From the NCBI GenBank assembly GCA_902583715.1, contig CACHXC010000010.1:1-47686 (forward strand): a DNA stretch of 47,686 bases, written 5' to 3'. Below, one piece after another: positions 1 to 47,686 of the stretch. Within the stretch, counting starts at the first letter, position 1. Each line of letters starts with the position of its first letter. This DNA comes from an uncultured SAR116 cluster alpha proteobacterium. Lineage in GTDB: Bacteria > Pseudomonadota > Alphaproteobacteria > Puniceispirillales > Puniceispirillaceae. Made by a program: the position numbers and the translations under genes. The notes under the pieces were generated by a model, which ran no database searches, had not been told where the DNA came from, and saw only the letters and a program-made list of their open reading frames with translations.

Positions 1-2
1 AC

Positions 3-1280
3 GACCTATCGGAACAATTAGCGTTTGATGTATTTGACCAGATCGCCGCTTTTGCTGGATATGGATTTAACAAGTCGCATGCGGCGGCCTATGCGTTGGT
101 GTCATATCAAACAGCCTATTTAAAAGCTAATTACCCGGTTGAATTTATGGCGGCATCGATGGCGTTGGATGCGGGTAATACAGATAAATTGGCGGTGTTT
201 CGGCAAGAATGCCAGCAAAAATCAATCCCTATTTTGCCGCCTGATATTAATAAATCTGTTGCCAGTTTTGCTGTTGAAACTGTATCCGAAGCGCCAGATA
301 CACCGGCGGCTGTACGCTATGCGCTTGGTGCTATTAAAAATGTTGGCAGTGATGCCATGACACGGCTCGTTGATATCCGGCAGGACGCTGGGCCTTTCTC
401 TTCGCTTGAGGATTTGTTGAGGAGGTTGCCACGTGAAGTGATTAACCGCCGGCACATGGAAGGGCTTGTGCGCGCTGGCGCATTTGACTCACTTCATCCG
501 AACCGGCGTGAACTGGTTGAAAATATGGATTTGCTATTGTCGCATGCAGATGCCATGCGGCGTGAGGCTGAGTCGAACCAAGATAATCTTTTTGGTGGTA
601 TGGGCGGAACCGATATCGATGCCATCCGGTTGCGAACAGAAAATGACTGGGCCGCCATGGATCGACTGAAAGAGGAATTTGATGCGCTTGGGCTGTATTT
701 GTCGGCGCATCCGCTGGACAGTTATGCCGGCCAGTTATCAAGATTGCGTATTGTCACCCATGCAGCATTGAGTGACATGTTGGAAACTGGCCGGGCACCA
801 CAACGGATTAATTTGGCCGGGTCAGTCACCAGCAAACAGGTACGTGTATCACAGCGTGGTAACCGATTTGCCTTTGTACAACTGACGGATCAGACGGGCG
901 TTTTTGAGGTTACGATGTTTTCTGATGTGTTGGCCGAGGCCATGCCGCTTCTCGAGTCTGAAAAACCGCTGTTAATTTCGGCCAACCTTAAAGTCGAGGA
1001 TAACGGCCCGCGGCTATTGGTGGCACGGGTGCAATATCTTGATGATGCCGTTGCCGCCTGGCATGGCGGGGTGGTATTATGGCTCCAAGATGAAATGCCA
1101 CTCATCGCAATCAAAGATGCTTTGCGCGAGGATGGGCCGGGCAAGGCAGAAGTGAAATTACAGGCCTTGATCAATGGTAATGAGGTGAGAATTGGCGTGC
1201 CGGGCAAATTCCGTCTCAGTGGTGAATTGCGGCGGCAATTGTGGCGTATGCCCGGGATTTTAAGCGTGCAGGAATTATAG
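3..1280 (+). CDS. dnaE: DNA polymerase III alpha subunit, C-terminal part
   Basis: Catalytic subunit of the replicative polymerase, cut by the window edge, so only the last 425 residues are visible. The reading frame is open from the first bases. The N-terminal visible stretch AGYGFNKSHAAAYALVSYQT is the family's highly conserved segment following the polymerase active-site region. A helix-hairpin-helix part follows, then an OB-fold (about residues 260-340 of the visible part, around INLAGSVTSKQVRVSQRGNR) and the C-terminal tau-binding region. It lies directly before rpsB, an order common in alphaproteobacteria. No terminator is visible after the stop. Confidence 0.97.
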   Translation, partial: DLSEQLAFDVFDQIAAFAGYGFNKSHAAAYALVSYQTAYLKANYPVEFMAASMALDAGNTDKLAVFRQECQQKSIPILPPDINKSVASFAVETVSEAPDTPAAVRYALGAIKNVGSDAMTRLVDIRQDAGPFSSLEDLLRRLPREVINRRHMEGLVRAGAFDSLHPNRRELVENMDLLLSHADAMRREAESNQDNLFGGMGGTDIDAIRLRTENDWAAMDRLKEEFDALGLYLSAHPLDSYAGQLSRLRIVTHAALSDMLETGRAPQRINLAGSVTSKQVRVSQRGNRFAFVQLTDQTGVFEVTMFSDVLAEAMPLLESEKPLLISANLKVEDNGPRLLVARVQYLDDAVAAWHGGVVLWLQDEMPLIAIKDALREDGPGKAEVKLQALINGNEVRIGVPGKFRLSGELRRQLWRMPGILSVQEL

Positions 1281-1324
1281 GTAAGTACTCTTGGGAATGG
1301 GTGATGTTTTTTGGCGTTATCGGG

Positions 1325-1353
1325 TTGCAATTCAAGCCTGAACGAGCTAAACA
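1325..1353 (+). promoter_or_regulatory. Candidate sigma-70 promoter for rpsB
   Basis: TTGCAA and TAAACA are separated by 17 bases, in the 196-base gap between dnaE and rpsB. The start would give an rpsB leader of roughly 115 nt. The match is by eye and the -10 is imperfect. Confidence 0.4.
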
Positions 1354-1476
1354 ACACGCGATTTCACACATGGGGTCGGTTATCACTCAGTCAATCCTGT
1401 CGTGACGGCCATCCGGTGAAGGCAGTGGTCTTTCATTTCCCCATGGAGGTTTAACCGGAGAACAGGAGTAATAAAA

Positions 1477-2319
1477 ATGGCTCTCCCTACATTTACCATG
1501 CGCCAAATGCTTGAAGCTGGCGTGCATTTCGGGCACAGCACACGTCGGTGGAACCCAAAAATGGAACAGTTCATTTTTGGTGCGCGCAACAAAACTCATA
1601 TTCTTGATCTACAACAAACCATGCCGATGTTTCAGCATGCGTTGCAGGCGCTGAGCGATGTGACATCACGCGGTGGCCGGGTTCTGTTTGTCGGCACGAA
1701 ACGCGCAGCATCTGGAAAAATTGCCGAAACCGCGCGTAATTGTGGCCAATATTATGTGAACCATCGCTGGCTTGGCGGCATGTTGACAAACTGGTCGACA
1801 GTCTCGCAATCAATTCGTCGGTTGCGCGATCTGGAGTCGCGGTTTGAAACTGGCGAAATCAACCAGCTGACCAAAAAAGAAACTCTGCAGCTTACCCGCG
1901 AACAAGAAAAGCTGGAACGCACACTTGGCGGTATCAAGGAGATGGGCGGCATTCCTGATATGCTGTTTATTCTGGACACAAATAAAGAAGCTATTGCGGT
2001 GCAGGAAGCCAATCGTTTGGGCATTCCTGTGGTCGCTGTTGTTGATAGTAACGCCAATCCAGACGGTGTTGATTATATTGTCCCCGGCAATGATGATGCG
2101 ATGCGGGCAATTACTTTTTACTGTGAATTGGTGCAAGCGGCTGTGCTTGATGGGTTGCAAACCGAATTAATGAAAAGCGGTGGTGATGCTGGTGCAGCGA
2201 TTGAAGCCCCGTTGGAACCTGCGTTGACTGAAATGGCGGCCGAAGAGGCGCCAGCTGAGGTGCCGACAGTTGATGCGGTGGCAGATGATGCGGTGGCTGA
2301 GGGCGCTACCCAAGCTTAA
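1477..2319 (+). CDS. rpsB: 30S ribosomal protein S2
   Basis: Small-subunit protein S2, 280 residues. The start [20 protein letters not shown] and the segment [13 protein letters not shown] are family signatures. ATG follows an AACAGGAG ribosome binding site. The C-terminal 45 residues form an Ala/Glu/Val-rich acidic tail beyond the usual bacterial core (about 240 residues), a common alphaproteobacterial extension. It sits upstream of tsf, the classical rpsB-tsf pair, with a hairpin and T-run between them. Confidence 0.98.
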
Positions 2320-2327
2320 AATTTACG

Positions 2328-2367
2328 CGCCTGTTTTGCGATACGGTTTGAACACAGGCGTCTTTTT
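2328..2367 (+). terminator. Intercistronic hairpin with T-run between rpsB and tsf
   Basis: CGCCTGT (2328-2334) pairs with ACAGGCG (2354-2360) and is followed by TCTTTTT. It lies between two genes that are normally cotranscribed, so it probably acts as a partial terminator that makes S2 mRNA exceed EF-Ts mRNA. The loop is long (19 nt), so efficiency is likely moderate. Confidence 0.5.
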
Positions 2368-2423
2368 CGTTGTCAGGTGTATACCGCCGACAGTTTGAAC
2401 TTGAAACACAAGGATTGGTTGAG

Positions 2424-3341
2424 ATGAGTGTGACTGCTGCTCTAGTAAAAGAGCTTCGTGAAAAATCTGGCGCTGGCATGATGGATTGCAAAAAAGCGCT
2501 TGGTGAGACTGGCGGTGATATGGATGCCGCTATTGACTGGTTACGCACAAAGGGGCTTGCAACTGCCGCAAAGAAATCTGGTCGGGTAGCGGCTGAAGGT
2601 CTGGTGGCGATTGCTGTTGATGGGCCAAAAGGCGCTGTTGTCGAACTGAACGCCGAAACAGATTTTGTTGCGCGTAATACCGAATTTCAGGAATTCGCTT
2701 CTGCACTGGCTGGCCTCGCGCTGGGTGCGGCAGACCTTGATGCCCTGATGGCGACTGAGTTTCCGGGTACAGGCCGGATGGTATCGGAAGAGTTGACGCA
2801 GAAAATCGCTACCATTGGCGAAAATATGTCATTACGCCGGATGCACAAAATCGAAGTTTCATCTGGTGTTGTGGTGCCATATATGCATAACGCGACAGCT
2901 GATGGTCTGGGGCGCATTGGGGTATTGGTTGGTTTGCAATCTGCCGCAGATGCCGCGGTTTTGACCGGGCTTGGCAAACAGTTGGCGATGCATATCGCCG
3001 CGACCTCACCAGCCAGTTTGTCGGTCGATGAACTTGATGCTGACCTCGTTGAGCGTGAGCGTGAAGTGCTGATAGAACAAGCAAAGGCATCTGGTAAACC
3101 TCAGGAAATTGCTCAAAAAATGGTCGATGGCCGGATGAAGAAATATTACCAGGAAGTTGTGCTTCTTGAGCAAATATCCGTCATTGATGGTGAGACCCGC
3201 ATTGCCGATGTAGTTGCGAAAGCCGGTAAAGATGCTGGTTCAGATATTGCCTTGACTGAATTTGTCCGGTTTAATCTTGGCGAAGGCATTGAGCGTGAAG
3301 AATCAGACTTTGCCGCTGAAGTGGCGGCGCAACTGTTTTAA
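2424..3341 (+). CDS. tsf: Elongation factor Ts
   Basis: Guanine nucleotide exchange factor for EF-Tu, 305 residues. The ATG at 2424 (MSVTAALVKELREKSGAGMM) was preferred over an in-frame start 54 bases upstream because AAGGA lies about 9 bases before it and the family begins here. The N-terminal UBA-like domain holds the signature LREKSGAGMMDCKKAL, and the core carries the conserved ELNAETDFVARN segment. The length matches alphaproteobacterial EF-Ts. It forms an operon with rpsB, with pyrH following after 41 bases. Confidence 0.98.
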   Translation: MSVTAALVKELREKSGAGMMDCKKALGETGGDMDAAIDWLRTKGLATAAKKSGRVAAEGLVAIAVDGPKGAVVELNAETDFVARNTEFQEFASALAGLALGAADLDALMATEFPGTGRMVSEELTQKIATIGENMSLRRMHKIEVSSGVVVPYMHNATADGLGRIGVLVGLQSAADAAVLTGLGKQLAMHIAATSPASLSVDELDADLVEREREVLIEQAKASGKPQEIAQKMVDGRMKKYYQEVVLLEQISVIDGETRIADVVAKAGKDAGSDIALTEFVRFNLGEGIEREESDFAAEVAAQLF

Positions 3342-3382
3342 AAAACGAGGTAAACCAGACATAGTTATGGAGCGCAAGTGAC

Positions 3383-4117
3383 GTGAGCGACCCGACCACA
3401 CCCCAGTCTCAGCACCGCTATAAACGTGTTATGTTGAAAATTTCCGGTGAATCCCTTATGGGAAAACTACCCTATGGAATCGATCCGGAAATGGTGGGAA
3501 CGGTCGCTCAGCAAGTGAAGGATGTTGTCGCTACGGGCATTGAGGTCTGTCTAGTAATTGGCGGTGGCAACATTTTTCGCGGGGTGTCCGGGAAGGCAGC
3601 TGGTATGGAACGGGCCACAGGCGATTATATGGGCATGCTGGCGACTGTAATGAATGCATTGGCGATGCAAAATGCGCTTGAACAGTTAGATGTGCCAGTG
3701 CGGATACAATCAGCATTGACCATTAGCGCGGTCTGCGAACCTTATATCCGGCGCCGTGCAACGCGGCATCTTGAAAAAGGCCGTGTTGTTATTTTTGCCG
3801 CTGGCACTGGCAACCCATTTTTTACAACCGATACCGCCGCCGCGTTGCGTGCGTCAGAGATGAATTGCCAAGCACTTCTTAAAGGCACGCGGGTTGATGG
3901 TGTGTATTCAGCTGACCCGGAAAAAGATGAAACCGCAACGCGGTATGATAAATTATCGTACATGCAGGTGTTAACCGAAGATCTGCGTGTTATGGATGCG
4001 GCGGCTGTATCATTAGCACGTGAAAATGCTATTCCAATTTTGGTATTTTCGATTGAAACGCCTGGTGAGTTCCAGCGCGTTGTGAAACATCAAGGGCGCT
4101 TCACCGTCGTGTGCTAG
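3383..4117 (+). CDS. pyrH: Uridylate kinase (UMP kinase)
   Basis: Phosphorylates UMP to UDP; hexameric amino-acid-kinase-fold enzyme of pyrimidine nucleotide synthesis. 244 residues from a GTG start. The start [15 protein letters not shown], the nucleotide loop [10 protein letters not shown] and the motif [19 protein letters not shown] are diagnostic. The C-terminus ends in GRFTVVC in place of the commoner GRFTTIV-like ending. It sits between tsf and frr as in most bacteria. Confidence 0.98.
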
Positions 4118-4161
4118 CGGGATCAGGCTGTAACATGCCAACGAGACGATAGGGGACGGAC

Positions 4162-4719
4162 ATGTCGGAAATGGACATCGATGATATCAAGCGGCGCATG
4201 GAAGCCAGCCTGACAAGCTTGCAAGGTGAATTCATGGGGTTACGCGCGGGGCGCGCGAACCCGGCGATGCTAGAGCCGATTATGGTTGATGCCTATGGAT
4301 CTAAAATGCCGCTTAATCAGGTGGGCAATGTGTCGGCGCCTGAATCGCGGTTGTTGACCGTGTCAGTATGGGATGCGTCAATGGCCCCAGCTGTGGAAAA
4401 AGCCATTCGCGAGTCTGATTTGGGGCTGAACCCGATGGCGGAAGGCGGGTTGATCCGTGTGCCTATTCCTGATTTGTCAGAAGAACGGCGTAAAGACATG
4501 GTAAAAGTGGCTGGCCGTTACGCCGAAGCCTGCAAGGTGGCAGTGCGTAATATCCGCCGCGATGGAATTGAAACCGCGCGTAAAGCCGAAAAAGACGGGT
4601 TAATTTCAGAAGATGAACGGCATCAACAAGAAGCCGAGGTCCAAAAAGTAACTGACATATACGTCAAAAAAGTGGATGATGCTTTAGCGCATAAAGAAAA
4701 AGAAATCACCCAAGTCTAG
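4162..4719 (+). CDS. frr: Ribosome recycling factor
   Basis: Splits post-termination ribosomes together with EF-G. 185 residues, the standard length. Conserved features include LRAGRANPAMLEPI near the N-terminus and the three-helix-bundle segment NIRRDGIETARKAEKDG. An AGGGGACGG sequence precedes the ATG. The gene lies between pyrH and uppS in the translation/cell-envelope run. Confidence 0.98.
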   Translation: MSEMDIDDIKRRMEASLTSLQGEFMGLRAGRANPAMLEPIMVDAYGSKMPLNQVGNVSAPESRLLTVSVWDASMAPAVEKAIRESDLGLNPMAEGGLIRVPIPDLSEERRKDMVKVAGRYAEACKVAVRNIRRDGIETARKAEKDGLISEDERHQQEAEVQKVTDIYVKKVDDALAHKEKEITQV

Positions 4720-4750
4720 GGCGTCATCTTCGGCGTGACGGAGCCTGCCC

Positions 4751-5494
4751 ATGTCAACGAGTCCAAATCATATCGCGATTATCATGGATGGTAATCGTAG
4801 ATGGGCAAAAAAACGGCGCCTTGAGGCCTTGCTTGGTCATGATAAAGGCGCGGAAACGCTAAAGGAAATCACAAAAAGCTGTGCGGATGAGCAGACTAAT
4901 TGGCTGACCGTATTTGCCTTTTCATCTGAAAATTGGACCAGACCCGAACATGAAGTGGCAGGTCTGATGCGGTTGATCGCCAGGTTCATAGATACGCAAG
5001 CTCAAGATTTATTAGATGCCAATATCCGCTTGCGCATTATTGGCCGGCGTGATCGGTTTGCCCACGATTTGTGTGCATCAATCCTGAATTTGGAACAACG
5101 TTCGTCTAAAAATACTGGGTTAAATCTGACGGTCGCGCTTGATTATGGCGGGCGTCAGGATATCGCCAGTGCCGCCCTTGCCATCGCCAAAGAGGTCGAG
5201 GCCGGCATGTTGGCCGCGGATGATGTGAATGACGATCTGTTAAAATCGCGGATGTCTACCAAAATTCTCCCGCCAGTTGATTTGCTCATTCGCACCGGCG
5301 GGGAAAAACGGCTATCAAACTTCCTTCTTTGGGATTTATCATATGCCGAGCTGTTTTTTAGCGACAAATTATGGCCGGACTTTGCCCGCAGTGATTTGGC
5401 TGACGCGATAACATATTTTCATGGACGCCAGCGCCGCTTTGGCGGCGGTCATTATAACAATGAACAACCGCTCCGTGTTGTTGTAAGCGAATGA
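4751..5494 (+). CDS. uppS: Undecaprenyl diphosphate synthase (isoprenyl transferase)
   Basis: Cis-prenyltransferase that extends farnesyl diphosphate with isopentenyl units to make the C55 lipid carrier for peptidoglycan and LPS. 247 residues. HIAIIMDGNRRWAKKR holds the catalytic Asp and the phosphate-binding Arg residues. FAFSSENWTRP and RTGGEKRLSNFLLW are the other conserved blocks; RTGGE stands where RTSGE or RTGGE is usual. cdsA starts 4 bases after the stop. Confidence 0.97.
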   Translation: MSTSPNHIAIIMDGNRRWAKKRRLEALLGHDKGAETLKEITKSCADEQTNWLTVFAFSSENWTRPEHEVAGLMRLIARFIDTQAQDLLDANIRLRIIGRRDRFAHDLCASILNLEQRSSKNTGLNLTVALDYGGRQDIASAALAIAKEVEAGMLAADDVNDDLLKSRMSTKILPPVDLLIRTGGEKRLSNFLLWDLSYAELFFSDKLWPDFARSDLADAITYFHGRQRRFGGGHYNNEQPLRVVVSE

Positions 5495-5498
5495 CCAT

Positions 5499-6281
5499 AT
5501 GATTGGTCTGAATTTATCTGGCACAGCGCGGCGTTTTATTGGGGTGTTGGTTTTGATCCCAATTATTTTGGCTGTCTGGTTTGATGGTAAAATTGCCAGC
5601 ATTGTTGTTGCGATTTTAGCCACTGGCATGGCTTTTGAATTCAGTAAAATGCTAAAAACGCAGACTATTTTGGCAATCTTGTCTGCACTGTTGATCGCCA
5701 TGCAGTCGGTGCCGCTTTGGGTGTTTGATGGTGGGGTGCTTTGGCACAGTGGTTTAGCTATGTTGTCTTTTGGCATCACTTTGATTTGTTCTGGGCCGTT
5801 AGCTGGTCTATTTGCGCTTGCCTTGTCAGTGTGTCTGTATTTTGCCGCCTTGTTGCTGCATCAGCCAGATGGCCATTGGTTGCTTTTATTGCTGGCCGCA
5901 GTGGTCGCTGCTTGTGACAGTACCGCCTATTTTGTTGGTCGGTCTGTTGGGGGCATCAAACTGGCGCCAAAGATCAGCCCAAATAAAACAGTTTCGGGAA
6001 GTGTTGGCGGTATTGTTGCGGCGATTGCCGTTATGGTTGGTCTTACCAACGTTGCCGCGTTGCCATTTGTTGGCGGGTTGGACGTCGTTACCGCCTTTTA
6101 TTTGGGGTGCGGCGTGGCGGTTTTATCGCAAATTGGTGATTTGCATGAGTCAGCTTTGAAGCGCCGCCTCAGTGTCAAGGATAGCGGTGCAATATTGCCC
6201 GGCCATGGCGGTTTACTTGACCGGTTTGACGGTTATCTTTTTACTGTTCCCGGGTTTTATTTATTCTTTTTCGCAATTTAG
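5499..6281 (+). CDS. cdsA: Phosphatidate cytidylyltransferase (CDP-diglyceride synthase)
   Basis: Integral membrane enzyme making CDP-diacylglycerol from phosphatidate and CTP. 260 residues with many hydrophobic segments through most of its length. The C-terminal signature is present: SALKRRLSVKDSGAILPGHG followed by GLLDRFD, including the metal-binding Asp residues. The gene is packed between uppS and dxr, 4 and 11 bases apart, so the three are probably one transcript. Confidence 0.96.
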   Translation: MIGLNLSGTARRFIGVLVLIPIILAVWFDGKIASIVVAILATGMAFEFSKMLKTQTILAILSALLIAMQSVPLWVFDGGVLWHSGLAMLSFGITLICSGPLAGLFALALSVCLYFAALLLHQPDGHWLLLLLAAVVAACDSTAYFVGRSVGGIKLAPKISPNKTVSGSVGGIVAAIAVMVGLTNVAALPFVGGLDVVTAFYLGCGVAVLSQIGDLHESALKRRLSVKDSGAILPGHGGLLDRFDGYLFTVPGFYLFFFAI

Positions 6282-6292
6282 GGCGCCGGTTG

Positions 6293-7504
6293 ATGGGCAC
6301 TGCAAAAACCATAACGGTGATGGGGGCAACTGGATCTATTGGGCAAAGCACCTTGGCATTGGTCCGGCAATTTCCCGACGCTTATTCTGTCCATGCGCTG
6401 GTTGCAGGAACTGATGCCGAAGGGCTGGCCGCATTAGTTAAAGAATTTAGACCAAAAATTGTCGGGCTTGGCGACGCGGCGAAATTAGATCAGTTAAATG
6501 AAGCACTCGGCGGCACAGAGGTTGAAATTGTTGGCGGTGAGCCGGCTTGTTCAAAAATTGCCGCTATGGCTGTTGATATTGTCGTGGCTGGCATTGTTGG
6601 CATTGCTGGTTTGCCCTCGGTGCTGGCGGCAGTGAAAGCTGGGCAAACCATTGCTCTTGCCAACAAAGAGGCACTGGTGTCGGCTGGTGGGCTGGTAATG
6701 GCTGAGGCTGAGAGATACGGTGCGCATATTCTGCCTGTCGATAGCGAGCATAATGCGATTTTTCAATGTTGGCAGGGGTGGAGAGGTCATGCAGGTAGTG
6801 AGGTGGCGCAAGTTGACACATCGGTGCTCAGCCATATTTGCCTTACTGCGTCAGGCGGCCCATTCCTGGAAACGCCGCTTCATCACCTGCCCAAAATGAC
6901 CCCAATACAGGCTGTTCGGCATCCGAATTGGACAATGGGGCAAAAAATCTCGGTTGATAGTGCAACGATGATGAATAAAGGGCTGGAGGTGATCGAAGCC
7001 TATTGGCTGTTTGATCTTCAGCCAGATCAAATTGAAGTTCTGATTCATCCACAACAAGCGCTGCATGGTATGGTGTATTTTCGCGATGGGTCAGTGGTGG
7101 CACAGCTTGCTGGCCTTGATATGCGCACGCCAATTTCCTACGCATTGGCATGGCCAGAGCGTTTGCATTGGGCGGCTGAGCGTTTTGATCTAACGGCTAT
7201 GGAGCAACTAACGTTTACTTCTGTTGACGCACGCCGCTTTCCTTGTTTTGCGCTGGCTCGTCAAGCCTTGTGCGAAGGTGGCGCGGCCCCAGCTGTTTTG
7301 AACGCGGCAAATGAGGTGGCCGTCGCGGCTTTTTTGCAAGAAAAAATAGGGTTCACGCAGATACAGGCTATTGTTGAAACGGTTTTAGCTCAGGCAAAAA
7401 ACCCAGCGATTGATCAATTAGATTTGGTAATGGCCGTTGATGCCGATGCGCGGCAATTGGCAGTAGAGGCTGTGACAAAAAACCGGCGTTACATGTCAGT
7501 TTAA
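6293..7504 (+). CDS. dxr: 1-deoxy-D-xylulose 5-phosphate reductoisomerase
   Basis: Second step of the MEP isoprenoid pathway; converts DXP to MEP with NADPH. 403 residues from the ATG at 6293; a TTG lies one codon earlier. The NADPH-binding GATGSIGQSTLALV is at the N-terminus, then NKEALVSAGG, the metal-binding DSEHNAIFQC, the active-site loop HPNWTMGQKISVDSATMMNK, and a C-terminal helical domain. It sits with uppS and cdsA, so isoprenoid supply and its use are encoded together. Confidence 0.98.
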   Translation: MGTAKTITVMGATGSIGQSTLALVRQFPDAYSVHALVAGTDAEGLAALVKEFRPKIVGLGDAAKLDQLNEALGGTEVEIVGGEPACSKIAAMAVDIVVAGIVGIAGLPSVLAAVKAGQTIALANKEALVSAGGLVMAEAERYGAHILPVDSEHNAIFQCWQGWRGHAGSEVAQVDTSVLSHICLTASGGPFLETPLHHLPKMTPIQAVRHPNWTMGQKISVDSATMMNKGLEVIEAYWLFDLQPDQIEVLIHPQQALHGMVYFRDGSVVAQLAGLDMRTPISYALAWPERLHWAAERFDLTAMEQLTFTSVDARRFPCFALARQALCEGGAAPAVLNAANEVAVAAFLQEKIGFTQIQAIVETVLAQAKNPAIDQLDLVMAVDADARQLAVEAVTKNRRYMSV

Positions 7505-7568
7505 CCGCGCTAACTTAGATTGTGTTGCAATTTGCGGCCCGTAGAAATGAGTTTAGAGGATCAATGCT

Positions 7569-8654
7569 ATGCCAGATTTAGGCGCCGCTGATTTAATTTT
7601 AGGATTTTTGCTGTTGATCACGCCCGTCGTGTTCATCCATGAATTAGGCCATTACTGGGTGGCGCGTAAGGCAGGCGTAATTGTTGAAGTGTTCTCGGTT
7701 GGGTTTGGGCCAGAAATTTACGGATGGACAGCAAAGACCGGCACCCGATGGCGAATTGCGGCGATTCCTCTTGGTGGCTATGTCAAAATGCGCGGTGATG
7801 ATAATGCGGCAAGTACGCCGGCATCATCCGCCCGCCAGCAGTCTGCTAGCTTTGCGGGCGCTGGACTCTACTGGCGTATGGCGATTGTGGCGGCTGGACC
7901 GGCGGCTAATTTTATTCTAGGGATTGCATTATTTGCCGCGGTTTACATGTCTGTCGGTAAGCAAGTTATACCAGCTGTTATCGGCGACATTGTGCCAGAT
8001 ATGCCAGCGGCTGAAGCAGGGTTACAGCCCGGCGACAAAATTCTTGAAATTGACGGAGTTGATATCCGGAATTTTGATGATATGCGCGGACTTGTTGTTG
8101 AAAGTCCCGGTAAAACTTTGCAATTTGTTTTGCTGCGAAATGGCCAGCAACTCAGCCTTGATGTAACGCCGCAATCACAATTTGACGAACAGTTACAAAT
8201 TAATATTGGAATTTTGGGGGTTAAATCTGTTCCGGTTGGCGAATTTAGTCGCCTTGGCCCGGGTTCTGCGCTTGTTGCGGCAACGTCAGATGCGTTTCAT
8301 ATGTCCATTATGATTGTGCGTGGACTGGGGCGTGCCATCACCGGAGATATGCAACAAGGTGAGGTTGGTGGTCCGGTTCGTATTGCGGAAATTTCTGGAA
8401 CTGTCCTGAATCAGGGTATCGTGCCGTTTATTTTGCTAACGGCCGTTATTTCAATCAATTTGGGGTTGATCAACCTTCTGCCAGTGCCAGCGCTTGATGG
8501 TGGGCATTTAACGTTTTTCCTTTGGGAAGCACTCTTCGGCAAACCGTTGCCAATCGGGGTGCAAGCCGGTTTGATGCGGGGAGGCATCGCTATTTTGATG
8601 GGGTTGACGTTATTTTTGGTTGTTGCAGATTTGATGCGGTTAATTGCCCCCTGA
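7569..8654 (+). CDS. rseP: RIP metalloprotease RseP (site-2 protease)
   Basis: Inner-membrane M50 zinc protease that cuts anti-sigma factors or signal peptides within the membrane. 361 residues. HELGH at residues 24-28 supplies two zinc ligands and the catalytic Glu. A single PDZ domain follows in the middle (around GLQPGDKILEIDGVDIRNFD), and NLLPVPALDGGH near the C-terminus supplies the third ligand. The E. coli protein has two PDZ domains; one is usual for alphaproteobacteria. It lies upstream of bamA, as commonly seen. Confidence 0.96.
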   Translation: MPDLGAADLILGFLLLITPVVFIHELGHYWVARKAGVIVEVFSVGFGPEIYGWTAKTGTRWRIAAIPLGGYVKMRGDDNAASTPASSARQQSASFAGAGLYWRMAIVAAGPAANFILGIALFAAVYMSVGKQVIPAVIGDIVPDMPAAEAGLQPGDKILEIDGVDIRNFDDMRGLVVESPGKTLQFVLLRNGQQLSLDVTPQSQFDEQLQINIGILGVKSVPVGEFSRLGPGSALVAATSDAFHMSIMIVRGLGRAITGDMQQGEVGGPVRIAEISGTVLNQGIVPFILLTAVISINLGLINLLPVPALDGGHLTFFLWEALFGKPLPIGVQAGLMRGGIAILMGLTLFLVVADLMRLIAP

Positions 8655-8795
8655 TTGCTCGCCTTGGTAAATCATTATGGAAAAACAATGCGAAAAGCGA
8701 TGACTTTTGGTAAGTTTGCCTTTCGCTATTGCTTTAGCCGGACTATAGTTTTGCTTCTAAAGTCTCGTCCCGGCCATAATATATTAGGACATTTG

Positions 8796-11075
8796 ATGCG
8801 CAAATTATCGATAGTCTTTATAACTCTCTTTATATTTTCTATTTATTACAACGCGTTACCGTCTCATGCGCAGGATGAAACTGAACAGGTGCGCATTTCA
8901 GCTATCAAAGTGAGTGGCAACCGGCGTGTTTCTGAAGGCACGGTCTTGTCTTATCTGCCGGTGCAGATTGGTGATGTTGTATCTCAAGGTGGCCTCAGCC
9001 AGTCACTAGAACGTTTATTTGCCACTAACATGTTTAAAGACATAAAACTGGATTTTGATGGCTCAGTATTGACCGTTACAATTGTTGAAAATCCCATCAT
9101 AAACCGGGTCAATATTGAAGGAAATGACGTCATCTCTGACGAGAGATTGCTTGAGGTTATCGATGTTCAACCTCGGCGGGTTTATAACCGCCAGTTGGCG
9201 CTGGAGGCGTCGGCAAGGTTGCTTGATGTTTATCGGGCTGGGGGGCGCTTTGCTGCGGTTGTTGAGCCAAAAATCATTGAGTTGAATGATAACCGGGTCG
9301 ATCTTGTTTTCGAGGTCGATGAGGGGCCACTGATTCAAATCACTTCTATCGTCTTTTCAGGTAACGAAAATTTTACCGACCGCGCTCTTCGCCAAGCCGT
9401 TGTTAGCCGAGAAAAACGTTGGTGGGCATTTTTAACACCTAACGATAAATATGATGAAGGGCGTCTAGACTATGATGTGCGGCTTTTGCGTCAATATTAT
9501 TTGTCGCGTGGCTATGCTGATATCAATATTTCACGGGCGCGTGGCGGCCTGCTCCCTGACCGAAGCGGCTTTGTCATCACGTTTCTGATTGATGAGGGCG
9601 TGCGCTACAAAGTCAATAATATCACAGTGACGAGTGAGATTGAAAATATTGATCTGGATGCGCTGAAAAAACTAATGACATTTGGTGATGATAGCTGGTA
9701 TGACGTGCGCCGGCTTGAACAGGGATTGCTGGATATCTCCAATCAACTTGGGGTTTTTGGTTATGCGTTTGTTGATGTTACGCCTGAGATTAAGACAGAC
9801 CCCGCAACAGGCATGCTTGATGTTGCCATCAATATTGGTCAGGCGCGGCGCAATTTCGTAGAACGCATTGAATTTGTTGATAACACAAGAACGCTCGATA
9901 GTGTCATCAGACGCGAATTCGAGTTGGTTGAAGGGGACGCCTTTAATCAGCTGAAATTAGATCGTTCGGTCAGAAATGTACGTAATCTTGGTTATTTCAG
10001 TAAAGTGGACGTGCAAAATATCAGGGGAAGTTCGGCCGATCAAACCATTACTAGGGTCACCGTTGAAGAACAATCAACCGGTGATTTTTCGATTGGTGTT
10101 GGCTATTCATCACTGGACAAGACCAGCCTAACCCTTGGCATAAATGAACGCAATTTCTTGGGTACGGGCCGGCGGGCCAGTGCCTCGATCAGCACATCCG
10201 ACACCCAAACAGATTTTGTTCTTGGCTTGACGCAACCCTATCTGTTTGGCCGAGACCTGACGGGTAGCCTTGATGTGTTCAAAGCTAAATCAAATGCTAA
10301 TAATACCTCAACCAATCGCACAGGTGTTGATCTGGGGGCGCGGTTCAATGCGGCGAATGATGTCTACCACAGTATTACTTACGGCATTTCCAGCTCAAAA
10401 ATTACCAATACATCCACCACTGCGACATCGGTCACAGGCGAAAATGGTAAATCACTGCTGAAATCTGCTGTCAGCTATGCCATCGGCAGAGATACACGGG
10501 ACAGCCGATTTGATCCGACTGAAGGGTTTTTCGCTGAGATTTCAGAAACTTTCTCTGGCGTTGGTGGGGATGTGAATTTTTTACGTTCCAACCTGCGTGG
10601 TGGGTATTACAAACCCTATTTGTTCAAATCACTGGTGTTAGGTGTTAAGGGCCGCGTCGGACATATCAGCGGGCTTGGTGATGATGTGACACAGTCAGAG
10701 CGGTTCTTTCTTGGCGGCAGAGATGTGCGCGGCTTTGATTTGAACGGTATTGGGCCGCGCGATACCGGGTCAGGCGGTGCCGTTGGTGGTAACAATATAT
10801 ATAGCGGCACCATTGAAGTTGTCTCTAATCTTGGTGTGACCAAAGATGCCGGTGTGAGATGGACCGTGTTTTCTGATTTTGGTTCTGTGTGGGCGACTGA
10901 TTTTCCATCTGGCGTAACCAAGCCCGACGACGAAACAATGCGGAATAGCCTTGGCTTTGGTATATTATGGAATACAGTCATTGGGCCGCTGTCATTTTAT
11001 TGGGCAAAGCCTCTGGCTGAACAAAGCCATGACAACACAAAAACCTTCCAATTCTCTATTGGCACGAGGTTGTAA
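8796..11075 (+). CDS. bamA: Outer membrane protein assembly factor BamA
   Basis: Central beta-barrel of the BAM complex, which inserts outer-membrane proteins. 759 residues. The ATG at 8796 gives a clean signal peptide (MRKLSIVFITLFIFSIYYNA, cleaved after ...SHA at about residue 25). The frame stays open 47 codons upstream, but that extension carries no signal and is unlikely. Five POTRA repeats span about residues 30-420, and the 16-strand barrel follows. VRGFDLNGIGPRD is the conserved RGF loop motif. The last residue is Leu, not the usual Phe, in the terminal strand FQFSIGTRL. skp follows immediately. Confidence 0.96.
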   Translation: MRKLSIVFITLFIFSIYYNALPSHAQDETEQVRISAIKVSGNRRVSEGTVLSYLPVQIGDVVSQGGLSQSLERLFATNMFKDIKLDFDGSVLTVTIVENPIINRVNIEGNDVISDERLLEVIDVQPRRVYNRQLALEASARLLDVYRAGGRFAAVVEPKIIELNDNRVDLVFEVDEGPLIQITSIVFSGNENFTDRALRQAVVSREKRWWAFLTPNDKYDEGRLDYDVRLLRQYYLSRGYADINISRARGGLLPDRSGFVITFLIDEGVRYKVNNITVTSEIENIDLDALKKLMTFGDDSWYDVRRLEQGLLDISNQLGVFGYAFVDVTPEIKTDPATGMLDVAINIGQARRNFVERIEFVDNTRTLDSVIRREFELVEGDAFNQLKLDRSVRNVRNLGYFSKVDVQNIRGSSADQTITRVTVEEQSTGDFSIGVGYSSLDKTSLTLGINERNFLGTGRRASASISTSDTQTDFVLGLTQPYLFGRDLTGSLDVFKAKSNANNTSTNRTGVDLGARFNAANDVYHSITYGISSSKITNTSTTATSVTGENGKSLLKSAVSYAIGRDTRDSRFDPTEGFFAEISETFSGVGGDVNFLRSNLRGGYYKPYLFKSLVLGVKGRVGHISGLGDDVTQSERFFLGGRDVRGFDLNGIGPRDTGSGGAVGGNNIYSGTIEVVSNLGVTKDAGVRWTVFSDFGSVWATDFPSGVTKPDDETMRNSLGFGILWNTVIGPLSFYWAKPLAEQSHDNTKTFQFSIGTRL

Positions 11076-11678
11076 ATGAGATCATCTGCCTTCACTTTGT
11101 TTGCAGCGCTGTTGGGCTGTTTGGTCTGGGGCATGCCGGTTGTGGTAGCGCAAACTTCAACCGACTCTGCACCTCCATCGCAATCAATGGATGTTCAGCG
11201 TATTGGGCTTGCCGATCTAAATGGCATTTTGCGGGCAGTTGATGCCAATAAAAAAGTGCGCGAACTTCTTGATGCGCAACGACAAAAATTTCAAAATGAA
11301 TTTAGTGTTGTTGAAGCTGAACTTCAGCAGACTGAAAGAGACTTGATGTCTAAACGCGAATTGCTCTCAGCCGATGAGTATGACAAGCAAATTAAAGCCT
11401 TTCAGCAACGCGTTACACAGCTCCAGCAAGATATTCAGAGAAAAAGACAAGCTATTGATAATGCGTATCAAAAAGCCCAGTCTGATATTCGGTCCGAGGC
11501 GTTGTCAATTATCGCAGAAATTGCCAGAGAGATGAAATTAGACTTGGTTTTGAACCGTGACTCAAGTCTGATTTTTCTACCGCATCTCAATATTTCAGAC
11601 GAGGTCTTAACCCGTTTGAATGAGCGCACCAAAAATGCACGTATAGAAATTGAAGTGCAACGACCGCAGTCTCAATAG
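11076..11678 (+). CDS. skp: Periplasmic chaperone Skp/OmpH family
   Basis: Trimeric periplasmic holdase that shields unfolded outer-membrane proteins before BamA takes them. 200 residues. An N-terminal signal peptide (hydrophobic to about residue 25, ending VVVAQ) is followed by a Ser/Pro linker, then a long coiled coil rich in Gln, Glu and Lys (about residues 60-155) that would form the tentacles. The start codon directly follows the bamA stop, so the two are translationally coupled. Confidence 0.9.
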   Translation: MRSSAFTLFAALLGCLVWGMPVVVAQTSTDSAPPSQSMDVQRIGLADLNGILRAVDANKKVRELLDAQRQKFQNEFSVVEAELQQTERDLMSKRELLSADEYDKQIKAFQQRVTQLQQDIQRKRQAIDNAYQKAQSDIRSEALSIIAEIAREMKLDLVLNRDSSLIFLPHLNISDEVLTRLNERTKNARIEIEVQRPQSQ

Positions 11679-11689
11679 GCGGTTGCTTG

Positions 11690-12706
11690 ATGCCGGTTGA
11701 TCAGAGATTTTTTCAGATTATTGGTGGTATGACGGCGTATGATCTTGCCGCACGTCTCGGCGCATCGATCCATGGCGGTCATGCAAACCAGATCATCACC
11801 GGTGTGGCACCATTGGCTTTGGCGGCTAAAGGAGATGTGACATATCAGAGCGCCGGGTTGTCGACAGATGATGCGCCAGGGCGTGAGTGCATCATCATCA
11901 CAACAGCCGAAGTGGCAGCCGAGCTTGATAGTGATCAAATAACTCTGATCGTTGATTATCCGCGCAGATCATTTGCATCTGCGCTTGGTATAATTGTCCA
12001 GGAAGTTGAGCCAGAGCCGGGCAAAACCTTGGTTGATCGATCAGCACAAATTCATCCAGAAGCGACGATTAAGGATGGCGTTGTGATTGCTGCGGACACT
12101 GTGGTTGAAGCAGGTGCGGTCATTCAATCTGGCGTGGTTATTGGCGCAGATTGCCATATCGGTGCGAACAGCGTTTTGTCACATTGTGACATAGCCAACC
12201 ATGTGACTATTGGGGCTTGTACCGTGATTGGCGATAGTGGGTTTGGGTTTGAAATGACACCGGATGGCGCCATTCGCTCGCCGCATGTGGGCATTGTGCG
12301 TATCGCTGATGGATGCGGTATCGGCAGTCATTGTTGTATTGATAGGGGCAGCCTTGACGATACCGTGCTAGGCCGATCAGTGATGATCGATAATTTGTGT
12401 CATATTGCCCATAATGTACAAATTGGCGACCGCACTATAATGGCAGCACAATGTGGTGTTTCCGGCAGTGTCAAGATTGGTGCAGACGTCCAAATTGGTG
12501 GACAGGTGGGGATCGCCCAGCATGTGACCATCGGTGATGGTGCTGTATTGACCGCGCGAAGCGGCGTCACCAAGGATGTGACGCCACATACCCAAATGGC
12601 TGGCTTCCCAGCGATTGAGGCTGGCCAGTATTGGCGCGAGCGGGCCGCCTTGCGGCGCCTATCAAAATCATCTGGGGCACCTCGGCACAACATAAAAGCG
12701 AAATGA
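11690..12706 (+). CDS. lpxD: UDP-3-O-acylglucosamine N-acyltransferase
   Basis: Third step of lipid A synthesis; transfers a hydroxyacyl chain from ACP to the 2-amino group. 338 residues from the ATG at 11690. The N-terminal uridine-binding domain (to about residue 105) is followed by a left-handed beta-helix of hexapeptide repeats, such as GVVIGADCHIGANS and HNVQIGDRTIMAA. GDSGFGFE and the catalytic-His region NLCHIAHNV match the family. First of the lpxD-fabZ-lpxA-lpxI-lpxB set. Confidence 0.97.
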   Translation: MPVDQRFFQIIGGMTAYDLAARLGASIHGGHANQIITGVAPLALAAKGDVTYQSAGLSTDDAPGRECIIITTAEVAAELDSDQITLIVDYPRRSFASALGIIVQEVEPEPGKTLVDRSAQIHPEATIKDGVVIAADTVVEAGAVIQSGVVIGADCHIGANSVLSHCDIANHVTIGACTVIGDSGFGFEMTPDGAIRSPHVGIVRIADGCGIGSHCCIDRGSLDDTVLGRSVMIDNLCHIAHNVQIGDRTIMAAQCGVSGSVKIGADVQIGGQVGIAQHVTIGDGAVLTARSGVTKDVTPHTQMAGFPAIEAGQYWRERAALRRLSKSSGAPRHNIKAK

Positions 12707-12746
12707 AAAGCAATGATCCATGATATGAGGGTAAAGGGGGGCATTC

Positions 12747-13205
12747 ATGCCAGATGTGATTGACGTTATCAATATTGATCAGATTAAGAAACTGATCCCT
12801 CATCGTGCACCATTTTTGTTGATTGATCGGGTGGAAAATGTGGTTTTGGACAGCGAGGCCACTGGCATTAAATTAATCAGCGGTAATGAACCCTATTTTG
12901 CTGGCCATTTCCCTGATTTTCCGGTGATGCCGGGGGTGTTAATTGTTGAAGCCCTTGCCCAGACGGCGTCGGTTATGGTGGCCGCTACGATTCCTGACCT
13001 AACAGACGGGAAACTTGTTTTCTTTACCACTGTCGAAAAGGCAAAATTTCGTCAACCGGTGCGGCCTGGTGATGCTGTCAAACTGCATGTCGTCAAAAAC
13101 ACGAATAAAGGGCCGTTGTGGAAATTTACCGGAAAAGCCTTGGTCGATGGCAAGGTTGTTGCCGAGGCAGATTTCGGTGCAATGATTGTGGACCCGGACC
13201 GTTAG
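12747..13205 (+). CDS. fabZ: 3-hydroxyacyl-ACP dehydratase FabZ
   Basis: Hotdog-fold enzyme removing water from 3-hydroxyacyl-ACP in fatty acid synthesis; competes with LpxA for hydroxymyristoyl-ACP. 152 residues. IPHRAPFLLIDRVE is the usual N-terminal block, GHFPDFPVMPGVLIVEALAQ carries the catalytic His and Glu. lpxA starts 3 bases after its stop, fitting joint control of membrane lipid and lipid A supply. Confidence 0.98.
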   Translation: MPDVIDVINIDQIKKLIPHRAPFLLIDRVENVVLDSEATGIKLISGNEPYFAGHFPDFPVMPGVLIVEALAQTASVMVAATIPDLTDGKLVFFTTVEKAKFRQPVRPGDAVKLHVVKNTNKGPLWKFTGKALVDGKVVAEADFGAMIVDPDR

Positions 13206-13208
13206 ATC

Positions 13209-14006
13209 ATGACTCAAAATATTCATCCAACGGCAATCATTGATAGTGCTTCAAAACTTGGCAGCGGGGTGTCCATTGGCGCTTATAGCGTGGTTGGTCC
13301 AAATGTGTTGATTGGTGACGATGTAAAATTACACAGCCACGTGGTGATCGATGGTCACACATTTGTTGGTGCGGGTTGCGAGGTGTTCCCGTTTGCGATG
13401 CTGGGTGGTGCCCCACAACACACGCGTTATAATGGTGAAAAATCAGAATTACATATTGGTAAAAATTGTGTGATCCGCGAACATGTGACGATGCATCCAG
13501 GTACCGCCATTGATGCCATGAAAACGGTTATTGGCGACAATGGATTGTTTTTTGCCGGGGCGCATGTGGCGCATGATTGTGTTGTTGGCGACAATGTTAT
13601 TTTTGCCAATAATGCTGCGCTTGGCGGCCACGTAAAGATTGGTGACCACGTAATGCTGGGCGGGTTTGCAGCGGTTCAGCAATGGTGCCGTATTGGCGCC
13701 CATGCGATGATTGGGGCGCATAGCCTTGTTGATGCCGATGTGATCCCTTTTGCCATCGCGGCAGGCAATCGTGCGACATTAAGTGGGATCAATGTAATTG
13801 GTCTTGAGCGGCGTGGTTTTTCACCTGAAATTATCACTGGTTTGCGTGATTTATTCCGTAACCTGATCCTTGGCGGTGGGCTGTTTGCGACACGACTTGC
13901 GGCGGCTCAGAAACGGTTTTCAGGTACGGCTGAATATGATTCTGTGTTCGAATTTATCAGCACAGCGGGCCGCAATGGGGTGTGCCAATCCTATAAGCGT
14001 CCGTAG
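13209..14006 (+). CDS. lpxA: Acyl-ACP--UDP-N-acetylglucosamine O-acyltransferase
   Basis: First step of lipid A synthesis. 265 residues, the family's usual length. The N-terminus IHPTAIIDSASKLGSGVSIG begins a left-handed beta-helix of hexapeptide repeats. The catalytic-His segment AHVAHDCVVGDNV is present, and NVIGLERRGFSPEII leads into the C-terminal helical domain. Packed between fabZ and lpxI. Confidence 0.97.
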   Translation: MTQNIHPTAIIDSASKLGSGVSIGAYSVVGPNVLIGDDVKLHSHVVIDGHTFVGAGCEVFPFAMLGGAPQHTRYNGEKSELHIGKNCVIREHVTMHPGTAIDAMKTVIGDNGLFFAGAHVAHDCVVGDNVIFANNAALGGHVKIGDHVMLGGFAAVQQWCRIGAHAMIGAHSLVDADVIPFAIAAGNRATLSGINVIGLERRGFSPEIITGLRDLFRNLILGGGLFATRLAAAQKRFSGTAEYDSVFEFISTAGRNGVCQSYKRP

Positions 14007-14027
14007 ACAGGGTAGGCAGGAGACAAG

Positions 14028-14849
14028 ATGACGCGTCTTGCCATAATTGCCGGGCAGGGAAATTTACCGCTTCAGGTTGCAAAAGCCGCTGTCCATCAGG
14101 GTTATGATGTCTTTATTTTTCCTATTGATGGTCAGGCAAATGCCGTGTTCGATGGTTTTGCTGTTCAACCTGTACGGTTGGGTGCGATTGGTCAGATACA
14201 GGGTTTTTTTATGGAGCATGGCTGTAGTCATGTGGTGATGGTTGGCAAGGTCGTCTGGCCGTCGCTTGCTGCGCTCCGGCCGGATATGGCTGGTATGAGG
14301 CTTTTGGGCAAGCTAATAAAGCGTGGTGATGATTCGGTTTTGCGGGTGATTAGCCAGTTTTTTGCTGACCATGGGGTGAAAACTTTGCCGGTAAACATGT
14401 TTTTGGAGGGGCGAGCTATGCCATCTGGGCATCTGGCTGGACCAGCTCTTGATAAAAATGGCAAAGCCTTGATTGAAATTGGCATGTCTGTCTTGGGAAA
14501 ATTGGGCGACAGTGATGTCGGGCAATCGATTGTCGTGCAAAATGGACGCGTTCTGGCGATTGAGGCCGCCGAGGGTACATCCGCCATGCTTGTTCGTTCT
14601 GTAGATTTGATCGATGCTGATGCCGGCCCTGCGGTATTCGTGAAAATGCAAAAATCGGGTCAGGATCATTGGCTGGATACACCCTTTGTGGGGACTGAAA
14701 CAATGCAGGCAGCGGCGAGGTCTGGGATCACTGTTTTAGCTATTGAGGCCGATGCGGTGATGCTGGCTGATGATTTGCAAATATTGACTGATATATGTAC
14801 CGATTCTGGCATGACCCTTGTTGGCATATCAGCTAAGGCACGCACATGA
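14028..14849 (+). CDS. lpxI: UDP-2,3-diacylglucosamine pyrophosphatase LpxI
   Basis: Cleaves UDP-2,3-diacylglucosamine to lipid X and UMP; the alphaproteobacterial substitute for LpxH. 273 residues (old DUF1009). LAIIAGQGNLPLQVAKAA opens the N-terminal domain, and the C-terminal catalytic domain holds VFVKMQKSGQDHWLDTPFVG. Its place between lpxA and lpxB supports the role. The stop overlaps the lpxB start as ATGA, so translation is coupled. Confidence 0.95.
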   Translation: MTRLAIIAGQGNLPLQVAKAAVHQGYDVFIFPIDGQANAVFDGFAVQPVRLGAIGQIQGFFMEHGCSHVVMVGKVVWPSLAALRPDMAGMRLLGKLIKRGDDSVLRVISQFFADHGVKTLPVNMFLEGRAMPSGHLAGPALDKNGKALIEIGMSVLGKLGDSDVGQSIVVQNGRVLAIEAAEGTSAMLVRSVDLIDADAGPAVFVKMQKSGQDHWLDTPFVGTETMQAAARSGITVLAIEADAVMLADDLQILTDICTDSGMTLVGISAKART

Positions 14850-16003
14850 CGGCCCCCATTTTTATTCTGGCTGGTGAAGCGTCTGGTGATGTGCTGGCCA
14901 GCCGTATCATGCGGGCAATCAACACCCATTACGGGCAACAGAAATGGGTTGGACTTGGCGGCGATCATATGACAGCCGAAGGGCTGCGCTCTATTGGTGA
15001 CATGCATCGTTTATCACTCATAGGAATTGGTGAATATATATCAAATTACAATGACTTATATAGATTTGCTGAAACGTTGGTTGACTATGTGATGCGGAAA
15101 CGTCCGCAACTCATCCTGACCGTAGATGCCAAGGGATTTTCGGTGAGTTTTGCGGCGCGGTTGCGCCGCCGCATGCGGCGTGAAGGATGGTCAGCGCCCA
15201 TCATTCATACAGTTGCGCCAACGGTGTGGGCGTGGGGCATGTGGCGGCGCCATAAATTTGCCCGCGTTTTTAATGGGCTATTATGTTTATTTCCCTTCGA
15301 ACCAAATTATTTTACGCCGTTGGGGCTAGACTGCCATTTTATTGGCCATCCGTCGGCGTTCGACATTCAGCCAAACCCATCAGCAAAAAAGTCATCAATT
15401 GATGCACCACAGATCGCCATTCTGCCCGGTAGCCGAATGTCAGAAATCAAGCATATTTTACCCATTATGCTATCTGCTGTTGCGCTTTTGCGCGGCAAGT
15501 TTCCCAATGCAATCTTTACACTTCCGGCGGTACCAAGGCTTCGGCAACACATCTCCGAGATTTGCGCTAACACATCTATCAATATTGTTGACGGCGATCA
15601 TCAGCTTGCGGCCACATTGGACAATTGTGACGCTGTCATGGCGGCATCTGGGACGGTAACGCTGGAAACGGCGCTGTATGGTGCGCCGGGGGTGGCTTGC
15701 TACAAGGCAGGTTGGCTTAGCGCCACATGTGGCCGTATGATTGTTGATATGCAAAAGGTGATTTTGCCAAACGCAATTTTGGGGCGCGAGGTCTATCCAT
15801 TTTTATTTCAGGAACGTCTCACCGCGATGGGGTTGGCAGGTGCAATGACAAAAATTTTGCATGACCCACAGGCGCAATCAACAGCCTTTGAAACGGCTAA
15901 ACAATTGCGCGCCTGTCTTGTCGGTGAGGCTGGGCAATTTGACCGGCTGGTGATTGATGCCCTTGCCAACTGGCTCGGGCCGGTGCCGGCTAAAATCAGT
16001 TAA
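14846..16003 (+). CDS. lpxB: Lipid A disaccharide synthase
   Basis: GT-B/GT19 glycosyltransferase joining lipid X and UDP-diacylglucosamine into the lipid A disaccharide at the inner membrane. 385 residues. [19 protein letters not shown] at the N-terminus, GLGGDHM, a membrane-associated segment near [10 protein letters not shown], and the sugar-nucleotide site [16 protein letters not shown] and [12 protein letters not shown] are family blocks. It ends the lipid A run. Its last 4 bases overlap the stop of the convergent gltA gene, with no terminator between. Confidence 0.97.
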
Positions 16004-17307
16004 CGTTTGCCAAGATCGACGAAGGCGCGCTGTTCTGGACCGACATAAAGCTGGCGCGGGCGGCCAATACGTTGTGCCGGATCTTTGATCATTTCATTCC
16101 ATTGTGCAATCCAGCCGGTTGTGCGCGCCACCGCAAACAACACGGTAAACATAGAGTTTGGGAACCCCATGGCTTTGAGGATAATGCCTGAATAGAAATC
16201 TACATTTGGATAGAGTTTCTTTTCGATGAAATAGCTATCTTCAATCGCAATCCGTTCAAGCTCCATCGCTAATTCGAGTAATGGGTCATGAACGCCCAGT
16301 TTCCCTAAAACGTCATGACAGGCTTTACGTAGCACTTTGGCACGCGGGTCAAAATTTTTGTAAACCCGATGACCAAATCCAAATAGCCGGAATGGGTCGT
16401 CCCGATCACGTGCTTTTCCGATATATTCAGGAATGTTCTTTTTATGGCCGATTTCATTAAGCATATTTAAAACGGCCTCATTCGCACCGCCATGAGCAGG
16501 CCCCCACAATGAGGCAATGCCAGCGGCGATACAAGCAAATGGATTGGCCCCAGATGACCCAGCAAGCCGCACGGTTGATGTTGACGCATTTTGTTCGTGA
16601 TCGGCATGTAAGATCAGAATTTTATCCATGGCGTCGGCCAGAATAGGGTCAACCACATATTCTTCAGCTGGCACTGCAAAACACATGTGCAGGAAATTTT
16701 CCGCATAGGACAGGTTGTTTCGTGGGTAGTTGAAAGGCTGACCAAGCGAGTATTTATAGGCCATCGCGGCTAAGGTAGGCATTTTTGCAATTAAACGACG
16801 CGAGGCGATCATCCGCTGTTGCGGGTCATGGATGTCGGTCGAGTCATGATAAAAGGCGGACAGCGCACCGGTCGCGCCACATAAAATGGCCATTGGGTGG
16901 GCGTCCCGTCTGAAGCCCCGTAAAAAGATCGACAGTTGTTCATGAACCATCGTATGGCAGGTGATGGCAGTATCGAAGGAAGTTTTTTCTTCGGCTGTTG
17001 GTAAATCGCCTTCAATTAACAAATAGGCAACTTCGAGGAAATCGGATTTTTCAGCCAGATCCTCAATCGCATATCCGCGATGCAATAAAATACCTTCTTC
17101 ACCGTCAATATAGGTAAGCCCAGACACGCATGACCCGGTTGCACCATATCCTGGGTCAAAGGTAAACATGCCTGTTTCTGCATAGAGTTTGCGAATATCA
17201 ATAACTTCCGGACCAATCGTGCCGGCACTCACCGGCAGCGTTACTGATTTTCCTGTGCTATTGTCTGTCAACGTCACAGTTTTTTCAGGAACTTGACTGT
17301 CGGCCAT
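16000..17307 (-). CDS. gltA: Citrate synthase (type II, hexameric)
   Basis: Condenses acetyl-CoA and oxaloacetate at entry to the TCA cycle. 435 residues from the ATG at 17307, which has AGAGG upstream; 30 further in-frame codons upstream look non-coding. Family blocks: [72 protein letters not shown] with catalytic His, and [11 protein letters not shown] with the catalytic Asp just before it. It lies downstream of gltX on the same strand, 97 bases away, a frequent alphaproteobacterial pairing. Confidence 0.98.
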
Positions 17308-17404
17308 TGGCGAACCTCTTAAATACAGTTTGAAGAATAAGACACTGGTTGCCTTGCAGATTTGGCGACCCGCCCGTGTTCCCATGATGTACCGCAAACT
17401 CGAG

Positions 17405-18778
17405 TTATTTGCAAGCTACACGAAGTCTTGCCAGCGTTTCAGACTCGCCAAGAACCGCCATAATATCAACAATAGATGGCGATTGTTTCGTGCCGGTGAT
17501 CGCCGCCCGCAATGGCAAACCAATATCACGCATTTTAAGCGCATTATTGTCTAAAAATGATTGAATATGGCTGTTTAAATCATCTTTTTGCCAGCTTTTG
17601 CCAGCAAGAGTGTCTGCAAGTTTCAACAGGTTGCTTTTTGCTGCATCAGTCAGAAGCGCAGTTGCATCTTCGGATATGGGTGGGATGCCATCATGCACCG
17701 CATATCCAAGCTGAGGCAGAATATCAAGATGCGTTTTGGCGCGTTCTTTTAGCAATGGAAGCAGGGCGATCACCCGGTCTTTGGCAGATGCACTGGTTGG
17801 CGCGATATGCGGCAAGATCAAATCATACAGTGCCGTTGGGTCAAGCTGTTGCAGGTAATGCGCATTTATCCCGCGCAGTTTTTCAAGGTCAAAGCGCGCT
17901 GGTGATTTGCCAACATTATCCAGCGAGAACCAGTCAATGGCCTGTTTACGGCTGAAAAATTCAGTATCCCCATGGCTCCAGCCAAGCCGCAACAGGTAAT
18001 TGAACATGGCGTCTGGCAGAAATCCCATCTCGCGATAGGCGTCAACGCCAAGCGCGCCATGTCGTTTGGATAATTTTGCGCCATCACTGCCATGGATCAG
18101 CGGGATATGGGCAAAAACTGGCGTTTGCCATCCCATGCCCCAATACACCATTAGCTGGCGGAACGCGTTATTCAGGTGATCATCGCCGCGAATTACATGG
18201 GTAATGCCCATATCGTGGTCGTCAACGACAACCGCCAGCATATAAGTGGGGCTGCCATCACCGCGTAAAATCACCATATCATCTAAGACCTTGTTCTGAA
18301 TGGTCACGGTGCCCTGAACGGCATCTTCAATCGTGGTTTTGCCATCAGATGGCATTTTCATGCGTACGGTAAATGGCCGATCTGGCGCGTCAGTTGGATC
18401 TAAGTCGCGCCAAGGTGATCTGAGCGGGGCGCCGGTCGACTGACATTCAGCACGAAGCGCCTCTAATTCGGCCTCATCCAAAAAACAGCGGTAAGCCGCG
18501 CCTTTTTTGACAAGTTCGGCGGCTACCTCAGCGTGGCGCTGGCTTTGGGCTGACTGGCTGAACGCAGGTTTGTCGCCCGCAAGCCCCAGCCAGTTAAGCC
18601 CCTCGTGAATTGCCGCCACCGCCGCATCTGTTGACCGGGCTTTATCGGTATCTTCAATGCGTAGCAGGTATGTGCCACCATGGTGCCGGGCAAATAGCCA
18701 ATTGAACAGCGCCGTACGGGCGCCGCCAATGTGAAGATATCCAGTCGGAGATGGCGCAAATCGGGTAACAACATTCAT
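17405..18778 (-). CDS. gltX: Glutamyl-tRNA synthetase
   Basis: Class I synthetase charging tRNA-Glu (some alphaproteobacterial copies also charge tRNA-Gln). 457 residues. [20 protein letters not shown] holds the HIGH-type motif at residues 16-19, and AKLSKRHGA is the KMSKS-equivalent. The C-terminal anticodon-binding helical domain is complete. Alphaproteobacteria often have two copies; this one alone does not show which specificity it has. Confidence 0.97.
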
Positions 18779-19091
18779 AATTCATTAAGGCCTTTCTGAT
18801 AGGCTTCCACAGCAGTTCAAAACAGGCGTATATCTACACCAATGCAGGTGAGAATGGCACCCCTGATTATTGCCGAGCGGCGCACCATCTTGTTTCTGAT
18901 CAGCTTTATTGCCATTGTAACGAGACGGCGCGGTCTATCTGCCGCCTCTGATGACCGCGAAACAGCTCTTATCATCTCAATGGTGGCGCCACTCTACCCG
19001 TGCAGAACAACAAAACAAATTTATCATTTTACACAAAGAACAAATGACAATTATTTATTATTTATTAATAAAGACAGAAAAGAATACGTCT
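18779..19091. other. Gene-free gap between gltX and lexA
   Basis: 313 bases. In many alphaproteobacteria this position holds comEC, divergent from gltX; nothing of that size is here. The right 80 bases (19010-19090) are very AT-rich, with no clear hairpin. A weak open frame from 18842 has a short hydrophobic stretch but ends inside lexA and is not convincing as a gene. Confidence 0.5.
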
Positions 19092-19727
19092 CTAATAATT
19101 CCGGATCAGGCCAGCTAGCTTGCCCTGTACCTCAACCTCACCAGTGCTGAAATAACGGGTTTCATATTTTGGGTTAGCCGCTTCAAGGCCAATACGGCCG
19201 GGTTCTTTCAACAGGGTTTTAAGTGTGGCTTCTTGTTTGTTTATGAGGGCAACGACAATATCACCGTGATGCGCTGTAACGGCGCGCTGGATCAGCACGG
19301 TATCGCCTTCGAGAATGCCGGCACCGGTCATGGAATCACCAACAATTTCCAAGGCAAAATGCTCTCCGCTACCAATCATGCTGGCAGGTACTTCAATATG
19401 ATTGGTTGGATCGCTTAACGCTTCAATCGGGGTGCCAGCGGCAATCCGTCCCAGAAGTGGCAATGTCACATTTTCTACAGCGCCGCTCATCGCACGGGCA
19501 AATGCATTGCCAGCGGCGGCAGGCCGTAAAATTTCAATCGCACGCGCCCGGTTGGCCAACCGGCGGATATAGCCGCGTTCTTCAAGGCCAGACACCAGAC
19601 GGTGAATGCCAGATTTTGATGCCAGCCCCAATGCATCGCGCATCTCGTCAAAGGATGGTGGCACCTCATGCGCATCCATATGTGATGTTAAAAATGCCAG
19701 CAGTTCGCTTTGTTTTTGCGTGAGCAT
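19092..19727 (-). CDS. lexA: LexA repressor
   Basis: SOS repressor and self-cleaving S24 protease. 211 residues from the ATG at 19727, which has GAGGG upstream. The N-terminal winged helix (about residues 1-65, with [20 protein letters not shown]) precedes the cleavage site Ala97-Gly98. Catalytic Ser132 (VGDSMTG) and Lys170 (EATLK) are present. It is the last gene of the trpD-trpC-moaC-moeA-lexA run but has its own promoter, which overlaps LexA sites in the 150-base gap after moeA. Confidence 0.97.
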
Positions 19728-19758
19728 ACTATATCCCTCTGCCAAGAAATCCGGTTAC

Positions 19759-19784
19759 GTTCCTGCAACGTTCTACCTATGTTC
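19759..19784 (-). promoter_or_regulatory. LexA operator: three GTTC half-sites at 11-base period
   Basis: GTTC occurs at 19759, 19770 and 19781, each separated by exactly 7 bases, so two overlapping GTTC-N7-GTTC boxes are formed. This is the known alphaproteobacterial SOS box. It overlaps the predicted lexA -10 (19770-19775) and spacer, so autorepression is expected. Confidence 0.85.
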
Positions 19785-19798
19785 ACTTTTTTATGCAA
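19770..19798 (-). promoter_or_regulatory. lexA promoter
   Basis: On the minus strand TTGCAT (19793-19798) and TAGAAC (19770-19775) are 17 bases apart. The spacer and -10 lie within the LexA half-sites, which supports this as the regulated promoter. Confidence 0.65.
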
Positions 19799-19877
19799 GT
19801 TATTTTTTCAGCTTGGTTGTAGATGCGATTGTCGTGTGGGCATTTTGATTGGTTTGTTATGTTAACAAAATCCGGTG

Positions 19878-21113
19878 TTAGAAAAGACGCGGCATGGGCA
19901 GAATTGTAACGGTATCGCCGGTGGTTAGGGGTGGGTCAAATGGCGGCCTAACAATAAATGCATTAGCATGGGCAAGCGTCGCCATCATAGAGCTGTCTTG
20001 GCGATGTGCCGGGCGCACCATGGTCAAGCCATCATCACCACTTTCCAAGCTGGCACGCATATAGTCCTGCCGTTGGTCATTTTCAGGAAGATCGGAGGTG
20101 ATCGTTGCTAAATATAATTGCTGTTGATAGGTGCCCCCACCAAGTTTGCTGATCGCGGGGGCTAAAAATACCAAGGCACAAACCGCAGTCGATACCGGGT
20201 TGCCCGGCAAACCCAATAGCGGGGTCTTGCCAATCTTACCCCAGATGAGAGGCTTGCCAGGGCGCATGGCTATTTTCCAAAAATCCAGCGCGCCGTCAGC
20301 TAGATCATCGACAATATGGTCATGACTGCCCACCGAGGCGCCACCTGTTGTGACCACCATGTCGAGATTTGTTGCGGCCATGACCGCATTCGACACGGCA
20401 CCCGGTTTATCAATGGCGATACCAAGATCAACAGCTTCAGCCCCACAGCTTTTGACAAAGGCTGATAAAAAAGCGGCATTTGAGCTGATGATCTGGCCGG
20501 GGCCGGGGGTCTGGCCGGGGGGCACCAGTTCATCACCCGTCGATAAAATGCCGATACGCGGCGGCTTAGATACAACCGCGCTTGTCGCCCCAGCGGCAAT
20601 CGCCAGCCCAATAGAACGGGCAGATAACAAACTGCCTTTGGCAAGGGCACGCGTCCCAGCCGCGATATCCAACCCAGCTGGCCGGATATACCGGCCCTTG
20701 GCGGCGCCTTCACGCACGGTGATCACGCTTTGGTCAGCCTCGCTGGGCGCGTCAACATTTTCTTGAATAATGATTGTGTCAGCGCCATTTGGCACATAGG
20801 CACCGGTAAAAATACGCACTGCCTGTCCGAGTTCAACATGGCCGGTCCATGGGTGACCAGCGGCGGCTTCGCCAACCCGGGTCAGATTTACTGGACACTG
20901 CGCCACATCATCTGCGCGTACCGCATAGCCATCCATTGCCGATAGATCCTGCGGCGGCAATGTGAGAGTGGCGTGGATGTCTTCAGCCAAAATCTGCCCG
21001 AGCGCATCGGCGAGCAAAACCCGTGTTGTCGTCGTTGTGGATAGTGAGGCTAAAATCCTGTCCAATGCCGCATCGACTGATAACAACCCGGAACCGTTAC
21101 GGCTATGCGCCAT
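19878..21113 (-). CDS. moeA: Molybdopterin molybdenumtransferase MoeA
   Basis: Inserts molybdate into adenylylated molybdopterin in the last step of molybdenum cofactor synthesis. 411 residues from the ATG at 21113, chosen because AGGTG lies just upstream; a GTG three codons earlier is also in frame. [14 protein letters not shown] near the N-terminus, [26 protein letters not shown] and [11 protein letters not shown] are family motifs. The start overlaps the end of moaC by 11 bases, so the two are coupled. Confidence 0.96.
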
Positions 21114-21579
21114 CGAACACACCTGATTTGCCGCCAGATTTATGCGTCAGGCGTATCGCGCCAATTTCCATGTTCCGGTCAACTGCCTTGCACATATCAT
21201 AAATTGTTAAACCAGCGACACTTACCGCGGTCATGGCTTCCATTTCGACGCCTGTCGGCCCGGTGACGCTACAAGTAGCGGTGATAATGACGCCCGGCAA
21301 ATTATCATCGGTATCAAAGTCAATAGTGACATGATCAAGGCCCATCGGATGACACAGTGGGATCAGCGCAGCTGTTTGCTTGGCCGCCATAATGCCAGCC
21401 AATCGTGCTACAGCAAGTACATCACCTTTTTTGGCGGTGCCATCACAGATCATTTTGAGTGTTGCCGGGTCCATTTTGACATGGCCTTTGACAACGGCAC
21501 GCCGGGCGGTGGCAGGTTTGCCACCAACATTGACCATATGGGCGTTGCCCTCGCTGTCGAAATGGGTAAATTCAGCCAT
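21103..21579 (-). CDS. moaC: Cyclic pyranopterin monophosphate synthase MoaC
   Basis: With MoaA converts GTP to cyclic pyranopterin monophosphate, the first molybdenum cofactor intermediate. 158 residues from the ATG at 21579; a second in-frame start lies 6 codons upstream. [33 protein letters not shown] and [13 protein letters not shown] match the family, including the catalytic Lys and Asp of the last block. It follows trpC, a linkage common in alphaproteobacteria. Confidence 0.97.
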
Positions 21580-21634
21580 TATAGAATTCCTGTACACATT
21601 CCTGCATTAATCGTCGGCGCACAACCCACGTATC

Positions 21635-22453
21635 TTATCCCACCCGCTTAGTAGCGCCAACTGGATTGGCGAGAATGGTGGCTGTCGCCGCCGCCACATC
21701 ATCAGCGCGTATAAGTGACTCGCCAATCAGAAAACAGCGGGCCCCACTTGCGGCCATGCGGGCAAGATCGGCGGGGTGAAACAGGCCGCTTTCTGCAACT
21801 GCAATCCGGTCTGCCGGCAAATGTGGTAACATTGCTTCGCCAACATCAAGCGATATCTCCATCGTTTTCAAATTGCGGTTGTTAATGCCGATCAACGGTG
21901 ATTTTAGCTTCTGCGCTCGTTCAATTTCTGCATTGTCATGGCATTCGATCAGCACATCCATGCCATAGTCCATCGCGCAGGCTTCTAGGTCCGCCGCGGT
22001 GGCATCATCCAAAGCGGCCATAATGAGCAATATGCAATCAGCCCCAAGGCCACGTGATTCGACAATTTGCAACGGGTCAATCATAAAATCTTTGCGTAAT
22101 ACCGGCAGGCTGACAGCCGCCCGTGCAGCAACCAGAAATTCTGGTGCCCCTTGAAACCAGTTACGGTCGGTCAGTACCGATAAGCAACTAGCCCCGCCTT
22201 GCTGGTAGGCACTTGCCAGGCTTGCCGGGTCAAAATCGGCGCGGATCAGGCCTTTTGACGGAGACGCCTTTTTCAGTTCAGCAATCAACCCATAGCCAGT
22301 ACGCGCGGCCGTTTCCAGCGCCGCTACAAATCTGCGCGGCTTGGATGCGGTTTGTGCCGCCTGATGCAGATCGGCAAAGCTGTTATGAGCCGCAAGATGG
22401 CGCACCTCATCACGCTTTTCGTCTATAATCTTTGCCAGAACATTATCCATCAT
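21635..22453 (-). CDS. trpC: Indole-3-glycerol phosphate synthase
   Basis: Closes the indole ring in tryptophan synthesis; (beta/alpha)8 barrel. 272 residues from the first of two adjacent ATG codons, 5 bases after [24 protein letters not shown] holds the catalytic Glu and Lys, and [27 protein letters not shown] and VAESGLF complete the active site. Starts 19 bases after trpD. The frame stays open a further 83 codons upstream, overlapping trpD, but that stretch is antigenic noise of trpD in another frame. Confidence 0.97.
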
Positions 22454-22472
22454 GGGGTCTCCGCCAGCACCA

Positions 22473-23489
22473 TTACCTGTTGGTGATTGCGACAAGCTTA
22501 TCCAGTGCGGCGCGGCCGTGACCATCATCAATAGAAGCGGTCGCGCGTTTTTCGGCGTCATGTAAATTTGACGCATGCCCACCTGCAACAAGGGCGGCTG
22601 CCGCGTTAAATAGGACGATATCTCGGTAAGGGCCGGTCTCACCATCGAGCAGGGCGCGCAAATAATACGCATTATGCGCGCCATCACCGCCGCGTAATAC
22701 ATCCAATGTGACGGTTGGTAGGCCGATATCTTCGGGCGAAATGGTGAATTCTGTAACGCTACCGTCTTTCAGTTCGGCGACATATGTCGGGCCTGTGGTG
22801 CTGACCTCATCTAAACCATCGGCGCCGTGCACAACCCAAGCATGCGTGGTGCCAAGCTCTGCCAGAACATGGGCAAAGGGCGCGCAATAGCTCCGGTCGT
22901 ATACGCCTACCATGATACGTTTGACCAATGCCGGATTTGCCAATGGTCCCAGCATATTAAAGATAGTGCGCACCCCAAGTGCGGCACGCACAGGTGCCAC
23001 ATGGCGCATCGCCGCGTGGTGGCGCGGGGCCATCAAAAAGGCAATATTGGCCTCGTCAAGCGCCTGTTTGACTAAAGAAAAATCACAATCAAGTTTGATG
23101 CCAAGGGCAGATAACACATCCGCGGCGCCGCTTTGTGACGACACTGCCTTATTGCCATGTTTCGCAACCGGTATGCCGCAACCCGCAACAACAAAGGCGC
23201 TGGCTGTCGAAATATTATAGGTGCCAAACCCATCGCCGCCGGTGCCAACAATGTCCATGGTCGCGTCGCTGGCGGTGATTGTGGTGGCTTTTTCACGCAG
23301 CACTGTTGCGGCCGCGGCAATGTCAGCGACCTGTTCGCCGCGCATGCGAAGCGCGATCAGGAAGGCGCCCATCTGTGCTTCGCTTACCTCGCCATTCATG
23401 ATGTCTTCAAAACATGCGCGAATGGAATCAGGGCCGGGCCGTTCGCCTTGGATCAGGCTTGTTAGGGCGGATTTTATAACGTCAGACAT
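22473..23489 (-). CDS. trpD: Anthranilate phosphoribosyltransferase
   Basis: Transfers phosphoribosyl from PRPP to anthranilate. 338 residues from the ATG at 23489, with AGGAAA upstream. The PRPP site [19 protein letters not shown], then [33 protein letters not shown] and [11 protein letters not shown] are all present. It leads trpD-trpC-moaC-moeA. In related genomes trpG precedes trpD directly; here a cupin gene on the opposite strand lies between them, and trpD has its own promoter. Confidence 0.97.
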
Positions 23490-23531
23490 GGAAAATTTCC
23501 TGAAAAAAAGACCGCGAATTCGGCCGTGTTG

Positions 23532-23560
23532 ACTATATTGATCCCGCAGGGGCATTGCAA
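23532..23560 (-). promoter_or_regulatory. Promoter for trpD-trpC-moaC-moeA
   Basis: On the minus strand TTGCAA (23555-23560) and TATAGT (23532-23537) are 17 bases apart, 43 bases before the trpD start codon. A strong sigma-70-type match by eye. Confidence 0.6.
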
Positions 23561-23657
23561 GCCTGCCATAGGCGCGCGGCACGACAGCCAGCCTTGGCAA
23601 GCGCGTGCCTGGTTAATGGCGGTATGTTGGATGAACAATCGAGCATAGGAGAGGGGG

Positions 23658-24146
23658 ATGGGACAAAAACAAATCGTCACCAGAACGCAAATTGCAAAAA
23701 TGGCGGGAACTGACGTCACGCATTTTCTGAACCAGCGCGCCCGTTTTGTGGCTAAATCGCTTAATGAACAAGCCGGACTACAAAATGTCGGGGTTCACCT
23801 GATTAATTTGCCAGTTGATGCTGTTGCGTCGGCATTTCATCGTCATTTATATGTAGACGAATGTATCTACATTCCTGAGGGAAGCGGCGTGGCACGGATT
23901 GGGCCTGATCTGTTCCAAATCGAGGCTGTTGATCTTATCGGCTACCCAGCTGGTGGTGAGGCGCATGATATCCGTAATACCGGTTCAACCCATATGATTT
24001 GCCTTGTCGTGGGCCAGCGGCTGGAATTTGATATTATTGATTATTCTGAACAAAACAAACGGTTATATCGCTATGCTGGTCAGCCGCCGGATCTTGTGGA
24101 TATTGCCGCTGTTAGCCACCCGAGGCTGTCTGATCATCACGGGTAA
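23658..24146 (+). CDS. Cupin-domain protein (COG3837-like)
   Basis: Single cupin domain of unknown substrate, 162 residues, with a strong GGAGAGGGGG ribosome site. The beta-barrel region spans about residues 45-125: HLYVDECIYIPEGSGVARIG, then GYPAGGEAHDIRNTG, the two cupin motifs with likely metal-binding His and Glu residues. The tail LEFDIIDYSEQNKRLYRYAG is typical of this family, some members of which are annotated as sugar-binding or regulatory, without experimental proof known to me. It is oriented against the trp genes on both sides and interrupts their usual trpG-trpD linkage. Confidence 0.85.
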   Translation: MGQKQIVTRTQIAKMAGTDVTHFLNQRARFVAKSLNEQAGLQNVGVHLINLPVDAVASAFHRHLYVDECIYIPEGSGVARIGPDLFQIEAVDLIGYPAGGEAHDIRNTGSTHMICLVVGQRLEFDIIDYSEQNKRLYRYAGQPPDLVDIAAVSHPRLSDHHG

Positions 24147-24182
24147 CGATTTTTCAATGATGGGTTATTAGTAAGCGGGTGT

Positions 24183-24918
24183 TTATGCGTGCATCTGCTC
24201 GGGGAAACGTTCATCCAATCGCAAAATTTGCGCTTCAAGCTGGTCAAGCTTGTCACGATTTATCACCTTATGGCCGCAACTATCTAAAAATTGAGCTAAA
24301 ATGCGGTAACCAGCGACAGATGCAATCGATTCAGGGTGAAATTGCACACCATGCAATTCGGCGCGGTTATGCGATAGCCCCATGATAGCGCCAGCTTCGG
24401 TGCGGGCGGTGACGGTTAAACCCTCGGGGAGGGTGTTTTCGTCCACCACCAGCGAATGATAGCGGGTGACCGGAAATGTGTCTGGACAGAGCGCAAATAG
24501 GTCAGACGCTACGTTGTTGCTGTTGGTGCGCACAACACGCGATAATTTGCCATGGACCGGTGGGTCAACGCGTTTAATGCTACCGCCAAACGCACATGCC
24601 AGTGCCTGATGGCCAAGGCAAACACCCAGTAAAGGCAGGCTTGCCTTGTGGCATAGCGTGATCAGTTCAATGGTCATGCCGGCATCTTCGGGGGGTGCCG
24701 GGGCCAGGCGAAATAATCACCCCTTGTGGCCGTTTCGCGATAATATCACCAGCGGCACAGGCGTCATTGCGGATGATTTCAAGATCCGCCCCCAGATCAG
24801 ACAAAAAATGCCACAAATTCCACGTAAAGCTGTCGTAATTATCGATCAGGATAAACAAGGTCGTGCTTTCTGGCGGGATGCCATGACAGGAAAGAGCGCC
24901 CAGCGCGCCACATAACAT
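24183..24918 (-). pseudogene. trpG: Anthranilate synthase glutaminase subunit, frameshifted
   Basis: Glutamine amidotransferase partner of TrpE, read in two frames. The first piece (24918 down to about 24690) has FILIDNYDSFTWNLWHFLSD and ends at VIISPGPGTP. The second piece continues AGMTIELITLCHKAS, then the nucleophile motif GVCLGHQ and the His-Glu motif GVQFHPES. The break is a run of six G on the plus strand (24690-24695); five would restore one frame across the conserved SPGPGTPEDAG segment. All catalytic residues survive, so this is a recent mutation, a sequencing error, or slippage-dependent expression. The N-terminus carries about 20 residues before the usual start. No trpE is adjacent. 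Confidence 0.85.
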
Positions 24919-24995
24919 TCTTCATATGTATCAATCCATGCTGTGTCTTTCAACGCTATTGTTACGACTGACGATAAATATCAGAAATATCTTTG

Positions 24996-25023
24996 AAAAA
25001 AATGTGGTAAAATGAAACCACAT
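24996..25023 (-). terminator. Hairpin followed by T-run upstream of trpG (minus strand)
   Basis: ATGTGGT (25002-25008) and ACCACAT (25017-25023) form a perfect 7-bp stem with an 8-base loop. Read on the minus strand it is followed by six to seven T. It lies about 80 bases before trpG, so it could be an attenuator in the trpG leader or a plain terminator; on the plus strand it is just a dyad next to a TATAAT. Confidence 0.35.
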
Positions 25024-25076
25024 GTATAATATATTGAAAACAAATAAAAAAATAAATTTTTATTACAATAATTTAT

Positions 25077-25105
25077 TTGACCTTGGTGAAAAACGCGCCT
25101 ATAAC
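25077..25105 (+). promoter_or_regulatory. Promoter for rplM-rpsI
   Basis: TTGACC and TATAAC with exactly 17 bases between them. Transcription would begin near 25112, leaving a leader of about 55 nt before rplM. The AT-rich stretch at 25024-25076 could serve as an UP element. Confidence 0.75.
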
Positions 25106-25167
25106 CCGCGTCAATAGTGATCCGTACAGGGTGTCTGGCGGATTATGGACTCAGTGGAGATTGTAAC

Positions 25168-25635
25168 ATGCCTTTGCCAAGGACATATGTCGCAACGCCC
25201 AAAGACATTGAGAAAAACTGGTTCGTCATTGACGCTGCCGATCTCGTTCTTGGGCGTCTTGCGTCGTTGGTCGCGATGCGGGTGCGCGGAAAGCACAAGC
25301 CTACCTATACGCCGAACATGGATTGCGGCGATCATGTCATTATTGTGAATGCTGAAAAAGTTCGTCTGACCGGAAACAAGCGGTCACAAAAGACCTATTA
25401 CTGGCACACCGGGTATCCGGGCGGTATTAAAGAGCGGACAGCCGATAAAATTCTGGATGGGCGGTTCCCAGCCCGGGTGATCGAAAAAGCCGTTCAGCGG
25501 ATGATTCCACGTGGCCCGCTTGGTCGTCAGGCAATGCGCAATTTGCATATCTATGCTGGTCCAAGCCACCCACACGAAGCACAACAGCCTGTTACGCTGG
25601 ATATTGCCAGCATGAACGACAAGAATAAGAGGTAG
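25168..25635 (+). CDS. rplM: 50S ribosomal protein L13
   Basis: Large-subunit protein, 155 residues from the ATG at 25168 (GGAG upstream; an in-frame ATG 17 codons earlier would precede or overlap the expected leader and lacks homology). [36 protein letters not shown] and [20 protein letters not shown] are family blocks. The next gene, rpsI, starts 2 bases after its stop, the universal L13-S9 pair. Confidence 0.98.
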
Positions 25636-25637
25636 TT

Positions 25638-26162
25638 ATGGCCGAAGAAACGCAAAACGCAGACCCTCAAGCCGCAGAGTCGAAAGCCGAAGGCATGGCT
25701 GCGCTTGGTGCACTTGCTGGCGATGTGCCAGCCGAAGCCGCACCGCAGGTGCCTGCCGAACCTAAAATTGATAATCTTGGCCGGTCCTATGCGACCGGGC
25801 GTCGTAAAGATGCGGCGGCCCGCGTATGGGTCAAGCGTGGCACCGGTCAAATGACCATCAATGGCAAAAATGTCAGCGAATATTTCGCCCGCCCGGTATT
25901 GCAAATGATTTTAGCCCAGCCATTTGAGGCGACTGAGCGTCTTGGTGAATTTGATGTCATTGCGACCGTTCGGGGCGGTGGTTTGTCAGGACAGGCCGGC
26001 GCAGTACGGCATGGGATCAGCCGGGCATTGACGCTGTTTGAACCAGGCTTGCGTCCGGCGCTAAAATCAGGTGGCTTCCTGACGCGTGACCCACGTGTTG
26101 TTGAACGGAAGAAATATGGTAAGGCAAAAGCCCGCCGTAGCTTCCAGTTCTCAAAGCGTTAA
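25638..26162 (+). CDS. rpsI: 30S ribosomal protein S9
   Basis: Small-subunit protein, 174 residues. The core (from about residue 48, [19 protein letters not shown]) runs to the standard basic C-terminus [17 protein letters not shown], whose final Arg contacts the P-site tRNA. The first 45 residues are an Ala/Glu/Pro-rich acidic extension absent from E. coli S9; such extensions occur in alphaproteobacteria. Last gene of the rplM operon. Confidence 0.98.
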
Positions 26163-26172
26163 TAAACGTTTT

Positions 26173-26238
26173 ACAAAATATACAAAAAACAAGTACTTAC
26201 GTAAGTTTTTGCTCGTTTTTTTTATTTGTATATTTTGT
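26173..26238. repeat. Large AT-rich inverted repeat after rpsI
   Basis: ACAAAATATACAAA (26173-26186) and TTTGTATATTTTGT (26225-26238) are perfect 14-bp inverted copies. Inside lies a second palindrome, ACTTACGTAAGT (26195-26206), and a T8 run (26216-26223). It starts 11 bases after the rpsI stop, so it may end the rplM-rpsI transcript. The low GC and nested symmetry also fit a remnant of a small repeat element. The rest of the gap to 26443 shows nothing recognisable. Confidence 0.6.
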
Positions 26239-26443
26239 TGTTGTGACATTGTTTTTTACTCGCAAATATTAATAGTGGGGGGTGTAAAAACTGGTAGGTT
26301 GAAACAGTAAGTACTTGAGTACTAAAAACTGCTTAACTATCATTTTACACGCACACTGTGTTACTAAATATTTAGGAGTCTCAGCATTCGTTTGCTTTTA
26401 ATTTTGACAATTATTGCTTTTGAATTATCTCAGATATGGAAAT

Positions 26444-26764
26444 ATGTTCAGTTACTGCATGGAAAAACAGACTGAAGGATACGGAAATACTGAAGAGCGT
26501 TATAACAAATATTCAAAAATTGAACGAGTGGAACTTATTGATGAGGTTGTCGAGTTTGCATTGGATAAATGGGCGAAGAGAAAAGAATATCAAATGAACA
26601 TGGTTGCGTATGAGCTTGAGAAGCAAGGCGAGGCGTACTTAAACATTGCGTATGAGGTTAGTGTTGGAAACGTGGATGCGCAGAATTTGGATAGATGCAA
26701 ATCAAAATGGCTGAGGCAAGTTGAGCCCCAGTGGACAATGGTCGAATATTGTTTGGAAAATTAG
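26444..26764 (+). CDS. Hypothetical protein
   Basis: About 106 residues; I do not recognise it. The sequence is rich in Glu, Lys, Tyr and Asn, predicted mostly helical and soluble, without signal or membrane segments (central block VELIDEVVEFALDKWAKRKE). The start is uncertain: ATG at 26444 or 26459, neither with a good ribosome site. Base composition is clearly more AT-rich than its neighbours. It is followed 125 bases on by a strong terminator. It may be an acquired gene or a fragment of one. Confidence 0.45.
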   Translation: MFSYCMEKQTEGYGNTEERYNKYSKIERVELIDEVVEFALDKWAKRKEYQMNMVAYELEKQGEAYLNIAYEVSVGNVDAQNLDRCKSKWLRQVEPQWTMVEYCLEN

Positions 26765-26890
26765 TGGTTTTTGTGTCGCGTAATCATAGCGGTTAATTGA
26801 TGATCTGATAATCACTTAATATCAATTACTTAGATTGTATGTCTGTTAGCAAAGCGTTAAGCCGCGCACCCGATATCATTATTTTTACAG

Positions 26891-26920
26891 AAAGAGCCGC
26901 CTATTTTCGGCTCTTTTTTT
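26891..26920 (+). terminator. Strong intrinsic terminator
   Basis: AAAGAGCCG (26891-26899) pairs perfectly with CGGCTCTTT (26908-26916), with an 8-base loop and a run of seven T overlapping the stem end. It would end transcripts from the hypothetical gene upstream, or from an unrecognised RNA in 26765-26890. Confidence 0.8.
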
Positions 26921-27040
26921 ATGGGCTGATCGATGAAGCTGATCGCCGCGATTTGCAAATCCATTTGCTGGTGACGCTATGCTATGCCATGGATTTGTCC
27001 TTGATATTGTTTTGAAGTTTAGCGCGAAAGGGGGGGCGGC

Positions 27041-27412
27041 GTGGATAATCGGCTAACAGGTCGTTGCCATTGTGGTGGGGTGGTGTTTGATGTGCCAGCG
27101 TCGCTTGATTTTAAGGCGGCGCGGCGCTGTAACTGTTCATTGTGTCGGCGACGTGCAGCGGTGATGGTCAGCTGCCCTTTGGACCAGCTAAAGATACAGC
27201 AAGGCTTTAATTTATTGACGCTTTACCAATGGAACACCCATACCGCACGGCATTATTTCTGCAAGACATGCGGTATTTATACCTTCCATCAGCGCCGCAC
27301 TGACCCGTCGGTTTATGGCGTCAACATTGGCTGTTTTGATGATGTTGATGGAGCCGCGTTTCATGATGCACCCACCGCAGATGGGGTATCGCTCTCGCTT
27401 GTGTCTCAGTGA
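27041..27412 (+). CDS. GFA/CENP-V family zinc protein
   Basis: Member of the glutathione-dependent formaldehyde-activating enzyme (GFA)-like fold, 123 residues from a GTG start with a G-rich ribosome site. Zinc-ligand cysteines are visible: GRCHCGGVVF, then RCNCSLCRRRAAV, then HYFCKTCGIYTFHQ. The family is large and most members have no proven substrate; proven GFA activity is rare, so formaldehyde chemistry should not be assumed. Stands alone between the terminator and the hydantoinase gene. Confidence 0.88.
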   Translation: MDNRLTGRCHCGGVVFDVPASLDFKAARRCNCSLCRRRAAVMVSCPLDQLKIQQGFNLLTLYQWNTHTARHYFCKTCGIYTFHQRRTDPSVYGVNIGCFDDVDGAAFHDAPTADGVSLSLVSQ

Positions 27413-27458
27413 CAGGTCATCCTTTCGCAATCCTTGGTTTTCACATGTTGTTATTATG

Positions 27459-27485
27459 TTGACAATTTGTTGATAAATTATCAAC
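27459..27485 (+). promoter_or_regulatory. -35 element and 17-bp palindromic operator
   Basis: A consensus TTGACA (27459-27464) is followed by the palindrome GTTGATAAATTATCAAC (27469-27485; 8-bp arms, one central base). The palindrome would occupy the promoter spacer, 51 bases before the hydantoinase start codon. It is a likely repressor site, perhaps for the winged-helix protein encoded downstream. No good -10 is seen at standard spacing. Confidence 0.55.
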
Positions 27486-27536
27486 GTGAGGAAATATTGG
27501 TGCGTGTTGCCCGGTGGAATGAGCGGAGATGCGGTA

Positions 27537-30500
27537 ATGAATGAGATGACAAACCGAGGCGAATCTGGATGGCAGTTTTGGGTGGATCGCGGCGGCACAT
27601 TCACCGATCTTGTGGCTTGCCGGCCAGATGGTCAGTTAGTCACGCATAAATTGCTCTCTGAAAATCCAGAAGCCTATGATGATGCGGCATTGCAGGGTAT
27701 CCGCGATCTAATGGGGGTGGCGTCAGACGCGCCATTGCCGGCAGACCAGATTGACGCCATTAAAATGGGCACAACGGTGGCGACCAACGCCTTGCTGGAG
27801 CGCAAGGGGGACCGCACGTTGCTTGTCGTCACCCGTGGCTTCCGCGATCAATTGCGTATCGCCTATCAGGCGCGCCCGCGTTTGTTTGACCAGCATATTA
27901 TATTGCCAGAAATGCTGTATGAGCGAATTGAAGAGGTCACTGAACGGGTTGATGCCAATGATAATATCATTGTGCCGCTTGATTTGGATGATTTAAAACC
28001 ACGCTTACAATCAGCCTATGATGGTGGCATCTGCGCCATTGCGATTGTGTTGATGCATGGTTACCGGGTGACAACGCATGAAGAAAAAATTGCGGCGCTG
28101 GCCAAGACCATTGGCTTCAGCCAAATTTCGACAAGCCATGCCACAAGCCCGATGATCAAATTTGTTGGGCGTGGTGACACCACTGTCGCTGACGCTTATT
28201 TATCGCCCCTTTTGCGGAGGTATATCGACCGTTTGGCAACAGATCTCGACGGGTCTACGCAGACGAAATTGCAAATGATGCAGTCAAATGGTGGGCTAAC
28301 CGATGCGGCCCTGTTTCAGGGCAAGGACGCAATTTTGTCGGGGCCGGCTGGGGGGATCGTTGGCGCAGTAAAAACCGCAAAACAGGCCGGATTTGATAAG
28401 GTCATCACCTTTGATATGGGGGGTACATCAACTGATGTTGCGCATTATGACGTCGGCTATGAACGTGTATTTGATACGATGGTTGCTGGCGTGCGTATTC
28501 ATGCCCCGATGTTGTTGATCCATACGGTGGCGGCTGGCGGTGGGTCTTTATGCCGATTTGATAATGGACGGTTTCAAGTTGGCCCGGAAAGCGCTGGGGC
28601 TAATCCGGGCCCGGCCTGTTATCGGCGTGGCGGGCCGTTGGCCGTGACTGATTGCAATGTGATGCTTGGCAAATTACAGCCCAAATTTTTTCCGTCTGTG
28701 TTTGGGCCTAACCAAGACGAACCGCTTGATCCGGCGCCGGTCAAACAACAATTTGCGGCTTTGGCCAAAGACATTGCCAACACCAGCAGGGTTGAGTTAA
28801 CCGCCGAGTCGATTGCCAGTGGTTTTTTGAAAATTGCGGTTGAAAATATGGCTAATGCTATCAAGAAAATTTCTGTACAGCGTGGCTATGATGTCACCGA
28901 TTATGCGTTGCAATGTTTTGGTGGGGCAGGTGGCCAGCATGCCTGCTTGATTGCAGATGTTTTGGGTATGACAACAGTTCTAATCCACCCATTTGCTGGG
29001 GTGTTATCTGCCTATGGGATGGGGCTTGCCGATGTGACAGCGCTCCGCGAAAAATCAATAGAAGCCGCGCTTGATGATGCGCTTATTGATACGCTGCAGA
29101 GAGAACTTGACCGGTTAGCTGCTGACACGCAGGCTGAACTGAGGCGGCAAGACATAGCCACAGATCGTATTGAGACGCGCCTTTTTGTGCATGTGCGCTA
29201 TGACGGCTCGGATGCGGCTTTGCCGGTCCCATTTGGCAGTCTGGCCGACATGCAATCAGCCTATGATGCGGCGTATCAGTCCAGATTTGGGTTTTTAATG
29301 CCCGGCAAGGGGCTGGTCGCCGCCATGGTATCGGTTGAATCCATTGGTCACACATTTCAATTAGACAGCGCGCAAATTTCTGCCGCTAGCACCGCCCCAC
29401 AGGCAGATGATGTGATCACTGCCTATATGACTGATAATTTTGTTGAAACACCTGTGTATCAACGTAAAAAAATCATGGCGGGCCAGCGTGTGTCGGGGCC
29501 AGCCTTGATTATCGAAGCCACTGGAACAAATGTGATTGAACCTGGTTGGCAAGCTGAAATGACACCCATTGGTAATTTGGTGGTGCGGCGCGTTGTGCCA
29601 TTGCAACGCCGTCAAGCCATTGGCACGGACTGTGATCCGGTGATGCTGGAAGTGTTTAACAATCTGTTTATGTCGATTGCCGAACAGATGGGATATACGT
29701 TGCAAAATACCGCTTTGTCGGTGAATGTGAAGGAACGGCTTGATTTTTCCTGTGCTATTTTCGATGCCACTGGGGCGTTAATTGCCAATGCCCCGCATAT
29801 GCCAGTCCATTTAGGGTCAATGGGTGAGTCGGTACGGGCCGTATTGCGTGACAATCCAGGGAAAATTGCGCCTGGTGATGCCTATGTGCTGAATAATCCG
29901 TATAATGGCGGTACGCACCTGCCTGATATTACTGTTGTGACGCCGGTATTTGATTCAGCGAATAGTGATCGAATCTTGTTTTTTGTCGCCTCACGCGGTC
30001 ATCACCCTGATGTTGGTGGGCGTACCCCAGGTTCAGCACCGCCAGATTCGGCGCATATTGTCGAAGAGGGAGTGTTGATCAATAATTTTAAATTGGTCGA
30101 CCAAGGCACATATCGAGAAGCTGAATTGCGGGGGTTGTTAACCGGTGCAAAATATCCGGCTCGTAACCCAGAACAAAATATCGCCGATTTGCGGGCACAG
30201 CTAGCGGCGAATGAAAAGGGCGTTCGTGAACTCCATAAAATGGTTGGTCAATATGGGTTGGACACGGTGATCGCCTATATGGGGCATGTGCAAGATAACG
30301 CCGAAGAGTCTGTCCGCCGGGTGATTGACCGGTTAAAGACCGGCAAATTTACCTATCCAATGGATAATGGCCAACAGGTGCAAGTGGCGATTTCTATCAA
30401 TAAGACAGATCGCTCTGCCATTGTCGACTTCACCGGCACAAGCCCGCAAAGCCCCAATAATTATAATGCGCCGGCGGCTGTATGTAGGGCGGCAGTTTTG

Positions 30501-31181
30501 TATGTTTTCAGAACATTAGTGGATGAAGATATACCAATGAATGAAGGGTGTCTGAAACCAGTTAAGATCATTTTGCCTGAAGATTGCATGTTAAATGCGC
30601 AATATCCGGCGGCGGTTATTGCCGGTAATGTTGAAACATCTCAAATTGTGACAGACACGCTGTATGGGGCTTTGGGTGTCATGGCGGCGGCACAAGGCAC
30701 GATGAATAATTTCTTTTATGGAAATGCGACCTACCAATATTATGAGACGTTGTGTGGTGGATCTGGTGCTGGTCCTGATTTTGATGGCACCGATGCGGTG
30801 CATACGCATATGACAAATAGCCGTTTGACCGACCCTGAAGTTTTAGAATGGCGCTATCCGGTATTGCTGGAGAGTTTTGAAATTCGGCACGGGTCCGGCG
30901 GTGCGGGTGCACATAACGGTGGCAACGGGGTGCGGCGGCGTCTGCGGTTTTTAGAAACTATGGAAGCGGTTATTCTGGCCAATCATCGCACGGTTCCGCC
31001 TTATGGCATGAATGGTGGGGCGGCTGGTGCGGTTGGCCGCAATTGGGTCGAGCGGACAGATGGCACAATTGATGAATTTGGCGCCACCGAGTTGCGTGAA
31101 ATGGCACCTGGTGATGTGTTTGTGATCGAAACCCCTGGGGGTGGCGGATTTGGGAAAGCCGGTCAGAAGCCGACGGAATAG
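27537..31181 (+). CDS. Fused hydantoinase A/B, 5-oxoprolinase-like
   Basis: ATP-dependent ring-opening amidohydrolase of the HyuA-HyuB/5-oxoprolinase group, 1214 residues, with both subunits fused as in eukaryotic 5-oxoprolinase. The ATG at 27537 has GGAG 9 bases before it. The HyuA N-terminal domain begins FWVDRGGTFTDLVACRPDG; the ATPase region near residue 293 has FDMGGTSTDVAHYD. The HyuB part starts near residue 700 (CDPVMLEVFNNLFMSIAEQM) and contains MPVHLGSMGESVRA and SRGHHPDVGG. Possible substrates are 5-oxoproline or hydantoin-type rings; sequence alone does not decide. A winged-helix gene starts 4 bases after it. Confidence 0.93.
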   Translation: MNEMTNRGESGWQFWVDRGGTFTDLVACRPDGQLVTHKLLSENPEAYDDAALQGIRDLMGVASDAPLPADQIDAIKMGTTVATNALLERKGDRTLLVVTRGFRDQLRIAYQARPRLFDQHIILPEMLYERIEEVTERVDANDNIIVPLDLDDLKPRLQSAYDGGICAIAIVLMHGYRVTTHEEKIAALAKTIGFSQISTSHATSPMIKFVGRGDTTVADAYLSPLLRRYIDRLATDLDGSTQTKLQMMQSNGGLTDAALFQGKDAILSGPAGGIVGAVKTAKQAGFDKVITFDMGGTSTDVAHYDVGYERVFDTMVAGVRIHAPMLLIHTVAAGGGSLCRFDNGRFQVGPESAGANPGPACYRRGGPLAVTDCNVMLGKLQPKFFPSVFGPNQDEPLDPAPVKQQFAALAKDIANTSRVELTAESIASGFLKIAVENMANAIKKISVQRGYDVTDYALQCFGGAGGQHACLIADVLGMTTVLIHPFAGVLSAYGMGLADVTALREKSIEAALDDALIDTLQRELDRLAADTQAELRRQDIATDRIETRLFVHVRYDGSDAALPVPFGSLADMQSAYDAAYQSRFGFLMPGKGLVAAMVSVESIGHTFQLDSAQISAASTAPQADDVITAYMTDNFVETPVYQRKKIMAGQRVSGPALIIEATGTNVIEPGWQAEMTPIGNLVVRRVVPLQRRQAIGTDCDPVMLEVFNNLFMSIAEQMGYTLQNTALSVNVKERLDFSCAIFDATGALIANAPHMPVHLGSMGESVRAVLRDNPGKIAPGDAYVLNNPYNGGTHLPDITVVTPVFDSANSDRILFFVASRGHHPDVGGRTPGSAPPDSAHIVEEGVLINNFKLVDQGTYREAELRGLLTGAKYPARNPEQNIADLRAQLAANEKGVRELHKMVGQYGLDTVIAYMGHVQDNAEESVRRVIDRLKTGKFTYPMDNGQQVQVAISINKTDRSAIVDFTGTSPQSPNNYNAPAAVCRAAVLYVFRTLVDEDIPMNEGCLKPVKIILPEDCMLNAQYPAAVIAGNVETSQIVTDTLYGALGVMAAAQGTMNNFFYGNATYQYYETLCGGSGAGPDFDGTDAVHTHMTNSRLTDPEVLEWRYPVLLESFEIRHGSGGAGAHNGGNGVRRRLRFLETMEAVILANHRTVPPYGMNGGAAGAVGRNWVERTDGTIDEFGATELREMAPGDVFVIETPGGGGFGKAGQKPTE

Positions 31182-31185
31182 ACAG

Positions 31186-31764
31186 ATGACGAAGCAACAA
31201 CCAGACCATCTGCCAGAACGCGCGAATCAACCGCATAAACGTATTGTGTCTTCATCGCATCTTGTCTCGGAACGGGCCGCCGAACTTAGCGAAGTTGAAT
31301 ATGGTTTAATCGTCGCCTCCAATGCCTTTGGTATGTGGATGGTCAAAGCCATGGTGGCGGCAATGGCTGAAATAGACCTAAGCGCCGATCTTGGCGTATT
31401 GGATATATTATGTTTGCATTCGGTCAATCATCGCGGGCGCGCCAAAAAATTGGCCGATATTTGTTTTAAGCTAAATGTTGAGGATAGCCACACGGTCAAT
31501 TACGCGCTGAAAAAACTGGTTAAATATGGGCTGGTACAATCAGAAAAACAGGGCAAAGAGGTGTTTTACGACACCACAAAAAGCGGTGAGGCGTTATGTA
31601 TGGCGTATCGGGATATACGCGAGTCCTGTTTGGTTGATGAATATGCCGCGTTTGACGGCACAAGTGGTAAACTGAATGCGGCAAGTTTGAGTGACGTCGC
31701 GCGGCAACTCAGATTACTGTCCGGTCTTTATGATCAAGCCGCCCGCAGTGCAACCAGTTTTTAA
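31186..31764 (+). CDS. Winged-helix transcription regulator, MarR-like (COG5631-like)
   Basis: Predicted DNA-binding protein of 192 residues. The ATG at 31186 was chosen because it falls 4 bases after the hydantoinase stop; the frame extends 15 codons into that gene. The central winged helix lies at about residues 85-150: LADICFKLNVEDSHTVNYAL as helix-turn-helix, then LVKYGLVQSEKQGKEVFYDT as the wing. Helices on both sides would form the dimer interface. Cotranscribed with the hydantoinase gene, whose promoter region carries a palindrome, so it may control this operon; that link is inference. Confidence 0.8.
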   Translation: MTKQQPDHLPERANQPHKRIVSSSHLVSERAAELSEVEYGLIVASNAFGMWMVKAMVAAMAEIDLSADLGVLDILCLHSVNHRGRAKKLADICFKLNVEDSHTVNYALKKLVKYGLVQSEKQGKEVFYDTTKSGEALCMAYRDIRESCLVDEYAAFDGTSGKLNAASLSDVARQLRLLSGLYDQAARSATSF

Positions 31765-31798
31765 GCTGTAGGTTTTTGATAAGTTGGACAGTGAATGT

Positions 31799-31834
31799 GC
31801 CAGAGACCCTGCCAGAGACCTTGCCAGAGAAAGT
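31799..31834. repeat. Three tandem 12-bp repeats upstream of hom
   Basis: GCCAGAGACCCT, GCCAGAGACCTT and GCCAGAGAAAGT follow each other without gaps; the first 8 bases are identical in all three. The set is enclosed by TTGGAC (31784-31789) and GTCCAA (31833-31838), an inverted pair. They lie in the hom leader, with unknown role. Confidence 0.75.
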
Positions 31835-31910
31835 CCAAGTCGTTACATCTTGACGGGCAATAACAGCCACATAAATTTATTCGGTTTCCGATAGCTTGAG
31901 TGATCACGCC

Positions 31911-33215
31911 ATGTCCCAAAATATATCTCCTTTGAAAATTGCGATCGCTGGCCTTGGTGTCGTAGGCGGTGAGGTTGCGCGGCAACTTATGCACAGACAA
32001 CAACAATTGGCGCTAGCAAGTGGGAGGGCGTTGCAATTGGTCGCCGTAAGTGCGCGTTCTGCTACTACCAATCGTGGATTTTCGATGGACCAGATTGACT
32101 GGCACGACAATGCCATTGAGTTAACTGGCCGCGATGATGTCGATGTCATCATTGAAATGATTGGCGGCAGTGAAGGGGTAGCGGTGGACCTCACACGGGC
32201 GGCCTTAAAAAATGGTAAGCATGTCATTACCGCGAACAAGGCGATGATCGCCCATCATGGGGCAGAACTTGCCAGTCTTGCCGAGGATCATAATTGTTAT
32301 TTGTTATTTGAATCGGCTGTCGCTGGCGGTATCCCGGCGGTGAAAACCCTGCGTGAGGGGCTTGCCGGCAATGATATGAGCCGGATTGCCGGTATTTTAA
32401 ACGGTACATGCAACTATATTCTGACCACGATGGAACAAACTGGTGAGGATTTTGCTGATGTGCTGGCTGATGCCCAGCGCCTTGGTTATGCCGAGGCAGA
32501 ACCGAGTTTTGATGTGGATGGGATAGATGCGGCGCACAAACTCACCATTTTGGCAGCGATAGCCTTTGGTCAAAAACCAGATTTTGCCGCGGCGTCAATT
32601 CAGGGGATCCGTGAGGTTTCGGCGGTGGATTTTGCATTTGCCAATCAATTGGGATTTCGGATCAAACTTGTAGGGGTGGCCGCGCCTGGGCAAGTGCCAC
32701 GCATGCAAACTTGTTTGTTGCCGCTGAGCAGTCAGCTGGCCAAGGTCAATGGCGTTTTGAATGCGGTTGAATTTTATGGTGACCCGGTTGGTAGTGTAAT
32801 CGCCATTGGCGCTGGTGCTGGTGGTAGTGCAACATCTTCGGCTGTTTTGTCTGATATTATTGATATCGCGCATGACCGGGGTGGGATGCCGTTTGGACGC
32901 TCAGTTGCCCAGCTTGTCGACAGTGCTGATCAGGTTGGGGCGGCGATGGCTGATATGCCATTTTATGTGCGTCTGATGGTTCTTGATGAACCTGGCGTCT
33001 TGGCGGGTGTTACTTGCATTTTGCAAAACCATAAGATTTCAGTTGAATCATTGATCCAGCAAGGGCGCGCGCCGGGCGATGTTGTTGCGTTGGTCATGAC
33101 AACACATGAAACTGCTGAAAACACTCTGGCACAGGCGCTTGATGAAATGGCAAGCCTGCCAAGCGTTAAAGCCAAACCAGTGGCTATGCCGATTTTTTCA
33201 GCTGATCAGGAGTGA
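31911..33215 (+). CDS. hom: Homoserine dehydrogenase
   Basis: Reduces aspartate semialdehyde to homoserine for threonine and methionine synthesis. 434 residues from the ATG at 31911, preceded by GAGTGA. IAGLGVVGGEVARQL is the nucleotide-binding loop; KHVITANKAMIA, FESAVAGGIPAVKTLREGL, GILNGTCNYILTTM and AEAEPSFDVDGIDAAHKL make the catalytic core. The C-terminal 85 residues form an ACT domain (LDEPGVLAGVTCILQNHKIS), implying feedback control. The stop lies 3 bases before the recJ start. The glpX gene often found between hom and recJ in alphaproteobacteria is absent. Confidence 0.97.
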   Translation: MSQNISPLKIAIAGLGVVGGEVARQLMHRQQQLALASGRALQLVAVSARSATTNRGFSMDQIDWHDNAIELTGRDDVDVIIEMIGGSEGVAVDLTRAALKNGKHVITANKAMIAHHGAELASLAEDHNCYLLFESAVAGGIPAVKTLREGLAGNDMSRIAGILNGTCNYILTTMEQTGEDFADVLADAQRLGYAEAEPSFDVDGIDAAHKLTILAAIAFGQKPDFAAASIQGIREVSAVDFAFANQLGFRIKLVGVAAPGQVPRMQTCLLPLSSQLAKVNGVLNAVEFYGDPVGSVIAIGAGAGGSATSSAVLSDIIDIAHDRGGMPFGRSVAQLVDSADQVGAAMADMPFYVRLMVLDEPGVLAGVTCILQNHKISVESLIQQGRAPGDVVALVMTTHETAENTLAQALDEMASLPSVKAKPVAMPIFSADQE

Positions 33216-33217
33216 CC

Positions 33218-35035
33218 ATGGCGGGTGACGCCATGCTGGGCATTGTAAAATCTGCGAGTGGCGCCCGTTGGGTGTCAGCAAAAACGGCGTTATCTGCTTC
33301 TGAGATTGACCGACATGCCGCGGCACTTAGTGAAACGATTGATGATTTGCCCCTGCCGATTGCGCGCATTATGGCGGCGCATGGTTTAACCCGCTATACG
33401 ATAGACGCCTATCTTGAACCGCGTCTTCGTGATTTGTTGCCTAACCCCTCACATTTCAAAGATCTGGATAAGGCCGCTGAACGGTTGGCAGATTGTGTCG
33501 AAGATGGAGCGCCCATTGGTATTTTTGGCGATTATGATGTTGATGGGGCCGCCGCCGCCGCCCTGCTGTTAATGGTAATGCGTCAGCTTGGCGTGGTGTG
33601 CGATGTGCATATCCCTAACCGGTTCAGCGAGGGATATGGGCCAAATGCCGATGCGCTCATGGCGTTGCAGGCAAAAGGCGCGTCTTTGCTTGTTACAGTT
33701 GATTGCGGCATCACCGCGCACGCACCATTGGCTGCGGTGGCGAAGACTGGCATGGATGTGATTGTCATTGACCATCATATCGCCGGGCCAGAACTGCCAA
33801 AAGCCCATTCAGTGGTCAATCCAAACCGGTTGGATGAGGATGGCAACTATGGGTATCTGTGTGCGACAAGTGTGGTGTTTATTGTCATTGCCGGCATGCT
33901 GCGTACATTGCGCCAACGTGGATATTTTACCAAAACACGAACCGCCCTGGATCTTCTCAACCATCTTGATTTAGTAGCGCTGGCAACAATTTGTGATGTT
34001 GTGCCGCTAATTGGGTTGAACCGGGCCTTTGTGCGACAGGGGTTAAAAGTGATGGCACAGCGTCACCATCCGGGGCTTGCCAAACTCGCTGATATTGCTG
34101 GGGTTAGTGACGCGCCAAATGCGTATGCGCTGGGGTTTTTACTTGGCCCCCGCATTAACGCCGCCGGGAGGCTTGGTGCATCCGATTTAGGGGTTCAGTT
34201 ATTGTCTGCCAATGATGCTGAAATAGCGGCTAGTTTGGCCTCGCGGCTTGATGATTTGAATAAGGAACGCCGCGATATCGAAGAGGCGGTAAGGGTGGTG
34301 GCGCTGGACCGGGCGGCGCAAAGCCCGCATCACGTCATCATTTTGGCTGATGATGACTGGCATGAGGGCATTATTGGGATTGTTGCTGGGCGGGTACGTG
34401 AACGTTTTGGCAAGCCAGCCATGATAATTGCCATGGGGCCGGATGGCATTGGTAAAGGTTCAGCACGGGGTATTGCCGGTTTTCGGCTCGGCAATGCCGT
34501 GATTGCGGCGCACCAGGCTGGTATTATCGAAGGTGGCGGCGGGCATGATATGGCGGCTGGCTTTAGTGTCCGTGCCAGCCAAATTACCGAATTTCAAGCC
34601 TTTATGGATGACCGATTTTTAGCCGAATTTAATGGGGTTGCGCCGCAAGTATCACATACTGCTACCGCGGTATTGAGTGTGGCCGGATGCCAGCCAGTCA
34701 TTGCCGACTGGTTGGATAAAATGGGGCCGTTTGGCAGTGGCAATGCCGAACCTAGATTTGTTTTGCCTGATTGCCGGGTTAAATCAGCTCGGCGCGTTGG
34801 TGGAGACGGGGCGCATCTTTCCTGCCGACTTGATGATGGTAGCGGTATGATCAATGCCATTGCCTTTCAAGCCGGTGGCACGGCGCTTGGCAAAGCACTC
34901 GAAGCTGCGGTTGATGGACGTTATTTGCATATTCTTGGTCGCGTCAGGCGTGACCAGTTTCGGGGCGGAAACGCCGTTCAAATTGAAATTGAAGATGTGG
35001 CGGAACCAAAGCTGGCAGCTGGCCATTCTTCGTAA
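33218..35035 (+). CDS. recJ: Single-stranded-DNA-specific exonuclease RecJ
   Basis: 5'-3' single-strand exonuclease in recombination and repair, DHH superfamily. 605 residues. The ATG at 33218 is chosen because AGGAG lies 5 bases before it; a GTG two codons earlier overlaps the hom stop. The metal-binding motifs are intact: GDYDVDGAAAAALL near residue 105, VTVDCGITA, VIDHH near residue 184, GPRINAAGRLG, and the DHHA1 motif GGGHDMAAGFSV. An OB-fold region ends the protein (LDDGSGMINAIAFQ). Confidence 0.97.
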   Translation: MAGDAMLGIVKSASGARWVSAKTALSASEIDRHAAALSETIDDLPLPIARIMAAHGLTRYTIDAYLEPRLRDLLPNPSHFKDLDKAAERLADCVEDGAPIGIFGDYDVDGAAAAALLLMVMRQLGVVCDVHIPNRFSEGYGPNADALMALQAKGASLLVTVDCGITAHAPLAAVAKTGMDVIVIDHHIAGPELPKAHSVVNPNRLDEDGNYGYLCATSVVFIVIAGMLRTLRQRGYFTKTRTALDLLNHLDLVALATICDVVPLIGLNRAFVRQGLKVMAQRHHPGLAKLADIAGVSDAPNAYALGFLLGPRINAAGRLGASDLGVQLLSANDAEIAASLASRLDDLNKERRDIEEAVRVVALDRAAQSPHHVIILADDDWHEGIIGIVAGRVRERFGKPAMIIAMGPDGIGKGSARGIAGFRLGNAVIAAHQAGIIEGGGGHDMAAGFSVRASQITEFQAFMDDRFLAEFNGVAPQVSHTATAVLSVAGCQPVIADWLDKMGPFGSGNAEPRFVLPDCRVKSARRVGGDGAHLSCRLDDGSGMINAIAFQAGGTALGKALEAAVDGRYLHILGRVRRDQFRGGNAVQIEIEDVAEPKLAAGHSS

Positions 35036-35123
35036 TGCGTTAAAATCCGCTTTTCATGCTAAAAGCCGCTTGATTTGAAGATCGGTTTTGACTAAGACAT
35101 GCCACATTGGCTTTGCATTAGAT

Positions 35124-35199
<76 letters not shown>

Positions 35200-35207
35200 A
35201 GCCTTTT

Positions 35208-35272
35208 ACCATTGTAAATCCATACATTAAATGGATACAGCCTAATTCAACGAGGGCCCTTTTTGCGTTTGA
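35208..35272. repeat. Left copy of imperfect direct repeat in tRNA-Glu element
   Basis: Just after the tRNA gene. Similar to 36806-36870: a 28-base block beginning TTA(C/T)CATT(G/A)TAAATC with 23 matches, and then an exact TTTGCGTTTGAG in each copy. Possibly recombinase arm sites; also contains ATCCAT/ATGGAT as a small inverted repeat. Confidence 0.5.
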
Positions 35273-35514
35273 GCGTGGTTTTGACTACGAATTACAGCTT
35301 TTTTGTACTAGTGAAATAAACTAACTCACTCAATTCTTGGCTTAAACGATGAGTAACTTGTGCGCCAGAGAAAAATCGTTTTTTATCGGGGTCCATCACC
35401 GGTAAGGCTGATGGAACGACGAAATATTAAAATGCTCGGTCTAAATTTCCATCCTTAAGCTCTCTAATTATGATTAAACAGCCCTTCTACTCGCTCCAGG
35501 CAATTTTCATAACT

Positions 35515-36174
35515 TCATTCAATCCAAAGTGACAAGTTAGCTCTTAAACTTGATATACGGTCACGATTTTCTTTTATTTTTTCTCTTTTCGCACGCAATT
35601 CTGCTGATGATTTATCACTGAGCTGAGATATTTCTTCGGCTCTCGCAGAGAGCTTTTCAAGCTTTGTGTTTGTTACTGCGGTATCTTTCTCAATTTTTTC
35701 TAGCTCAGAAACAATACTCTCATCACTGAGTTGCATACTCTGTGGCAGCTGATTTGTCTCTATGATCTCCGAGGTGCTGTCAATAAGGCTGGAATTAAAC
35801 TTAATGATTTCTTCGTTGGTTTTCATAACTTGGCGATGAGCGAGTTGGAGCTTTTCCAATGCTTCAACCAATTCCGTTGAATTTTCAGCGAGTTTTTTAT
35901 TGAGTCTTTGTTGATGCTTGAGGAACAAAAGTTCAATGTTTTCTGACTCTGAATTAGTACCAGTCAAATTATTTGCAGCAATTTTTTTTAAATTGTATTT
36001 GATATCAGCCGTGTTGTGATTAGCGAGTTGCCTGTTACCCATAAAACTGGCGGATAGGTTTGAATTGGCGATAGCTATATTCTGATCTATTTTTGACCTT
36101 ACTAGATAGTTCTGAGATCGTTGATTAAGCAACGATGCCCAATTCTTCTCTATTTTTTCGCTAATTTCTCTCAT
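35515..36174 (-). CDS. Coiled-coil protein of unknown function
   Basis: 219 residues from the ATG at 36174, which has AAGGTG just upstream; the frame is open 8 codons further. I recognise no family. Nearly the whole chain is predicted helical with heptad-like spacing, rich in Glu, Lys, Ser, Asn and Leu (for example VSELEKIEKDTAVTNTKLEK). There is no signal peptide, membrane segment or cysteine cluster. It lies in the tRNA-Glu element, divergent from the next gene across a 99-base gap, and has lower GC than the core genes. A structural or partner-binding role is the most that can be inferred. Confidence 0.7.
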   Translation of the reverse strand: MREISEKIEKNWASLLNQRSQNYLVRSKIDQNIAIANSNLSASFMGNRQLANHNTADIKYNLKKIAANNLTGTNSESENIELLFLKHQQRLNKKLAENSTELVEALEKLQLAHRQVMKTNEEIIKFNSSLIDSTSEIIETNQLPQSMQLSDESIVSELEKIEKDTAVTNTKLEKLSARAEEISQLSDKSSAELRAKREKIKENRDRISSLRANLSLWIE

Positions 36175-36273
36175 TTTCACCTTCCGTTTTTTACACAAAT
36201 GCGCTTATTTACATGGATATCTGTTGCTAAAGTTTCTTGTATCTCTCTCAAACTACTGGGTTCAGGGTTGCTT

Positions 36274-36750
36274 ATGTCGTCAAAACAGAAATATTGCCCA
36301 TCGTGGGTTTATGACTGTGTTGTAGCAGATGTCTGTAGTCAATTCCTTTCGGATCGTCGTCCCATTGAAAACACAGCCTCCAATTTTGCAACAGGCCTCT
36401 CAAATCATTATAGAGAGTTATCTGCGGATGAACTCCACAGAGCTGCAGAGGAGATTGTCCAATTTCTCATAAAGGTAAGAGAAGCCGCTGCCGTTGATTT
36501 TCTATCAAATTTTTCTTTTTTCAAATTTTATTATGTATCGAAAACTCAAAAAAGAAGTTTCACCGGCATGCGGGCATGGGGGATTTTGGCTGACGGTAAG
36601 AGAGGGTATAGCAACTCTTCTACCCTCCGATCTGTAAAGGCGTATTACTACGAGCGAAGATCAGGCAATAACGAAATTGGATGTTTAGATTGGAAACTTG
36701 AAAATCAGCCGGAGGTGGATTTTTTACGTGTCCTCGCGCTCAGAAACTGA
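36274..36750 (+). CDS. Protein of unknown function in tRNA-Glu element
   Basis: 158 residues from the ATG at 36274 (CAGGG upstream). The frame extends 51 codons further upstream, but that would overlap the divergent coiled-coil gene and encodes no consistent domain. I recognise no family. Helical N-terminal half (ELSADELHRAAEEIVQFLIK), then an aromatic, basic part (FFKFYYVSKTQKRSF, VKAYYYERRSG). Soluble, no signal. The divergent arrangement with the coiled-coil gene and a shared 99-base control region suggests the two work together; that is inference. Confidence 0.6.
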   Translation: MSSKQKYCPSWVYDCVVADVCSQFLSDRRPIENTASNFATGLSNHYRELSADELHRAAEEIVQFLIKVREAAAVDFLSNFSFFKFYYVSKTQKRSFTGMRAWGILADGKRGYSNSSTLRSVKAYYYERRSGNNEIGCLDWKLENQPEVDFLRVLALRN

Positions 36751-36805
36751 AGCCGCCTTTTCACGATTGCATCAGGATTGTACTTCCTTCAGTGTTACGA
36801 AGCTT

Positions 36806-36870
36806 ATTATCATTATAAATCAATATATAAAATGCCCCTGCCGTAATTGGTCAGAGGTTTCTTTGCGTTT
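36806..36870. repeat. Right copy of imperfect direct repeat in tRNA-Glu element
   Basis: Partner of 35208-35272, lying about 90 bases before the duplicated tRNA segment. Together with the left copy it places similar DNA at each inner end of the element. Confidence 0.5.
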
Positions 36871-36956
36871 GAGTACGTTTTCAGAACAGCCCATAGCAGT
36901 TTGTGGCGGTTTGTACCCACCGAAACCAGCAGAAAACCCTCAGTATGAACCCTAAA

Positions 36957-37006
36957 CATCGCCCTTTCACGGCGGCAACAGGGGTTCGAATCCCCCACAG
37001 GATACA
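36957..37006 (+). repeat. Duplicated 3' half of tRNA-Glu (attachment site remnant)
   Basis: Matches the tRNA-Glu anticodon arm through T-arm exactly for 36 bases; the acceptor-end part has drifted (CACAGGATACAA for TACGGGATGCCA). The acceptor 5' strand and D-arm are missing, so it is not a tRNA gene. The rest of the gap 36751-37208 shows only the repeat arm and no gene. Confidence 0.85.
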
Positions 37007-37208
37007 AAAGCTGTATTTCAGCATCACTGCGATCTTGCCGTTGACGTTTCAATCTTTTCCGCGCGTGGATTTTCGTGCAATTGGCCGACGAAATGACATG
37101 CGAATAAAGGTATGCTTATTTTTCCATATTCTGTGGTTTGTTCGGCATGTTGCATCATGTTAGGCTGGTGATGCGGTCTAAAAAACATTAGCTATAATGG
37201 AAGAGATC

Positions 37209-37415
37209 ATGACAAATGATGGCCCAGTGCAAGCTACAAACCCAGCACCAATCACTTCCCTAGATACAGATGATCAAGCCATCCTATCGCCGGAATGCCC
37301 GGCATGCGGGCGCCCGGAACAGATCATTTGGGTGCATGGGCATGGTCAATGTGCGCATTGTAATACAAATGTAATGCCGTGTTGTGATGGGGCTGTTTAT
37401 GAAGATCTGTCATAG
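37209..37415 (+). CDS. Small zinc-ribbon-like protein
   Basis: 68 residues from the ATG at 37209, which has GGAAGAG 4 bases before it; another in-frame ATG lies 4 codons earlier. Cysteines are arranged as PECPACGRPE, then GQCAHCNTN, then MPCCDGA, enough for a zinc ribbon. The first 30 residues are Pro/Thr/Asp-rich and probably disordered. Function unknown. First gene after the tRNA-Glu element, so probably in core DNA. Confidence 0.7.
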   Translation: MTNDGPVQATNPAPITSLDTDDQAILSPECPACGRPEQIIWVHGHGQCAHCNTNVMPCCDGAVYEDLS

Positions 37416-37470
37416 TTTTTTGCACGGCCGGGGATAAAAATCTGACAGGGCGTAGTTATTCGCTTTCCAC

Positions 37471-37498
37471 TTGTACGAAAATAAGAACGCGCTATAAC
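37471..37498 (+). promoter_or_regulatory. Candidate promoter for the 32-residue membrane peptide gene
   Basis: TTGTAC and TATAAC with 16 bases between, about 60 bases before the small gene's start codon. Confidence 0.4.
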
Positions 37499-37558
37499 CG
37501 TGTTTGGAAGCTTGATGTCGACATTTGTTGTCGGCACTGCATAAATAGAGGATAGATC

Positions 37559-37657
37559 ATGAGTGCAAACATTGGTGTTTTGCTTGTTATAGGATTTCCA
37601 GCCGCACTGCTTGCTGTATTGTGGATTTTTGATAAGGTGTCGGTGCGCCCCAAATAG
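37559..37657 (+). CDS. Small membrane protein, 32 residues
   Basis: Encodes MSANIGVLLVIGFPAALLAV followed by LWIFDKVSVRPK: one membrane helix (about residues 5-24) and a short basic tail. AGAGGA lies 6 bases before the ATG and a promoter-like pair lies upstream, which argues for a real gene despite its size. Small one-helix proteins often stabilise larger membrane complexes; no partner can be named from the sequence. Confidence 0.5.
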   Translation: MSANIGVLLVIGFPAALLAVLWIFDKVSVRPK

Positions 37658-37685
37658 TGCGCTGGCCTGTGCCGCGGTGACGTGA

Positions 37686-38096
37686 TCACTTGGCTGGCAA
37701 TGCCTTCAATGTTGCATGGCATGCCAGTAACACACATTTGTGACGGTTACGAATGGATCGCACTGGTGTGAAGTGCTGCATTTTCGGGGTAGGCGCATCG
37801 GTGTCATGGCCTGTCAACCAGTTCGAAAATTCATCAGTTAATTGACGTATAGTCTGGTCATTTTGCCCGGTGAACAAATCAATGGCCAGGCCAGCTCCAG
37901 CCTCGCAAAGTGCGCATCCACGCACTGCCACACTTATATTTTTCACCGTTTGAGAACCTACTTCTAGGCGAATCTCAACACGATCGCCGCATGTCGGGTT
38001 ATCAAGTGTGGCGGCATGTGTTGGCCGGTCAAGGGGGGTGCTGGCTCTGGATTTTTGCGCATAGTCAAGAATTTGCTTTTGATAGAGCGAGTCCAC
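37686..38096 (-). CDS. IscU/NifU-like iron-sulfur cluster scaffold protein
   Basis: 136 residues from a GTG start with AGGA 8 bases upstream. Family features: TLDNPTCGDRVEI (Cys36 and Asp38), VRGCALCEAGAGLA (Cys61 and Cys64), and RNRHKCVLLACHATLKAL (Cys121) at the C-terminus, matching the three cluster-ligand positions of IscU/SufU. Spacing between the last two is longer than in IscU, as in the alphaproteobacterial branch found outside isc/suf operons. No cysteine desulfurase is nearby, so it may be an auxiliary or divergent form. Confidence 0.8.
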   Translation of the reverse strand: MDSLYQKQILDYAQKSRASTPLDRPTHAATLDNPTCGDRVEIRLEVGSQTVKNISVAVRGCALCEAGAGLAIDLFTGQNDQTIRQLTDEFSNWLTGHDTDAPTPKMQHFTPVRSIRNRHKCVLLACHATLKALPAK

Positions 38097-38124
38097 GATC
38101 GATCGTCCTGTCGTGAGGCCAGGG

Positions 38125-38262
38125 CTAGCTAGCGTTGGAAATCAGCAAATAAACAGCTACTGCAGCCACCAAGTAGGTGACAATCAGCAACCAATGGGTT
38201 TTTTCATACACATTTTCTTTTGGAATATGAGCCGGACGTGGTTTTTGTGCTGAAGCTGCCAT
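38125..38262 (-). CDS. Small membrane protein, 45 residues
   Basis: The protein starts MAASAQKPRPAHIPKENVYE and ends in one membrane helix, about residues 24-42 (WLLIVTYLVAAVAVYLLIS). A GGGA sequence lies upstream of the ATG. The N-terminal half is polar with a Pro/Lys-rich stretch and would face the cytoplasm. It ends 28 bases before the IscU-like gene, on the same strand, so the two are probably cotranscribed. No family recognised. Confidence 0.6.
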   Translation of the reverse strand: MAASAQKPRPAHIPKENVYEKTHWLLIVTYLVAAVAVYLLISNAS

Positions 38263-38290
38263 TTTTAAATTCCCATATTATTTTAGAGCA

Positions 38291-38323
38291 CAAGGTGCAA
38301 CTGATCGTTAATTTTGTACCTTG
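38291..38323. repeat. Hairpin between the small membrane gene and the Mrp operon
   Basis: CAAGGTGCAA and TTGTACCTTG form a 10-bp stem with one G-T pair and a 13-base loop. It lies between divergent transcription units and lacks a T-run on either side, so an operator or RNA-structure role is more likely than termination. Confidence 0.4.
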
Positions 38324-38351
38324 CCGCCACGGCTTTGACAAGATCAATGCG

Positions 38352-38381
38352 TTGGTTTGGAGCGGCCTACGCTAACATAAT
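38352..38381 (+). promoter_or_regulatory. Candidate promoter for the Mrp operon
   Basis: TTGGTT and CATAAT, 18 bases apart, about 95 bases before mrpE. A better -35 (TTGACA, 38335-38340) lies just upstream but has no -10 at the right distance. Confidence 0.3.
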
Positions 38382-38477
38382 TATGGATTTTTCGTTTTTT
38401 TGTCGAGATGGCATTGAAGCCAGAAAAATTTCACTTTACAGTTTCGACTGATTTTAGGGGAGGAACCGATCAGATCC

Positions 38478-38984
38478 ATGCGTGTAGGACTGCTATTCGT
38501 TGTATTGATGGCTGGATGGCTGGTGATGTCAGGGCATTACAATGGCCTGCTCATCTCTTTAGGTGTGATAAGCGTGATTTTTTGTGTGTGGTTAAGCCAT
38601 GCTATAAACGCCACAGATGAAGAAGGCTTGCCGACGCATCTTTTTGCGCGTTTGCCGTCCTATCTGTTTTGGTTGTTTGGCGAGATTATTAAATCAAATT
38701 TTGCCACCGCCAAATTCATTCTCAATGGCCGTGGTGACCCTGAAATATTCAACGTGACCGCCACACAAAATACTGCTGCCGGAATCGCTACCTATGCCAA
38801 TTCGATTACCCTGACGCCCGGCACTGTTACGATTGATATCAATGAAGCTGTTGCCAAGGACCAGTTTTTGGTCCATGCGCTTCACGCTGATTTTGGTGAG
38901 GATGTGCGCAGTAATGATATGGACCGCCGGGTGACTGCGTTAGAGGTGTTGACTTCGCCTGACAACAAAGACGGCAATTTATGA
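38478..38984 (+). CDS. mrpE: Na+/H+ antiporter subunit E (MrpE/MnhE)
   Basis: Membrane subunit of the Mrp multi-subunit cation/proton antiporter, 168 residues. Two or three N-terminal helices are followed by a cytoplasmic domain with the family signature ANSITLTPGTVTIDI. A GGGGAGGAA sequence lies about 14 bases before the ATG, farther than normal, so initiation may be modest or the start slightly different. First gene of a tightly overlapping operon; its stop overlaps the mrpF start. Confidence 0.92.
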   Translation: MRVGLLFVVLMAGWLVMSGHYNGLLISLGVISVIFCVWLSHAINATDEEGLPTHLFARLPSYLFWLFGEIIKSNFATAKFILNGRGDPEIFNVTATQNTAAGIATYANSITLTPGTVTIDINEAVAKDQFLVHALHADFGEDVRSNDMDRRVTALEVLTSPDNKDGNL

Positions 38985-39262
38985 TGATGCTGGTTGCGAT
39001 AGCCGCATGCGGCATTTGTCTGGTAATAGCCTTGGTTCGAACAATGCTGGGCCCGACTGCCTTCGATCGCGTTTTGGCGGTGAATGCAATTGGAACCTTG
39101 ATCATTATTGGCATTGCGCTTCACGGTTTTATTATGGAACGTCCAGAATTTGTCGATATCGCCTTGTTATATGCCATTTTAAATTTTATTGGGACGTTTG
39201 CGGTACTGAAGTTATTTAGTACTGGGTCTTTGGGCGATGTCCCACCATCGAGGAAGAAATGA
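38981..39262 (+). CDS. mrpF: Na+/H+ antiporter subunit F (MrpF/MnhF)
   Basis: 93 residues with three membrane helices. The segment VRTMLGPTAFDRVLAVNAIG is the family hallmark. ATGA overlaps join it to mrpE before and mrpG after, so translation is coupled. F, G and E form the peripheral part of the Mrp complex. Confidence 0.93.
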   Translation: MMMLVAIAACGICLVIALVRTMLGPTAFDRVLAVNAIGTLIIIGIALHGFIMERPEFVDIALLYAILNFIGTFAVLKLFSTGSLGDVPPSRKK

Positions 39263-39678
39263 TGGACGGGCAAACAGTTGTTGAGATTTTGTCTGGATTA
39301 TTTATTGCCTGCGGCGTTATCGCTCTATTGATTGGAAGTCTAGGTTTGTTGCGCCTGCCAGATGTCTATTGCCGTATCCATGCTGTTGGTATGATAGACA
39401 CCGCCGGCGCTAGTTTCATTATTCTTGGCATGATTATCCATGAAGGCTTTACGCTGGTAACGGCAAAGCTTGTTTTGATCGGGATATTTTTATTTTTTAC
39501 TAGCCCGATCGCTACCCATGCGGTGGCACAAGTTTCTTATAAGTCAGGTGTAGTGCCGGTTGGGCGTAATTTGGCGCGACCGTCTGGTACAAAAAACACG
39601 AAAACCAATGCGGCAACAAAAAAACAGTCCACGAAATCTGCTGGCAAAACTACAGCCAAAAGCCGAGGCACGTCTTGA
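39259..39678 (+). CDS. mrpG: Na+/H+ antiporter subunit G (MrpG/MnhG)
   Basis: 139 residues, three membrane helices in the first 95 with GLLRLPDVYCRIHAVGMIDT as the family motif. The last 40 residues are an unusual Lys/Thr/Ser/Ala-rich basic tail (about KTNAATKKQSTKSAGKTTAK) beyond the typical 100-120 residue length; it would be a flexible cytoplasmic extension. Overlaps mrpF and the next gene by 4 bases each. Confidence 0.92.
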   Translation: MMDGQTVVEILSGLFIACGVIALLIGSLGLLRLPDVYCRIHAVGMIDTAGASFIILGMIIHEGFTLVTAKLVLIGIFLFFTSPIATHAVAQVSYKSGVVPVGRNLARPSGTKNTKTNAATKKQSTKSAGKTTAKSRGTS

Positions 39679-40307
39679 CCAGTATCATGATTGATATGTT
39701 TCTGCTTTGTTTGCTGGTGTTTATCGCAGTGATGATTCTGCGTACCAGTAAATTAATCGCGGTGATTGTGATGTCTGGTGGGTATTCGCTGACCTCGGCG
39801 GCTATTTTTGTCAATCTTGATGCCGTAGATGTTGCCTTTACCGAGGCGGCTGTTGGTGCCGGTATTTCGACCGTGTTGTTTTTGGCAGCGATGTCATTTC
39901 TGCCAGCTGAAGAAAAAGTTAGCAGCAAAAGTGGGTCAAGATATAGTTGGATGCTGATTGCTAGTATCGTTTGCGTGGCTGCTGGGGCGCTGTTGGTTTT
40001 GGCTGCGCTTGATCTGCCAGCCTTTGGCGATCCAAATGCGCCGGCCCAACTGCATGTGGCGCCGCGATATCTAGAAGAGAGTGGGACGCTTCTTCATATC
40101 CCCAACGTGGTGACAACGGTTTTGGCCAGCTATCGCGGATTTGACACGCTCGGTGAGACAATTGTTGTCTTTACTGCCGGTTTGGGCGTGTTGTTGCTAC
40201 TCGCGGGTGCAACCCGCACTAGACGACCACATGCGGCCGACCATACGTCTCAGCCAAAAGCTGTCTCCAGAGTGGGTGGCAAGACCAAAAGAGGAGTGGC
40301 AAAATGA
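39675..40307 (+). CDS. MrpA C-terminal-type subunit (DUF4040/MbhD plus MbhE-like)
   Basis: 210 residues corresponding to the C-terminal part of a normal MrpA, encoded separately. The DUF4040/MbhD part covers about residues 5-75 (TEAAVGAGISTVLFLAAMSF); the MbhE-like part has the segment NVVTTVLASYRGFDTLGETI. The start is taken as TTG at 39675, overlapping the mrpG stop, because GAGG lies 6 bases before it; an ATG at 39687 is the alternative. In archaeal Mbh and related Mrp-like complexes the same domains are separate genes, so this is a genuine arrangement and not a truncation. Confidence 0.85.
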   Translation: MTSIMIDMFLLCLLVFIAVMILRTSKLIAVIVMSGGYSLTSAAIFVNLDAVDVAFTEAAVGAGISTVLFLAAMSFLPAEEKVSSKSGSRYSWMLIASIVCVAAGALLVLAALDLPAFGDPNAPAQLHVAPRYLEESGTLLHIPNVVTTVLASYRGFDTLGETIVVFTAGLGVLLLLAGATRTRRPHAADHTSQPKAVSRVGGKTKRGVAK

Positions 40308-40729
40308 AAAACAATCCAGTATTTCGCGTTGCTGCCAAAATTTTGTTCGCGCCAATTATATTGTTTGGCCTCTATGTCCAATTCCACGGTGACTTCGGCC
40401 CAGGTGGCGGGTTTCAGGCAGGTGTAATAATCGCCGCGGCGTTTATTCTGCATGGATTGGTATTCGGCCTGGGCCAAGGACGGCGTCTTGTCTCAGCGCG
40501 GGTCAATTTGTGGGTAATGGCCATGGGCGTGTTGATTTACGGCGGGGTTGGTGTTGTCAGCCTGTTTCAAGGGGGATTGTTCCTCGATTACACCGCCCTG
40601 ACCGGGTCGGTCGGATCGGGCCAGCATATTGGTATTATCCTTGTCGAGCTCGGTGTTGGGGTCACGGTAACAAGCGTAATGCTGGCGTTGTTTCATGCAT
40701 TTGCCGGATTTGTTGAGGATCATTCATAA
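40304..40729 (+). CDS. mrpB: Na+/H+ antiporter subunit B (MrpB/MnhB)
   Basis: 141 residues with four membrane helices. The family motif FGLYVQFHGDFGPGGGFQAG is intact, with GQHIGIILVELGVGVTVTSV near the end. Coupled to its neighbours by ATGA (start) and TAATG (stop). Confidence 0.94.
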   Translation: MKNNPVFRVAAKILFAPIILFGLYVQFHGDFGPGGGFQAGVIIAAAFILHGLVFGLGQGRRLVSARVNLWVMAMGVLIYGGVGVVSLFQGGLFLDYTALTGSVGSGQHIGIILVELGVGVTVTSVMLALFHAFAGFVEDHS

Positions 40730-41133
40730 TGCTGATGCAACTTGCCGCAATCTGGAATTATCTGATTGTCATCTTGCTGATGATGGTAGGGCTGTTTCTT
40801 GTCATTTCAAGCGCAAATCTTGTGAAAAAACTCGTTGGGCTGTCAATTTTTCAGACATCTGTATTCTTGTTTTATATCACGCTTGGCCGTGTATCAGGCG
40901 GTACTGCGCCGATCCTAACCGATGCGCCTGATACGCTATATTCAAATCCATTACCGCATGTGTTGATATTGACAGCGATTGTCGTTGGTGTGGCAACGAC
41001 CGCGCTTGGACTGGCGTTGATTTTGCGAATAAAAGAGTCTTTTGGGTCTATTGAAGAGGACGAAATTTTAGCCGCGAAGAATGAATCAGCCGCAGCAGAT
41101 ATGGCGCAAGCCAAGCCGGGAGTAGAGGCATGA
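40729..41133 (+). CDS. mrpC: Na+/H+ antiporter subunit C (MrpC/MnhC, NuoK-like)
   Basis: 134 residues, three membrane helices, homologous to NuoK of complex I. SSANLVKKLVGLSIFQTSVF and LPHVLILTAIVVGVATTALG are the conserved blocks; the latter carries the family's PHVL-LT motif. The last 30 residues are a charged cytoplasmic tail. Confidence 0.94.
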   Translation: MLMQLAAIWNYLIVILLMMVGLFLVISSANLVKKLVGLSIFQTSVFLFYITLGRVSGGTAPILTDAPDTLYSNPLPHVLILTAIVVGVATTALGLALILRIKESFGSIEEDEILAAKNESAAADMAQAKPGVEA

Positions 41134-42641
41134 ATGATGGCGGGATAATCGCGATTTTCTTGCAGAACCTGCCTGTATTGGTGGTAGTGATTCCGTTATT
41201 ACTTTCACCTGTTGTGGCCATTATAACGGCACCGCGCTTGGCCTGGGCGATTAGCGTGGCCGGGGTTGGTGGTGCATTTCTGGCGGCAATTTTATTGCAA
41301 TCAATCACCGGATCTATTGGCCGGGTGACCTATCACCTTGGCAATTGGGAGCCGCCATGGGGCATCGAATTTGTAGTTGACTCGGCTACCAGCCTGACGC
41401 TGGTGATAATGACTGGGCTGGCGTTTTTAGCCACCTTATATGCACGTGCCTCGCTCATGTCAGAAGTCAAGCATACAGATTTGGGCAAATGCTATGCGGC
41501 ATGGTTGCTGGCGTCCGGCGGGCTGTTTGGCCTAGTCGCGACCGGTGATGCTTTTAACCTGTTTGTTTTCCTTGAAATTTCGGCATTGTCATCTGTTATC
41601 CTTATCAGTATGGGGGCAGGGGCTGACCGCCGAGCCCTGTCTGCTGGCTTCAACTATTTGATAATTGGTGCGGTCGGCGCGACTTTTTACGTCATTGGTG
41701 TTGGGTTTGTGTATGCCATAACCGGCACATTAAATATCGCTGATCTGGCGGCACGCATTGCTGAGATTGGTGGCAATGCGGCGCTATATGCCGGGTTTGG
41801 CTTTATGATTGCCGGTATTATGGTGAAAGCGGCAGTATTTCCGGTGCATATTTGGTTGCCTGCGGCCTATGGCTATGCGCCATCTGCGGTATCGTCTTTG
41901 CTGGCGGCAATTGCCACTAAGGCGGCGCTTTATGTTTTGGCGCGTTTGCTTTTTACTCTGTTCGCCGGGGTGCCAGACATAACCGAATTGGCGGTAACTT
42001 ATGTGATTGTGCCATTGTCACTTGCCGGTATTTTTGTTGGCACTGTGATGGCGATTTATGAAAAAGACATCAAATTATTGCTTGCGCATTCCTCTGTCGC
42101 GCAAATTGGTTATATCGCTCTTGGCTTTGGATTAGCGAGTTCGGCAAGCGTCGCGGCTAGTTTTGTTCATATTGGCAATCACGCGCTGATCAAAGGTGGG
42201 TTGTTTATGGCTGTTGGCGGTTTTGTTGCCGCACTTGGTAGCCGCGCCAATCTTGCCAGTTTTGTTGGCATTGGACGGCGTATGCCAATCACCGCCACAG
42301 CGTTTACCGTGTGTGGACTTAGCCTTGCTGGCTTACCACTTACCGCTGGCTTTATCTCAAAACTATATCTGGTGCGGGCAATTCTGGCTGAAGATGCCTA
42401 TGTGATAACTGCTCTGGTGTTGCTAAGCAGTGCGTTGTCACTGATTTATTTGTGGAAAATCATAGAGGTCATGTGGATGCAACCCGCCACGGCAAAGGCA
42501 CCAAATTTAGCTGAAAATCCTGCAATCTATTTCCCGTTATGGATCGTTGCATTGGCAAATATTTGGTTTGGGGTTGATGCCAGCTGGTTGGTGGCCGCGT
42601 CACGCGCGTCGGCGTCGGCACTTCTAGGCGGTGGCCTATGA
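41130..42641 (+). CDS. mrpD: Antiporter subunit D-type (MrpD/NuoM-N-like), first copy
   Basis: Proton-translocating subunit, 503 residues and about 14 membrane helices. Conserved segments include NLFVFLEISALSSVILISMG with the membrane Glu, MVKAAVFPVHIWLPAAYGYA with the Lys of the proton path, and YEKDIKLLLAHSSVAQIGYI. Linked by a 4-base overlap on both sides. First of three NuoL/M/N-type subunits in the operon. Confidence 0.93.
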   Translation: MNDGGIIAIFLQNLPVLVVVIPLLLSPVVAIITAPRLAWAISVAGVGGAFLAAILLQSITGSIGRVTYHLGNWEPPWGIEFVVDSATSLTLVIMTGLAFLATLYARASLMSEVKHTDLGKCYAAWLLASGGLFGLVATGDAFNLFVFLEISALSSVILISMGAGADRRALSAGFNYLIIGAVGATFYVIGVGFVYAITGTLNIADLAARIAEIGGNAALYAGFGFMIAGIMVKAAVFPVHIWLPAAYGYAPSAVSSLLAAIATKAALYVLARLLFTLFAGVPDITELAVTYVIVPLSLAGIFVGTVMAIYEKDIKLLLAHSSVAQIGYIALGFGLASSASVAASFVHIGNHALIKGGLFMAVGGFVAALGSRANLASFVGIGRRMPITATAFTVCGLSLAGLPLTAGFISKLYLVRAILAEDAYVITALVLLSSALSLIYLWKIIEVMWMQPATAKAPNLAENPAIYFPLWIVALANIWFGVDASWLVAASRASASALLGGGL

Positions 42642-44092
42642 TGATGCCTCAAACAGCACTGCTTGTTGGGATTTTGGTACCATTGGTGGTAGCCTGCCTG
42701 ACGCCGTTTTTGGCAAATCGGCCGCTCTGGCGTGATGCGGCCGGGCCACTTGGGGGTGTGGCGACCTTTATTGCGGCATTGCATGTAGCACTCGCCGTCC
42801 AAGCAGGTGAAACACCGCGCCTTTTTGTTGTACAAATTGCTGAGGGGTTGGCGATTGATTTTGCCGTAACTCCGCTAGGGGCCATTTTTGGTTTGGTGGC
42901 ATCTGGTTTGTGGATTTTTGCTGGTCTGTATTCTGTCGGATATATGCGGGGGGCCAAAGAAAAACACCAAACCCGATTTGCCGCTTTTTATGCGGTGGCT
43001 GTTCATGCGGCTATGGCCATTGCCTGGTCTGGCAACCTTCTGGTTTTATTCATTTTTTATGAAATCCTGACTTTCTCAACCTATCCGCTGGTCACCCACA
43101 AGGAAAGCCAGGCGGCGCGGGACGCTGGCCGACTGTATATGAGCATCCTTGTCGGCACATCGATTGTGCTTTTGTTGCCTGCTGTCATCTGGGTTTGGAT
43201 GGTGACGGGCAATTTAGAATTTAGCAGCGGCGGTATTTTAGCAGATGCGCTTGATCCAAAAATGGCACCTATGTTGTTGGCGTTATTTGCCTTTGGCGTT
43301 GGTAAAGCCGCACTTGTGCCCATTCATCGCTGGTTGCCAGCGGCTATGGTGGCACCAACACCAGTGTCGGCATTGCTGCATGCGGTGGCAGTTGTCAAAG
43401 CCGGGGTGTTCACCATTTTAACTGTCGTCGTTTACGTCTTTGGTATTGATTTTCTATCGGCAAGTGATGCCGCAACATGGCTCGTCTGGCTGGCGTCATT
43501 TACCATTTTGTCATCAAGCTTTGTTGCCATCACCAAAGATGACATAAAGGCGCGGCTGGCCTACTCAACCATTAGCCAGCTGTCTTATATCGTTTTAGGG
43601 GCGGCGATTGCCTCTAATATGGCGGTGCAGGGTGCCGCAATTCATATCGTGATGCATGCGGCTGGCAAAATCACCTTATTCTTTTGTGCGGGTGCCTTCT
43701 ATGTACAGGCACATTTGACAAAAATTTCTGAATTGGATGGGCAAGGGCGAGAAATGCCATGGGTATTTGCGGCTTTTTTCATTGGGGCATTGTCAATTAT
43801 CGGTATTCCACCAGCTGGAGGAAGCTGGTCAAAATTCATTCTGATGGTCGGGGCGGTTGATTCGCAACTCTACTTTGTGTTGGCCGTTTTGGGTTTATCA
43901 TCACTGCTCAATATTTATTATCTGTTAGAGCCGCTATCACGTGGGTTTTTCCGGTCTAAAGTAAAAGAGGTGACCGTTGAGTCGCATCCGTTGGTAGTGA
44001 TCCCGCCTGTGATAACCGCGTTGTTGTCGCTGGCATTATTCTTCTATGTCGATCTGTTTGCTGATCTGGCTTCATTGATGGTAGCGCCATGA
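42638..44092 (+). CDS. Antiporter subunit, NuoL/MrpA-N-terminal-like
   Basis: 484 residues, about 14 membrane helices. HRWLPAAMVAPTPVSALLHA resembles the NuoL/MrpA form of this motif more than the MrpD form, so this may stand in for the MrpA N-terminal part. VLFIFYEILTFSTYPLVTHK carries the membrane Glu and DDIKARLAYSTISQLSYIVL is conserved. Overlaps its neighbours by 4 bases. A normal MrpA would be about 770-950 residues and carry the MbhD/E domains, which are here on a separate gene. Confidence 0.9.
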   Translation: MMMPQTALLVGILVPLVVACLTPFLANRPLWRDAAGPLGGVATFIAALHVALAVQAGETPRLFVVQIAEGLAIDFAVTPLGAIFGLVASGLWIFAGLYSVGYMRGAKEKHQTRFAAFYAVAVHAAMAIAWSGNLLVLFIFYEILTFSTYPLVTHKESQAARDAGRLYMSILVGTSIVLLLPAVIWVWMVTGNLEFSSGGILADALDPKMAPMLLALFAFGVGKAALVPIHRWLPAAMVAPTPVSALLHAVAVVKAGVFTILTVVVYVFGIDFLSASDAATWLVWLASFTILSSSFVAITKDDIKARLAYSTISQLSYIVLGAAIASNMAVQGAAIHIVMHAAGKITLFFCAGAFYVQAHLTKISELDGQGREMPWVFAAFFIGALSIIGIPPAGGSWSKFILMVGAVDSQLYFVLAVLGLSSLLNIYYLLEPLSRGFFRSKVKEVTVESHPLVVIPPVITALLSLALFFYVDLFADLASLMVAP

Positions 44093-44355
44093 CCGATAAA
44101 CCCACCCAAAACACAGCTGATATGCAAAAAATGGGAAAGCATTTCACCAGAATTTTGCTTGGCATTGCGGTCATTCTGGCCATTCTTGAATTGTTTTTGC
44201 ATCGCCATGGCGTTGCCCCTATCGAAGATAGTTTCATGTTTCCGGCGATTTTTGGATTTCTGGCATTCATGTTTATCGTTCAGGTTGGCAAATGGCTTCG
44301 CTTGATGATTATGCGCCGCGAAGATTATTATGAGGGGGGCGAATCAGATGACTAG
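44089..44355 (+). CDS. Small Mrp-operon membrane protein
   Basis: 88 residues with two membrane helices (about 22-40 and 49-68) and charged ends; the C-terminus is acidic (EDYYEGGESDD). No family recognised. It overlaps the previous gene by 4 bases and the next by 8, which makes cotranslation with the antiporter nearly certain and suggests an accessory subunit. Confidence 0.85.
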   Translation: MTDKPTQNTADMQKMGKHFTRILLGIAVILAILELFLHRHGVAPIEDSFMFPAIFGFLAFMFIVQVGKWLRLMIMRREDYYEGGESDD

Positions 44356-46039
44356 TTTGCCACCCGGACTGTTGATGATTCTGGCGGCGGCGGCACTACC
44401 ATTTGTGCCGCATGTGGCGCGTCAAATGATGATGTTGGGTGCTATTGCATTATCTGCCTATGGGCTGATGCTGGGGGCTGGCACTCACCTAGTATGGGAC
44501 GTGCTTGGCTTTGAATTGATACTATACCGTGCAGATACGTTGAGCTTCCCATTCGCGGTAATATTTCATATCGCTGCCGCGTTAAATGTCATTTATAGCT
44601 GGCATGACAAGCATTGGTCACAGCATTGCGCGGCACTGTCTTATGCTGGGGCGGCCATTGCCGCGCTTCATGCTGGCGATCTCATCACTTTATTTATCTG
44701 GTGGGAAGCAACCGCGGTTACATCGGTGTTCTTGATTTTGGCGGCGGGTACGCCAACCGCGCGCCGCGCGGCGATGCGGTATCTGATTTTTCAAGTTTTA
44801 AGTGGTGTATTATTGCTGGCTGGGGCAGCGATTTATGAGGCAAATACCGGCTCTATCGCATTTGTGGCAATGACGCTTGGTGACACAGCAACTTGGCTGA
44901 TCTTCATTGCTTTTGGGATCAAAGCGGCCTTTCCCTTGCTCAATGGGTGGCTGCAAGATGCCTATCCAGAAGCCACCGTCACTGGAACCGTCGCGCTATC
45001 GGCATTTACCACTAAATTAGCCATTTATGCGTTGGCGCGTGGCTTTGCTGGTACCGAATATCTGATTTTGATTGGTGCGGCGATGACTGCCCTGCCGGTG
45101 TTTTTTGCGGTGATTGAAAATGATTTGCGGCGGGTATTGGCGTTCAGCTTGAATAACCAGCTTGGTTTTATGGTGGTTGCTGTTGGTATTGGTAGCGAGT
45201 TGGCATTAAATGGGGCGGTGGCGCATGCCTTTGTGCATATCATTTACAAGGCCCTGTTATTTATGAGCATGGGGGCGGTGCTTCATCAAGTCGGCACGAT
45301 CAAGGCGTCAGAACTTGGTGGCATATACAAAAATATGCCATTTACCATGATTTGTTGTGTGATCGGCGCGATGTCAATCTCGGCGTTCCCGTTATTCAGC
45401 GGTTTTGTAGCAAAATCACTGACTATGACAGCGTTGGGCGACACCGGGATTATGTGGGCGTATTTTGTTTTGTTATTTGCCTCGGCTGGTGTGCTCGAAC
45501 ATTCCGGTATCAAAATTCCATATTTTGCCTTTTTTGCGCATGATCGTGGCTTTGAAACAACCGAAGCGCCGCTGAATATGCGGGTGGCTATGGGGATAGC
45601 GGCTTTCTTATGCATTGCGATCGGCGTGTTTCCTGCACCTCTATATAATATCTTGCCATATGCCGTTGACTATCATCCGTATGATGCTAGCCATGTGATG
45701 GGTCAAATGCAGCTATTGATATTTGCAATGTTGGCCTTTGTTGTGCTGATCCGTATGCGTTTATATCCGCCTGAAGTACCATCTGTTGTGTTGAACTCTG
45801 ATTGGTTTTACCGGCGCCTGGCCCCGCAAATTGGGCGCCCGGTATTACGAGCGGTGATGCTGGTATGGGAGTCGTTCCTGTGTCAGATGCGCCGTTTTAT
45901 TGGGGCATTTTGGTTTTTCACCTACAAGCTGGTTCGTTCACCAGCGGCAGGTCCAACAATCCCCGGGCCGGCCGCATTGGTTCAGCTTATCTTGCTGTTG
46001 GCGGTTCTATCGATAGGCTATGTGGCGGCTCTTGGCTAA
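44348..46039 (+). CDS. Antiporter subunit D-type (NuoL/M/N-like), third copy
   Basis: 563 residues from the ATG at 44348, with GAGGGGGG upstream; the in-frame start 6 codons earlier is less likely. About 14 membrane helices, with FIWWEATAVTSVFLILAAGT carrying the membrane Glu, FGIKAAFPLLNGWLQDAYPE with the Lys, and ENDLRRVLAFSLNNQLGFMV. The C-terminal 130 residues extend past the common core and include one or two extra helices. Last gene of the Mrp-type operon. Confidence 0.9.
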   Translation: MTSLPPGLLMILAAAALPFVPHVARQMMMLGAIALSAYGLMLGAGTHLVWDVLGFELILYRADTLSFPFAVIFHIAAALNVIYSWHDKHWSQHCAALSYAGAAIAALHAGDLITLFIWWEATAVTSVFLILAAGTPTARRAAMRYLIFQVLSGVLLLAGAAIYEANTGSIAFVAMTLGDTATWLIFIAFGIKAAFPLLNGWLQDAYPEATVTGTVALSAFTTKLAIYALARGFAGTEYLILIGAAMTALPVFFAVIENDLRRVLAFSLNNQLGFMVVAVGIGSELALNGAVAHAFVHIIYKALLFMSMGAVLHQVGTIKASELGGIYKNMPFTMICCVIGAMSISAFPLFSGFVAKSLTMTALGDTGIMWAYFVLLFASAGVLEHSGIKIPYFAFFAHDRGFETTEAPLNMRVAMGIAAFLCIAIGVFPAPLYNILPYAVDYHPYDASHVMGQMQLLIFAMLAFVVLIRMRLYPPEVPSVVLNSDWFYRRLAPQIGRPVLRAVMLVWESFLCQMRRFIGAFWFFTYKLVRSPAAGPTIPGPAALVQLILLLAVLSIGYVAALG

Positions 46040-46568
46040 TTGGTGCGGCGCAAACCGGCTTTGCCGGCGATGCGATGCGGCGCTCAGTCTTTGGCGCGTT
46101 TTCATTGTTATAGGCTGTGTGTTGGGCTTTGTCTCTGCATGGGCCGGTGATGGGGTCGACCAAACTTCATCGACACCAGATTTTGCTGTGATTCAGATCA
46201 AATTAACACCAACACACCAGCGCGCGCCGATATCCTTTACCGTAAAAGTGGCAGAAACTGAAAGACAGCGGCGTCACGGTCTTATGTTTGTGTCCCATTT
46301 ACCCGAACGGCATGGCATGTTGTTTGTGTTCGAAAGCGAAGCGCCGCGCCAGTTTTGGATGAAAAATACCCAAATCCCACTCGATATGTTGTTTTTTGAT
46401 TCGGCAGGGCGGTTGGTGAATATGATCCACGCGGCGGTGCCGTTTAGCTTGACCCGGCGTAATTCAATTGGTCCAGCCCGCTATGTTTTAGAGTTAAATG
46501 CCGGGGCGGCCGCTAAATTTGACGTGCAACCAGATGCGCAGTTGCTGTTTCCGCTGGCTGGCCAATAA
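46020..46568 (+). CDS. DUF192 family exported protein
   Basis: 182 residues. The N-terminal 42 residues form a basic-then-hydrophobic signal sequence (LWRVFIVIGCVLGFVSAWA) with likely cleavage after Ala. The mature part is a DUF192 domain: ERQRRHGLMFVSHLPERHGM, FWMKNTQIPLDMLFFDSAGR and ARYVLELNAGAAAKF. The family is widespread and of unproven function. Starts 20 bases before the antiporter stop, in a different frame; the start codon is the least certain part. Confidence 0.88.
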   Translation: MWRLLANWCGANRLCRRCDAALSLWRVFIVIGCVLGFVSAWAGDGVDQTSSTPDFAVIQIKLTPTHQRAPISFTVKVAETERQRRHGLMFVSHLPERHGMLFVFESEAPRQFWMKNTQIPLDMLFFDSAGRLVNMIHAAVPFSLTRRNSIGPARYVLELNAGAAAKFDVQPDAQLLFPLAGQ

Positions 46569-46663
46569 TGCACGGTCGCTGTTCAGGAAAAAACAAAATA
46601 AAACAGGTCTTGCATACGAAGGAGGCTTGAAAAATAGCTAGAGTGGGGATAAGAAAGCATCGT

Positions 46664-46740
<77 letters not shown>

Positions 46741-46750
46741 TTTTTATTGC

Positions 46751-46781
46751 GGGCCCCAAGCCGGCGTCTGGCGGTGGGCCC
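46751..46781. repeat. Hairpin after tRNA-Pro
   Basis: GGGCCC at both ends and an inner GCCGG/CTGGC stem. It lies 10 bases after the tRNA and 21 before the next gene, with no T-run after it, so it may mark a processing point more than a terminator. Confidence 0.4.
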
Positions 46782-46802
46782 AAAATACCGTGGGGACTAG
46801 CC

Positions 46803-47120
46803 GTGACAGCCAGAATATATAAACCAAGCAAAACAGCCATGCAGTCTGGTCGCAATGCGACGGTAAGCCGCGGCCATGATTGGGTTCTGGAATTTCCTCG
46901 TCAAACTGCGGCGCGTCCTGATCGGTTAATGGGTTGGCAATCCTCGTCTGATACGGCGCGTCAGGTCAAAATGCGCTTTCCGGACAGAGAAACCGCCACC
47001 GCCTATGCAGAATCACATAATATTGCCTATCAGGTGAGCGAGCCAAAATTGCGTCGGGTTAAGCCGCGTGCTTATGCGGATAATTTTGCCTTTACCCGCA
47101 ATGGGGCGTGGACACATTAA
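46803..47120 (+). CDS. Complex I accessory subunit, NDUFS4-like
   Basis: 105 residues from a GTG start. Matches the ETC complex I subunit conserved region (PF04800): TARIYKPSKTAMQSGRNATV, then WVLEF, LMGWQSSSDTARQVKMRFPD and ATAYAESHNIAYQV. Alphaproteobacteria share this accessory subunit with mitochondria, which supports the class assignment. It acts on the matrix-type peripheral arm of NADH:quinone oxidoreductase. It lies alone after tRNA-Pro, away from nuo genes. Confidence 0.93.
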   Translation: MTARIYKPSKTAMQSGRNATVSRGHDWVLEFPRQTAARPDRLMGWQSSSDTARQVKMRFPDRETATAYAESHNIAYQVSEPKLRRVKPRAYADNFAFTRNGAWTH

Positions 47121-47281
47121 CCCCATTTGCAAGCTGGCGATTGCGATAAAACTGGTTACGGTGTGGGCGAGACCAGCCAAGTTATGCCTTCGCCGTAATT
47201 TTTTTCATGAAAATCTTTAAAGACTGGCACCCGATGCCGTTACAGGGATTCGGGTAGAATGACTTCTTAAACACCATCGGG

Positions 47282-47338
47282 CGCCGCGGCTACACACGCA
47301 ATTTTCATGCCGGTGCATGTAGCGGCGATCTTTTTTTT
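47282..47338 (+). terminator. Intrinsic terminator 1 of the 3' small-RNA region
   Basis: CGCC plus GCTACA (with a 3-base bulge) pair with TGTAGCGGCG, followed after ATC by eight T. No gene lies between the NDUFS4-like stop and this hairpin except 47121-47281, which shows no open frame worth calling. Confidence 0.6.
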
Positions 47339-47382
47339 AAAAATATCGCTTTTTTTTGCATTTGGCTTTGTTTTACTGCGAA

Positions 47383-47399
47383 TTGGCATGCTGGTTGCC
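47383..47399 (+). promoter_or_regulatory. Candidate sigma-54 promoter 1
   Basis: TTGGCATG, 4 bases, TTGCC. The -24 GG (47385-47386) and -12 GC (47397-47398) are in the required register. One base differs from TTGGCACG. Preceded by a very AT-rich stretch (47331-47375). Confidence 0.55.
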
Positions 47400-47409
47400 T
47401 ATCGGTAAG

Positions 47410-47502
47410 CATCACATGTTAAAGGCCAGAAAATTGACGCATGGTGATCTGGCTTTCCCTTGAGATCTCTCTCCCGCTGGTGCGCCGGTGGGGGTTTTTT
47501 TT
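47410..47502 (+). ncRNA. Candidate small RNA 1, sigma-54 dependent
   Basis: Predicted transcript of about 93 nt from the sigma-54 site to terminator 2. Contains AAAGGCCAG pairing with CTGGCTTT, and ATCAC pairing with GTGAT across it, so a pseudoknot is possible. The pyrimidine run TCTCTCTCCC (47466-47475) could pair with Shine-Dalgarno sequences. No open frame with a ribosome site fits here. Coordinates are predicted, not measured. Confidence 0.4.
47471..47502 (+). terminator. Intrinsic terminator 2
   Basis: 10-bp stem with two G-T pairs, loop TGCG, followed by eight T. The right arm CGCCGGTGGGG recurs in terminator 3. Confidence 0.75.
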
Positions 47503-47580
47503 ATGCGCGTGCGTGGCTAACTCTCTGCGCCGTTTTTGGGTGGTTGTTCTGCCGCATTAAATTAAGCGGGCGCATCACTA

Positions 47581-47597
47581 TTGGCATGACATTTGCA
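47581..47597 (+). promoter_or_regulatory. Candidate sigma-54 promoter 2
   Basis: TTGGCATG, 4 bases, TTGCA: the same -24 block as promoter 1 and the same GG-GC register (47583 and 47595). Exactly 198 bases downstream of the first. Confidence 0.55.
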
Positions 47598-47607
47598 CCT
47601 GAGCCCG

Positions 47608-47683
47608 TACGGCTATCCAGTGATCTCCAGTTATTGGTAATGCCAGAACCCCATCGGTAGACACGCCGGTGGGGTTCTTTTTT
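47608..47683 (+). ncRNA. Candidate small RNA 2, sigma-54 dependent
   Basis: Predicted transcript of about 76 nt from the second sigma-54 site to terminator 3. Shares GATCTC (47622-47627) with small RNA 1 and carries CTCC that could pair with Shine-Dalgarno sequences; otherwise the two differ. The open frame 47460-47660 crosses both promoters and terminator 2 and is not credible. Confidence 0.4.
47645..47683 (+). terminator. Intrinsic terminator 3
   Basis: AGAACCCCATCGG pairs with CCGGTGGGGTTCT over 13 bases (one G-T), loop of 8, then a T run. A very strong terminator at the window's end. Confidence 0.85.
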
Positions 47684-47686
47684 AGC

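Follow-up and report, generated by a model that had tools for sequence, protein, structure and literature searches.

Organization of the locus

The window, the whole 47,686 bp stretch of DNA that was analysed, is the entire contig C10 of its source genome (G000), a SAR116 genome of 1.49 Mb and 60% completeness. Near its right end, a DUF192 protein gene, a tRNA-Pro gene and an NDUS4 protein gene are followed by two sigma-54 sites, each preceding a predicted small RNA, and the contig stops 3 bases past the T-run of the second terminator. The features of this region are listed below; RNA starts were placed 12 nt after the -12 C of each promoter.

46803..47120 (+): NDUS4 domain protein gene, the locus marker (Pfam PF04800, E 4.2e-32)
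47226..47315 (+): conserved block holding CCCGAT, TTCGGG and ATCGGG, 79/90 identical in the relative G002; candidate activator-binding region
47383..47398 (+): sigma-54 promoter 1 (-24/-12), TTGGCATG-CTGG-TTGC = TTGGCATGCTGGTTGC (exact match)
47410..47502 (+): predicted small RNA 1, about 93 nt (start from promoter geometry; core conserved in G002)
47471..47502 (+): intrinsic terminator 1, stem 47471-47494 plus T-run (terminator scan, fold)
47581..47596 (+): sigma-54 promoter 2 (-24/-12), TTGGCATG-ACAT-TTGC = TTGGCATGACATTTGC (exact match)
47608..47683 (+): predicted small RNA 2, about 76 nt, one of three copies of a dispersed family (start from promoter geometry; family comparison)
47620..47634 (+): inner hairpin of RNA 2, its loop (CUCCA, 47625-47629) being anti-Shine-Dalgarno-like (three-copy RNAalifold consensus)
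47645..47683 (+): intrinsic terminator 2, stem 47645-47678 plus T-run (terminator scan; compensated pairs)

Open reading frames overlap the RNA region, the longest being 66 aa with a TTG start, and none is gene-like in appearance. Elsewhere in the window, an Rfam match to the rpsB sRNA (RF01815) was seen at 1365-1472 (+), its 43.5 bits barely above the cut-off of 40.

An NDUS4 match was found in 10 of the 16 genomes of the genus, namely the source genome, its nearest relative by match (G002) and eight others. The setting in G002 is the same, with antiporter/complex-I-type genes (assigned by reading), a DUF192-type gene, tRNA-Pro, NDUS4 and then RNA 1. In all eight other NDUS4-bearing members a tRNA-Arg(tct) gene follows NDUS4 and neither RNA core is present in the locus read, whereas in G002 the tRNA-Arg(tct) gene lies about 3 kb past RNA 1. 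RNA 1 therefore sits in a slot of inserted extra DNA.

Sigma-54 promoters and terminators

Exact matches to TTGGCATG-N4-TTGC occur at only two places in the window, 47383 and 47581, 198 bases apart as the preliminary description of this DNA had reported. Relaxing the search to two mismatches gave 15 matches where 13.2 were expected, and the exact sites alone are therefore conspicuous. The terminators and RNA lengths of about 93 and 76 nt given in the same description were also recovered, a stem and T-run closing each unit (47410-47502 and 47608-47683). The whole window has three strong terminators (those above the threshold of the scan script) on the plus strand and none on the other, and two of the three lie behind the two sites. 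Sixty simulated windows preserving base-to-base frequencies contained a mean of 0.1 sites and no site-plus-terminator pair, compared with two pairs in the real window.

There are 184 occurrences of the pattern TTGGCAYGN4TTGC across 61 related genomes and 14 of its reversed control. The one-base departure from consensus shared by the two sites, to which attention had been drawn earlier, is real but does not distinguish them: CATG instead of CACG is found in all eight sites of the source genome, and such a local norm is by itself no sign of common descent. Sigma-54 sites precede Pfam-confirmed flagellin genes in four genomes (G000, G002, G031 and G044), rod/hook-type flagellar genes in G020 and fliS in G000; others of the sites read lie within coding sequence or ahead of unknown ORFs. 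The flagellin genes of three genomes have a second site upstream of the first, at a distance of 171 bases in G000 (L052:3300 and 3471), 182 in G002 (L053:2709 and 2891) and 188 in G031 (L054:3024 and 3212), all on the minus strand.

Conservation of RNA 1

RNA 1 consists of a hairpin, GGCCAGA/UCUGGCU, then a pyrimidine-rich stretch, UUUCCCUUGAGAU, and the terminator. Its core (47424-47468) is identical to that of G002 at 43 of 45 positions. Promoter 1 reads TTGGCATG-GCGA-TTGC in G002, keeping all 12 fixed bases and one of the four spacer bases (13/16 overall), and terminator 1 is identical at 24 of 34 positions. The conserved block lies 68-157 bases upstream of promoter 1; identity falls to 41/86 and 38/67 in its flanks, and to 13/25 in the third in-between stretch of the unit. 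Judged by this sequence comparison, the pattern is the expected trace of a putative enhancer region, a core promoter and an RNA. The fold of RNA 1 taken alone is unremarkable (z -1.5 in the window and -2.3 in G002), and the RNA was found in only two of the searched genomes, G000 and G002.

The dispersed family of RNA 2

When the region was used as a BLAST query, small matches came up close to the predicted start of RNA 2, in a further genome, G001 (E 0.005), and on contig C13 of the source genome (E 0.022), both weak alone. Together with the window copy they make up a family of three, with the common layout TTGGCAT-N5-TTG(C/T), 10-11 bases, TACGGCTATCCA, 0-5 bases, GTGATCTCCAGTT and a terminator; both internal blocks are identical in all three copies. 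The sites of the other two copies are TTGGCATCCAGTTTGC and TTGGCATGTTTCTTGT. The GG/GC spacing emphasised in the preliminary description is kept at promoter 1 of G002 but not throughout the RNA 2 family, the G001 copy having GT in place of GC at -12.

The whole-RNA folds of the three copies are alike (z -6.9, -7.3 and -4.9), sharing an outer stem, the inner hairpin with the CUCCA loop, and the terminator. RNAalifold found two-sided compensation in 5 of 28 consensus pairs, all of them in the terminator stem. The outer and inner stems show one-sided changes only, plus three broken or gapped cells, and therefore rest mainly on sequence identity.

Of 136 genomes of the order, only G000 and G001 carry the exact RNA 2 pattern, and it is absent from all of the 43 best genomes. 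A covariance model (R1), run with search filters that lose some weak matches, gave three strong places in the 136 genomes, in agreement with the exact pattern. Weak R1 matches in G034 (E 0.038) and G044 (E 0.063) were rejected as looking like coding sequence by eye, and the 280 bases inspected there hold no -24/-12 site or terminator. The family is thus narrow and dispersed. One pattern per RNA gave no exact match in IMG/VR, where phage carriage was looked for.

The 12-mer complementary to the loop, with up to two mismatches, has 72 places in the source genome against 50 for the reversed control. Of 30 loci kept from three genomes, the 25 on centre were inspected by eye and none showed a clear start-codon target; the exact matches among the loci inspected are the RNA copies themselves. 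The CUCC motif is in a hairpin loop in RNA 2 only (three-copy consensus).

The two RNA cores have only GUGAUCU in common, which may be chance. The preliminary description had read the two units as tandem small RNAs. Both are present in the window, but a conserved tandem unit is not borne out by relatives: G002 has RNA 1 at this locus without RNA 2 beside it, the eight other genus members read at this locus have neither, and the RNA 2 family is dispersed. The tandem placing therefore looks incidental.

Sigma-54, activators and Hfq

The source genome encodes sigma-54 (PF04552, E 3.1e-62), so the absence of rpoN, named in the preliminary description as a refutation, does not apply. The domain is present in 44 of 61 related genomes, G000 included, and was not found in G001, a 70%-complete genome. 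Four proteins with the Sigma54_activat domain were found in the source genome. NtrC (570.8 bits) and NtrX (630.6 bits) exceed their NCBIfam cut-offs of 558.6 and 600; the two others adjoin fliS on contig C4 and neither reaches an NCBIfam cut-off, the minus-strand one (403 aa) having FlbD as its best model. On contig C1, some 2 kb separate the gene for NtrX from that for Hfq (E 6.7e-31).

No enteric-type NtrC box was found above shuffle level at 22 promoters. When the conserved block was compared with 20 other sigma-54 sites, those of fliS in G000 and G002 were the only ones to match, at 13 of 16 positions, and shuffles did as well in 0 and 2 of 30 cases. The sequence common to the block and the fliS upstream region in both genomes is ATTCGGGTAG; the match is not kept at the corresponding sites of G005 and G010. 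As a shared upstream motif for sigma-54 sites in general, nothing beyond this fliS match was found. By analogy with MmgR of Sinorhizobium (see below), NtrC is a possible activator, short of being the probable one, and a flagellar enhancer-binding protein is to be entertained after it; the odds, which had leaned to NtrC, became nearly even since the one upstream match of note is a fliS promoter.

It is conceivable, and of the rival explanations the most credible, that the same RNA genes belong to a flagellar circuit, in which a flagellar enhancer-binding protein would activate them and they would tune flagellar genes. The sigma-54 sites ahead of flagellin, rod/hook-type and fliS genes, the two activators beside fliS and the occurrence of ATTCGGGTAG at both places are consistent with such a circuit, and a precedent exists in Campylobacter, where, according to the portion consulted of one report, small RNAs take part in flagellar control (PMC11187230). 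However, the ATTCGGGTAG match comes from one comparison among 20 and does not persist in G005 and G010, and the RNAs and the flagellar genes of C4 are on different contigs.

Relation to known small RNAs

Rfam contains Qrr and CrcZ families. CrcZ and CrcY of Pseudomonas and Azotobacter are small RNAs under RpoN, and CrcZ is longer, with repeated A-rich motifs. A scan of 47370-47686 against Rfam at E up to 10 gave four matches, and none of the Qrr, CrcZ, alpha-r8 or alpha-r14-like families matched RNA 1 or RNA 2. The candidates ctRNA_pGA1 (22.8 bits, cut-off 45) and NsiR1 (21.7 bits, cut-off 39) were rejected as terminator-driven by appearance. CrcZ/CrcY thus resemble RNA 1 and RNA 2 in RpoN control but give no Rfam match, and the same holds for Qrr of Vibrio, a sigma-54-dependent RNA (PMC10162802, extract) with several siblings per genome (PMC12559287, extract). 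Identity with Qrr or CrcZ was therefore rejected, as the preliminary description had anticipated in calling the sequences not recognisable as those.

The alpha-r8 family (Rfam RF00519) comprises MmgR of Sinorhizobium and SisA-D of Caulobacter. In the consulted section of one source, its members are described as short, Hfq-associated alphaproteobacterial RNAs with sibling copies and an anti-Shine-Dalgarno stretch, the core of which is UUUCCUCCCU (PMC12559287). Both RpoD and RpoN promoters are listed for MmgR, and the RNA is NtrC-induced (PMC7143759, in part), which provides an alphaproteobacterial precedent for placing such RNAs under sigma-54. RNA 1 and RNA 2 differ from this family in having neither the UUUCCUCCCU core nor a match to RF00519, and in RNA 2 the CUCC sits in a closed hairpin loop. 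The closest analogue of the RNA 2 fold is alpha-r14/NfeR1 of rhizobia, for which passages of PMC7143759 describe three hairpins, a sigma-70 promoter and an anti-Shine-Dalgarno motif unpaired in hairpin loops on variable stems. RNA 2 differs from it in carrying a sigma-54 site and in folding into a two-part hairpin followed by the terminator.

Among the literature matches listed, titles and opening lines of abstracts held no description of RNA 1 or RNA 2. The two units are a well-supported pair of candidates for new RNAs of a kind, sigma-54-activated small RNAs, that is already known. The earlier statement that no equivalent had been described here thus holds for the RNAs themselves and not for the alphaproteobacteria at large, given the RpoN promoter listed for MmgR in the part consulted of PMC7143759.

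Alpha-r8-type and other candidate sigma-54 RNAs in relatives

At E up to 0.1 the Rfam alpha-r8/MmgR model matched 45 of 61 relatives, 20 of which scored above the cut-off. At the same limit 7 of 14 control genomes matched, one above the cut-off, so weak matches need care. Four alpha-r8 matches stand behind sigma-54 sites, in G002 (21.2 bits), G030 (30.7), G034 (27.5) and G026 (24.6), all below the 41-bit cut-off of RF00519. Five of the 136 genomes of the order, from four genera, contain the strict pattern TTGGCAY-N5-TTGCC-N(38-68)-TCCTCCCT, and the control gave 0 of 136. A species-wide scan for a sigma-54 site plus the alpha-r8 core returned 61 stretches, five of which (L194, L196, L204, L224 and L245) are the strict-pattern RNAs; among the 56 others, those from Rhizobium and Agrobacterium appear to be a single gene start that they share, read in antisense. 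On contig C1 the source genome also holds alpha-r8 candidates distinct from RNA 1 and RNA 2, which at 30.9 and 27.9 bits fall short of the 41-bit cut-off. G002 carries several near-identical alpha-r8-type RNAs, three on two contigs (L184:14-84, L184:7354-7424 and L183:1444-1514), with no sigma-54 site in the upstream bases inspected.

G030 (SAR116 AG-911-J17) has a tandem sigma-54 pair of its own, at L055:2968 and 3160 (-), 192 bases apart, which consists of a long structured RNA and then an alpha-r8-type RNA; the first of these is also present in G035 (L056:2768, +). Other candidates were seen along the way. G014 and G013 (L103:2056 (+) and L185:1872 (+)) have in common a candidate RNA in which about 120 nt and then a strong terminator come after a sigma-54 site. 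In G044, at L064:12763 (+), a two-hairpin RNA (fold z -5.0) closed by a terminator lies behind a sigma-54 site. In two Alphaproteobacteria MAGs (L220:6154-6225 (-) and L222:3085-3156 (+)) a sigma-54-like site stands above a GC-rich hairpin, which by eye carries CCUCCUCCCU in its loop.

These RNAs bear on a further explanation, that RNA 1 is a sibling of alpha-r8 (MmgR/Sis) which has diverged strongly while retaining a sigma-54 promoter. The layout is alike, with a hairpin, a UUUCC-type stretch and a terminator. A model (R2) built from four sigma-54-driven alpha-r8-type RNAs had its best window match, over the full model, at 47411-47500 (11.7 bits, E 0.5), and its best match in L051 was RNA 1 of G002, again over the full model (12.1 bits, E 0.38), neither being significant. 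However, another place in L051 reached 11.5 bits, the terminator alone could carry such scores, the Rfam alpha-r8 model is absent at E up to 10 and the UUUCCUCCCU core is missing. We consider this kinship rather unlikely.

Neighbours of the RNAs and the leader explanation

RNA 2, or both units, could instead be the attenuator leader of a downstream gene, with a sigma-54 start and a conditional terminator. The contig stops directly after terminator 2, which would suit a leader, as would the same-direction DctP transporter gene about 390 bases past the terminator of the G001 copy, with short ORFs on both strands between, and the overlapping short ORFs on both strands past RNA 1 in G002. At the C13 copy, however, the next gene, for a cytochrome c, runs opposite to RNA 2, and no closely spaced same-direction gene was recognised at the other copies. 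This makes a leader improbable. Status as a stand-alone RNA gene is clear at the C13 copy only; convergent neighbours at all copies, considered at one stage, were dropped as clearly true only there. The ORF beside that copy (L086:2279-2758, -) matches the M24 peptidase profile over positions 110-208 of 208 only, and may be a truncated DddP-like gene.

That promoter-like sites arose by chance ahead of ordinary terminators is very hard to credit, for although the consensus is short and shows no window excess with two mismatches, none of the 60 simulated windows had such a pair and there is conservation both in G002 and in the RNA 2 family copies.

Proposed function of the two RNA genes

The two units are best explained as genes for sigma-54-activated trans-acting small RNAs, to which we give a probability of about 0.6. 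Both comparative tests, the footprint of unit 1 against G002 and the three-copy family of RNA 2, favour sigma-54-driven RNA genes, and on this sequence evidence the proposal of such genes in the preliminary description is supported. Counting against it, each RNA occurs in just two searched genomes, both are missing from most relatives, and in G001 RNA 2 has GT at -12 and no rpoN was found. Conservation of promoter and RNA cores, the terminators, sigma-54, the activators and Hfq are established at the sequence level. From these we infer transcription, the start sites, the use of Hfq and pairing.

As small RNA genes of this kind, the units would operate as follows. Sigma-54 RNA polymerase would sit at each -24/-12 site awaiting an ATP-driven enhancer-binding protein, which, bound upstream and once active, would open the promoter to give an RNA of 76-93 nt. 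The intrinsic terminator would end each RNA with a 3′ poly-U tail suited to Hfq, and the RNA would then bind Hfq and pair with mRNAs. The CUCCA loop of RNA 2 could cover ribosome-binding sites (GGAG), and the pairing region of RNA 1 would be the pyrimidine-rich UUUCCCUUGAGAU after its hairpin.

A broader and speculative reading, which we hold to be doubtful, is that SAR116 bacteria use sigma-54 as a hub for small RNAs that block ribosomes, with three or more unrelated types having been recruited separately (the RNA 2 family, RNA 1 and the alpha-r8-type siblings of several genera, with a further tandem pair in AG-911-J17). If so, it would provide a nitrogen- or motility-gated brake on translation in an ocean bacterium. 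Judging by titles and the beginnings of abstracts, small-RNA regulation in SAR116 seems hardly studied. If real, the two RNA genes would extend the link between sigma-54 and small RNAs known from MmgR to new RNA families, and could serve in metatranscriptomes as probes of the timing of sigma-54 activity in the sea.
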